Part shown: positions 1 through 39,793 of the stretch, piece by piece | How positions within the stretch are numbered: position 1 is the first letter of the stretch | Layout: the number at the start of each line of letters is the position of its first letter | From: a virus | IMG/VR virus record: IMGVR_UViG_3300032296_000916 | Coordinates: 1-39,793 of that record | Reading direction: 5' to 3' (one strand) | DNA: 39,793 nucleotides | The notes under the pieces: generated by a model | Told to the model about the DNA's origin: nothing | Seen by the model: only the letters and a program-made list of their open reading frames with translations | Database searches by the model: none | Program-made: the position numbers and the translations under genes

Positions 1-1
1 G

Positions 2-232
2 ATGCACCTAAAACAAGGTGGGATTTACTTGTTCACTTGCGCTTCTGATGGAAGAGCGGAACACGGAACAAGCAGAACCGATGGCTGGGCATCTCCATTT
101 ACCAACGATTACTACATGAATCTAAATGAAAACATTGTAAAAATTAATTTACCATTAGATAAAATGTTTTCTGAATATGAAATTAATACAAACCACAATT
201 CATGTGATTTATATTTTTTGGGAATAAAGTAA
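2..232 (+). CDS. SAM-dependent methyltransferase, C-terminal fragment (5' truncated)
   Basis: Open from the first bases of the window, so the N-terminus and SAM-binding motifs lie outside; the Met at base 2 is probably internal. The visible 76 residues match the C-terminal end of class I methyltransferases: a GGIYLFTCAS strand, then GRAEHGTSRTDGW and a DYYMNL segment, a string I associate with phage and surface-glycan methyltransferases. A second methyltransferase starts one base after its stop, so the two probably form one unit. The substrate cannot be read. The family call is fair; the start is unknown. Confidence 0.6.
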   Translation: MHLKQGGIYLFTCASDGRAEHGTSRTDGWASPFTNDYYMNLNENIVKINLPLDKMFSEYEINTNHNSCDLYFLGIK

Positions 233-233
233 C

Positions 234-785
234 ATGAATAATTACACATTTGAGGCGAATTACTGGGGTGATTGCTGCAATACCTTCGATGAAGATCAAA
301 AGCACTATGTCTATGCCCGTTTTATGGGACTAAAGCGGGTGGGATACTCTTTCGATGTAGAGGGTAAATCCATCCTAGATATTGGAGGTGGGCCAACATC
401 CATGCTTCTCAAGACGATTAACCTTGGTGGAGGATTTGTTGTTGATCCATTAAGGTATCCATATTGGACTTACGCGAGATATACAGCAAAAGGAATCGCT
501 TATGATATCCGGCGCGGAGAAGATATAACAATTACTGGATTTGACGAAGCGTGGATATACAACTGCCTCCAGCATACCGACGATCCAGAAAAAATTATTG
601 CCAATGCACTAAATGCCGCTAAAACATTGCGCTTGTTTGAATGGATTGACATTCCGCCACATGACGGACATCCAATCGAGCTAACGAAAGAAAAACTTGA
701 TAGTTGGATAGGACAAGAAGGAAGTGTAGTTCAACTCGCAGAATCGGGTTGCTACGGAAAAGCATACTATAACATAAAAAAATGA
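234..785 (+). CDS. Class I SAM-dependent methyltransferase, compact
   Basis: Predicted to transfer a methyl group from SAM to an unknown acceptor in the host cytoplasm. The glycine-rich motif I (SILDIGGGPTSML) lies near residues 46-58. It is followed by an acidic strand end (VVDP, about 69-72) and a motif-IV-like stretch with an H-x-D-D-P pattern (CLQHTDDPEKII, about 112-123), typical of small-molecule or sugar methyltransferases. At 183 residues it is a minimal Rossmann domain without a large substrate-recognition insert. The start sits one base after the preceding stop and the end overlaps the MazG-like gene. It is likely part of the same surface or metabolite modification set as its truncated neighbour. 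Confidence 0.75.
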   Translation: MNNYTFEANYWGDCCNTFDEDQKHYVYARFMGLKRVGYSFDVEGKSILDIGGGPTSMLLKTINLGGGFVVDPLRYPYWTYARYTAKGIAYDIRRGEDITITGFDEAWIYNCLQHTDDPEKIIANALNAAKTLRLFEWIDIPPHDGHPIELTKEKLDSWIGQEGSVVQLAESGCYGKAYYNIKK

Positions 786-1237
786 ATACATCACCATACA
801 ATCAATTCGTCGCATCCATTGCGAAGCCGGGCCTTGAAATTCTCACGCAGTTGACGCCTTCACAAGCTCACCTACTTCACATGGCAGTTGGTGTTTCTGG
901 AGAGGCTGGAGAGCTTCTTGACGCAATTAAGAAGCACACAATTTATCAGAAGCAACTAGACATTGAGAATGTCAAAGAAGAAATCGGAGACATTGTATTT
1001 TACGCAACTGGCCTTCTGAATGAGCTTGGGCTTTCACTGCAAGAGTGCATTCAAGAAAATCAAGAAAAACTTTCCGTAAGATATCCATCTGGAAAATACA
1101 CAAACGCGCACGCAATTGCTAGGGCGGACAAAGTAGAAAGCGTGGCGATTGAAGAAGACCTCGACGCCGATCTGGCTGATGTCAAGATTGAAAAAGTTGC
1201 TTGCAATCTCGGTGAAGAGTGTGAGTCCTGCCAATGA
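782..1237 (+). CDS. MazG-like nucleotide pyrophosphohydrolase
   Basis: Predicted to hydrolyse (d)NTPs or alarmone-type nucleotides to monophosphates. Phages use such enzymes to adjust nucleotide pools or dampen starvation signalling. The all-alpha MazG metal-binding pattern is visible: GEAGE (E41, E44) followed by KEEIGD (E67, D70), the E-x2-E...E-x2-D signature. About 45 C-terminal residues beyond the fold are acidic and end in a Cys-rich tail (CNLGEECESCQ), an uncommon add-on. The start overlaps the upstream gene by 4 bases (ATGA) and the end overlaps the lipoprotein gene by 4. The dCMP-deaminase-like gene two positions downstream supports a nucleotide-metabolism role. Confidence 0.8.
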   Translation: MNTSPYNQFVASIAKPGLEILTQLTPSQAHLLHMAVGVSGEAGELLDAIKKHTIYQKQLDIENVKEEIGDIVFYATGLLNELGLSLQECIQENQEKLSVRYPSGKYTNAHAIARADKVESVAIEEDLDADLADVKIEKVACNLGEECESCQ

Positions 1238-1599
1238 AAACTATCACGGCACTACTTGCATTGTCGTTGTGCGCTTGCTCAACGATGTCAAAAGAAACAT
1301 ATGTTGAACGCCGCGAATTTCGTTATCCAAAGGGAACGACTCCACACTTGAAGGATATGTATCTTCGGGACACTGGAGATGAAGAAAAGAAAGTCCAAAC
1401 GGCAATTGTTTCACCAAATGTTTCACAAGTTCAGTATGTCGGAGAAGTGAATCATCCAGAGCCATTGCAGGCTACAAGTGATATTGATTTCGTGACAACT
1501 GGAGATATTCCGCAAGAGAAAACTCTTGCCGATGTTCAAAGCGAGAACAATATGCTACGCGCTTTGGCAATGAATAAAATTCTACGAGACATGCAATGA
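1234..1599 (+). CDS. Small predicted lipoprotein
   Basis: The N-terminus is a lipoprotein signal peptide: Lys at residue 2, a hydrophobic core (ITALLALSL) and Cys at 13 and 15. L12-C-A-C15 best fits a lipobox, so Cys15 is the likely lipidated residue. The remaining ~105 residues are polar, Glu/Thr-rich and without a domain I recognise. It would be exported and anchored in the envelope during infection. It overlaps both neighbours by 4 bases, so it is expressed with the nucleotide genes and not with a lysis cassette. Possible roles are superinfection exclusion, envelope modification or an outer spanin, but no inner spanin partner is seen next to it. Confidence 0.65.
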   Translation: MKTITALLALSLCACSTMSKETYVERREFRYPKGTTPHLKDMYLRDTGDEEKKVQTAIVSPNVSQVQYVGEVNHPEPLQATSDIDFVTTGDIPQEKTLADVQSENNMLRALAMNKILRDMQ

Positions 1600-1985
1600 A
1601 TTGGGATAATTATGCCATTAGTTTAGCGGATGTAGTAGCACAAAAATCAAAAGACCCGTGGCGAAAAGTTGGAGCAGTATTACTTCGTCACGACAACACG
1701 ATTGCCGCTTGTGGATACAATGGCTATCCAGCACACATGGTTGAGGATTGGTCTAGCAGGGAAAAAAGACGCAAGTATGTTGTCCACGCCGAGCAGAACG
1801 CGCTTCGGCATGTCAAGCCAAATGAGTGCCGATTGATCGCTACCACAACACTTCCATGCAACGACTGCTTGAAAGCGATAGCATCATACGGAATTCGCAA
1901 GATAGTTTATCGTGAGACTTATCCAACCGATGAATCGACGATTATTCTTGCATCTGAATTTGGAATAGAGTTGATGAATGTATGA
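1596..1985 (+). CDS. Deoxycytidylate (dCMP) deaminase-like protein
   Basis: Zinc-dependent deaminase of the CDA superfamily, predicted to convert dCMP to dUMP for dTTP synthesis. The catalytic signature is intact: H64-A-E66 (HAEQNAL) and P87-C88-N-D-C91, which together bind zinc and carry the proton shuttle. The N-terminal substrate segment (KSKDPWRKVGAVLL, then CGYNGYP) is the typical dCMP-deaminase arrangement. The length of 129 residues is near the usual ~140-190. It is translationally coupled (4-base overlaps) to the lipoprotein gene before it and an unknown gene after it. An RNA-editing or tRNA deaminase is a less likely alternative. Confidence 0.85.
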   Translation: MNWDNYAISLADVVAQKSKDPWRKVGAVLLRHDNTIAACGYNGYPAHMVEDWSSREKRRKYVVHAEQNALRHVKPNECRLIATTTLPCNDCLKAIASYGIRKIVYRETYPTDESTIILASEFGIELMNV

Positions 1986-2248
1986 GCGATACACCAGAAA
2001 CGGATCACCTTGAAGTTCAATTAGGGCAAGCGGCAATGCACTCACATCCGATTTTGTGGGAGCATGGCCGCCGCATGGAACGCGAGCGCGATGGGGCTAG
2101 AAAACTCGCCGATGAATTTCACAAAGATCAAACACGACTAATCTTGGAGCGCGACAAGGCGAGAGAGGAAATTGCAGAATTGCAAGGAGTGATAAAGGCG
2201 TTAAAAGCAACTATGCGAGACAATGAAAAAATCTCAACTTTGGAATAA
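1982..2248 (+). CDS. Small coiled-coil phage protein, unknown function
   Basis: 88 residues beginning MSDTPETD, an opening seen in many small phage proteins. From about residue 30 the sequence is a charged helix with Arg/Glu heptads (RRMERERDGARKLADEF onward), predicting a coiled coil to residue ~80. No enzymatic motif is visible. It overlaps the deaminase gene by 4 bases (ATGA) and the following gene by 26 bases. Similar small proteins occur in phage early/middle regions as proteins of unknown role. It is probably real given the packing and codon continuity. Confidence 0.6.
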   Translation: MSDTPETDHLEVQLGQAAMHSHPILWEHGRRMERERDGARKLADEFHKDQTRLILERDKAREEIAELQGVIKALKATMRDNEKISTLE

Positions 2249-2468
2249 ATATGTGGCAAAAAATCCATCATTTGATGGAAATGGCAACATTACAATGTCC
2301 GCAAATGGACTCCGAAAGTTATTCCACCAAACATGGGAAATTGCATTCGAGGCTGGATTCAATCAGGAATTTGAAGATGACGAAGAGGATAAGGAAGAGA
2401 TTAGCAGGAATCCAATATCATCTCCAGAGGCTATGAATATATTCAATACAATTTTCGGAAAACGATGA
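2223..2468 (+). CDS. Small phage protein, unknown function
   Basis: 81 residues. The N-terminal half has a pattern I recognise from uncharacterised phage proteins (LWNKYVAKNPSF, then a Gly-Asn-rich turn, LRKLFHQTWEIAFEAG). The C-terminal half carries an acidic run (EDDEEDKEE) and ends in a short helix. Starting at 2223 gives a 26-base overlap with the gene before. No other Met before residue 25 exists, and the conserved LWNKYV segment begins at residue 6, so this start is preferred. The stop overlaps the next start as ATGA. Function unknown. Confidence 0.6.
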   Translation: MKKSQLWNKYVAKNPSFDGNGNITMSANGLRKLFHQTWEIAFEAGFNQEFEDDEEDKEEISRNPISSPEAMNIFNTIFGKR

Positions 2469-2632
2469 ATACACTAGAACATTACTTGGAGAAAGAAAAG
2501 ATTGATCCGATTAAAGCAATGAATGCGCTACAGGACAATGGAATTATTAGCGATAACTGCATTGATCCAAAAGATGTAATTGAATCTGGCAGTGCTGTTA
2601 TTTGGCTGGATCAACACTTTTGGGAATTATGA
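2465..2632 (+). CDS. 55-residue small protein, unknown function
   Basis: A short gene running from the ATGA junction with the previous stop to a second ATGA-type junction with the next gene. The predicted product is helical, rich in Asp/Ile, begins MNTLEHYLEKEKIDP and ends in an aromatic patch (WLDQHFWEL). Two perfect ATGA junctions and the lack of any other gene here make it convincing despite its size. I do not recognise a family. It could be a small regulator or an anti-host factor. Confidence 0.55.
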   Translation: MNTLEHYLEKEKIDPIKAMNALQDNGIISDNCIDPKDVIESGSAVIWLDQHFWEL

Positions 2633-2925
2633 GCGGAGGACACTTTGATTATGTGCAATATAAGCTGGAGGATATTGCCGATGAAATTCAAAAAATCGTT
2701 GAAGAGAACGATTCTAACGAGGTCAATGAGTGGGGAGGTCGTATTGGGAGGAACTATAATGAAGAAACGCTTTACGAGTTTATGATTGGCGTTACTTTTA
2801 TTCTTGCTGCCGCGACATACATTCGCAGAATTGATTACTTGCTATCTGGAGATGATGGAGAGGATGAATTTCACGCAAGACTGACAAATGACATGGGATA
2901 TGAAGAAGAATTGGAGGAATCTTAA
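2629..2925 (+). CDS. MSGGHFDY-type small phage protein
   Basis: I place the start at 2629 and not at an upstream in-frame TTG/GTG-type start, because this ATG forms an ATGA overlap with the preceding stop and the product then begins MSGGHFDYVQYKLEDIADEI. That opening is widely conserved in uncharacterised phage and bacterial proteins. The 98-residue product is acidic with a central Ile/Ala-rich helix (FILAAATYIRRIDYLLSGDD) and an acidic end. Its role is unknown in the family as I know it. Confidence 0.65.
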   Translation: MSGGHFDYVQYKLEDIADEIQKIVEENDSNEVNEWGGRIGRNYNEETLYEFMIGVTFILAAATYIRRIDYLLSGDDGEDEFHARLTNDMGYEEELEES

Positions 2926-2950
2926 AGCATAAACAGGATTCTTGCACATA

Positions 2951-2969
2951 TCTGTCGAATTGTGACAGA
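2951..2969. other. Short inverted repeat in the 62-base gap
   Basis: A perfect 6-base inverted repeat (TCTGTC / GACAGA) around a 7-base loop, in one of the few real gaps of the left region. No T-run follows, so it is not an obvious terminator. It could be an operator half-site pair or an RNA hairpin just ahead of the gene at 2988. Such a short repeat can also arise by chance. Confidence 0.25.
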
Positions 2970-2987
2970 TTCCGACAAAAAGTTAAA

Positions 2988-3383
2988 ATGAAAACAAGTT
3001 TCTGGGATCATAGTGGAAAACCATCTGTTTTTGTTGTGAAGGAAAACGGAAAAGAAATTCATCGAGGCGGATTTAAGAGAGGATATGAAATTGCTAATAT
3101 GAAAATAGAAAAACAAATCACAGAACTAACTCAAAAATGGTATTCATTGATTGGCGGAGACCATCATAAAGACAGAGATTGTCATTGGTATATTGAAACA
3201 AAATGGAGTTATGGTGAGCCTCCAGTATATTCCGTAATCCATTACGGATATATTTTGGACAAAATAGAAGCTGAATTTAATAGCTATGAAAAAGCTCTTG
3301 TTAATTTACGAGATATGCTTATCAATGCTATTGAAGAACAACAGAGTGAAAGCGAAATAGAATCATTAAACGATACATTCTAA
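2988..3383 (+). CDS. Conserved phage hypothetical protein
   Basis: 131 residues. The central part (IEKQITELTQKWYSLIGGDHHKDRDCHWYI) is one I recognise from small phage proteins of ~90 residues. Its conserved HHKDRDCHW region, rich in His/Asp/Cys, could bind metal. The chosen start adds ~35 residues; an internal Met at residue 38, just before that conserved part, is a credible alternative start. The C-terminal third is acidic and helical. It follows a 62-base gap containing a small hairpin, so a new transcript may begin here. Function unknown. Confidence 0.55.
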   Translation: MKTSFWDHSGKPSVFVVKENGKEIHRGGFKRGYEIANMKIEKQITELTQKWYSLIGGDHHKDRDCHWYIETKWSYGEPPVYSVIHYGYILDKIEAEFNSYEKALVNLRDMLINAIEEQQSESEIESLNDTF

Positions 3384-3386
3384 TAT

Positions 3387-3650
3387 ATGGAAGCAAAAGC
3401 AACACTTGAATTCAATCTGCCAGAGCAAGAACACGACTTCAAATACGCCTGCGCTGGTCTTGACGCACTACTTGTTTTAGATAAACTTGATGAAGAACTT
3501 CGATCAGTTATTAGGTATAAATCTGGAGAGCTTGCGAGCTTCTACACAGATGAAGGAAAAAAACAAGAATCTTGCGTAGATACCATTGAAGCAGTTCGTA
3601 AAAAACTTTGGGAAATCCGAGATGACTATAAATTGCCTGATCTGATTTAA
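3387..3650 (+). CDS. Small phage protein preceding the terminase gene
   Basis: 87 residues, mixed alpha/beta, opening with a beta-like FNLPEQEHDF segment and continuing with charged helices. The pattern (a 'TLEFNLPE...F' strand, then helices with a Tyr-containing acidic end) resembles small uncharacterised proteins just before phage terminase genes. Its TAA stop overlaps the terminase ATG by one base (TAATG), coupling the two. No catalytic motif. A small-terminase role cannot be excluded, but no helix-turn-helix is apparent and I do not assign it. Confidence 0.55.
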   Translation: MEAKATLEFNLPEQEHDFKYACAGLDALLVLDKLDEELRSVIRYKSGELASFYTDEGKKQESCVDTIEAVRKKLWEIRDDYKLPDLI

Positions 3651-5524
3651 TGTTGGAAAACTCGCAAGTCTCAAAGGTCATTGAGCAGGCCGAAATAATC
3701 CGAAACATCGTTGACAATGCCAGCGATGAAAAAAACGGGATTATGCTTGCCGCAAAATGGATCATTGAGAATGTGAGTAATGCAAAAGGCAAGATCAACC
3801 TAGATGAACCATTTTCTAGGAGGGTATTGCTGGAGTTTGTTCAACATTTACTTGAGAAGAATCAGTTTGAGGCGGCTGCAACGATCCTATGGGGTCAACA
3901 AGTATATGATTGGAGACCGCAATCTTCAATGGATACTTGGCGATGCTTGTTTGATTACGACAAGCTACTCATACAGGGAGCCGGAGCCATGGGTAAGACT
4001 TTCGGTGCGGCGGCTTGGTTCCTTTTGGATTGGATGCGTGATCCATACTACACTTGTATTAAAGTTGTTTCATTGACTGCTGAACACGCTCAACGAAATG
4101 TATTTGCGGCAATTAAAAAGTTCTACACAACAGCACTCGTTAAGCCAGAATTTGATGGTGCAGAAACTCTTGTTAAGTCAATACAAGCTAATAACGATAG
4201 CAAGAACGGCATCCATCTTGTAGCTGTTCCAAAAGGTGATAGTGGAACTGGAACTCTCCGTGGTTTTCACCCGTCTCCAAGGTCTGGGAAGCCGCATCCT
4301 ATTTGGGGTAGGATGTCTCGAACTCATGTTGTGTTGGACGAAGCCGAAGAGGTTCCTGCTGGAGTATGGGAAGGCTTGCAGAACATTTTGTCAGCGGCGG
4401 ATACCGAGGGAGCAAAAGGACGAATTAAGATTTTCGCCGCATCAAACCCGAAAGACAGGACTAGCGAGTTTGGAAAAAGATGCGAACCAGAGCGAGGTTG
4501 GGGATCGGTAGATTGCGAAGAAGACTTTGAATGGGATAGCCGTGATGCTTGGCATGTATTGCGACTTGATGCCGCACGATGCGAGAATGTAATCCACAAG
4601 AAGATTATCTTCCCCGGCCTTCAAACAAATGAAGGTTACACCGCATACGAGGCAAAAGGAAGGACTGCTGAATATTTTACGATGGCTCGCGGATGGTTCC
4701 CGCAAGAGGGCATCAGCATGTCTATCATTACGCCATCCATGATGGATAACGCCATGGGAAATGTTCGCTTTATTGGCCCTGTAGTTCCTTTAGCGGCATT
4801 TGACTTGGCATTGGAAGGAAATGACACGGTTGTATGCTCATTTGGCAGATTCGGGCTATGCGATGGTTGGACTCCGATGAGCGGTCAATTTATCGAATTT
4901 AAGTCTCCGAGAACGGTATTACAACTTGACTCGCAGATGACATTTCCTAAAGCCGCTACTCTCGAACAGACTTACAATATTATGAAGTTCTGTAAAAACA
5001 TGAAGATTTCTCCGAATTGGTTATGCGTCGATAGAACGGGAAATGGCGCTGGAATCCATGATTCTCTAAAGACTCTATTCGGAAACGAGGTTTTAGGAGT
5101 AAATTACTCTTGGGCTGCTACGGATACTCATATCCTTGGAGATGACACGCAAAAAGCAAGCGAGCTTTACAATGGAGTTGTAACGGAATTGCTATTCGGA
5201 TTGTCAAAGTATCTTGAGTTTGAATACCTCAAAATATCGCCGGGGTTCCGTAATGAGCAGCTTGTTCGGCAAGCTACTGGAAGGCGTTATATGCAAAAGG
5301 GTTTGGGAATGGTTAGGGTGGAAAGTAAAAAAGATTATGTTAAGCGAACCCGTCAACCTTCTCCTGACGCTCTGGATTCGCTTTCATTGCTGGTTTTTCT
5401 GATGAGGCAACGGGCGGGTTCTGTTGCTACAATGATTGAGCAAAAAAAAGAAGTTCCTCGCTTAATGGATAAGGGAATGCAGTCAATTGTAGATAAAAAT
5501 GAGTTTATCGACTTTAGCGAATAA
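3650..5524 (+). CDS. terL: Terminase large subunit (DNA-packaging ATPase/nuclease)
   Basis: Motor that pumps DNA through the portal into the prohead and cuts the concatemer. The ATPase domain has a Walker A-like loop GAGAMGKTFG (about residues 109-118) and a Walker B strand HVVLDEAEEV (about 226-235) with the catalytic Glu. The coupling motif is probably FAASNPKD (about 263-270). The C-terminal RNase-H-like nuclease shows spaced acidic residues: FDLALEGND (about 384-392), CVDRTGNGAG (about 459-468) and PDALDSLSLL (about 571-580). A ~95-residue helical segment precedes the ATPase. 624 residues is at the long end for the family. The start is fixed by the TAATG junction. No small subunit was identified. 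Confidence 0.93.
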   Translation: MLENSQVSKVIEQAEIIRNIVDNASDEKNGIMLAAKWIIENVSNAKGKINLDEPFSRRVLLEFVQHLLEKNQFEAAATILWGQQVYDWRPQSSMDTWRCLFDYDKLLIQGAGAMGKTFGAAAWFLLDWMRDPYYTCIKVVSLTAEHAQRNVFAAIKKFYTTALVKPEFDGAETLVKSIQANNDSKNGIHLVAVPKGDSGTGTLRGFHPSPRSGKPHPIWGRMSRTHVVLDEAEEVPAGVWEGLQNILSAADTEGAKGRIKIFAASNPKDRTSEFGKRCEPERGWGSVDCEEDFEWDSRDAWHVLRLDAARCENVIHKKIIFPGLQTNEGYTAYEAKGRTAEYFTMARGWFPQEGISMSIITPSMMDNAMGNVRFIGPVVPLAAFDLALEGNDTVVCSFGRFGLCDGWTPMSGQFIEFKSPRTVLQLDSQMTFPKAATLEQTYNIMKFCKNMKISPNWLCVDRTGNGAGIHDSLKTLFGNEVLGVNYSWAATDTHILGDDTQKASELYNGVVTELLFGLSKYLEFEYLKISPGFRNEQLVRQATGRRYMQKGLGMVRVESKKDYVKRTRQPSPDALDSLSLLVFLMRQRAGSVATMIEQKKEVPRLMDKGMQSIVDKNEFIDFSE

Positions 5525-5536
5525 TTGAATTATATC

Positions 5537-5580
5537 AAGTTTATCGTATAACTCGATAAATTTATCATAAATGATAAATT
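5537..5580. promoter_or_regulatory. Overlapping inverted repeats after terL
   Basis: The 99-base gap after terL holds two inverted repeats sharing bases 5559-5563. The first pairs 5537-5546 with 5554-5563 (10 pairs, one G-U) around a 7-base loop. The second is a perfect 10-base repeat, 5559-5568 with 5571-5580, around AA. Both use the core TTTATC/GATAAA, and only one hairpin can form at a time. No T-tract follows, so a classic terminator is unlikely. A -35/-10-like pair (TTGAAT at 5525, TATAAC at 5547, 16-base spacing) overlaps the first repeat. This suggests a promoter/operator or an RNA switch for the genes that follow. Confidence 0.4.
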
Positions 5581-5623
5581 CGTATTGCAAATCTTAACAT
5601 TTTAACCTATTAGAATAGAAATT

Positions 5624-6202
5624 ATGGCAAAAGTAATTATGGGAATGATCCCTCCGGGTGGATGGCACTACTTCGATTCTGATGCGAAGTTGACATCTCA
5701 TTCCTATGAGGGATTGCTGAAAACAGTCCAAAATTACCGAGCCGAAAACCACTTGCCACTAGGAGATGTAGAGGGCGATATAAATAGCTATATTTGCTCT
5801 AATTGGCCTAATTTCTGCCATGGCGTTGACATGGTTGTAGTCACATCAGTTCATCCAGAGACTAGCCAGCAATCGCTTCTAAACGATATTACGACATGGG
5901 CAAGGAATCTCCTTAATTCCAAGACATCAAATAATCTTGTTTCAGACGAACTCGCAGAAGAACGGGCTAAAATTTGCCGTGGTTGTCCAAATAACAAAAA
6001 CTGGCGAGGAGGATGTTCTTCCTGCATTTCAGCAACAGAACGAATTTCGGCGAGCATCAGAAATGGTCGAGATACGAAATCCTCCGCAGTTCTAGGGGGA
6101 TGCTCAATAATGAGACACGATAATAGGAGTGCGATTTTCTTTGACAAATCCAAGCTATCTAAAGCAACATCAACTCCCGAAAATTGTTGGCTTAACACTT
6201 AA
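5624..6202 (+). CDS. Cys-rich, zinc-ribbon-like phage protein between terminase and portal
   Basis: 192 residues. The N-terminal half opens with IPPGGWHY and ends near residue 100. The C-terminal half has paired cysteines (CRGCPNN about 122-128, CSSC about 134-137) plus later single Cys (LGGCSI, ENCW) that together could bind one or two zinc ions. I recall uncharacterised proteins of this layout between large terminase and portal genes in environmental phages, which suggests a packaging or head role, but the function is not known. It follows the hairpin-bearing gap and starts after an AAATT leader. It ends 6 bases before the portal gene. Confidence 0.65.
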   Translation: MAKVIMGMIPPGGWHYFDSDAKLTSHSYEGLLKTVQNYRAENHLPLGDVEGDINSYICSNWPNFCHGVDMVVVTSVHPETSQQSLLNDITTWARNLLNSKTSNNLVSDELAEERAKICRGCPNNKNWRGGCSSCISATERISASIRNGRDTKSSAVLGGCSIMRHDNRSAIFFDKSKLSKATSTPENCWLNT

Positions 6203-6208
6203 TAAATT

Positions 6209-8620
6209 ATGGCAGATGTCTTAAAACCGCTACCCGCAGTTGTAACCGATACATATGCAACGAAGTCTCCTCGCATTAACAATCCAAGCGATAAACCTCG
6301 TATTCTTGATCTTGATGTTGTTGATGCAACTCCCAGCAATGATAATGAAACGGTTAATAAGGACACTCTTGAAGTCAAGCGCACATTCAAGGATGCCTCG
6401 CAAGCACACTCTGCTTATCGCCGCCTTAAACAGCAGAATGTCGAGAGGAATCGCAAGAATCAACTGATTCAAAAGAAACTCAACAATGAACCTCCATATT
6501 CTCCGAAAAAATTGGAAAGCATGGGCCAAAATTGGCGTTCTAATCGTCCTACTGGTTTTCTTTCCACGATGGTTGCGAGAATTCAGCCCCCCTTCCGCCA
6601 AGTCATCGAACAGGCTACAACTCTCACTTTCTCAAAATACCCAATCGAAGGAGTAGACGCAGAAAATAAAACAAAGATTTTCCGTGAAGAAATTACCAAG
6701 TGCATTCGCGGTTGGACTGGACACGACGATCTTGTTGCTCAAATAGTACACGAAAACACCACTTTTGGATTCTGCGGAGTTTGTTGGGATGATCTTCGTG
6801 ATTGGAAGCCAGAATTCCTTCGTCAAGACTATACTTTCTTCTCTATTGAGACACCTCAAGAGGTTGAAGCAACTCCGATTTGGGCTAGGAAGCGCCGATA
6901 TCAAATTGCAGAGCTTTTGCCTATTTTGGAAGACCCAGTTACCTCCGCAATGGCTGGTTGGCACATTAAGAACCTTGTTAGGTCTATCAATAATGCAACT
7001 CCTGCTGGTCGAACCCTTGACTCCGATGATGATGCTCGCAGGTATGAGGACTGGATTCGTGAAGGATCGTATGGAGCAAGCTACGAGAATGACGCGAAGT
7101 ATGTTGAGCTTGGAGAACTTCTAGTTAAAGAACCTCACGGAAAGATCAGTCGATTCTTGTTTGATGACAAATCTGGAGACGAGATTTGCACACAGATTGA
7201 CCGCTACAACAAGATGAGTGAGTGCCTTGCGTTGTTCGCAATCGAGATTGGAAATGGCAATCTCATGGGTTCCCGTGGTGCAGGCCGCGATCTTTACAAC
7301 ACCCACATTGCTGTTGATAAGGCTCGAAACCTTGTTGTTGACAATGTGTATCTCAAGGGGATGTTGCTTCTAAAGAAAGGCCCAAATGCCAAAGCTGGAG
7401 CCGCTCCGCTGACCGTTCATCACCCTGTCTGCTATATTGCGGAAGGATATGAAGTCATTCCTCAAAACCTGCCTGCTGATGTTGATGACTTCCTTCGCTT
7501 GGATCAATTCATCTCTGGACTTGCTGAAATTCAAGTTGGAACATTCTTGCCGGGTTCTCCCATTGAAGCACAGGGAAGCAAAACGGCATCCGAGGTTAAT
7601 CGTGTTGCGGCTATTGAAAATCAGTTGCGCCAAGGTATCCTTATGCGCTGGACAAAGCAGTATTCCAAAGCTGTTGAGCGTATGCAGCGTGGCATCTGCC
7701 ATCCAGAACATGTAAAAGCTGCTAGTGAGCTTAAAACTCGTCTTGACATCGCTCGCCAAATGGTTCCGAACGCAGTTTGGGCTAGGCGTGATGTTGTTGA
7801 TGCTTTTGATCGCTCTGTGATGGATTTGCCGTCATTCCTTGTTCCTTTTGAGATTCCAGAACACTTGGATGAGGATGCCATTAATTGTTGCTTGAATATG
7901 CTGGAGCGCAACCTTCCTCCTTCTGACATTCTTCTCATGGCGTTTAGTCCAGCCGAAGAGTTGCTGGCAGATACCCAAGCTCAAGACAACGCAATGCTGG
8001 ATATGATGATTCAGCGTTATACTGGCAACCCAAATGTCAACCAAGATGAGCTTCTAAAGCTCGATTGGAGCCGTAAGATGGGTGAAGAAATTGCTAATGC
8101 GGTTATTCTGCCAAAAGACCAAGTTGAAACAATTGCTATTGAGGCAACCCGTCAGCAGATTATCGAACTGCAATCCATTATCGCAGGACAAGAGGTTCCT
8201 GTTTCTCCTCGTGACAATGACATTGTTCATCTTGATGTTATTTCTCAAAAGCTCATGCCATTGATTGAACAGGCTCCAGCTGGCGCATTGCCTCCAGAGA
8301 TGGTTCAACCATTTATGAAGGCGCTTCAGCACTTCATGGGGCATGTCCAGCAAGCGAAAGCTAAAGGTTCTAATACGGCGCAATATGAGCAGGCAGCAAA
8401 GCAAGCATTCGCACATCTTACTGCCGGACATGGAACGCCTCCTCCTCCAGAGCTTACTCCTGCTGCTGGTGCTGGAATGCCTTCTGGTGGTCGCGGAGGC
8501 CGTGCGCCAGTTGTAGCACAATCCCGTGAAGTTGGCGCAATTTCAGAGTCTCAAGCTCCAACAATGTCAGGAACGATTGCAAATATTGCAAACCCTCCAA
8601 AGCCTCCTACTGCTGGATAA
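6209..8620 (+). CDS. Portal protein (podovirus type)
   Basis: Predicted dodecameric ring at the capsid vertex through which DNA enters and leaves. It is the first large gene after the terminase. 803 residues is somewhat longer than P22-type portals (~725). Visible features include a polar N-terminal arm (1-75), a mixed alpha/beta body with an aromatic FGFCGVCWDDLRDW segment (about 188-201), and the portal-like KTASEVNRVAAIENQLRQG (about 458-476), followed by a long helical stem/crown. The last ~85 residues are Ala/Gly/Pro/Gln-rich and probably disordered or a barrel-like crown. The start follows an AATAAATT leader. It is adjacent to a gene for a putative head-associated protein. Confidence 0.8.
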   Translation: MADVLKPLPAVVTDTYATKSPRINNPSDKPRILDLDVVDATPSNDNETVNKDTLEVKRTFKDASQAHSAYRRLKQQNVERNRKNQLIQKKLNNEPPYSPKKLESMGQNWRSNRPTGFLSTMVARIQPPFRQVIEQATTLTFSKYPIEGVDAENKTKIFREEITKCIRGWTGHDDLVAQIVHENTTFGFCGVCWDDLRDWKPEFLRQDYTFFSIETPQEVEATPIWARKRRYQIAELLPILEDPVTSAMAGWHIKNLVRSINNATPAGRTLDSDDDARRYEDWIREGSYGASYENDAKYVELGELLVKEPHGKISRFLFDDKSGDEICTQIDRYNKMSECLALFAIEIGNGNLMGSRGAGRDLYNTHIAVDKARNLVVDNVYLKGMLLLKKGPNAKAGAAPLTVHHPVCYIAEGYEVIPQNLPADVDDFLRLDQFISGLAEIQVGTFLPGSPIEAQGSKTASEVNRVAAIENQLRQGILMRWTKQYSKAVERMQRGICHPEHVKAASELKTRLDIARQMVPNAVWARRDVVDAFDRSVMDLPSFLVPFEIPEHLDEDAINCCLNMLERNLPPSDILLMAFSPAEELLADTQAQDNAMLDMMIQRYTGNPNVNQDELLKLDWSRKMGEEIANAVILPKDQVETIAIEATRQQIIELQSIIAGQEVPVSPRDNDIVHLDVISQKLMPLIEQAPAGALPPEMVQPFMKALQHFMGHVQQAKAKGSNTAQYEQAAKQAFAHLTAGHGTPPPPELTPAAGAGMPSGGRGGRAPVVAQSREVGAISESQAPTMSGTIANIANPPKPPTAG

Positions 8621-8624
8621 AATT

Positions 8625-9230
8625 ATGGGCGGATCAAATACAACTGAAGCGATGAAGACATATCGCAAATATCAAAATCAAGTAACAAAAGATGAGAAAA
8701 GCGAGGGAATGTCTAATGAAACAGAAAAGGCATATGCTAAATTTGACAATCCAACAGTTGAAGATAGCGGAATTGAACTAGGAAAGCTGCTTGATGCTGG
8801 AAAAAACGCGAAAGATGGCATTGCGAATTTTTATGGAAGGGATGTAAATACTGAATTAAAATCTAATCCTAATTCCATTCGTCCAGACGGAACAAAAAAG
8901 GGAAGTGGATTTCTTGGTGGAATGAAAAGACTTGATGATCCAAGTGGAGTATCAAGCGAAATATCTATTGGAGTAGATTGGGGAAGCGGAGAAAAACTTA
9001 TTCCCACAATGGTTCCAACACTTGATAGCAATGAAATTAAATACTTGCTTTCCACTCCAGAAGATAAAATTTTTACAGAAAATCCAGAATTAGGTAAAAA
9101 AATCGAACAAAAAGCAGTTAGATTTGCAAAAGAAAGAGAAGCAAAGGGATTGCCTTTTTTTGCTCAAGAAAATGAATCAATAAAACAAAAGCCAATGTCA
9201 TCGTATAATGCAATAAATTCGGGGCTATAA
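8625..9230 (+). CDS. Putative virion protein with MGG start and AI-x-x-GL C-terminus
   Basis: The start at 8625 follows an AAAATT leader 5 bases after the portal stop; upstream in-frame starts lie inside the portal gene. The 201-residue product begins MGGSN. Its middle (RPDGTKKGSGFLGG about 88-101, then SIGVDWGSGEKLIPTMVPTL about 116-135, then a helical PFFAQ end) matches a domain I recall from phage structural-region proteins. It ends in KPMSSYNAINSGL, nearly the same end as the next protein. Probable internal head or assembly protein; biochemical function unknown. Confidence 0.6.
   Translation: MGGSNTTEAMKTYRKYQNQVTKDEKSEGMSNETEKAYAKFDNPTVEDSGIELGKLLDAGKNAKDGIANFYGRDVNTELKSNPNSIRPDGTKKGSGFLGGMKRLDDPSGVSSEISIGVDWGSGEKLIPTMVPTLDSNEIKYLLSTPEDKIFTENPELGKKIEQKAVRFAKEREAKGLPFFAQENESIKQKPMSSYNAINSGL
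9187..9206 (+). repeat. 20-base direct repeat, copy 1 (end of first MGG gene)
   Basis: Exactly matches 10027-10046, 840 bases downstream, with further similarity after one mismatch. It encodes the K-P-M-S-S-Y start of the shared C-terminal motif in two adjacent genes. Confidence 0.85.
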
Positions 9231-9233
9231 ATT

Positions 9234-10073
9234 ATGGGCGGAGCAAATTATCAGGCAAGGTATCAAAACTCAATTGCAAGCACAAATGGCTCGCAATATT
9301 CTCCAGAAGTCCAAAAAGACAGGGAGAAAGTTTTGAAGCAACCATTTAATGCCGATAGCAGTGAATACGATTACAAGACTGCTGAAGAATCTGGTATGTT
9401 GCCAGATTTGAGTCCGGGGAAGAATTTTGGACACATGGGTTCAGTTACTCAAGTTAATGAAGACATTTACCAAAAATACAAAGAGCATGGACTTCCTTCT
9501 GGTGAGTCTTATATCGTTCTAAAAGGTGCAAGTCATCCAAGTCACGATGACTTGATTAAAGGAGAAGCTGAACGAGGATTTGAAGTTAAAAAGTTTGGTG
9601 ATAGATATTTTTCTGTTCCAAAAAATCAAGATGAATCAATATATGGTTATCCAGTAAGAAAACCATACAAAAGCGAAGAAGAGTTTTTCAAAAAAAGGCC
9701 GGAAGTCGCAGGAATGGCAACAGAAGATAATGCGATAACATTAAATCCATATAGCAAAAATACTCCAGAGCAACAAAAATTGGTGGCAAAAAACGAAGCT
9801 ATTAGACAATATCTAAAGGAAAATAAAATATCCCCTGCATTCAATTTAACGCCTGAACAAGAAACCGCATTTTCTGAAACTGAATATGGAAAAATAAAAG
9901 ATAAAACACCATTAAAACATACAATTATTGCAAGAATACTTACTGGTGATTTATCTGCTGGAAATATAACTGAAGAACAAATAAATGAATCTAAAAAAAT
10001 TCAACAAAAATTGGATTCATTAACAAAAAAGCCAATGTCATCGTATGATGCTATTGAAGCCGGACTGAAGTAG
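9234..10073 (+). CDS. Putative virion protein with conserved LNPYS/EQ domain and AI-x-x-GL C-terminus
   Basis: 279 residues beginning MGGAN. From about residue 155 there is a helical domain that I recognise from environmental phage proteins: an EDNAITLNPYSKNTPEQQ segment, a NEAIRQYL helix, LTPEQETAFSETEYG and ARILTGDLSAGNITEEQ. The function of that domain is not known to me. The N-terminal half is Ser/Tyr/Gln-rich and has a small beta-rich part (SYIVLKGASHPSHDDL). The C-terminus MSSYDAIEAGLK matches that of the preceding protein, both in protein and over 20 bases of DNA. The start is 3 bases after the previous stop. Likely a head-associated or ejected protein. Confidence 0.6.
   Translation: MGGANYQARYQNSIASTNGSQYSPEVQKDREKVLKQPFNADSSEYDYKTAEESGMLPDLSPGKNFGHMGSVTQVNEDIYQKYKEHGLPSGESYIVLKGASHPSHDDLIKGEAERGFEVKKFGDRYFSVPKNQDESIYGYPVRKPYKSEEEFFKKRPEVAGMATEDNAITLNPYSKNTPEQQKLVAKNEAIRQYLKENKISPAFNLTPEQETAFSETEYGKIKDKTPLKHTIIARILTGDLSAGNITEEQINESKKIQQKLDSLTKKPMSSYDAIEAGLK
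10027..10046 (+). repeat. 20-base direct repeat, copy 2 (end of second MGG gene)
   Basis: Exact copy of 9187-9206, in the same reading phase and the same position relative to the stop codon region. It marks a shared terminal module of two neighbouring genes. Confidence 0.85.
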
Positions 10074-10113
10074 TCGAGGCGCTTTACAATAATAAACAAA
10101 TCTATAACAAATT

Positions 10114-10353
10114 ATGAAGTGGAAAGAATCCGATAGCGTTGCTCTTCGAGAATATCTTATTAAGTCAAACAATAAACTGATTGAATACTACCGATCACGC
10201 ATTCCTCTTTGCAACGGCAAGAGCATAGAACAAGTAGCATTGCAAGCAAAATTCAAAGAAGGTTTTGAATACGCAATTAAAGAATTGATTGACTTATCTT
10301 CAAAAAATGATGAAGACACTGACGCTTCTTCTGGAAACTTTACAACAATGTAA
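10114..10353 (+). CDS. Small phage protein, helical, unknown function
   Basis: 79 residues with an LREYL-type N-terminus, YYRSRIPLCNGKSIEQVALQ and an F-x-x-G-F-E-Y-A helix, a pattern I recall from small phage head-region proteins. The C-terminal ~18 residues are Asp/Ser/Thr-rich and disordered. The gene follows a 40-base A/T-rich gap and has an ACAAATT leader. It lies between the two MGG proteins and two very basic small proteins. No enzymatic motif; possibly structural. Confidence 0.55.
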   Translation: MKWKESDSVALREYLIKSNNKLIEYYRSRIPLCNGKSIEQVALQAKFKEGFEYAIKELIDLSSKNDEDTDASSGNFTTM

Positions 10354-10355
10354 TT

Positions 10356-10514
10356 ATGGCAAGAACTAAACAACAAGGATTGTGGGCTAATATCCACGCT
10401 AAACGGGAACGCATTGCTGCTGGTAGCGGCGAGAAGATGAGGAAGCCCGGATCAAAAGGCGCTCCTACTGCAAAAGCATTGAAACAATCGGCTAAAACCG
10501 TTAAGAAAAAGTAA
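10356..10514 (+). CDS. Very basic 52-residue phage protein
   Basis: The product begins MARTKQQGLWANIHAKRERI and continues with a Lys/Arg/Gly-rich tail containing a GEKMRKPGSKGAP segment. I recognise this as a recurrent tiny phage protein found near head genes. Roughly a third of residues are basic, which suits DNA or RNA binding or charge neutralisation of packaged DNA, but no role is established. The start is 2 bases after the preceding stop with a GTAATT leader. Its TAA stop overlaps the next ATG by one base. Confidence 0.65.
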   Translation: MARTKQQGLWANIHAKRERIAAGSGEKMRKPGSKGAPTAKALKQSAKTVKKK

Positions 10515-10765
10515 TGGCTGAAATAAAAAAACGATTCACTAAAATTGTCGTTAATAAAGCGACTGGCCGCACTAGGACGGTTAAGTATGGTCAAGCTGGA
10601 AAAGCTGCTGATGGCAAAGATCGAATTCGTCCGGGAACTAAAAAAGGTGACGCATATTGCGCTCGCTCTTTGAAAATTAAAGGTGATTGGAAAAAAGATA
10701 AAAATAGTCCAAACAGCCTTTCTCGTAAAAAATGGCGTTGCCGTGGCGCTAAATCAATGAAATAG
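10514..10765 (+). CDS. Very basic small phage protein with GDAYCARS motif
   Basis: 83 residues, strongly basic (about one third Lys/Arg). It contains GTKKGDAYCARSLKIKGDW (about 41-59) and NSLSRKKWRCRGAKS (about 66-80), two blocks with one conserved Cys each. I recall this as a phage family often encoded close to portal and capsid genes. It may bind nucleic acid in the head or stabilise packaged DNA; this is inference from charge and place. It is coupled to the previous basic gene by TAATG. Confidence 0.65.
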   Translation: MAEIKKRFTKIVVNKATGRTRTVKYGQAGKAADGKDRIRPGTKKGDAYCARSLKIKGDWKKDKNSPNSLSRKKWRCRGAKSMK

Positions 10766-10784
10766 TAAAACAATCAATAAATCT

Positions 10785-12056
10785 ATGACAGAAGAAAACA
10801 ATACAGAAAATACAGTCGAACCCGATGTTACGGGATTCGGAAACCCTAGCCTAAACAATGATCCAATTGATGACACTACAGACCAAGCAATCGACAGTCT
10901 CCTTGATGAAGCACTTGGAGAGGTTGAACCGACAACTGAAACCAAAACTGAAGAAGTGGTTAGCGAACCAGAAGCGGTTTTGGAAGAACCTGCTGCTCCT
11001 GTCCCTGAACCTTCCGCTGAACCCACAACCCAAGTTGAGTCAGTTCAAGCCGAAGCAAAGCCGCAAGTCGAAATTGATCCAGAAATCGCAGCCATTGAGC
11101 AACCTCGCAATCTCTCGGAAAAAAACCAAAGCAATTGGCGAAAACTACAAGAGACTGCCAGCCAATACAAGCAACAAGCCGCCGAAGCAGAAGTTCTGCG
11201 TCAGCGACTCGCCGAAACAGAGCAAAGGAAAGAAATCCCGCAGGACTACGAAGAACTCAAAAAGTTCCGCGCAATCTTCGACATCAAAAACGACCCAGAG
11301 TTCAAAAGTAAATACGAAGCGCCAATCCGAAGCGCAAAAGAAAGTATATATGGAATTCTGAAAAAGCATGGTGCTGGAGATGAAGTAATCGAAAGCATTG
11401 AGAAGGCTGGAGGCCCAGACAAGATTGCTGATTCCTTTTGGAAGCAACCTGCTTTTAATAATCTTCCTCTGACTGACGCTGAAAAGCTCAAACGCAACCT
11501 AGTTGATGTTTCTGACCTCAATGAGAAGCAACAAGCGGAAGTTGCTCATGCCGCTGAACACGCTGAAGAAATCATGCAACAGCGTGAAACGGCAAATAAA
11601 GAGTGGTATTCCAAAGAAGTTGAGCAAATCGACTCCTACATGGATGAAATCACGAAAGAATTGCCTTGGGCGCGATTCGTAGAACCGAAACCAGATGCTA
11701 CTCCAGAGCAGATTCAGCAAATTGAGTCGCATAATAAGCGAGTTGGAGACCTTGCTACCAAGTTTAACTCTGCTTTGTGGCCAACGACTGCGCAAGAGCG
11801 AGCCAATGTTGCCGCTGCCGCTGTTTTTAGCCATGTGCTGACAGATCAATTGCGAACAGAACAAACGCAAAAGAACGCACTGCTTGAGCAAGTGAAGCGA
11901 TTGACTGATGAGAATAACAAGCTCAAAGGAAGCTCCAAGCTACCTAAACAGACTGTTAAGACTCCAGCATCTAACAAGCCATCGAATCTTTCAGATCGAA
12001 TTAAAATGAGTTCTGGAGATGCCATTGATCTTGGACTAGACGAAGCTCTTGGTTGA
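10785..12056 (+). CDS. Scaffold-like acidic coiled-coil protein
   Basis: 423 residues. The N-terminal ~105 are acidic and Pro/Glu/Val-rich (disordered). A helical, coiled-coil core follows (about 110-160, 255-290, 355-385), and then a basic linker (KLPKQTVKTP) and a short amphipathic C-terminus, MSSGDAIDLGLDEALG. Size, acidity, coiled coils and place after the portal fit an internal scaffold that shapes the prohead; scaffolds of P22 and phi29 bind coat through their C-terminal helix. The C-terminal DEALG end is echoed near residue 40 (DQAIDSLLDEALGE). The gene that would normally follow, the major capsid protein, is not here. A different head or internal protein is possible. Confidence 0.6.
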   Translation: MTEENNTENTVEPDVTGFGNPSLNNDPIDDTTDQAIDSLLDEALGEVEPTTETKTEEVVSEPEAVLEEPAAPVPEPSAEPTTQVESVQAEAKPQVEIDPEIAAIEQPRNLSEKNQSNWRKLQETASQYKQQAAEAEVLRQRLAETEQRKEIPQDYEELKKFRAIFDIKNDPEFKSKYEAPIRSAKESIYGILKKHGAGDEVIESIEKAGGPDKIADSFWKQPAFNNLPLTDAEKLKRNLVDVSDLNEKQQAEVAHAAEHAEEIMQQRETANKEWYSKEVEQIDSYMDEITKELPWARFVEPKPDATPEQIQQIESHNKRVGDLATKFNSALWPTTAQERANVAAAAVFSHVLTDQLRTEQTQKNALLEQVKRLTDENNKLKGSSKLPKQTVKTPASNKPSNLSDRIKMSSGDAIDLGLDEALG

Positions 12057-12063
12057 TAAATTA

Positions 12064-12136
12064 GCCCTTATAGCTCAATGGTTAGAGCAGTCGGCTCATA
12101 ACCGATTGGTTATAGGTTCAAATCCTGTTGGGGGCA
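12064..12136 (+). tRNA. tRNA with anticodon CAU (Ile-AUA type or elongator Met)
   Basis: A full cloverleaf can be folded. The acceptor stem has 7 pairs with two G-U, the D stem is GCTC/GAGC, the anticodon stem is GTCGG/CCGAT with loop CTCATAA, and the T stem is ATAGG/CCTGT with loop TTCAAAT. The discriminator base is A and CCA is not encoded. The D loop, anticodon arm and TGGTT variable loop resemble bacterial tRNA-Ile2, whose CAU is modified by TilS to read AUA. Elongator tRNA-Met has the same anticodon loop, so the identity stays open. It begins 8 bases after the scaffold-like gene. Confidence 0.9.
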
Positions 12137-12176
12137 TTTATACTAAAGTTAAAACAATTATTAATAAAATATAAAT

Positions 12177-13190
12177 ATGCAAACAAAAGTATCTCCAGAC
12201 GAAAAAATCACCATGAATGCGCTTGAGAACTTCGATCCGTTCGCTAGGCCGGGTCAAGTTGTTAAGCCAGTCAATCAACCAAATATACCAAAATCGAATC
12301 GAGATTTCTCGAAATACGACGAACCTGTGAAAAATAAACCCGGACGAAAGCCAAAAGCTGAACCAAAGATTGAAATTGAACCTCCAGTTATGACGGAAAA
12401 AAGTAGTGATATTTCCGTCGAAACACCACACAAAACATTAACAATAGAGCAACCAATTGTAGAGTCCCGAAATAGTGAAGGATTGCCAAGTTATCGTTGC
12501 GAATTCGCTGGTCGTGACATTATGGTTGGATTCCCGTGCTATAAGACCACGAATCCCGTCACGGCATTTGCGATGATTGCAATGGCACTTGATTTTGGTC
12601 GGGATAAGATTCGCTTTGATATGTCAATCGGAGATGCGATGATTTATCATTCTCGCAATACGCTTGCGAAGAAGTTCCTTGAAACTGACGCGAAATGGCT
12701 ATTGATGCTTGATGATGACATTATTCCTTGCATTGGTCGCCCCGCTTGGATGAAAGCAACCGTCCATGCGGCTCGTAATTTGCCAGATTTGCCTCTCCAG
12801 CGCCATGTCATTCATCGCTTGATTGGTAGTGGCAAAACACTCATTGGCGGAGCGTATTTTGGTCGCCAAGAAGGTGCGCCAATCATGTGTTCTGATCGTT
12901 CTCTAGCGCAAAAAGCTAGGGAATATGCCGATGTCATTGCTCCTGTCGATTGGGTTGCAACTGGATGTATGCTTGTCCATCGAAATGTATTTAATGACAT
13001 TATGGAGCAGAATCCAGACCTCGCACCAGTAAATCCGAATGATCCGAATGCGGCGTTTGATTTCTTCCATCCGATTAACTCGCAAACTGGTGAAGATGTA
13101 TCGTTCTGTATGCGAGCCAAGAAAGCAGGGCATCAACCTCATGTCGATCTTGGAATTCCTGTATTCCATGTCGGATTCAAAACATATTGA
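12177..13190 (+). CDS. GT-A-type glycosyltransferase with disordered N-terminal arm
   Basis: From about residue 115 the protein resembles GT2-like nucleotide-sugar transferases. It has a strand (MVGFPCYKTTNPVTAFAM), then LLMLDDDIIP (about 178-187) carrying a DDD metal/nucleotide-sugar motif, VATGCMLVHRNVF (about 261-273), and GEDVSFCMRAKKAG, where the GED acidic residue is the likely catalytic base. The first ~110 residues are unlike an enzyme: Pro/Lys-rich, with an AT-hook-like PGRKPKAEPK (about 59-68). This arm could tether the enzyme to DNA or a protein. It is the first gene after the tRNA and couples to the next by TGATG. It likely modifies host surface or virion glycans. Confidence 0.65.
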   Translation: MQTKVSPDEKITMNALENFDPFARPGQVVKPVNQPNIPKSNRDFSKYDEPVKNKPGRKPKAEPKIEIEPPVMTEKSSDISVETPHKTLTIEQPIVESRNSEGLPSYRCEFAGRDIMVGFPCYKTTNPVTAFAMIAMALDFGRDKIRFDMSIGDAMIYHSRNTLAKKFLETDAKWLLMLDDDIIPCIGRPAWMKATVHAARNLPDLPLQRHVIHRLIGSGKTLIGGAYFGRQEGAPIMCSDRSLAQKAREYADVIAPVDWVATGCMLVHRNVFNDIMEQNPDLAPVNPNDPNAAFDFFHPINSQTGEDVSFCMRAKKAGHQPHVDLGIPVFHVGFKTY

Positions 13191-13765
13191 TGAAAAAGAA
13201 GATATACGCTTACTACGAAAGCATTCAAATCCTTCCTCAAACCGAAGAATTTGCTTGCGCTAATTGGTGGAAGACATCATGGGAAAAGAATGGTTGGGAA
13301 TGCGTGATGCTAAATAGATCGCACGCTCAATCTAGCAATTTGCATCAAAAACTGATGGGAAAGCTAATGAAGTTCTCGTTCGCGTTGCCACAAGATATGC
13401 AGCCATACTTTCCGTTGATTGCGGCTCGTTATTCTCGTTGGTGTGCGCTTCATGCCGCTGGAGGAGGCTGGATGAGCGATTACGATGTAATGAATCTTGG
13501 ATTTTCATGCAATGATTCTGACTCGCATGAATCGACATTGAGTGTTGTTTCTGGAGAGCCAGCTTACTTGTTTTACGCAACAAAAGAGCATTGTGCAGCG
13601 GCTATTCAGAAATTCATCAATGAGGATTTGATCTGCGAATCAAAACTACGATTTGAATGTGATATTCTGAATCCTCAAACGAATCTTTCTGGCATCATTG
13701 ACAAGGTTCATCATGCTAGGAAGTCCGATAAGAAAAAATCAGAAATCATGCAAGAATTGGCGTGA
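13190..13765 (+). CDS. Glycosyltransferase-like protein, DxD sugar-binding type
   Basis: I start this at the ATG at 13190 (TGATG with the previous stop); an in-frame TTG directly before it is unnecessary. The product (191 residues) starts KKKIYAYYES. It carries ARYSRWCALHAAGGGWMSDYD (split in two: ARYSRWCALHAAGG and GWMSDYDVM, about 81-103), the pattern of the DXD sugar-binding family (Gly_transf_sug, GT32-like), with D-Y-D as metal-binding pair. It is shorter than typical members, so it may be a minimal domain. It lies inside a run of glycan genes and ends in a GTGA overlap with the next gene. Confidence 0.6.
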   Translation: MKKKIYAYYESIQILPQTEEFACANWWKTSWEKNGWECVMLNRSHAQSSNLHQKLMGKLMKFSFALPQDMQPYFPLIAARYSRWCALHAAGGGWMSDYDVMNLGFSCNDSDSHESTLSVVSGEPAYLFYATKEHCAAAIQKFINEDLICESKLRFECDILNPQTNLSGIIDKVHHARKSDKKKSEIMQELA

Positions 13766-14463
13766 GTAGATTCCTCCATTCTGGTCACATTGGTGACATC
13801 ATAGCGTTCCTGCCATTGATGCGGAAACTTGGTGGTGGTCATTTAGTAATTACAGACCACAATTCAACTCCACAATTGATGATGGAGGGATTCAAATATG
13901 AGTCACTAAAGCCATTATTGGAGTCACAACCATACATTACTGGAGTTTCGTTTGAGAAAACACCAAAGAACATTGATTACAATGTGTGCGGATTCAGAAA
14001 ATACTGGGGAAAAGGAACGATTATTGAAATGCAGGCCATGGAGCTTCGCGTTGAGCCTTGCATAGAAAAATGGCTTGAAGTTGAGCCAAACTTGAACTTG
14101 CAAGGAAAAATTGTGTGTTGCAGGTCAACTCGGTATCGTAATGATTTGTTCCCATGGCGGGAACTTATTGAGAAAATCCGTGATCGTGTTGTATTTATTG
14201 GAGTTCATGACGAATATGGCAATTTTGTCCAGAATTTCGGGAAAGTTGACAGATTTCTCACAAATAATTGCCTTGATATAGCTCAAGCGATTGCTGGAAG
14301 CGACATGTTCATTGGGAATCAATCATCTCCATTTTGGATGGCCGCAGGAATGCACCATCCGTTATTGCAAGAAACTTGCATTGATGTTCCAGATAGCATT
14401 GTTAGATACAAAGGCGCAAATTACTTTATAGACGGGATAGACCCACTTAAATTAATCAAGTGA
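13762..14463 (+). CDS. GT-B glycosyltransferase-like protein (heptosyltransferase family 9-like)
   Basis: The start is GTG at 13762, overlapping the previous TGA (GTGA). The 233-residue product has an N-terminal LHSGHIGDIIAFLPLM motif (the glycine loop with a His near the acceptor site) and a C-terminal IAGSDMFIGNQSSPFWMAAGM segment, the donor-side motif of GT9-type enzymes. At 233 residues it is shorter than bacterial heptosyltransferases (~320-350), so the Rossmann domains are trimmed; related small forms occur in phages. It likely acts with the two glycosyltransferase-like neighbours on a cell-surface or virion glycan. Confidence 0.55.
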   Translation: MSRFLHSGHIGDIIAFLPLMRKLGGGHLVITDHNSTPQLMMEGFKYESLKPLLESQPYITGVSFEKTPKNIDYNVCGFRKYWGKGTIIEMQAMELRVEPCIEKWLEVEPNLNLQGKIVCCRSTRYRNDLFPWRELIEKIRDRVVFIGVHDEYGNFVQNFGKVDRFLTNNCLDIAQAIAGSDMFIGNQSSPFWMAAGMHHPLLQETCIDVPDSIVRYKGANYFIDGIDPLKLIK

Positions 14464-14660
14464 AAATATACATATTGATGAATGGATATGGTGCAAATTC
14501 AATTCCTGAAGCTGCATTCAAGACAAAAAAAGCATTGAAGGAATACATAAAGCAAGAATATCCAGACGCAAAAGGAACTAATAGGATGGAAAAAGATGAA
14601 CTATACTGGGAGCTTGCTGGTGGATATTTTAACTGCGAAGAAGTAGAGCTAATCAAATGA
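14460..14660 (+). CDS. Small hypothetical protein in the glycan cassette
   Basis: The start is GTG at 14460 in a GTGA overlap; the stop overlaps the methyltransferase start (ATGA). The 66-residue alpha/beta product starts KIYILMNGYG, followed by a Lys-rich helix and acidic C-terminal strands. I know no domain for it. The double coupling makes it real, and the context suggests an accessory protein of the glycosyltransferases or methyltransferase. Confidence 0.5.
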   Translation: MKIYILMNGYGANSIPEAAFKTKKALKEYIKQEYPDAKGTNRMEKDELYWELAGGYFNCEEVELIK

Positions 14661-15226
14661 AAGAATCAAGCAAAGCAATGAATCGTAGGTTTTCTTCAGA
14701 GAAGCAAACATTATTCAAAAAGATATTCCAAGGCGAAGGAATCGACATTGGAGCAGGTGATGATCTAATCAAGGTTGATGGAGTCATTGGATTTGACATG
14801 GAAGATGGTGACGCTAATCACCTAGATCATTACTTTTTGGAAAATACTTTTGACTACATCCATGCCTCGCAATGCTTGGAGCATATGAGAGACCCTAAAG
14901 CCGCTTTGGACTCATGGCTAAAGGTTCTAAAGCCAAAGGGATTTGCGGTCATTTCTGTGCCATCGTGGGAGCTTTACGAAGGCATGATTTGGCCTAGTCG
15001 ATTCAATCCAGACCACAAATCAACATTCTCACTTTGGCAAGACGGATCACCAGCGCCAAATCATGTAAAACTACCAGAGTGGTTAGACAAGTTTAATTGC
15101 GATATTATTTACTGCGATCTTATTGACTCAAACTACAACTACAAAATCGGAACAAGCAAAGATCAAACATTCCGATTTGAAGATGGCGTTGAAGCCTTTA
15201 TTGAGTTTGTTCTTTGCAAGCGGTAG
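14657..15226 (+). CDS. Class I SAM-dependent methyltransferase
   Basis: 189 residues. Motif I is GIDIGAGDDLIKVDG (about 28-42), the acidic motif II is GFDMEDGDA (about 45-53), and motif IV is YIHASQCLEHMRDPKAAL (about 67-84), followed by LKPKGFAVISVPSWELYEG (about 91-109). This is the usual methyltransf_11/31 order for small-molecule and sugar methylation. It is the last plus-strand gene of the window and sits behind three glycosyltransferase-like genes, so a sugar O-methyl or similar decoration is a fair guess. The 3' end overlaps the minus-strand gene 15198-15350 by 29 bases. Confidence 0.75.
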   Translation: MKESSKAMNRRFSSEKQTLFKKIFQGEGIDIGAGDDLIKVDGVIGFDMEDGDANHLDHYFLENTFDYIHASQCLEHMRDPKAALDSWLKVLKPKGFAVISVPSWELYEGMIWPSRFNPDHKSTFSLWQDGSPAPNHVKLPEWLDKFNCDIIYCDLIDSNYNYKIGTSKDQTFRFEDGVEAFIEFVLCKR

Positions 15227-15350
15227 CCTTGCTTTTCTTGTGAGCAGACCAGTCAATCTCATCAAAGTTCTCTGAATACTTCTTTTTGTCTACAGGACGA
15301 GGCTTATCACCTTTTCCTGCTCCATGATTCCATTCTTTTTGAGTTTCCAT
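15198..15350 (-). CDS. Small basic phage protein (GAGKGDKPRPVD type)
   Basis: A 50-residue gene that fills the convergent junction. The product begins METQKEWNHGAGKGDKPRPV and continues KKYSENFDEIDW, a pattern I recognise from tiny phage proteins (GKGDKPRP then an F-x-x-IDW-like end). The last ~17 residues are Lys-rich and do not belong to that core, perhaps an extension. It starts 2 bases after the preceding minus-strand stop, and its 3' end overlaps the plus-strand methyltransferase by 29 bases. Function unknown. Confidence 0.55.
   Translation of the reverse strand: METQKEWNHGAGKGDKPRPVDKKKYSENFDEIDWSAHKKSKATACKEQTQ
15216..15239 (+). terminator. Weak intrinsic-terminator-like hairpin at the convergent junction
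   Basis: A 5-base stem (GCAAG at 15216-15220 / CTTGC at 15228-15232) with a 7-base loop is followed by TTTTCTT. It overlaps the methyltransferase stop codon at 15224-15226 and would end plus-strand transcription where the two blocks meet. The stem is short and not perfect as a classic terminator. Confidence 0.3.
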
Positions 15351-15351
15351 A

Positions 15352-15585
15352 TTAAAACTCTTTAATAATAATTTCAGCGTCCTCGATCAAATCGTAATAG
15401 ACTTCCATTTCGCCAATATCGCGCATGTATTCTGGTTGCTCAACATAGTGTAGCAAATCCTTAATTACTCGCTTGCACTCTTGAATTTTCTCGCAAAGCA
15501 AAGTCGGGCCGCGATGGTCAACCCAAGGAACTCCGCAAGAATTACACTTTGATTTAATATCTTCGCTTTCGCTTACAACGCTCAT
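15352..15585 (-). CDS. Small Cys-containing acidic protein
   Basis: 77 residues. The N-terminal third has CNSCG and a later Cys (CNSCGVPWVDHRGPTLLC, about 14-31), which looks like a small zinc-binding knuckle with a His. The rest is acidic helix. I do not recognise a family. The stop lies 2 bases before the start of the next gene, and the start overlaps the previous stop by 4 bases (ATGA). It belongs to the tightly packed small-gene set that ends the late transcript. Confidence 0.55.
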   Translation of the reverse strand: MSVVSESEDIKSKCNSCGVPWVDHRGPTLLCEKIQECKRVIKDLLHYVEQPEYMRDIGEMEVYYDLIEDAEIIIKEF

Positions 15586-15773
15586 GGTTCTTTCCTTGTA
15601 GATAGCATGTGATTTCTTACGATAAACGATTTAATTTTTCCTCGTCCAGCCTCTCCAGTTTCTCCATTAAGTCCTTTTGGAGCTTTTCCTGAAGCGTGGG
15701 AGCGCGAGGATTGGACTCGTTCACCCCCTTTCACAACTTTCGAGGATCGTGCGTATTTATTTGTCGCTTTCAT
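15582..15773 (-). CDS. Small very basic protein, unknown function
   Basis: 63 residues from the Met at 15773; a start three codons upstream is also possible. The product is Lys/Arg/Ser/Gly-rich (NKYARSSKVVKGGERVQSSR, then HASGKAPKGLNGE), probably unfolded and nucleic-acid binding. It overlaps the preceding gene by 17 bases. No family recognised. Its charge resembles the two basic genes at 10356-10765 but without clear similarity. Confidence 0.45.
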   Translation of the reverse strand: MKATNKYARSSKVVKGGERVQSSRSHASGKAPKGLNGETGEAGRGKIKSFIVRNHMLSTRKEP

Positions 15774-15993
15774 CTTCTGCAACGGGTGTCGCAGGCATTT
15801 CTGCTATCGTTTTCTTTTCGAGTAAATACAATGCAACAGTCATTTCAAAGTTGAAACGCTTGAGACGATTAATGACATCAAGGAAAACATCATCCTTGCT
15901 CACTTCGTCGATATTCACGCCTTTAAGCACATGCTCAATAGCTTTAACTTGATCTTCGGAGAATCCGCTATGCTCTTTATTTTCTTCGCTCAT
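15757..15993 (-). CDS. Small acidic helical protein, unknown function
   Basis: 78 residues, acidic at both ends, with a central helix (DVINRLKRFNFEMTVALYLLEKK, read in two parts). The start forms an ATGA overlap with the preceding small gene and the end overlaps the basic protein gene. No domain known to me. It may act with the basic neighbour, since the two are of opposite charge and coupled, but this is a guess. Confidence 0.5.
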   Translation of the reverse strand: MSEENKEHSGFSEDQVKAIEHVLKGVNIDEVSKDDVFLDVINRLKRFNFEMTVALYLLEKKTIAEMPATPVAEDESDK

Positions 15994-16133
15994 TTTTTTA
16001 TGGATTTTAGTTTATTGTTTTTTGGTTTTACTACCGAAACATTCATGTTCGATAGCTTTTTCTTTTTAGACGCACCATTTGAAATAATCATAGGTGTTCC
16101 AAATTTTATTGATGCCGATGGTTGACTTTTCAT
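15990..16133 (-). CDS. 47-residue basic small protein
   Basis: This short gene is bounded by ATGA overlaps on both sides (start at 16133 on the preceding stop, stop on the next start at 15993). The product opens MKSQPSASIKFGTPMIISNG and has a Lys-rich C-terminus (KKKKLSN, NNKLKSIKK). No homolog recognised. The antisense plus-strand reading frame here is not supported, since the two perfect coupling junctions are on the minus strand. Confidence 0.5.
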   Translation of the reverse strand: MKSQPSASIKFGTPMIISNGASKKKKLSNMNVSVVKPKNNKLKSIKK

Positions 16134-16363
16134 GTGTCTCTTTCGTTTAGCATTGCATCAGCAAACTTGTATGACAATGACGCAATTTCTTGTGGAGTTG
16201 CATCAATAGCTTGCTCTTCTGGATTTGACAAGATTCCTTCCAGCGCACGACCAGCAAACCAGTCTCGCATACACATTCCAGAATTTGGCCGAACTTTTGG
16301 AGTATTAACATCGCCGGGGAATGCGTTTACTGGAAATGCAGGGTGATTATTGATCTTTGGCAT
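16130..16363 (-). CDS. Small phage protein, RDWFAGRAL type
   Basis: 77 residues. The order 'HPAFPV...GMCMRDWFAGRALEGILSNP...YKFADAMLNERD' is one I recognise as a common phage family (the G-M-x-x-R-D-W/Y-F-A-x-x-A-L core and a C-terminal A-D-A-M-L helix). The family has no established function that I know. The start follows an AGAGAAGA purine stretch and overlaps the gene before by 17 bases; the end overlaps the next by 4. The family match supports the reading frame. Confidence 0.65.
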   Translation of the reverse strand: MPKINNHPAFPVNAFPGDVNTPKVRPNSGMCMRDWFAGRALEGILSNPEEQAIDATPQEIASLSYKFADAMLNERDT

Positions 16364-16583
16364 ATTCTTCTCTATAGAATGAAGTTGATTTATAGTGTTT
16401 CTCGTTTATGTAGCGCCGCTCCTCGGTCATTGTCCAGAATTTGTCACACGCAACACTTACTTCTCGTGATAACCTAGCGAGATAATCGTCATAGTAATTT
16501 TCTCCACCACTATATACTGATGAGCCTCCAGCGGAATATTGCTTCAATCCAGTTCCTCTGTGTTTTTTCTTAATTATTGTCAT
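16347..16583 (-). CDS. Small hypothetical protein
   Basis: 78 residues, basic N-terminus (MTIIKKKHRGTGLKQYSAGG), Tyr/Ser/Gly-rich turn region (SSVYSGGENYYDDYL) and a helical acidic-aromatic C-terminal half. No family recognised. It starts 20 bases after the Erv-like gene and overlaps the next gene by 17 bases. Confidence 0.5.
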   Translation of the reverse strand: MTIIKKKHRGTGLKQYSAGGSSVYSGGENYYDDYLARLSREVSVACDKFWTMTEERRYINEKHYKSTSFYREEYAKDQ

Positions 16584-16603
16584 ATTTATTTATTTGACAT
16601 ATT

Positions 16604-17284
16604 TCAGAAATGTCGTTGCAACCAGTATTCCCTAGCATTTTCGACATCCATTGTCGGCTTTCCAATACGAATATTTACGGCATTATGCAAGTCAATTGTC
16701 CAAGAAAAAAAATCATTCCAGTCTGGAGGATTTTCTTGCATGAATTCTTCAAGATGACTTTTACATGGGCATCCATTAAATGGAATAGAAGCGATCCAGT
16801 CATTAAGCCATCCAGTGCTATTTTTATTGCGATGACGCAATGCGAAAAGGTGTAGTTCCGCCCAGAATCTAGGCCCATCAATAAGGATTGATGGAACAAT
16901 TTCTTCTTGCTTTCTTTCAACTTCGTCACCTACTCGCTGAACCCAGTTGTCATGCTCGTTCCAGTCGATTCCTGCCGCTTGACAAGCCAATCGCTCAATC
17001 TGTGTGGCAACTAGGTGTTGATGATAATACGGGGCTTCTGGCGAATCTCCCGGCTCATCTAACTCTGGATGTTCAATGTCAAATTTACTGACCTCATCTT
17101 CTCGGACTCCTGCCTTCTTACACAACCAAGCCTCAACAAGCTCATGTAGGTTGACAAGGAACGATCCATCCTCATTTCCATAGTCAGCTGAAGTGCATTT
17201 CAAATCACCATTAGGCAACCATTCCCAATCTCCAGTTGTCGCATAGCGCATGGCAACTGGATCAATATTTTTAAGAGTGATCAT
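16604..17284 (-). CDS. Two-domain protein with Erv1/ALR-like C-terminus
   Basis: 226 residues. The N-terminal domain (1-115) begins with MRYATTGDWEW (about 12-22), then LVNLHELVEAWLC (HE-x2-E at 47-51), DEPGDSP and a second His/Glu helix (HQHLVATQIERLA). I recall this domain from phage proteins; the His/Glu layout could bind metal. The C-terminal domain (about 138-226) follows the Erv1/ALR pattern: FWAELHLFALRH, a Cys motif before a K-x-H helix, FFSWTIDLHNAVNIRIGKP (about 192-210) and a final W. Erv enzymes use CxxC to pass electrons from thiols to FAD. Here the motif is C172-P-C174 (GCPCKSH), a CxC. Overlaps its upstream membrane gene (ATGA). Confidence 0.6.
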   Translation of the reverse strand: MITLKNIDPVAMRYATTGDWEWLPNGDLKCTSADYGNEDGSFLVNLHELVEAWLCKKAGVREDEVSKFDIEHPELDEPGDSPEAPYYHQHLVATQIERLACQAAGIDWNEHDNWVQRVGDEVERKQEEIVPSILIDGPRFWAELHLFALRHRNKNSTGWLNDWIASIPFNGCPCKSHLEEFMQENPPDWNDFFSWTIDLHNAVNIRIGKPTMDVENAREYWLQRHF

Positions 17285-17379
17285 TTGTCATCCCACCAGC
17301 AAGCGGCAGCAATGCAAAAACCACCAGCAATAAACGATGCCGTAGCAATCACCAAAATTGTCCAAGTGTGAATTGTCAT
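17281..17379 (-). CDS. 32-residue single-span membrane protein
   Basis: A tiny gene whose TGA stop overlaps the ATG of the Erv-like gene (ATGA). The product is almost all one transmembrane helix (WTILVIATASFIAGGFCIAA, about 6-25) with two Trp and an acidic-basic DDK end, and one or two Cys in or after the span. Small single-span proteins of this kind are common in phage genomes and often unassigned. Coupling to the Erv-like gene suggests they act together at the membrane. It follows a 24-base gap. Confidence 0.5.
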   Translation of the reverse strand: MTIHTWTILVIATASFIAGGFCIAAACWWDDK

Positions 17380-17403
17380 CGGGTGAAATTGAAAAACAAT
17401 CTG

Positions 17404-17544
17404 TTACTTTTTCTTCTTGGATTTTGCCTTGCGTTGGACGCTGTATGCGATGGCAAGAGCTTGTTTGACGGGCTTGCCAGATTTGATTTCAGTTTTCAAA
17501 TTGCGAGTGAAGCAATTCTGTGAGGCACATTTGCGTAGTGGCAT
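17404..17544 (-). CDS. Small basic phage protein (KQALAIAYS type)
   Basis: 46 residues, beginning MPLRKCASQNCFTRNLKTEI, then KSGKPVKQALAIAYSVQRKA and a Lys-rich end. I recognise this as a ubiquitous tiny phage family (N-terminal K/S-rich, I-K-x-G-K-P-x-K-Q-A-x-A-I-A core). Its function is unknown as far as I know. The two Cys near the N-terminus are not typical of the family as I remember it. It begins 1 base after the preceding gene's stop. Confidence 0.65.
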   Translation of the reverse strand: MPLRKCASQNCFTRNLKTEIKSGKPVKQALAIAYSVQRKAKSKKKK

Positions 17545-17545
17545 A

Positions 17546-17866
17546 TTATTTTGTTTTTCTATATTTTTTGAGGTTGGTTGTATGGAGAATTTTCTTCGGA
17601 TTCGCAGACTTTAGTTGGTTCGATTTTTTTGCAATGTCGTATGCTTGCTTGCGACTTACCATGCGACCTTTCGAGGTCTTAAATCCATATTCAGGCGTTT
17701 CCCTTTCAGAATCTTTATCTGGAGCATCAGGATTAGCGTCTTTATGTGATTCCCCTTCAGTTATCTCGCCTGTTTCTGGATCAGTATATGTTGCAGAAAC
17801 AATACGCTCATCAGAATCAGATTTCTTAACAGAAGAAATCTTCGGAATTGTGATGATTTTAGGCAT
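17546..17866 (-). CDS. Small polar protein coupled to the largest ejection-type protein
   Basis: 106 residues. The first half has a Thr/Asp/Glu-rich, mostly disordered stretch. The second half contains EYGFKTSKGRMVSRKQAYDI (about 59-78) and a basic C-terminus (KKYRKTK). The 'YGFxTSxGRxVxRxxA' element looks like one I have seen in phage virion-region proteins, but I do not know its function. Its start overlaps the 1027-residue gene's TAA by one base (TAATG). Its partner is likely the large protein. Confidence 0.5.
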   Translation of the reverse strand: MPKIITIPKISSVKKSDSDERIVSATYTDPETGEITEGESHKDANPDAPDKDSERETPEYGFKTSKGRMVSRKQAYDIAKKSNQLKSANPKKILHTTNLKKYRKTK

Positions 17867-20800
17867 TACTCCTCAACTTCTTCAGTTGGAGTTTCTTGTT
17901 TTTGAACTGCTTCAACTCCAGCTTTTCCTCTTATTGCCATGCCATACATATTAAATAAATCATTAATTTTTGGCATATTTTCAGAAGTTGGCTTTAACAT
18001 CATGGTTCTTGCAATCTCTGGATCAAGCATTGCATCAGTCAGCATTTTACGCATGATTTCCAATGTTTCTTGACCATATGTTTTTTGTATTTTGCGAAGC
18101 AAATCAACTCCCTTAAATGCAACGAATCCTCTTACTCCGCCAGCAGTAATTGCAGCGATTTCAAGTAATGTATCTTTGACTGGAGATTCTTTTGCCTGTC
18201 CTGCTTTTTCCAGTTTTGCAGGTTCAGCAATTGAAGCCCTCCCTCTTCTTTCAATCATTTCTAATTGACGCCTTACTTCATCAAGAACTCTTAAATCAGA
18301 AGATTCTTTTCCAAATACAGTTTCAAGTGCATTTCTAGTAGGGCTTCCTTTAATAATTAAATTTCTTAATACATCCAAATTTGCAGCGTAATCTTCTGGA
18401 GAAGCAACTTCTTTCGGAATCCCTGTTCCAACCGTTTCTCCTGTTCTTGCTGTAGTATTAAGCCATCCCTTAAATGCGTTTCTCAATCCCTCTATAGCTT
18501 CTCCGCTTGGGTCTTGTTTTGCCTTCTCAACTAAATTAGAAATGTTTTCCTGAACATTTGGCCCAGACATAATTCTCTTAATGACTTGTTGAGGATTTCC
18601 TCCAACAAAAGCGGCGGCTGGGTTTTTTGATGGATCAATTGATTTTTGTAAATTGTCACTCAATTCACCAGCTAGTTTTTTGTATGATTTTTCGATTAAA
18701 CGAATTCTTTCATTCGCTTCGCTTTCTGCATCGGAAGCACTTTTCCCTAGCTTTTGAGCTTCTTTTTTAGATTTTTCTACAAATATCTTGGCCTCATTTT
18801 TTGCTTTTTCAAGATTTTGGAAATCATTAATAGACTTGATAATTTGTCCTTTGTCTTTATCAAATTCATCTGGAAACTCTTTGGAAATTCTTTGCCCAAC
18901 ATTTGTAACCCAGTTTTTAATAGATTGAGATGTATTGCTTTCTTTCATGGCATCTGCCATTGTGCCATATACCCATTTATTAATAGCTTCTCTTGCCGTC
19001 TCCCTATCCGCATCAGCAAGAATTCTTTGCTCTGGAGTTAGCTTGTTGTAAAACTCTGGATTTACATCAATCGCTTTTTTAAGTCTTTGTATTTCTTCTT
19101 TTCCTAGCTGTTTTTGAGATGGTTTTAAGTATTCATATAGAGATTTACTTGGTTCAACCTTCTCATCAAACACTTTTTTAGATGCTCCTTTTTTGTAAAC
19201 ATCTGCATATTGAGCATATAGTTTATTTGCATTCTTTACTGCTTCATTAACATCACCGAGCTTTTCAATATCCTTATTAAGACCATCTTTTACAATAAGA
19301 AGAAGCCTCCTATTATTTTCATTTGGTTCTTTTCTAATTGCAGCATTTATTTCTTTGATATTTGCAGTTAAATCACCTAGTTCCCTAGAATAAAAATTTC
19401 CTTCATTATCAACAATTGATTTGTAAAGACTTTTAATGTGGCTTGGAATATTAGGATTCAATTTAATTTGATCTTGAATTGATTCAATTCCTCCTACAGA
19501 TGAAACTTCTTTATTTTTAACTATTTGTTCTATTGATTTTGCCGTTTCATTTTGCTGGAACGGTGGGGTTTCAATTTTTGCAGCATCATATGCTTGATTT
19601 ATGATGTCTTTTTGCCTTGATCTTTGATTTGAAATAACATTTGTGACAAGTTCACTTGCCTGATCTCTTTGATTTGCATCAACTTTATCTTTAACGCTTT
19701 GAAATTTTTGCTTTAATGCTTCCGTTGCGTTTTCTAGTGATTCTTTTGATGTTTGAATTCCTTGTTCTGCAAGTTGTTTTTGTTCGTTTGCAAAAATAGA
19801 TGCTTCATCAAGAATTCTAGCGGATTCAGCATCACCAGATGCGATAAGCGAAGATTTGGCTTGTTCTGCTTGATTTGTAATATCGTCAAGTTCTGCCTTA
19901 AAATATGCTTGTGCCTGTTCTGGAGTTGCGCCTGCTTGCTCCATTCCTTTTTCTAATTTTTGAGATATTCCAGCGACATTTTCAATATCCCTAGTCATCA
20001 TTTCATCGGAGATTGAGCGCAACTTGTTTTGCAACTGAATCATCTTTGGATCAGCCGTGATATCTCCAGTCATCGGCTTGATTCCAGCTTCAGTAACACT
20101 TGGAGCTTCTGCCAATGCTTGTATCGCTTTTTCTTTTCCTATTGTTGACTCACGCAAGACTCCAGCAGCCAATTCTTCCGCTTTTGCAGCTTGACCTGCC
20201 CTGCGAATTGCTGGAACCAATTTTCCAAGTGTTCCGCCAACAGCAGAAACGGCTGGAACACCAATAAGTCCAGCACCAAGTCCAACCCCAAGTTGAGCAA
20301 GTGGCCCTCCTCCCATTTCTTCAGTTTGCTGAACAGCGCCACTAACAGAACCGCCAATTGCAGCTTGTCCCACTGGTGATGTTCCCATGGCCTCTGCAAA
20401 ATCTTTAAGTTTCCCAGCAGATACAGCTTTAGACAATCCTTTTAATGCACCAGCGCCAGTCGCCATTTCAGTGACTCCACGCGAAACAGCTTCAGTCATT
20501 CTTTCAGCGTATGTCCTCGGCTTTGGAACGCCAACAGCATCAAGTGCAGCGGTTACAGCATCCTCTGGAACACTATAATGAGTTCCTAGAAATTTATTTA
20601 CTGATTCGGTGGTTAATTCAGCTATTGAATTTACCAAACTTTTACCTCCAGCCATTTCAGAAACTGCACCAACAGAAGGCCCAGCCGCTGCCCCTAAAGC
20701 AACTCCGGGAAAACCAAGTGGCATTCCAAGTATTGCTCCAGCAGTTGATTCAGCTATTGTTGGAACAACTCCCCTTACAACAGAGCCAGCAAGTCCAGAT

Positions 20801-20949
20801 GCAGTCGTAGATGGTTCTTCTTCAACTTCAGAAAAATCTATTTTAGATTCCTTTTCTTCTTTTGGAGTAAATGAAATGGATTTATTAGAAGAATCATCCT
20901 TCTTCTCATTTTCATTTTCTTTTTTTGTAGGAGTAAAATTAATTGCCAT
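17866..20949 (-). CDS. Large ejection-type internal virion protein
   Basis: 1027 residues. A Lys/Asp/Ser-rich disordered head (1-50) is followed by Gly/Ala-rich hydrophobic stretches (about 52-115 and 150-260) that could insert into membranes. Long charged helices and coiled coils follow (about 300-480 and 690-760), then a helical C-terminal domain. This layout resembles the large internal core or pilot proteins of short-tailed phages (T7 gp16, P22 gp16/gp20), which are ejected first and help build the conduit across the envelope. No lytic transglycosylase motif is visible. A tape measure is less likely because no tube or sheath genes are present. The start follows an AAATTAAA leader. Confidence 0.6.
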   Translation of the reverse strand: MAINFTPTKKENENEKKDDSSNKSISFTPKEEKESKIDFSEVEEEPSTTASGLAGSVVRGVVPTIAESTAGAILGMPLGFPGVALGAAAGPSVGAVSEMAGGKSLVNSIAELTTESVNKFLGTHYSVPEDAVTAALDAVGVPKPRTYAERMTEAVSRGVTEMATGAGALKGLSKAVSAGKLKDFAEAMGTSPVGQAAIGGSVSGAVQQTEEMGGGPLAQLGVGLGAGLIGVPAVSAVGGTLGKLVPAIRRAGQAAKAEELAAGVLRESTIGKEKAIQALAEAPSVTEAGIKPMTGDITADPKMIQLQNKLRSISDEMMTRDIENVAGISQKLEKGMEQAGATPEQAQAYFKAELDDITNQAEQAKSSLIASGDAESARILDEASIFANEQKQLAEQGIQTSKESLENATEALKQKFQSVKDKVDANQRDQASELVTNVISNQRSRQKDIINQAYDAAKIETPPFQQNETAKSIEQIVKNKEVSSVGGIESIQDQIKLNPNIPSHIKSLYKSIVDNEGNFYSRELGDLTANIKEINAAIRKEPNENNRRLLLIVKDGLNKDIEKLGDVNEAVKNANKLYAQYADVYKKGASKKVFDEKVEPSKSLYEYLKPSQKQLGKEEIQRLKKAIDVNPEFYNKLTPEQRILADADRETAREAINKWVYGTMADAMKESNTSQSIKNWVTNVGQRISKEFPDEFDKDKGQIIKSINDFQNLEKAKNEAKIFVEKSKKEAQKLGKSASDAESEANERIRLIEKSYKKLAGELSDNLQKSIDPSKNPAAAFVGGNPQQVIKRIMSGPNVQENISNLVEKAKQDPSGEAIEGLRNAFKGWLNTTARTGETVGTGIPKEVASPEDYAANLDVLRNLIIKGSPTRNALETVFGKESSDLRVLDEVRRQLEMIERRGRASIAEPAKLEKAGQAKESPVKDTLLEIAAITAGGVRGFVAFKGVDLLRKIQKTYGQETLEIMRKMLTDAMLDPEIARTMMLKPTSENMPKINDLFNMYGMAIRGKAGVEAVQKQETPTEEVEE

Positions 20950-20955
20950 TTTAAT

Positions 20956-22533
20956 TTATTTCAGCTTATACCCCTGTTTTATAGCTTCATCAACTTGAGA
21001 TTCTGGAATTTCTCCCTCTTGTCCATCTGGACTAATTACTTGCACTTTTTTTGAAGATTGCGTCTTTGATTTAGATGTTTGTGTTTTTGGATACACCAAA
21101 GATGGAGGCTCGTATTTTTCATCAACCTTTTTAATTTCATCTACTGCTGATTTAATAAACTTCAATCTTGCATCTCTAATGGTTATTAGCCTTGGAAGGA
21201 TATCTGTCCATTCCAGTCTATCCAAATCCAGCGCTCCTTCTGTTTGCGATAATGCTTCTCTTTCTGCTTCTGTTAGTTGTCCAACACTAATTCCTGCTTT
21301 TTTAAGTTCCATCAAAGCATTAAGTGAAATCGCTATCTTTGCTGGATTTATTAATCCCCTCAATCTCCTAGCTGGAGTATATGGAACATTTGCAACATAA
21401 CCACTAACGCCTCCAACAGAACTTGGATTATTATTTATTATATCTATCATCTGATCTAATTCTTTAACAGATGTAGATGCTTGTTCTAACTGCGTTTTAT
21501 ATTGATTTACATTATCTTTTGTTATCTTATTAGATTTAGATTCAGCTTCTTGCTGTTTCAAAGCAAAATTTTGAGCGTCGTAAAAAGCTTTTAACTTTTC
21601 TTGCTGTTCACCGATCCTGTCACCTCTTACATTCCTTGCTTTCCATGAAAACCAATCATCCTTATCTGTTGTAAGATCAAATTCCCAATCTGGATTTTTT
21701 GCTGGCTTATTAGCCCTAGCTTCTTTTTCGGTTTCAAATTTATTTTCGCCAGAAACAACAGGTTCTTCATATACTGTATAATCCACTTTCGGAGGTTGTT
21801 GTGGCGTTTCTACTCCTGTTGCTGGAGCCGAATCAGTGGGGGCTTGTTTTGCCTGTTGAACTGCTTGCTGTGCTTCAGGAGCAACAATTTCGGCTTGCTG
21901 TGGTTGTTCTTTTGGAGCTGGCGTTGCTTTTGCTATTTCTCTCAAAGAAAAACTAAACCCTTCTTCTGGCTTTTCTTCTGGAGCCAGCCATGCAGCTGTT
22001 GATCCATAATCTGGAAGAGGATTTTCAACTATAGGCACTTCTTCTGGAAGCGCACTTATAGGAGGTTCTTCGGTATCAGTTTTATTTGTTACTGAACTTG
22101 GAACTTTAGCTTTAATATCTTCAGCGGCCCTATCGAATGCGTCAAGCCGTTCTTGAAAATCTGCTCTTTGAGAATTTTCAGCAATAAACTTCATTCGCTC
22201 CTTATCAAGCCATGTATTCTCTGGAGATGATGCCTTGATAGCTGCAACTCGAAGCTCATGCTTTCTCTCTTCTTTTTTCTCTTCTTTAGCTTGTTCCGCT
22301 TTATATTTAGCTGTAATTCCTTCGGTAATTCCTCCGACAGCGGAAAGAATTCCCTTTGAAATTCCTTCAGACACAAGCTCTGGACGCGAGGATGGAACGG
22401 GAGCGTATGTTAATGGACGAAGCTCGAATTCCGCTCTGCGAGTTACATCAAGTGGAGTCAAACCTTGCAATGCACCAAGATTGGCGAATTGAGGCTGGAA
22501 CTTATAGCCTTCGCCGGAATAAGAAATTGCCAT
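20956..22533 (-). CDS. Ejection-type internal virion protein
   Basis: 525 residues. The N-terminal ~190 are amphipathic helices (GISKGILSAVGGITEGITAK about 57-76, then a Lys/Glu-rich coiled coil). The middle (about 190-270) is Pro/Gln/Glu-rich and disordered. The C-terminal part is helical, with a VGGVSGYVANVPYTPARRLR segment (about 383-402) and LTEAEREALSQ, similar to phage internal proteins I remember. The C-terminus PDGQEGEIPESQVDEAIKQG (about 503-522) ends in GYKLK and resembles terminal tags of other phage virion proteins. It follows two Gln-rich genes and has a GGAGGAG ribosome site, stronger than most here. Confidence 0.6.
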   Translation of the reverse strand: MAISYSGEGYKFQPQFANLGALQGLTPLDVTRRAEFELRPLTYAPVPSSRPELVSEGISKGILSAVGGITEGITAKYKAEQAKEEKKEERKHELRVAAIKASSPENTWLDKERMKFIAENSQRADFQERLDAFDRAAEDIKAKVPSSVTNKTDTEEPPISALPEEVPIVENPLPDYGSTAAWLAPEEKPEEGFSFSLREIAKATPAPKEQPQQAEIVAPEAQQAVQQAKQAPTDSAPATGVETPQQPPKVDYTVYEEPVVSGENKFETEKEARANKPAKNPDWEFDLTTDKDDWFSWKARNVRGDRIGEQQEKLKAFYDAQNFALKQQEAESKSNKITKDNVNQYKTQLEQASTSVKELDQMIDIINNNPSSVGGVSGYVANVPYTPARRLRGLINPAKIAISLNALMELKKAGISVGQLTEAEREALSQTEGALDLDRLEWTDILPRLITIRDARLKFIKSAVDEIKKVDEKYEPPSLVYPKTQTSKSKTQSSKKVQVISPDGQEGEIPESQVDEAIKQGYKLK

Positions 22534-22535
22534 AA

Positions 22536-23051
22536 TTAAGCTCCTCCAAATTTCAGATCACTAGATGAAGGAAGTGAGAAAATATTAGCTTTCTTTGAGG
22601 TAGATGCCGCACCTTGATTTACTAGTCCAGCAAGAGCGGGATTAACTGCGGTAGATGGAAGATTAGAAGGTGTAGAAGGCAACATTCCTTGCGCTGCACC
22701 AAGATTGGAAAGAGCTTCTTCACGAGCTTTATTCACATCGTATCCTCCACCAGTTGCCATTTGACCAGCGGTAGCCTGTGCTTGTTGTGCGGCAAGAAGT
22801 GCGTTTGCATCACGAATTGATTGCATGGAACCCATTGTCGCTAGTTCCTGCCTAGCGGCTTGCTCTGATTGTTGTTGGCGTTGAGTCCCAGCGGTCATTT
22901 GCGACTGCTTTAGCGCCTCTTCTTGTGCCTTTTGAGCGGCAGCAGCTTGAGCGGCTTGCTGTGCTTGCATTTGAGCCAAGAATCCAAGCATCGGGTCTGG
23001 CCCTTCTGCTTTTGGTTTTGGTTTGGAACCTCCTCCTCTTCCTCCTCCCAT
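22536..23051 (-). CDS. Gln/Ala-rich virion protein, paralog 1
   Basis: 171 residues starting MGGGRGGGSKPKPKAEGPDP, then a long Gln/Ala helix (about 30-100) and a Gly/Asn-rich end closing with LKFGGA. It is a clear paralog of the next gene upstream: both start MGG plus basic residues, share a GPDPM motif (about 18-22), the same Gln/Ala helix, a GGGY or AGGYN break and an FGGA end. Such Gln-rich helical proteins with Gly/Ala ends resemble T7 gp14-type ejection proteins. A GGAGGAG site precedes the start. Confidence 0.55.
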   Translation of the reverse strand: MGGGRGGGSKPKPKAEGPDPMLGFLAQMQAQQAAQAAAAQKAQEEALKQSQMTAGTQRQQQSEQAARQELATMGSMQSIRDANALLAAQQAQATAGQMATGGGYDVNKAREEALSNLGAAQGMLPSTPSNLPSTAVNPALAGLVNQGAASTSKKANIFSLPSSSDLKFGGA

Positions 23052-23052
23052 A

Positions 23053-23538
23053 TTATGCTCCTCCGAATGTTAGTCCAGAAATGGACGGTGTATTAAATTG
23101 ATTTAACCTTTGTTGGGTTCCGCCAACACCTTGATTTGCGGCCATGGCGGCAGCGGCTCCAATGCCGGGTTGAACAGGGGCGGCTGAAACGCTTGGTTGA
23201 GCAGTTGCGCCAACATTGTATCCTCCAGCAGTCGCTCCAGAACCCATTCCAGCAGATGCTTTTTGTTGCGCTGCCATAGTAGCTTGGTCTTGCGCTTGCT
23301 GACCAACATTCATTCCACTCAATGCTTGGCGTGCGGTAGCTTCACCTTGTTGCATGGCTTGCATTCCAGCTTGTCGTTGAGCTTCTTCTTGAGCTTTCCT
23401 TTGAGCTTCAGCGGCTGCTTGAGCTTGTGCGGCTTGCTGTTGCTGTTGCATAGCCATAAATGCAATCATTGGATCAGGGCCAGAAGATTGCTGTTGCTGT
23501 TGGGATTCTTGTTTAGGTTTTGATCGTCGTCCACCCAT
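23053..23538 (-). CDS. Gln/Ala-rich virion protein, paralog 2
   Basis: 161 residues starting MGGRRSKPKQ with a Gln run, a GPDPM motif (about 20-24), a Gln/Ala helix (about 25-95), a Gly/Ala/Pro-rich middle and an end in LTFGGA. It pairs with the 171-residue paralog by tandem duplication: the shared blocks are N-terminal MGG+basic, GPDPM, the helix and FGGA. The start lacks a Shine-Dalgarno and uses an AAAAATT leader. It is probably packaged and ejected with DNA. The long Gln stretch is low-complexity, so sequence similarity alone is a weak guide. Confidence 0.55.
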   Translation of the reverse strand: MGGRRSKPKQESQQQQQSSGPDPMIAFMAMQQQQQAAQAQAAAEAQRKAQEEAQRQAGMQAMQQGEATARQALSGMNVGQQAQDQATMAAQQKASAGMGSGATAGGYNVGATAQPSVSAAPVQPGIGAAAAMAANQGVGGTQQRLNQFNTPSISGLTFGGA

Positions 23539-23563
23539 AATTTTTGTTTTATTATTGTTAATA

Positions 23564-23860
23564 TTAATCTAAATCAAGAACTTTCTTTCGAGCTTCTTTA
23601 CATAAATCACTTCCCGGATCAAATCGTCGGCATGAATTTGGCCTATTTTCATAAATATTGCAACAAACAGATTCTCCAACGGTTCCTCCTAATGCAATGC
23701 AACGATTGTCTGTAGTTTTCATTAAAGGATAGTCGTATCTTTGCATTTCTTTTGGTATTCCTGCTGCATCTGACCTGTCCCTCTTAAATACAGGCCAAGA
23801 CCACTTAAAACAACAGCAAGCACCGCATGTTTTACAATCAAATTCATTTATTTGTTCCAT
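23564..23860 (-). CDS. YkgJ-like (UPF0153) Cys-rich protein
   Basis: 98 residues with an N-terminal CKTCGACC (C9, C12, C15-C17) and a C-terminal CCNIYENRPNSCRRFDPGS followed by C. This is the pattern of YkgJ-type zinc/iron-chelating proteins (F-x-C-x2-C-G-x-C-C, then C-x-I-Y-E-x-R-P-x2-C-R-x-F). It probably binds a metal or an Fe-S cluster. The biochemical role of the family is not well established. It overlaps the PP-loop gene by 13 bases, so the two are made together and likely act in one reaction. It lies between two groups of ejection-type genes, which is an unusual place for an enzyme pair. Confidence 0.75.
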   Translation of the reverse strand: MEQINEFDCKTCGACCCFKWSWPVFKRDRSDAAGIPKEMQRYDYPLMKTTDNRCIALGGTVGESVCCNIYENRPNSCRRFDPGSDLCKEARKKVLDLD

Positions 23861-24684
23861 GTAATAGGACGAAATCCTAAATCGTCATTAACTAAATCCT
23901 CATATGGGGCGAGATGAGAGATATTGGATACTTTTGCTTTCAGTTTAGGACAATCAACATATTTTCCTTCATGTCGATTTACACAATTAAAGCAAATCGG
24001 ATAAAAGTCTGCATTTAGAGACTTGTCTGGATTGTTTGTCCACTTGTTGATTCCTTTAATATACCTAGTCGGGTCTGGAGCGACATTATTATCCTCAAGA
24101 TATTTGAATACATCATCATCATTCCAATCTCGCAACGGATAAAGAGACATTGGCGAGTTCTCTGCATATCGAATATCAACAGCAAGCGGAACATGGCCTT
24201 TTATTAGGTCTGTATCGCTATATTTTGTTCCAATATACACTGCTCCCCATGGCCAATTAAATGTTCCTGTTGGGCGTTGTAAAACATCAGTGACAGCACA
24301 AAGAAAATCTTCTCCTTCTTTTGGCCTTTCGGTTCCTAGAGACAAACAAACTGCTGTTCCTTGCCCCCATTGCATGTATTTAATAAAATCAAAGCGAAGC
24401 TCTCCAGTTTCAACATCTGGCCCGTCAGCAATAGCTATTTTACTAGGCGCATAGTCATAGACTTCAAGTTTCCAGTCTTTGATTAACTTGTCAGAGTAAG
24501 CATATCGCTCACGCAACTTTGGTTCTCGGTATTGAATGACAGGAAGATCAATTCCCGCTCCGAACTTAATAAGATGAAGCAATGCCGTGGAGTCTTTTCC
24601 TCCGCTCCACAAAACCACTGCTCTAGGCCATCTTTTGTTCCATTCTTTGATTTTATCTATTGTTTTATCTATTTTTTCTTTCAT
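23848..24684 (-). CDS. PP-loop (PAPS-reductase-like) adenine nucleotide alpha-hydrolase
   Basis: 278 residues. The PP-loop SGGKDSTALL (about 27-36) binds ATP or PAPS-type nucleotides and releases pyrophosphate. Further PAPS-reductase-like features are the Y-S-D-T-D-L-I-K-G-H segment (about 155-164) and LYPLRDWNDDDVFKYL (about 177-192), then a cysteine set CFNCVNRHEGKYVDC (about 229-243). The canonical CysH ECGxH end is absent, so sulfate reduction is unlikely. Thiolation of tRNA, a DndC-like sulfur transfer or a novel modification are all open. It couples to a YkgJ-like gene downstream (13-base overlap) and to the Gln-rich gene upstream. Confidence 0.75.
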   Translation of the reverse strand: MKEKIDKTIDKIKEWNKRWPRAVVLWSGGKDSTALLHLIKFGAGIDLPVIQYREPKLRERYAYSDKLIKDWKLEVYDYAPSKIAIADGPDVETGELRFDFIKYMQWGQGTAVCLSLGTERPKEGEDFLCAVTDVLQRPTGTFNWPWGAVYIGTKYSDTDLIKGHVPLAVDIRYAENSPMSLYPLRDWNDDDVFKYLEDNNVAPDPTRYIKGINKWTNNPDKSLNADFYPICFNCVNRHEGKYVDCPKLKAKVSNISHLAPYEDLVNDDLGFRPITWNK

Positions 24685-25475
24685 TAAATAATGATAGCCG
24701 CTCCCAAGACAGCACCCGCAACAGCGCCTCCAGTTTGTATCATTTGACCTTTTTGAGCATTGGAGCTGGCTGCATTTTGTTGAGCATTTTGAAGCAACAT
24801 CTGCTCGTAATTTTGCTGGCTTTGCTGCTGATTTTGATTTATTTTTTGTAGCTGTCCAAGATTTGAATTAATCCAATCAGTTGTTGATTGATTTAATTGT
24901 TGCGCTCCCTGCATTACATTCCCTTGATATTGTTGCATTGCCGCCAAATTTTGATTTTTTGCGGCTTGTTCTGCTGCAATAATTGATGCGGGATCAAGTC
25001 CGCCGATTGGAGCGGGAGTTTGAGCGAGATATCCTTGCTGAATTGCTAGATTCTGCAACCTTGCTTGTCTCCCAGCTTCAGTTGCTTCGTCGTAAATAGC
25101 GGATCGACCAATAAGGCTATCAGTTCCCAATCCAGATTGGTTCATCAATCCTTTTTTAACCGCCCAATTATTCATCCATTGCTTGGAAGCATCAAGATTG
25201 GTGGCTTCCGCAACCTTCGAGCCAAGCTCATCACGCATCTTGGCAATTTCTGGATTCAACAACCGATCAAACTCTTTCGAGCGTTGCAAGTTGTCCATTC
25301 CAAACTCTGCCGCCTGCTGTGAGGTTTTAGCTGCATCAAACGACTGCATCAACGGAGCTTGAGATGAATAGGCTTTAAGAAGGTTCGCTTGATTTTGCAA
25401 CATCGCAAGTTGCCCTTGCGACTGAATCATTAATCCTTGGAGTGCTGCTGTTGAATCTGGTTTTGGGTATGCCAT
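24684..25475 (-). CDS. Gln/Ala-rich internal virion protein, tandem paralog A
   Basis: 263 residues. Helical and Gln/Ala/Leu-rich; it closes with a hydrophobic Gly/Ala/Ile tail (GGAVAGAVLGAAIII, about 248-263) suitable for membrane insertion. It is a paralog of the next gene upstream: both have a ~40-residue Gln-rich start, a Leu-Asn-Lys or Asp-rich helix, an ASIDNA or ATNLDAS segment and the GxGxxSxIGxxAxY(D) block (GTDSLIGRSAIYDEA, about 118-132). Resembles gp14-type ejection proteins. A GGCGGAG sits before the AATTT-ATG start. Its stop TAA overlaps the PP-loop ATG by one base. Confidence 0.6.
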   Translation of the reverse strand: MAYPKPDSTAALQGLMIQSQGQLAMLQNQANLLKAYSSQAPLMQSFDAAKTSQQAAEFGMDNLQRSKEFDRLLNPEIAKMRDELGSKVAEATNLDASKQWMNNWAVKKGLMNQSGLGTDSLIGRSAIYDEATEAGRQARLQNLAIQQGYLAQTPAPIGGLDPASIIAAEQAAKNQNLAAMQQYQGNVMQGAQQLNQSTTDWINSNLGQLQKINQNQQQSQQNYEQMLLQNAQQNAASSNAQKGQMIQTGGAVAGAVLGAAIII

Positions 25476-25478
25476 AAA

Positions 25479-26336
25479 TTAATCTCCGCCACTGCCCCAA
25501 GTTTTATTTGCAAAAGCCGATCCCGCACCTTGAGCCGCACCTTGAACAATACTTCCAGCGCCTTGAATATATGCACCAGTCATTGCATTTCGTGCAGCTT
25601 GGTTTTGAGCTTGTTGTCCAAGCAATGCACCTTGGTAATTCAATTTGTTTTGCATTGCGTTTTGATACAAGTTTTGGAAATTTGCTCCAGATTGCGCCAT
25701 TTGATCGGCAACGGATTGGTTGTATCCACCAATGTTGCCATACATGGCATTTTGCCAGTTTTGCATTGCCTGCAAATTAGCGGCTTTATTAGCTTCTTGC
25801 GCTGAAATGGAAGATGTCGGATCAATTCCACCAACAGGAGCTTGCATTTGACGAAGAGTTTCTTGCTGTAGTGCAAGATTTTGTTGATCGTAATTTGCTT
25901 TAGCCTTTAATGCTGCATCATACATTGCGGCCTGACCAATCGTTGAATCACCAAGTCCTGTCTCGTAGCCTTGAATAAGACCTTGATTCCGCGCCCATTC
26001 ATTCATGTAGCGAGTTGCGTTATCAATGCTTGCAAGTCTAGCTAATTCAGCTCCTTGAGCTTGTCGCATTTGCGCCGCTTCAGGAGAAACCATTTTTTCC
26101 AATTCCCTAGAACGCTGAACATTCGCCATTCCAAGTTCAGAAAGTCTTTTTGACTCCTTGAGAGCATCATACTCTTGCTGTGCTGGAGCCATTTTTGCAT
26201 AAGCATCAAGCAATTTGGCTTGATTTTCCTGTTGCTGTGCTTGGGCTTGCATCATTGCCATTTGAATTGCCAAATCACGCGAAGAATCTGGTTTACTCAA
26301 ATATTGCCTTGCATCAACTGTTTTTGACCCGCCCAT
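25479..26336 (-). CDS. Gln/Ala-rich internal virion protein, tandem paralog B
   Basis: 285 residues starting MGGSKTVDARQ, rich in Gln, Ala and Asn. Blocks shared with its neighbour include LGDSTIGQAAMYDAALKA (about 125-142), Q-x-A-P-V/I-G-G-I/L-D-P (about 165-173) and a mid-protein Gln/Asn helix. It ends in a Gly/Ala-rich hydrophobic tail (GAGSIVQGAAQGAGSA) and a GSGGD terminus. The tandem duplication with 24684-25475 and the second Gln-rich pair nearby suggest that the phage builds a multi-subunit internal core from several related proteins. Function inferred from composition and place. Confidence 0.6.
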   Translation of the reverse strand: MGGSKTVDARQYLSKPDSSRDLAIQMAMMQAQAQQQENQAKLLDAYAKMAPAQQEYDALKESKRLSELGMANVQRSRELEKMVSPEAAQMRQAQGAELARLASIDNATRYMNEWARNQGLIQGYETGLGDSTIGQAAMYDAALKAKANYDQQNLALQQETLRQMQAPVGGIDPTSSISAQEANKAANLQAMQNWQNAMYGNIGGYNQSVADQMAQSGANFQNLYQNAMQNKLNYQGALLGQQAQNQAARNAMTGAYIQGAGSIVQGAAQGAGSAFANKTWGSGGD

Positions 26337-26337
26337 A

Positions 26338-26724
26338 TTAAAAATTAGTCATACTATAAACCTCTCGGTTCATTTTCGTCAAACCTAATTTGGTCATAAC
26401 TTCATTGCTAAAGTTTGGTCGATCATTAATTAGCGGAACTCCTATATATCCGGGTTGACCAGACAATTGAGAGTGCGCTTTCCAGTCACTCATAACCTGA
26501 ATAACATCTTGAGGTTTAGTGTAATTTGGATGAAATGCTGGATAAACTACAGGAAGAAATACATGATCTGAATATCCAAATAGTTTTCCATTAGAGTAAT
26601 GCGCATAAACATTTATGCTAGGATGCTCAATAATTTCATGGTCAAATTCTTGAGCGAAATCTTGCAATTCATAGAACTCATTTGATCCCGGCTTTGCGTA
26701 TTTATATTCGATTCTTGTTCTCAT
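26338..26724 (-). CDS. GNAT-like small phage protein
   Basis: 128 residues, beta-alpha mix: RTRIEYKYAKP opening, an EHPSINVYAHYSNGKLFGYS sheet region (about 33-52), then VVYPAFHP (about 59-66) and an NFSNEVMTKLGLTKMNREVYS end (about 103-123). The last segment, with a 'LGF/LGLxxMNRExY' flavour, resembles the C-terminal helix-strand of GNAT-fold proteins in short-tailed phage tail/head regions; the fold is also used by non-catalytic virion components. The acetyl-CoA-binding Q/R-x-x-G-x-G/A is not visible, so enzymatic activity is doubtful. It precedes the Gln-rich pair. Confidence 0.4.
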   Translation of the reverse strand: MRTRIEYKYAKPGSNEFYELQDFAQEFDHEIIEHPSINVYAHYSNGKLFGYSDHVFLPVVYPAFHPNYTKPQDVIQVMSDWKAHSQLSGQPGYIGVPLINDRPNFSNEVMTKLGLTKMNREVYSMTNF

Positions 26725-26731
26725 TTATTTA

Positions 26732-26983
26732 TTAGTTTGATCCTACAGAAATCTCGTTTCCAGTCAATTCAGTTGGCGAATATCCCTTGAATTTCTCTGC
26801 CTGTTGCTGAATGACTTTATTTCGTTCAGAAAAATTCCCGCACACAACGCATGGCATACAATTTTCTCCGATTGGAATTGGAACAGAAGAATAAAGTGGA
26901 ACAACTGGATCATCGCCAAACGGACTTACAAAGCGATTCGGGAAATTAGTCACTTTTACTGATGCGTCAATAATTGATGGCAT
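26732..26983 (-). CDS. Small virion-region protein with a C-x2-C-x2-C knuckle
   Basis: 83 residues, Pro-rich beta-like first half (VSPFGDDPVVPLYSSVPIPI, about 19-38), then CMPCVVC (about 43-49) and a helical end. Three Cys in a C-x2-C-x2-C pattern suggest a metal-binding knuckle. It starts 1 base after the nozzle-like gene's stop. Role unknown; the place between tail nozzle-like and ejection-type genes suggests a virion component. Confidence 0.5.
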   Translation of the reverse strand: MPSIIDASVKVTNFPNRFVSPFGDDPVVPLYSSVPIPIGENCMPCVVCGNFSERNKVIQQQAEKFKGYSPTELTGNEISVGSN

Positions 26984-26984
26984 A

Positions 26985-29090
26985 TTAGCAAGGATTGTTA
27001 ATCAAGTATTGTTGGGCGGCGGAATTTGCCGCTTGTTGCGCTAGAATCGCGGCCTGCTCTTCAGCGTGAGAATAGGAAACGCTTGACAGAAATGATGCGG
27101 CTGCTGTTGCGGAGATTGTTCCAGATGAACTTGTGCAATTTAGAGTCACGGTTCTATAAACTTTAGCATACCAAGATTGCTGTTCTGAATTAGGAGCCTC
27201 ATACGGGCTAGGAAGCAAGTCAAGAGTAAGCGTTGATCCATCTTGAGCAAGCAAGCATGATTTCTTTTCGTCTTGATTTGGAACTCCAGTTGATTTCTCG
27301 CTCCACGGGTCTTGAAACATTCTGATCGTCTCTACTCCGAATTCACCGCACCATTCAACTAGCATTGAAAATCCTTTGTCAATATCAGTTGTAAGTGATG
27401 ACTCGCATGTTTCAGAACTTGCGTTGCGAGTTGCCGATTCAGTAATCAATCGGCGATATTGAGAATTTAGAAATCCTAACTTTTCAACTTGTGAAGCGTA
27501 TGGGGAATTTTGCCATTGGTAATCTTCCGTTACAGCAAGAATCCTAGTGTCAAGAATGTTTTGATATTGACCCTTGCTTCCACGATATGAAGCCTTGACA
27601 TCAACTGTTCCTCCGATCTCGCAACACTCAAGCTCTGCATAGACGAACTGCTTGTAGTCCATACCATCGCCAAGCAATGCGGTTTCAACTTGAGCATAAA
27701 TGCGATTGAATAGTTCAGTCGTTGAACCATCTGGATTGATGTTCAAATACGAATCAATTCGATTTGGCATGAATGATTCCCAGAGTGAAATATAGGAGCC
27801 ATCATTTACAGCCGAATAATCAACACTAAAATGGAAGCATCTAGGTTGCCCGTCAACAACTCCAGTTGTCCATTCTACGGGCCTAGTTCCAGTCCATACA
27901 CCACACCATGCAGGAATGCGAGATTGCCCCATCTCTGCGGCAATTGCCCAGTCCATAACCATTGTAGCTGAATTCAACGGCTCAAGGTATGGGATGCTGT
28001 ATAGAAGATAGTTTTCAAATGATGCAGCGCAGATTCCAGTAAGATCACCAGCCATGTATGCTTTGGCGCGAACCATCTCGATATCTTGATAAAGAACCTG
28101 CGATGACAAGTAAGCGTTTCCAGCGACATCCGCTGAAATCAATCCTCCCTGCGAATACCACCACATTTTTCCAGCTTGGAATGCGATAGATTTTCCAGCA
28201 ATACAACCAATCGTCGGGAACAAAATAGTTTGAAAATTTGCCGTTGTAGCCCATGTGGCGCGGTCATAAATACCGCTTGCTAGTGCATAGGTAGCGCGAT
28301 CTGTAAAAACATAAAGTTTCTGGTCGTTATTCTGTCCAACATAGTTGACCAGAGCGGTAACTGGACGAGTGAATGAGAAATCTCCGCGCCCAGTTCCAGT
28401 TGTGCGCTCTTTCCAGCTTGTCGGGTCTCCAAGATCGGATGCTAGAACGATATTTTTGTTAGCAACCCAAAGACGATTGCCAGAATATGCCATCCAAGTC
28501 CCAGTCGGGATATCTGACGATTGAACTCCTGTTGTATTTGATCCATCCCAGTAAATCGGAGGGCTTATCCCGTCTTGAATGAACAAAACTCGATAAGATG
28601 GAGTCACGGAGACATCTCCGCCGCTAGAAATGTTTGCAGACTTCGTAGCAAGAGCAAAAACGACTTGTTTTACATCAGAATCAAGTGAAACATTGGTTAA
28701 TTGGAATGGTTTCCATGATTTCGGCTGAACAAGCGGGAATGGACTCCAATAAATTTTCCCATTTACTGCAAAAACAATGTATGGAAGCTCGTTTGCTTCC
28801 ACGCCTTCGCCATTTGTGTCAAAAATTTGAGTAAATTCTGTTGCTGTGGCAGCTTTATACTGCTTGTTAGCGGAAAAAAGGATGCCACCTTGAAAATTAC
28901 CGGGAGGAAGTGACAATCGCATGGATTGACCCGGCCTAGTTTGCGCGATTCCTCCTCGAAATTCACAATTCACTGCCCATTTGACTTGATTTTCTGGCAA
29001 TGTCCATGGGTTGCGAACGGAATTTACGCCTTGATTCCATCCAGCAGTAATTTTTGTCTGACGACCAGATGTGATTTGCGGTGATTTCAT
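26985..29090 (-). CDS. Tail nozzle/hub-like protein (T7 gp12-like position)
   Basis: 701 residues, beta-rich. The N-terminal WNQGVNSVRNPWTLPENQVK (about 18-37) followed by N-x-x-F-R-G-G-I-A-Q-T-R-P-G (about 41-54) is a hallmark I recall from environmental phage tail hub proteins, where an ENQ-x-x-x-A-x-N sequence precedes an R-P-G loop. The middle shows repeated Trp/Gly/Asp blade-like segments, as in beta-propellers. The last ~60 residues are Ala/Ser/Gln-rich. It begins in a one-base TAATG overlap with the adaptor-like gene, matching the gp11-gp12 order of T7-like tails. Confidence 0.55.
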   Translation of the reverse strand: MKSPQITSGRQTKITAGWNQGVNSVRNPWTLPENQVKWAVNCEFRGGIAQTRPGQSMRLSLPPGNFQGGILFSANKQYKAATATEFTQIFDTNGEGVEANELPYIVFAVNGKIYWSPFPLVQPKSWKPFQLTNVSLDSDVKQVVFALATKSANISSGGDVSVTPSYRVLFIQDGISPPIYWDGSNTTGVQSSDIPTGTWMAYSGNRLWVANKNIVLASDLGDPTSWKERTTGTGRGDFSFTRPVTALVNYVGQNNDQKLYVFTDRATYALASGIYDRATWATTANFQTILFPTIGCIAGKSIAFQAGKMWWYSQGGLISADVAGNAYLSSQVLYQDIEMVRAKAYMAGDLTGICAASFENYLLYSIPYLEPLNSATMVMDWAIAAEMGQSRIPAWCGVWTGTRPVEWTTGVVDGQPRCFHFSVDYSAVNDGSYISLWESFMPNRIDSYLNINPDGSTTELFNRIYAQVETALLGDGMDYKQFVYAELECCEIGGTVDVKASYRGSKGQYQNILDTRILAVTEDYQWQNSPYASQVEKLGFLNSQYRRLITESATRNASSETCESSLTTDIDKGFSMLVEWCGEFGVETIRMFQDPWSEKSTGVPNQDEKKSCLLAQDGSTLTLDLLPSPYEAPNSEQQSWYAKVYRTVTLNCTSSSGTISATAAASFLSSVSYSHAEEQAAILAQQAANSAAQQYLINNPC

Positions 29091-32000
29091 TAAAACATTA
29101 CCGGATCAGTGGTATCACCATAGGTAATCCCATTGACTTGCGGTGCAACCATAGAGTGTCCGTCAATAGATTCTTGCTGATTCTTGAGGTATCCAAATGC
29201 AATTTGCCAATAACGCAGAGCTTGATCGGCAAAATCTTTATCTTCCAAGTCAACTGCATGAACAGCAGCAATAATCGCTCTTTCCTGCTCCAGAGGAACA
29301 AAGTCGTAAAGACTGGAAATCCTTGGAGAAGTTACCTTGTAGATGATCCTTGCCCAAGCGCAAGGCTTGCCAATGCGAATTCTGCGATAGCTTGGGTTAA
29401 TTTCATTCGGATGATATTGACCGATTAAAGTCATATCATTGCTACGACCATAATCCCACGCGTAGAGGCTAACATATCCATCTGTGAGGGGTTTTTCGAT
29501 ATGAGCAACAGATTTTACGAATGTCGGATCATAAATCGCATCAACAAAGAATGTAGATGAAACAGAGTTCCCAGTTTTCGTGTAGCTCCTGCGTCCAGTT
29601 GTGGATGTCAAGTTTTTTGCGTTATTAAGAGTGTCGTAAAGCTCAAAAACATTATTGTTGATTCTACGAACATAATAATTGGTTCCAGCAACTAATCCTG
29701 TTGGCAAAACATCTCCATCATTTGCGCGAGCTACAAGCTGTGTTCCTGTCTCGTAAAGCGATGCTTCGGCGGCAATACTAGTAGATGCCTGAACGGATAC
29801 ATTACGAATGATATCCATGCTCAATTGACCAGTTCCAGTAGATGTCAAAACGATAGGAGTCGATCCGTTGTAGACACGAACTTCATCTCCGATGATTTTA
29901 ATCGTATAATCAGTAGATGTTAAAAGCGGAGTCGGTAATGTTCCAGAAGTGCTAAACTGCACGACTTCATCTTCCGTCAAGTATCCAAGATTAGTTGGTT
30001 TAATTAAATTTGCATCAACCGATGGAGTAACTTGAGTGCGAATTGCGTAATATGTCTGACCAGTTCCAAACGAATCTACATTGATAACAGTAGTTAAACC
30101 AATATTTGAATATGCTTTTGCCAATGTATTTGACGCAACGCTTAAATAGAATGGAGTTACACCATTATCTATGGATGGAGATGTTGTTGGAAGAATATAG
30201 TCAGTTCCAAAATAAATTTGTTGACCGCTTGTAAGGCTTGTAAAGTCTCCTAGCCAGTTATTTGTAAAATCAACTCCGAATGCGCGAGAAAGAACTACAT
30301 AAAATGTTCCAGTTGGGGCTGAAGTGATATTAACATCGCTGAAGTCGGAGTTCTTAACCGTGAATGTTCCAGTAATTCCGTTAAGTGGTGTTTCTGCGCG
30401 ATATGATGTTCCAGAAACAAGGGGAGATGGCAATGAGCCAGTAGATGAGAAATTTACAAATACGCCAGTTGAAGGAGTAATCGTCACGGTTGGAATGGAT
30501 GTATATCCAGTTCCAGAAGTAACAACATTAATTCCAGTTACCTCACCTGAAAATACAGATATTGTTCCAGTTGCTGGAGTTGGAAGCAATCCAGAGACAG
30601 TGTATGTGAATGTAGTAGCTGTATTGTCGGCTATGGAAGAAACAATAGTTCCAACGGCAGGAGTCGGAAGCGTTGAAAGAACATTTATAGTAAATGTAGT
30701 CGGCCCAGTAACGGTTACATTGTAAGTTGCATTGTATCCAGCAGATGTTCCAGTAGCTCCAGAAATAGTAACTCGATCACCAGTATTGTAGTCATGGTTC
30801 GTTGAAGTTGTCACCGTGGCCAGTGTTCCAACGCGAGTAATAGACGAAACAGATGTATTTATTTGAGGAACACTAATAACAACATTTCCGTTGTATCCAA
30901 CTTCGTTTGCTCCAGAAATTGCAACGGTCTGACCTGAACTAAAGCCATGCGAAGTTGATGTTGTTGCAGTAGCAGTTGTTCCTACACGAGAAATAGAAGA
31001 AACGGAGAGATTTGTATTATTGACCGTTGCTGTTGCTGTGGCTCCAGTTCCTCCGCCACCGCTAATTTTTACTTGCGGCACTTCAGCATAGTTAAAGCCG
31101 CCAGAAATCTTTGTAAATCCAGAAACAAATGATGTAGTAATTGTTGCTGTTGCCGTTGCTTGAGCTAATCCAGTTCCGGGAAATCCGGGGGGAGGATCAA
31201 TCGTGATTGTTGGAGCGGAAGAATACCCCTGTCCAGCATCAGTGATTACAATGTTATTTACAGCACCAGAAACAAGAACTGCATATCCAGTTGCAACGCG
31301 AGTTTGAAGATTGCTTCCAGCAGGAAGATCGGTTGGTTGAGAGAATGTCACATTCGGAACGGTTGTTCCGTATCCGCTTCCACCAGCAGTTACGCGAGTA
31401 GATGTTACCACGCCAACAATATTTGCTTGAAATTGCGCTCCAGAGCCAGAAGGAGTTCCAATAGAAAGTCCTTGAGCTGTAATTTGACTTTCTGTTCCAA
31501 CTTTAGATGTTGCTTGAATCAATTTCACAAGCGAATTTGTTCCGGCTCCAGCCGTTGTAATCTTGATTGGATTTACGAAGTTTGTAGGGCTTGAAGCAAG
31601 GGCGTCAGCTTGGTTTTCGTGAAGCGAAACAGAGAATGGATCAATAATATTTACAAAGTAATTCTGGTTCGCAATAAGAGGTTGTGGCAATGTTCCACCA
31701 GAAGTAAATGCCTGAACTTGGTCTCCATCATTGAAGTAATGTCGAACACTGAAAACAAGTTTTGTTTCTGGAACAATTGCTTTGCGAATATCAATATCAA
31801 TCGGATTCATTGATCCAGTTGTATATACTGGATTCGTGTTGCTTTTTGCGTCAGAAAGCGAACTGAAAATGTTCAAATGCGTTGAATCAATAGGTTGAGC
31901 AAAGTAAGTTTTATCAACCTCAAGCGGAGAAGGAAGCGGAGTGTTTGGAAAAACAACTTCATTTGGAGAATCAATCGCAAACGATGGTGCAGACGCAAAC

Positions 32001-32830
32001 TCCATTGAAGTTACAACGCTTGCATTGCGTTTATCTTGAAGTTGCATTGAACCAAATCCAATGATGCTAGAAAGCGCAATAGGATACTGTAATGCTTCTG
32101 CGCTCAATGAATCGCCGAACAACTGAACGGTGTATGCGTCAATAACTCCGACATAGTATGTTTGGCCATCATTTAGAGGAACAGGAATAGTTCCACTGAT
32201 GACTTTAGTTGACATTCCTTGGCCAGAAGTCAGGCCATGAGGTGTTGCTGTTGTAAAATTGGTGATCGGAGTAATTGCAACATTTCGTGTAGCAATCGTT
32301 GCATCATCAGGAGCGATCGTTCCATACTGGAAGTCTTGCTGTGAGTGAATAGGAACAAGGATTCCATCAACACCAGCGCCATTCGGCATTTGCGAACGGA
32401 GAATGCGATTGTTTTGGTCTATTCCGAGAACGCGAAGTTTCTTGCCAACATCGTTATTGCTTTCAGCAACCGCAATAAGTTGAGATGGACTAATTATGTC
32501 CATGAGCGTTGCTGTATATCCACGATCATCCCACGCCCATTCAACGGAATTATACACTCCACCTTTGTTTACATGATACTGGAAAAGTCTGTTTCTGAAA
32601 TATGTTGGAGAGCCATCCACATTGACAGCAAGCGGAACATCAATGCCATAAGGAAGTGCCAAAGAGCAACGATCCCATCCCGTGCAAACATCAACTTCTG
32701 CGGTGGCATGAGTCCAATGTCCAGACTCAAGCAATGTCTGAACGGCTTGCTGAATTTTGCGAAAGATTTTTTTAGAATCAGTCGTTCCTAGAATTTCAGC
32801 GCATTCTTCGTAAATGTCAGAAACAAACAT
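29090..32830 (-). CDS. Tail adaptor/gatekeeper-like protein enlarged by repeats
   Basis: 1246 residues. The N-terminus (about 1-140) has the helical start FVSDIYEECAEILG, then AVQTLLESGHWTHATAEVDV and VPLAVNVDGSPTYFRNRL; the last ~150 residues contain GYVSLYAWDYGRSN and RIRIGKPCAWARI. Together these resemble tail tubular A/gatekeeper-type adaptors of ~200-400 residues. About 900 residues of beta-repeats sit between them: about seven units around a G-x-L-P-x-P-L...Y core, GxGY-x2-(A/I/V)P-x-V/I strands, and two copies of S-S-I-(S/T)-R-V-G-T. These resemble Ig-like or carbohydrate-contacting decorations and may extend from the tail. Starts 9 bases after the Pro-rich gene's stop. Confidence 0.55.
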   Translation of the reverse strand: MFVSDIYEECAEILGTTDSKKIFRKIQQAVQTLLESGHWTHATAEVDVCTGWDRCSLALPYGIDVPLAVNVDGSPTYFRNRLFQYHVNKGGVYNSVEWAWDDRGYTATLMDIISPSQLIAVAESNNDVGKKLRVLGIDQNNRILRSQMPNGAGVDGILVPIHSQQDFQYGTIAPDDATIATRNVAITPITNFTTATPHGLTSGQGMSTKVISGTIPVPLNDGQTYYVGVIDAYTVQLFGDSLSAEALQYPIALSSIIGFGSMQLQDKRNASVVTSMEFASAPSFAIDSPNEVVFPNTPLPSPLEVDKTYFAQPIDSTHLNIFSSLSDAKSNTNPVYTTGSMNPIDIDIRKAIVPETKLVFSVRHYFNDGDQVQAFTSGGTLPQPLIANQNYFVNIIDPFSVSLHENQADALASSPTNFVNPIKITTAGAGTNSLVKLIQATSKVGTESQITAQGLSIGTPSGSGAQFQANIVGVVTSTRVTAGGSGYGTTVPNVTFSQPTDLPAGSNLQTRVATGYAVLVSGAVNNIVITDAGQGYSSAPTITIDPPPGFPGTGLAQATATATITTSFVSGFTKISGGFNYAEVPQVKISGGGGTGATATATVNNTNLSVSSISRVGTTATATTSTSHGFSSGQTVAISGANEVGYNGNVVISVPQINTSVSSITRVGTLATVTTSTNHDYNTGDRVTISGATGTSAGYNATYNVTVTGPTTFTINVLSTLPTPAVGTIVSSIADNTATTFTYTVSGLLPTPATGTISVFSGEVTGINVVTSGTGYTSIPTVTITPSTGVFVNFSSTGSLPSPLVSGTSYRAETPLNGITGTFTVKNSDFSDVNITSAPTGTFYVVLSRAFGVDFTNNWLGDFTSLTSGQQIYFGTDYILPTTSPSIDNGVTPFYLSVASNTLAKAYSNIGLTTVINVDSFGTGQTYYAIRTQVTPSVDANLIKPTNLGYLTEDEVVQFSTSGTLPTPLLTSTDYTIKIIGDEVRVYNGSTPIVLTSTGTGQLSMDIIRNVSVQASTSIAAEASLYETGTQLVARANDGDVLPTGLVAGTNYYVRRINNNVFELYDTLNNAKNLTSTTGRRSYTKTGNSVSSTFFVDAIYDPTFVKSVAHIEKPLTDGYVSLYAWDYGRSNDMTLIGQYHPNEINPSYRRIRIGKPCAWARIIYKVTSPRISSLYDFVPLEQERAIIAAVHAVDLEDKDFADQALRYWQIAFGYLKNQQESIDGHSMVAPQVNGITYGDTTDPVMF

Positions 32831-32839
32831 GGCGCGACA

Positions 32840-33169
32840 TTAGCGCATCGAACCTTGCTCTGCAATACTTTTCAAGAATTCCTCGTCTTCTGTTGATTCT
32901 GGCGCTTCTGGAGCCATTTCAGCGCCTTCAGGTGCTGGTGATGCAGATTCACCTTTTTGTTTGTCAACATCAGCTTTTAATGCATCAAGGCCACTGGCAA
33001 GTTCAGTTACAAGAGAGTAAATTGCATCAAAAGCATCAGATGGCATTTGAACCATAACTTGACCACCTGTAGGAGTAACCATGTCGGGAGTTGGTGCGGC
33101 CATTTCACCCGGCATCGCTTCTGTGGTTGGAGTTGGTGCTTCGGTTGGAAGCGTATTTTTAGGTGGCAT
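32840..33169 (-). CDS. Small Pro/Ala/Glu-rich virion-region protein
   Basis: 109 residues, low complexity at both ends (Pro/Thr/Ala/Glu) with one predicted helix in the middle (DAFDAIYSLVTELASGLDAL, about 45-64). It lies between the capsid-staple-like gene and the adaptor-like gene with 4-base and 9-base gaps. The helix flanked by disordered arms suggests a peptide that binds a virion partner. Function unknown. Confidence 0.5.
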   Translation of the reverse strand: MPPKNTLPTEAPTPTTEAMPGEMAAPTPDMVTPTGGQVMVQMPSDAFDAIYSLVTELASGLDALKADVDKQKGESASPAPEGAEMAPEAPESTEDEEFLKSIAEQGSMR

Positions 33170-33173
33170 AAAT

Positions 33174-33605
33174 TTAATCTTCGTTTTCCTCTTCGTCTTC
33201 TTCTTCCATTTCTTCGGATTCGCCTTCGGCTGCCTTCAAGCCTACTTCGATTGCGTCCTCATCGTCCTCTTCTTCTTCCATTTCGTTTTCTGGCATTTCT
33301 TCGCAACATTCTGGCTTGATGCCGCAGATGCAAAGCTCAACGGAATGCCGCTTCTCATTTTTGCCATTGCGAGTAATATCTTCTGTGCGTTCCATCACTT
33401 TTTTGTAATGGATAATTGCCATGCCTTCCTTTCCGAGCTTTTCAAGGCCTTTTACATTGTCAAAATATAGCGAAGGATAGTGATATTTTGGCGATTCTTC
33501 AGATTCTTCAGAACCCATTGAGATCGTCATTCCACCAGACTTAAGTTCTTCTCCAAGGTTGATGAAATCTGATTTGAGTTTAACTTTTTCGTTAGCGTAT
33601 GGCAT
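33174..33605 (-). CDS. Acidic capsid-staple-like protein
   Basis: 143 residues. The core (about 35-95) reads YHYPSLYFDN, GMAIIHYKKVMERTEDITR and SVELCICGIK, which resembles the beta-fold of small capsid-stapling proteins of podoviruses (phage epsilon15 gp10 type). I am not certain. The C-terminal ~40 residues are extremely acidic (EEEEDD, EEMEEEDEEENED) and contain DAIEVGLKA, matching the C-terminal motif of the head proteins at 8625-12056. A Cys cluster (CICGIKPECC) lies before the tail. It overlaps the preceding membrane gene by 14 bases. The acidic tail could bind basic partners. Confidence 0.45.
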   Translation of the reverse strand: MPYANEKVKLKSDFINLGEELKSGGMTISMGSEESEESPKYHYPSLYFDNVKGLEKLGKEGMAIIHYKKVMERTEDITRNGKNEKRHSVELCICGIKPECCEEMPENEMEEEEDDEDAIEVGLKAAEGESEEMEEEDEEENED

Positions 33606-33897
33606 ATTGTAAGATTATTGCTATTGTTATCACGATTACAGAAGGGATTGTCAAGTCTGCAAAGAATGCTTTCTGCGTCCAGTATTTCGGATTGAAACCA
33701 CCAAGCACACTCATATCTTTTCTCAACTTACTTGGAGATGCTTCTATATTTCGATACTCGGCTTGAGAAATTTCCCTGCCTGCGAAGAAGAAGATTCCCG
33801 CAATAGCACCGATAAACGGATTCTTTGTCAAAGCATATCCAATGCCTTGGAGTGCAAGGCATATTAGGATATGAGATATGTTGATGTAGTTTTTCAA
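33592..33897 (-). CDS. Membrane protein, holin-like candidate
   Basis: 101 residues starting at TTG, whose TTGA overlap with the previous stop supports it; no ATG lies nearby. Three hydrophobic segments: about 5-25 (INISHILICLALQGIGYAL), 27-40 (PFIGAIAGIFFFAG) and 84-100 (IPSVIVITIAIILQYAI). Between them is an A-G-R-E-I-S-Q-A-E-Y motif, then a Trp/Pro-rich loop (GGFNPKYW). I recall similar small phage membrane proteins with 'GREH-Q-A-E-Y' segments; a holin is possible, but no endolysin is next to it. It lies between tailspike and capsid-like genes. Confidence 0.55.
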   Translation of the reverse strand: MKNYINISHILICLALQGIGYALTKNPFIGAIAGIFFFAGREISQAEYRNIEASPSKLRKDMSVLGGFNPKYWTQKAFFADLTIPSVIVITIAIILQYAIR

Positions 33898-33989
33898 GGT
33901 TTTTTGATTAAAACTTTATTCAAAGTGCCATTCTCTCTTGCGTAGATTGTTTTGCCTTTATCTGGACTTTCGTATGTAACTTTATTCAT
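33894..33989 (-). CDS. 31-residue small protein, YESPDKGKT type
   Basis: The start is the ATG at 33989, and the TGA stop overlaps the TTG start of the membrane gene (TTGA). The product begins MNKVTYESPDKGKTIYAREN and ends LNKVLIKKP. A Y-E-S-P-D-x-G-x-T-x-Y pattern occurs in tiny phage proteins I recall. It follows the tailspike gene by 7 bases. Function unknown. Confidence 0.45.
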   Translation of the reverse strand: MNKVTYESPDKGKTIYARENGTLNKVLIKKP

Positions 33990-33996
33990 ACATCGT

Positions 33997-35715
33997 TTAT
34001 GATTGTGTTCCGACTACTGTTCCATCGGTATCTGAAGTCGGTGCGCCAGATTTTATTCGTAACCTTCCAGAGCTATCTACCCACAATCTATAATTACCTA
34101 ATCTAACAGGAGATGTCCATAAACCATTACCGACCATAACATCTCCACCACTTGGGTTTAAGAATAATGGTTTAGTAGCAACTCCAGAATGAATAGATTG
34201 GATTACAAAACAATCGTTGATAGGATCGTAGCCCAAAGCAGCGCGTTTAGCATTTGTTGCAAAATCTTCTACAAAAGATGTTCCGTTTCCAGAAACATCT
34301 CCAAAGGTATTTACTAAATATGAAGTGTTTGCAACGCCAGCGGTCAACCTCGTCCTACCTAAAATGTCGTGCGTATACACTGGAGCATTTTTATTAAATC
34401 CCCACAAGCCAGCTTGTATTTGGCTTTGAAGGTTTGTGCCTACATAATGATTTGCCGCTAAAGCAGGGACAACCGCTGTTGCAGCAGTTGCCATACCGCT
34501 TACAAATACATTGATGTTATTTGCACCCGTTGCGTTAACTGCATAACGATGGTTTGTGCCAATAATTCTTGCATCAATACTAACAAGTCCAATTGCAACA
34601 GCACTACTATCAATTAAAATTGCATCCGCAACATTCAGCCCAACAGCAGAAGCATTTTTAACCCTAAAGTTAACAAAGGTAGCTATGCCTGACTTTATGT
34701 ATAAACCTTCGTTTTGCGGAACATAAGCAGCGCAATTTACATACTCAATATTTTGCCCTGTATCATGCCACCAACCTCTATACTCTGATAAGTAAGAATA
34801 GCAGTTAGCAAAAGTGGAGTCTGTGCCGCCAACATAAAATCCATATCCAGAACCCGCAACAAAGGAATCCCTTTTTGTTTGCATTGCTTGACAGTTTACA
34901 AACATACATTGGCCGCCGCCACCTGTGTCTAAAATAAATCCATTGTAACTCGCATTGTCAATACAGTTTGATACAACACACAATGATGCTGATCCAATAT
35001 TAATTCCAGAACCTTGCTTGTCTCCAACACCGCAAAGTATTGTTTTTACATTACTTATAGAAACATATTTCGGGCTACCAAATACAAATGTTGATGTTGA
35101 TATACTTGTGTATTTTGCAACAAATATACCATTGCCCCAAGAATTTATTACAGTCAATCCATCAATATTTGAATAATCAGATTGAACAAGGATTGCAGAC
35201 CCTGCGCCAGCTTCTCCTCCATATATTGAAGGTGAGCCAAAAGATTTTGTGTTTGCTTGCTGGTTTACAATAAAGTTTCCAGTAATAAATGCTTTTGCTC
35301 TAATGTCTAAAACAGGAACAATATTAGAACCAGATGCCGCATCATATAGAATTGTTACTTTTCCTACAGCATTCCATGTTTGCTCACTATTTAAAACGAG
35401 AGATTGTGTTATGCGATATGTTCCTGTTTGCCATAACAAACCAAAACCGCTCGCAATAGCAGCTTGAATCGCAGCAGTATCATCCGCAACTCCGTCACCT
35501 ACTGCTCCAAAATCCTTCACATTGACCACATCAGCGAACCTGTTTGCTAATGTCCTTGCCGTAGTCGATCCAGTTGCTGTCACGCTGGAGCTATTCAGCC
35601 CTACAAAGCTGTTTGCCGTCACTACGCCAGCGTTGCTCACAGTCATCTGGTCAACGCCACCTACGCCGATGATTGCCTGTGTTCCGTCTGTGGATGCTTT
35701 AATGTTTGCGCTCAT
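33997..35715 (-). CDS. Tailspike 1 (pectate-lyase-like beta-helix)
   Basis: 572 residues. The N-terminal ~50 residues (MSANIKASTDGTQ...) probably attach to the tail. The shared cassette follows (about 49-86: STTARTLANRFADV, then VKDFGAVGDGVADDTAA), the signature of the phage pectate-lyase-3/beta-helix tailspike domain. The rest is right-handed beta-helix-like (repeated Gly/Asn/Val/Ser strand-turns, with CLVSN-type and G-x-G-x-x turns). The last ~100 residues (about 470-572) form a compact end. Predicted to bind or cleave a host glycan. Its first 8 codons are also found upstream of the second spike (see the repeat). Confidence 0.75.
   Translation of the reverse strand: MSANIKASTDGTQAIIGVGGVDQMTVSNAGVVTANSFVGLNSSSVTATGSTTARTLANRFADVVNVKDFGAVGDGVADDTAAIQAAIASGFGLLWQTGTYRITQSLVLNSEQTWNAVGKVTILYDAASGSNIVPVLDIRAKAFITGNFIVNQQANTKSFGSPSIYGGEAGAGSAILVQSDYSNIDGLTVINSWGNGIFVAKYTSISTSTFVFGSPKYVSISNVKTILCGVGDKQGSGINIGSASLCVVSNCIDNASYNGFILDTGGGGQCMFVNCQAMQTKRDSFVAGSGYGFYVGGTDSTFANCYSYLSEYRGWWHDTGQNIEYVNCAAYVPQNEGLYIKSGIATFVNFRVKNASAVGLNVADAILIDSSAVAIGLVSIDARIIGTNHRYAVNATGANNINVFVSGMATAATAVVPALAANHYVGTNLQSQIQAGLWGFNKNAPVYTHDILGRTRLTAGVANTSYLVNTFGDVSGNGTSFVEDFATNAKRAALGYDPINDCFVIQSIHSGVATKPLFLNPSGGDVMVGNGLWTSPVRLGNYRLWVDSSGRLRIKSGAPTSDTDGTVVGTQS
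35462..35575 (-). repeat. Tailspike linker cassette, copy 1
   Basis: About 115 bases encoding the STTAR...DDTAAIQAA linker of tailspike 1. Highly similar in DNA to copies at 37272-37390 and 39558-39668, a natural place for recombination between spike genes. Confidence 0.8.
35693..35715 (-). repeat. 23-base repeat, copy 1 (start of tailspike 1)
   Basis: Encodes the first eight residues of tailspike 1 (MSANIKAS minus the last wobble). An exact copy is at 37614-37636, where it forms a 9-codon leader ORF. Confidence 0.9.
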
Positions 35716-35718
35716 AGT

Positions 35719-35802
35719 TTAAATATCATATCCTTCGTTTTCCCAGCGTTCTTGTTCTACTTCGTAGTCTGGTTTTTCTTTGGTGTAGTCGTATAAGTTC
35801 AT
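35719..35802 (-). CDS. 27-residue micro-gene between tailspikes
   Basis: The ATG at 35802 overlaps the stop of the second tailspike by one base (TAATG), and its own TAA ends 3 bases before tailspike 1. The product (MNLYDYTKEKPDYEVEQERW and a short acidic end) is Tyr/Glu-rich. It is too short for any call; it may be a small chaperone or a relic. The coupling on one side and the small gap on the other are its main support. Confidence 0.4.
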   Translation of the reverse strand: MNLYDYTKEKPDYEVEQERWENEGYDI

Positions 35803-37610
35803 TAAGATGCTGATCGTGTTTTAATTGTGGATATGACAATTTGTTGCGCTGCAACATACCCATTTGATATTTGGTATTTTACAGTTCCCGCATTGTATGC
35901 TAATCCGATTTGGTTTGCCCCGGCTGCACCTGATACCATTGAAGCTGCACCTGATACTTTTGTAACTGTTCCAGCATAACACAAGAACATTCCAAGATCA
36001 CCAGTTCCATTATTGTGCAGTAAAACAAGTCCAGACCCCGTTCCAAGTTGATATGGAGTTCCGTTAGCGACAGATACTGCTCCTTGTTTTGCAAAATCAA
36101 TTCCCCAATCAACTGATTGAACGGAGTTTGTAGTTATTGCTGTGCCAACGCCAATGTTTGGATAGATTGTTTTTGTTAAACCAGTTCCACCATCAAAAAT
36201 TTGACCAACTAAATTTCCGATTACTCTATTATTTGCAATCGTATATCCATCGGATGACCCGTTATCAACATAAATTCCATATTGTTGGTTTGCTGGAAAT
36301 TCACCGCTTGTTCCGCAGGTTGCTCCTATAATTTTAAAATTAGTTGTATTTGCAACCACACTTATTCCTGATCCTACATTATTTGAAAAAGAACCTCCAA
36401 TTACAGATATGCCAGAAGCAAATTGCCCAAACAATAATCCATCGCCATTTGAACCGCTTGATGATTGATTGTTACTTGCAACAACATTTACCAAATCAAC
36501 TTGTCGTATTGTATTTAATGCATTAATTCCATACAATAAAATACCTCCTTGTTTATTGGTGCAAGCCCATGTTTGATTAATGCTTAAAAGATCAATTTTA
36601 CCTTGAGCAAATATTCCATATCCTGATCCAGAATCAAAAAACGATTCCGTTACAAACATTGCTTGGATTCTATTTATGCCGCCCGAAGGGACTAAAAATA
36701 ATCCATTACCACACCAAACAGTAGAGATATGCCGCAATGTTAAATCTCCAACAGAAGTTACCCTAATTCCAGCGGCAGATTGAATCGTTGAGCTTTGTCC
36801 ATTTATCCATAAGTCTTCAAGAACAATATCAACAGAACCTTGTCCGGTCGGATTTACTGCTGTAATATCTATATTATAGTTTGTATTATTAGCAAAATGA
36901 CAATCTTTTATTCTGGTGTTAGCTGATGCTGTGCCAGTTATTCCAACTCCATTATAGCCATTAAAAAATTTACATTGTTTTATAGATGTATAAGAAGCTC
37001 CATTTATATTAATATAATATCCACTCGTTTTAGTAACAGATGTTTTAAAGTGAAGATTAAAAAATTGAACTCCGTCATCTCTATTTAAATCTACTGCTGA
37101 TGTTAAAACAAAAGCATCTCCAGATGCAAAATTTGGAGCTATTACACAACTATTACCAATTCCCTCAAGAATCATTGGATAATTAAAGGTAATAGTTGAT
37201 GTTATTTTATATGTTCCTACAGGAAATTCTATTTTCCCTCCTTTTTTATTAGCACTTGCGATTGCATTAATTGCAGCTTGAATCGCAGCAGTATCGTCAG
37301 CAACCCCATCGCCAACTGCACCGAAATCTTTTACATTGACTACATCAGCAAAGCGGTTTGCTAACGAGCGAGCGGTCGTGCTGCCAGTAGCAATCGCAGT
37401 CGAGTTGCTGATATTCCCAAGGCCAGTTGTGCCAGCAAACGAAACATTCCCGCTTGCATCTACACTCAACACATCCTGCGTAGTTGCGCCTGCATTTCCC
37501 CTTGCCAGCTTAATCGTGCCGTCTGGTGACGATGGCACTGCCAGCGTAAAGTTCTGTGTTGCTGTCGGTGATTGTCCAACTTGGACTGCGTTTGCTTTGA
37601 TTAGACTCAT
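35802..37610 (-). CDS. Tailspike 2 (pectate-lyase-like beta-helix)
   Basis: 602 residues. The N-terminal ~75 residues (MSLIKANAVQVGQSPTATQ, GTIKLARGNAGATTQDVLSV) form a tail-attachment region common in phage tail fibres. Then the shared cassette (STTARSLANRFADV, VKDFGAVGDGVADDTAAIQA, about 75-112), followed by beta-helix turns with GYYININGASYTSIKQC, DGLLFGQFASGIS and similar. The C-terminal part ends in GAAGANQIGLAYNAGT and a final basic tip. The start is the ATG at 37610, overlapping the stop of the 9-codon leader ORF. Likely receptor-binding with or without glycan-lyase action. Confidence 0.75.
   Translation of the reverse strand: MSLIKANAVQVGQSPTATQNFTLAVPSSPDGTIKLARGNAGATTQDVLSVDASGNVSFAGTTGLGNISNSTAIATGSTTARSLANRFADVVNVKDFGAVGDGVADDTAAIQAAINAIASANKKGGKIEFPVGTYKITSTITFNYPMILEGIGNSCVIAPNFASGDAFVLTSAVDLNRDDGVQFFNLHFKTSVTKTSGYYININGASYTSIKQCKFFNGYNGVGITGTASANTRIKDCHFANNTNYNIDITAVNPTGQGSVDIVLEDLWINGQSSTIQSAAGIRVTSVGDLTLRHISTVWCGNGLFLVPSGGINRIQAMFVTESFFDSGSGYGIFAQGKIDLLSINQTWACTNKQGGILLYGINALNTIRQVDLVNVVASNNQSSSGSNGDGLLFGQFASGISVIGGSFSNNVGSGISVVANTTNFKIIGATCGTSGEFPANQQYGIYVDNGSSDGYTIANNRVIGNLVGQIFDGGTGLTKTIYPNIGVGTAITTNSVQSVDWGIDFAKQGAVSVANGTPYQLGTGSGLVLLHNNGTGDLGMFLCYAGTVTKVSGAASMVSGAAGANQIGLAYNAGTVKYQISNGYVAAQQIVISTIKTRSAS
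37272..37390 (-). repeat. Tailspike linker cassette, copy 2
   Basis: Second copy of the shared spike linker DNA. Differences from copy 1 are mainly at third codon positions, and the protein differs at only a few residues. Confidence 0.8.
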
Positions 37611-37636
37611 AGTGATGCTTTAATGTTTGCGCTCAT
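37607..37636 (-). other. 9-codon leader ORF: relic of a tailspike N-terminus
   Basis: ATG at 37636 (ATGA overlap with the stop of the gene before) to TGA at 37607-37609 (ATGA overlap with the tailspike 2 ATG). The peptide is MSANIKASL, matching the first eight residues of tailspike 1. Its first 23 bases are identical to 35693-35715. It is best read as the leftover start of an older spike gene now bridged into a new one; whether it is translated and couples to tailspike 2 is unknown. Confidence 0.7.
37614..37636 (-). repeat. 23-base repeat, copy 2 (ahead of tailspike 2)
   Basis: Exact match to the start of tailspike 1 at 35693-35715, out of place ahead of tailspike 2; it defines the recombination border. 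Confidence 0.9.
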
Positions 37637-38112
37637 TTTATTTCGATTCCGTTTTCGTCTAAAGGTGTGCTGTAAATAAATTGATATTTGTTAATATCAA
37701 GAATGTCTGGAATAGTATTTTTAATTTCTTCTAATGAATCTTGCAATTCAATAGATGTGACATCACGCAATGCTTGTTTTTGCGATTTAATCAAATCTTG
37801 TTTTGATGTGTCTCCAGTCTCAATGGCTCGCATAAACTCTATATCAAGTTTACTCAAAATTTCAGCGCGAAGATAACGCCACTTGTTTTTTTGAATTTCT
37901 TTTGCTTTTGTAAAATTAACTTCTACTTCAGCATTGTTTGAAACAGTATAAGCATCAAAAAAGAAATCGTCTATTTTTGTTGATTCCGTTATTTCTCCAA
38001 ACGGAATATTATTTTCTTTGAATGATTTAATTGTTTCTTCTGCAACTTCTTCATTCAAAAATGCGGTAATGGCAAGACTTCCGTTTTCTTGTTTGTAGTA
38101 TATAGATTTCAT
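37633..38112 (-). CDS. Tail fibre assembly chaperone-like protein
   Basis: 159 residues. The N-terminal third is beta-like with Tyr/Asn (SIYYKQENGSLAITAF). The middle has WRYLRAEILSKLDIEFMRAI (about 84-103) and ETGDTSKQDLIKSQKQALRD (about 104-123), a helix-turn-helix pair I recognise from phage tail-assembly-type proteins that follow or precede receptor-binding genes. The C-terminal part is a short beta-rich tail. It sits just before tailspike 2 in transcription order and starts right after the stop of tailspike 3. It likely helps trimer folding of one or more spikes. Confidence 0.55.
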   Translation of the reverse strand: MKSIYYKQENGSLAITAFLNEEVAEETIKSFKENNIPFGEITESTKIDDFFFDAYTVSNNAEVEVNFTKAKEIQKNKWRYLRAEILSKLDIEFMRAIETGDTSKQDLIKSQKQALRDVTSIELQDSLEEIKNTIPDILDINKYQFIYSTPLDENGIEIK

Positions 38113-39774
38113 TTAGTAATTGTTATTGAAGATAGCCACATTGACAACTCCATGATCGTATGTTCCAACTCCCGGTCTTGACAGTGCAATTGAAACAGAA
38201 TTTAGATTCCATGCGGTTGTAGTAAATGTTGATGCTCCAGCACCAAGGTCATTGAATGATCCCAGCGTGCAATAATTTGAATTCAACATTGGTGCAGTAA
38301 AATTGATCGTATACTGACCAGTTCCTGTTTTTGTAATAGATGAAACATTGAATCCGTTCCTCGGAGCAATCGGATTTGATAAATTGCCATCGAAATTAAC
38401 CCAAGCCCTCGCTGTATTAAGTCCTCGTATATCTCCATTTGAAAGAATTTGAACGGTTTGAGTGCCAACATTCAAAACTTGCAATGCCACCCCAGTATTA
38501 ATTGTTCTATTTTGAAAAACAAATCCATAGTTGTTTCCAAAATATTTGAAACCTATGAATTGATCTCCGCCCATATCGTCGGTAGAAGTAGAACCAGTTA
38601 CCGCTGTTCCGGCGGCTAAAAACCCGTTGTAAAATCTACCCCTAACATTATACGCAGTCGTTGCGTTGTAAGGGAATAGTCCCTTTGCGAGGGCATCATA
38701 CGCCCACGCATATCTTCCATCAGTAACCACTGAAGGATCATAATTGCCCAGTGCATTTATAATGTCGTTTTCTTGGACTGCACAATTTTTTGCTTTTCCT
38801 GTATTGCTTGGATCGGCATCCATCCAGACTATGGGATTTAACGCAAAAGTATTTGTAAACTTATTAACTGATGCTCCCACTCCGTTTGCAGGAACTTGGC
38901 CTGCGGAAGTGTTATTTTGTTCAAACCATCCAGCCACGGTAATCGAAGTTCCGTCATTGGCCCACCCAGTAATAAGCCCACCATACGAGGTCGTGTGGTT
39001 GGTATCAATAATCATTGATACTCTTAATAGCAAGACTTGACTTGCTGTAAGAGGAACCGTTGGGGTGATTGTGGTTGCCGTGTATGTGGCATTAGAAATA
39101 TTGATTGTCGGACTTGGATTTCGGTTATCCAGATTAAATGTGCAACAAGCTCTAAGGTCAGATAAGAATGCTACACTTGAAGGTTGGTAGTATGGATTAT
39201 TCCACGCCAACTCGTCGTTTAAAAGAAGTGGGTTCCCTTTGAGAGATAGTGTGCAAGCTGTATCCGCAAACCCAAATTGATTTGCTGCAAAATGAATTCC
39301 ATCACGCACTATTCTTCCATTAATAAAAGATAAACCAGAACCCGGATCAGGAGGAAGACCGGACCCAGATACTGTCACAGCAGGTAAAAACTTTGCACCA
39401 TTATCGCAAACATATGTAATCTCTTTTCCGCTTGTGTTTACAAGAGATGTAAGCAGGTAGTTTCCAGACGGAACATATACATTTGCTCTTGGAGAAAGTG
39501 TAACTAATACAGGATTAGATGCTGCTGTTGACCCTATCGCAGCAGCGCAAGCGGCAGAGAAAGCCGCCGTGTCATCAGTAACTCCATCACCTACTGCCCC
39601 GAAATCCTTCACATTCACCACATCCGCAAACCTGTTTGCCAACGAACGAGCGGTTGTGCTGCCAGTAGAAGTTACTGTAGTAGCAGATGAATTTCCTCCA
39701 GTAAATGTTCCAGAGATGTTGCCTCCAGTTACATTTCCAAATAATCCTGCTGTTCCGTCGAGTGTTAGTGGCAT
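38113..39774 (-). CDS. Tailspike 3 (pectate-lyase-like fold)
   Basis: 553 residues. A ~30-residue Gly/Thr-rich head (MPLTLDGTAGLFGNVTGGN) leads into the shared cassette (STTARSLANRFADV, VKDFGAVGDGVTDDTAA, about 35-75), where Val to Thr and a different alanine run mark divergence from the other two. The body is a beta-helix with Asn/Gly-rich turns and Trp pairs; the C-terminal 90 residues (NGFNVSSITKTGTGQYTINF, about 460-479) resemble a fibre tip. The ATG follows a TATAATATT string at the window edge; TATAAT may be a -10 element. Confidence 0.7.
   Translation of the reverse strand: MPLTLDGTAGLFGNVTGGNISGTFTGGNSSATTVTSTGSTTARSLANRFADVVNVKDFGAVGDGVTDDTAAFSAACAAAIGSTAASNPVLVTLSPRANVYVPSGNYLLTSLVNTSGKEITYVCDNGAKFLPAVTVSGSGLPPDPGSGLSFINGRIVRDGIHFAANQFGFADTACTLSLKGNPLLLNDELAWNNPYYQPSSVAFLSDLRACCTFNLDNRNPSPTINISNATYTATTITPTVPLTASQVLLLRVSMIIDTNHTTSYGGLITGWANDGTSITVAGWFEQNNTSAGQVPANGVGASVNKFTNTFALNPIVWMDADPSNTGKAKNCAVQENDIINALGNYDPSVVTDGRYAWAYDALAKGLFPYNATTAYNVRGRFYNGFLAAGTAVTGSTSTDDMGGDQFIGFKYFGNNYGFVFQNRTINTGVALQVLNVGTQTVQILSNGDIRGLNTARAWVNFDGNLSNPIAPRNGFNVSSITKTGTGQYTINFTAPMLNSNYCTLGSFNDLGAGASTFTTTAWNLNSVSIALSRPGVGTYDHGVVNVAIFNNNY
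39558..39668 (-). repeat. Tailspike linker cassette, copy 3
   Basis: Third copy, encoding the STTARSLANRF...DDTAA linker of tailspike 3. It is closer in sequence to copy 2 near the LANRF end and has more differences in the alanine-rich end. Confidence 0.75.
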
Positions 39775-39793
39775 AATATTATACGATTGTATA
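39775..39793 (-). promoter_or_regulatory. Possible -10 element at the window edge, upstream of tailspike 3
   Basis: Read on the minus strand, the last bases give GTATAAT followed by ATT and ATG. A TATAAT box so close to the start would place transcription start at or near the ATG (a leaderless message). The -35 region falls outside the window, so this is only suggestive. Confidence 0.25.

Follow-up and report, generated by a model that had tools for sequence, protein, structure and literature searches.

A C-terminal motif of a putative scaffold protein recurs on unrelated proteins in a family of uncultured tailed phages

Why should neighbouring phage genes whose products are otherwise unlike encode the same short C-terminal peptide? 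The question is raised by a virus fragment of an uncultured tailed-phage family (IMG/VR record IMGVR_UViG_3300032296_000916), which was analysed over its whole length of 39,793 bases and is referred to below as the window. The original prediction for this locus proposed a common tag recognised by the capsid or the portal. A search with the portal gene retrieved 73 related loci, among which no cultured relatives were found, and the sampling was extended with nine longer contigs and with 80 extra loci reached via a candidate coat protein. The features of the window discussed here are collected in Table 1.

Table 1. Positions of the putative head genes, slot ORFs and terminal motifs in the window.
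Feature	Coordinates	Strand	Basis or remark
Putative portal protein, left border of the slot	6209..8620	+	Position after the large terminase
Cargo ORF 1: MGG start, A-type module with FYGRDV, B domain (~8877-9176), tag	8625..9230	+	
Tag of cargo ORF 1, KPMSSYNAINSGL	9189..9227	+	
Cargo ORF 2: MGG start, C module 9360-9623, D module 9705-10010, tag	9234..10073	+	
Tag of cargo ORF 2, KPMSSYDAIEAGLK	10029..10070	+	
Scaffold-like protein, 423 aa	10785..12056	+	Synteny and composition
N-terminal near-copy AIDSLLDEALG, scaffold residues 35-45	10887..10919	+	
Scaffold tail, DAIDLGLDEALG	12018..12053	+	Core is the most conserved 9-mer across 427 scaffold columns
Small acidic-tailed protein	33174..33605	-	
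DAIEVGLKA in the acidic-tailed protein	33231..33257	-	Modelled helix, residues 118-127, modest confidence

The proteins encoded at 8625-9230, 9234-10073 and 10785-12056 end in KPMSSYNAINSGL, KPMSSYDAIEAGLK and KMSSGDAIDLGLDEALG, respectively, as had been claimed, and DAIEVGLKA is indeed present before the acidic tail of a small protein encoded on the minus strand. The predicted recurrence of this terminal motif extends to the relatives: the strict pattern [DNE]AI[DEN]xGL matched 126 times in a non-redundant set of 2,912 proteins, drawn from 200 overlapping family loci, compared with 0.2 times in shuffled sequences, although many of the sequences are closely related and the matches are not independent events. 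All 126 lie no more than 23 residues from the C-terminus, and they are distributed over 77 scaffolds, 20 acidic-tailed proteins and 29 other ORFs. Across ten genomes, 28 strict matches were found (0.0 in shuffled proteins), each likewise within 23 residues of the C-terminus; these were confined to three protein classes, and the other genes were without the motif. The bearers represent three unrelated families, namely the scaffold-like protein, the small acidic-tailed protein and cargo-like ORFs located between the portal and scaffold genes. When C-termini were compared within genomes, the motif was the only similarity seen to join clearly unrelated families.

This distribution bears on the possibility that the motif is a binding site through which a host factor, such as a chaperone, protease or adaptor, engages several phage proteins. 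We consider this the least probable of the explanations weighed here: in the ten genomes, only the scaffold, the proteins encoded next to it and one additional small protein carry the motif, and up to 23 residues follow it, unlike in typical C-terminal degrons.

A further example had been proposed at the end of the ejection-type protein encoded at 20956-22533 (EAIKQGYKLK). This ending belongs to a separate C-terminal segment, VISPDGQEGEIPESQVDEAIKQGYK, which is missing from the orthologues, whose ends are quite different, and the protein was therefore rejected as a bearer. For the large ejection-type protein encoded at 17866-20949, several relatives carry A[SIT]DFG[LI] near the C-terminus and the copy in the window does not; the resemblance of these ends to the tag is suggestive only.

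The motif coincides with the best-conserved part of the putative scaffold, which was assigned by synteny and composition. When 80 scaffolds were aligned, the lowest mean entropy in the protein was that of the 9-mer AIDLGLDEA, at 0.20 bits versus 1.49 bits over all columns, and the best-conserved stretch is formed by the last ten residues, with the tail peptide DAIDLGLDEA. The tail fits the strict pattern in 77 of the 80 proteins, differs by one substitution in the other 3, and is kept even in scaffolds that are 47-56% identical to the rest. Furthermore, a scan of IMG/VR DNA for DAIDxGL[DE]EA in any codons found at least 80 loci, and among the matches listed, 79 of 80 were family scaffolds ending 2-3 residues later. 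In its place at the extreme C-terminus and in its strong conservation, the tail agrees with a P22-like coat-binding element. A second conserved element, which the original prediction missed, lies at the scaffold N-terminus and has the consensus IDxLLDEA; in the window, this N-terminal segment matches the C-terminal AIDLGLDEALG at 9 of 11 positions. A tRNA-Met gene (12064-12136) directly follows the scaffold gene.

In the acidic-tailed protein, the strict motif was present in 27 of the 28 distinct members of a separate, looser collection, and one further member has EIENGL instead. A structure model based on 22 sequences comprises a long beta hairpin spanning residues 62-99 and a predicted C-terminal helix corresponding to the motif, with a mean pLDDT of 68 and values of ~50-60 over the helix. 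The earlier label 'capsid-staple-like' gained no support: sequence searches of PHROGs, Pfam and NCBIfam returned no convincing family, and Foldseek gave no match with E <= 0.001 in PDB or BFVD. The recruitment reading developed below accounts for the motif on this protein with less certainty, which counts against that reading.

The remaining bearers are encoded in a variable slot, the region from the portal gene to a conserved 79-residue ORF. In the clade of the window (portal 87-100% identical), there are 17 distinct slot arrangements with 26 ORFs, and the tag ends every one of these ORFs, fusions included (23 in the strict form and 3 as DVIN[AT]EL). Across the tagged ORFs, the bodies combine at least six modules: A-type, with an MGG start and an FGRD-like motif; B, with RPDGTxKGSGFLG; C, with DYKTAEESGMLPD; D, with GMATEDNAITLNPYS; E, ~280 residues long with HEVGH, a metallopeptidase-like HExxH; and F. 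The modules occur singly or fused (B+A, C+A, C+D and B+F, as well as B+D in a sister clade), always with one terminal tag per polypeptide, and in some fusions, what was once the intergenic stretch, together with an internal MGG, is part of the join. The metallopeptidase-like motif of the tagged E-type ORFs (L007:8064-8981 and relatives) lies in FIGTLEHEVGHH; no convincing match to these ORFs was obtained in Pfam, NCBIfam, PHROGs or PDB. The B domain is the only cargo part with cultured relatives, which include Acinetobacter phages; one of these is gp49 of Acinetobacter phage Acibel007, encoded between the endolysin and terminase genes, and a Pseudomonas phage protein has another relative at its end. 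None of the cargo modules was detected within the giant ejection proteins. The N-terminal MGG is a second terminal feature common to several proteins, being present in the cargo ORFs starting at 8625 and 9234, in Ala/Gln-rich proteins encoded at 22536-23051, 23053-23538 and 25479-26336, and in relatives.

Some tagged slot ORFs are short (82-88 aa) and comprise little beyond a short module and the tag. Together with the presence of the same peptide in neighbouring genes, this would suit small assembly modulators that compete for the scaffold docking site rather than cargo that is delivered. We regard this as improbable, given that the large interchangeable bodies, one of them metallopeptidase-like, look like effectors.

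Selection acts on the protein, because the number of synonymous codons used for each of the invariant residues A, I, G and L ranges from two to six within families. The original prediction had argued for protein-level conservation from the codons of the scaffold-like copy, and the case is stronger than stated there: even the two cargo tags of the window differ by a synonymous change at every invariant residue (GCA/GCT, ATA/ATT, GGG/GGA and CTA/CTG), and the residues between the invariant positions vary. A role at the RNA level was rejected, with codons varying and the three tails of the window having no strong or common RNA fold. The KPMSSY codons are identical in both cargo genes, whereas the rest differs, and this segment may represent a homology seam. 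The cargo tags could accordingly be a functionless shared 3' end spread by recombination between neighbouring genes, with only the scaffold motif being of consequence. This is even less probable than competition by modulators, because each invariant codon has diverged synonymously with the amino acids unchanged, and because deeper clades place the core in other contexts (RDLDAIEAGL, AEDAIEQGLRDA and SSEQAIDIGL).

The scaffold tail is essentially fixed, whereas the cargo tag is losable. In a sister clade (portal 79-82% identical), the last slot ORF is A-type and has kept its body without the tag, whereas the upstream E, C or B+D ORFs are tagged; in L027, a member of this clade, the B domain is joined to an A-type end that has no tag. 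The tag is missing from most slot ORFs in clades at ~70%, many of these ORFs being unrelated basic proteins, and the standalone B protein also ends without the tag. Other deep A-type ORFs have variant ends, namely AEDAIEQGLRDA, SSEQAIDIGLA, SSQQAIESGLR, DDEIEMGLR and EDVIEMEIRKA. Since the untagged slot ORFs cluster in the sister and ~70% clades, tag absence follows clades. Random loss of the motif from otherwise intact relatives had been named as an argument against a common tag; the loss is by clade instead, but some bodies are kept without the tag, so that no strict rule holds. The idea of a common tag thus survives in the scaffold, whose best-conserved part recurs in unrelated proteins, and in the fully tagged slots of the window's clade, but not in its ejection-protein example.

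Because the most fixed part of the scaffold also ends unrelated neighbouring proteins, we interpret it as a peptide that docks on one receptor shared by all these proteins. Specifically, we propose, with a probability of about 0.56, that the motif is a procapsid-recruitment peptide that imitates the scaffold tail and shares its receptor, for which the inner face of the coat protein is the strongest candidate. The motif would form a short helix and, at the C-terminus of the scaffold, would anchor this protein inside the growing procapsid, most likely docked on the major coat protein. Cargo proteins encoded between the portal and the scaffold, each carrying a copy of the tag, would bind the same site, be co-assembled into the head and probably be ejected with the DNA. 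The slot would then behave as a cassette, in which bodies are swapped or fused and one end tag per polypeptide is kept.

The coat is favoured as the receptor by analogy with P22 and herpes simplex virus. In P22, the C-terminal helices of the scaffold gp8 lie on the coat, and removal of the 11 terminal residues abolishes binding (PMC9965877). The likeness is in the extreme scaffold C-terminus, which would also be the inner-capsid anchor here; however, no sequence relationship was detected. The main rival receptor is the portal, because the C-terminal hook of the P22 scaffold anchors there too (PMC12005531). Recruitment to the portal, or to scaffold oligomers, would gather the tagged proteins at the portal vertex, in keeping with the location of the cargo genes directly after the portal gene and with the view that, in P22, ejection proteins and scaffold assemble together around the portal (PMC12005531). 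We consider this version unlikely, as a scaffold present at hundreds of copies mainly contacts the coat, and the motif is also found on the acidic-tailed protein. In the cited work on P22, the tail is not described as common to separate cargo genes.

A candidate coat protein of 397 residues, designated by synteny and conservation, is encoded outside the window. In G001 and G003, its gene lies downstream of the scaffold gene at a distance of a few genes (G003:1238-2431, minus strand). The protein is 84-99% identical across relatives, which would fit the fixed docking surface required by the recruitment reading. Structure prediction gave a pLDDT of 31 and no usable model, and a coat-profile scan of bacterial genome contigs found no relative. 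Searches of PHROGs, Pfam, NCBIfam, PDB and cultured phages did not recognise the candidate coat by family or structure, and yielded no convincing family for the scaffold or for the portal, the latter being assigned by its position.

The arrangement of the gene blocks differs among contigs. In the window, the tail/fibre/ejection block (15226-39774) lies on the minus strand, head to head with the terminase-portal-scaffold block; in G001 and G003, the two blocks lie on the same strand, and both are also present on contig IMGVR_UViG_3300033571_012232 (L074, L322). The opposed orientation in the window is either an inversion or an assembly feature. G002 (71,431 bases) has the terminase-portal-scaffold block in two divergent copies, which suggests that this contig is chimeric or joined. 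G001 encodes a large terminase (L092:9732-12572) of 947 aa, versus 622 in G003, and a LAGLIDADG-like domain is present in it, the extra length probably being an intein or homing insertion.

In herpesviruses, the UL26 and UL26.5 products are encoded by overlapping frames and share a single tail; the protease is part of UL26. The coat of herpes simplex virus binds the 25 C-terminal residues of both scaffold products (PMC12005531). The likeness is in two products whose C-terminal residues bind the major capsid protein, whereas the tail described here sits on unrelated genes. The internal proteins of T4 are a highly diverse set in which only the targeting sequence (CTS) is conserved, and the CTS can target foreign proteins to the head (PMC3012670). 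Here, too, small proteins that are otherwise unlike carry a short conserved peptide; however, the CTS is N-terminal, whereas the present tag is C-terminal and looks like the tail of the scaffold itself. The CTS is cut off by a prohead protease; no gene for such an enzyme was recognised here. For DarB of P1, the N-terminal 30 residues are enough for a reporter to be packaged in the head (PMC9024508), again a terminal peptide acting as a packaging signal, as is predicted here from sequence, but one that is N-terminal and not reported as common to a scaffold (PMC9024508). The present tag would work much as the T4 CTS or the shared herpesvirus tail does, except that it is both C-terminal and scaffold-like.

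A more far-reaching version, which we hold tentatively and at somewhat less than even odds, is that the anchoring tail of the scaffold became a universal cargo tag, with a cassette beside the scaffold gene that swaps effector domains, including a metallopeptidase-like one. Every new polypeptide would keep a single copy of the scaffold tail, and whatever domain is joined to this tail would enter the head and reach the host. If so, the tag would provide a sequence-readable rule for recognising virion-borne proteins of an uncultured phage group, and the slot would be a place to collect head-delivered proteins from metagenomes. Other phage groups could be searched likewise for scaffold tails recurring on neighbouring genes. 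The arrangement would also suggest a simple evolutionary route to head cargo, namely copying the docking tail of the scaffold.
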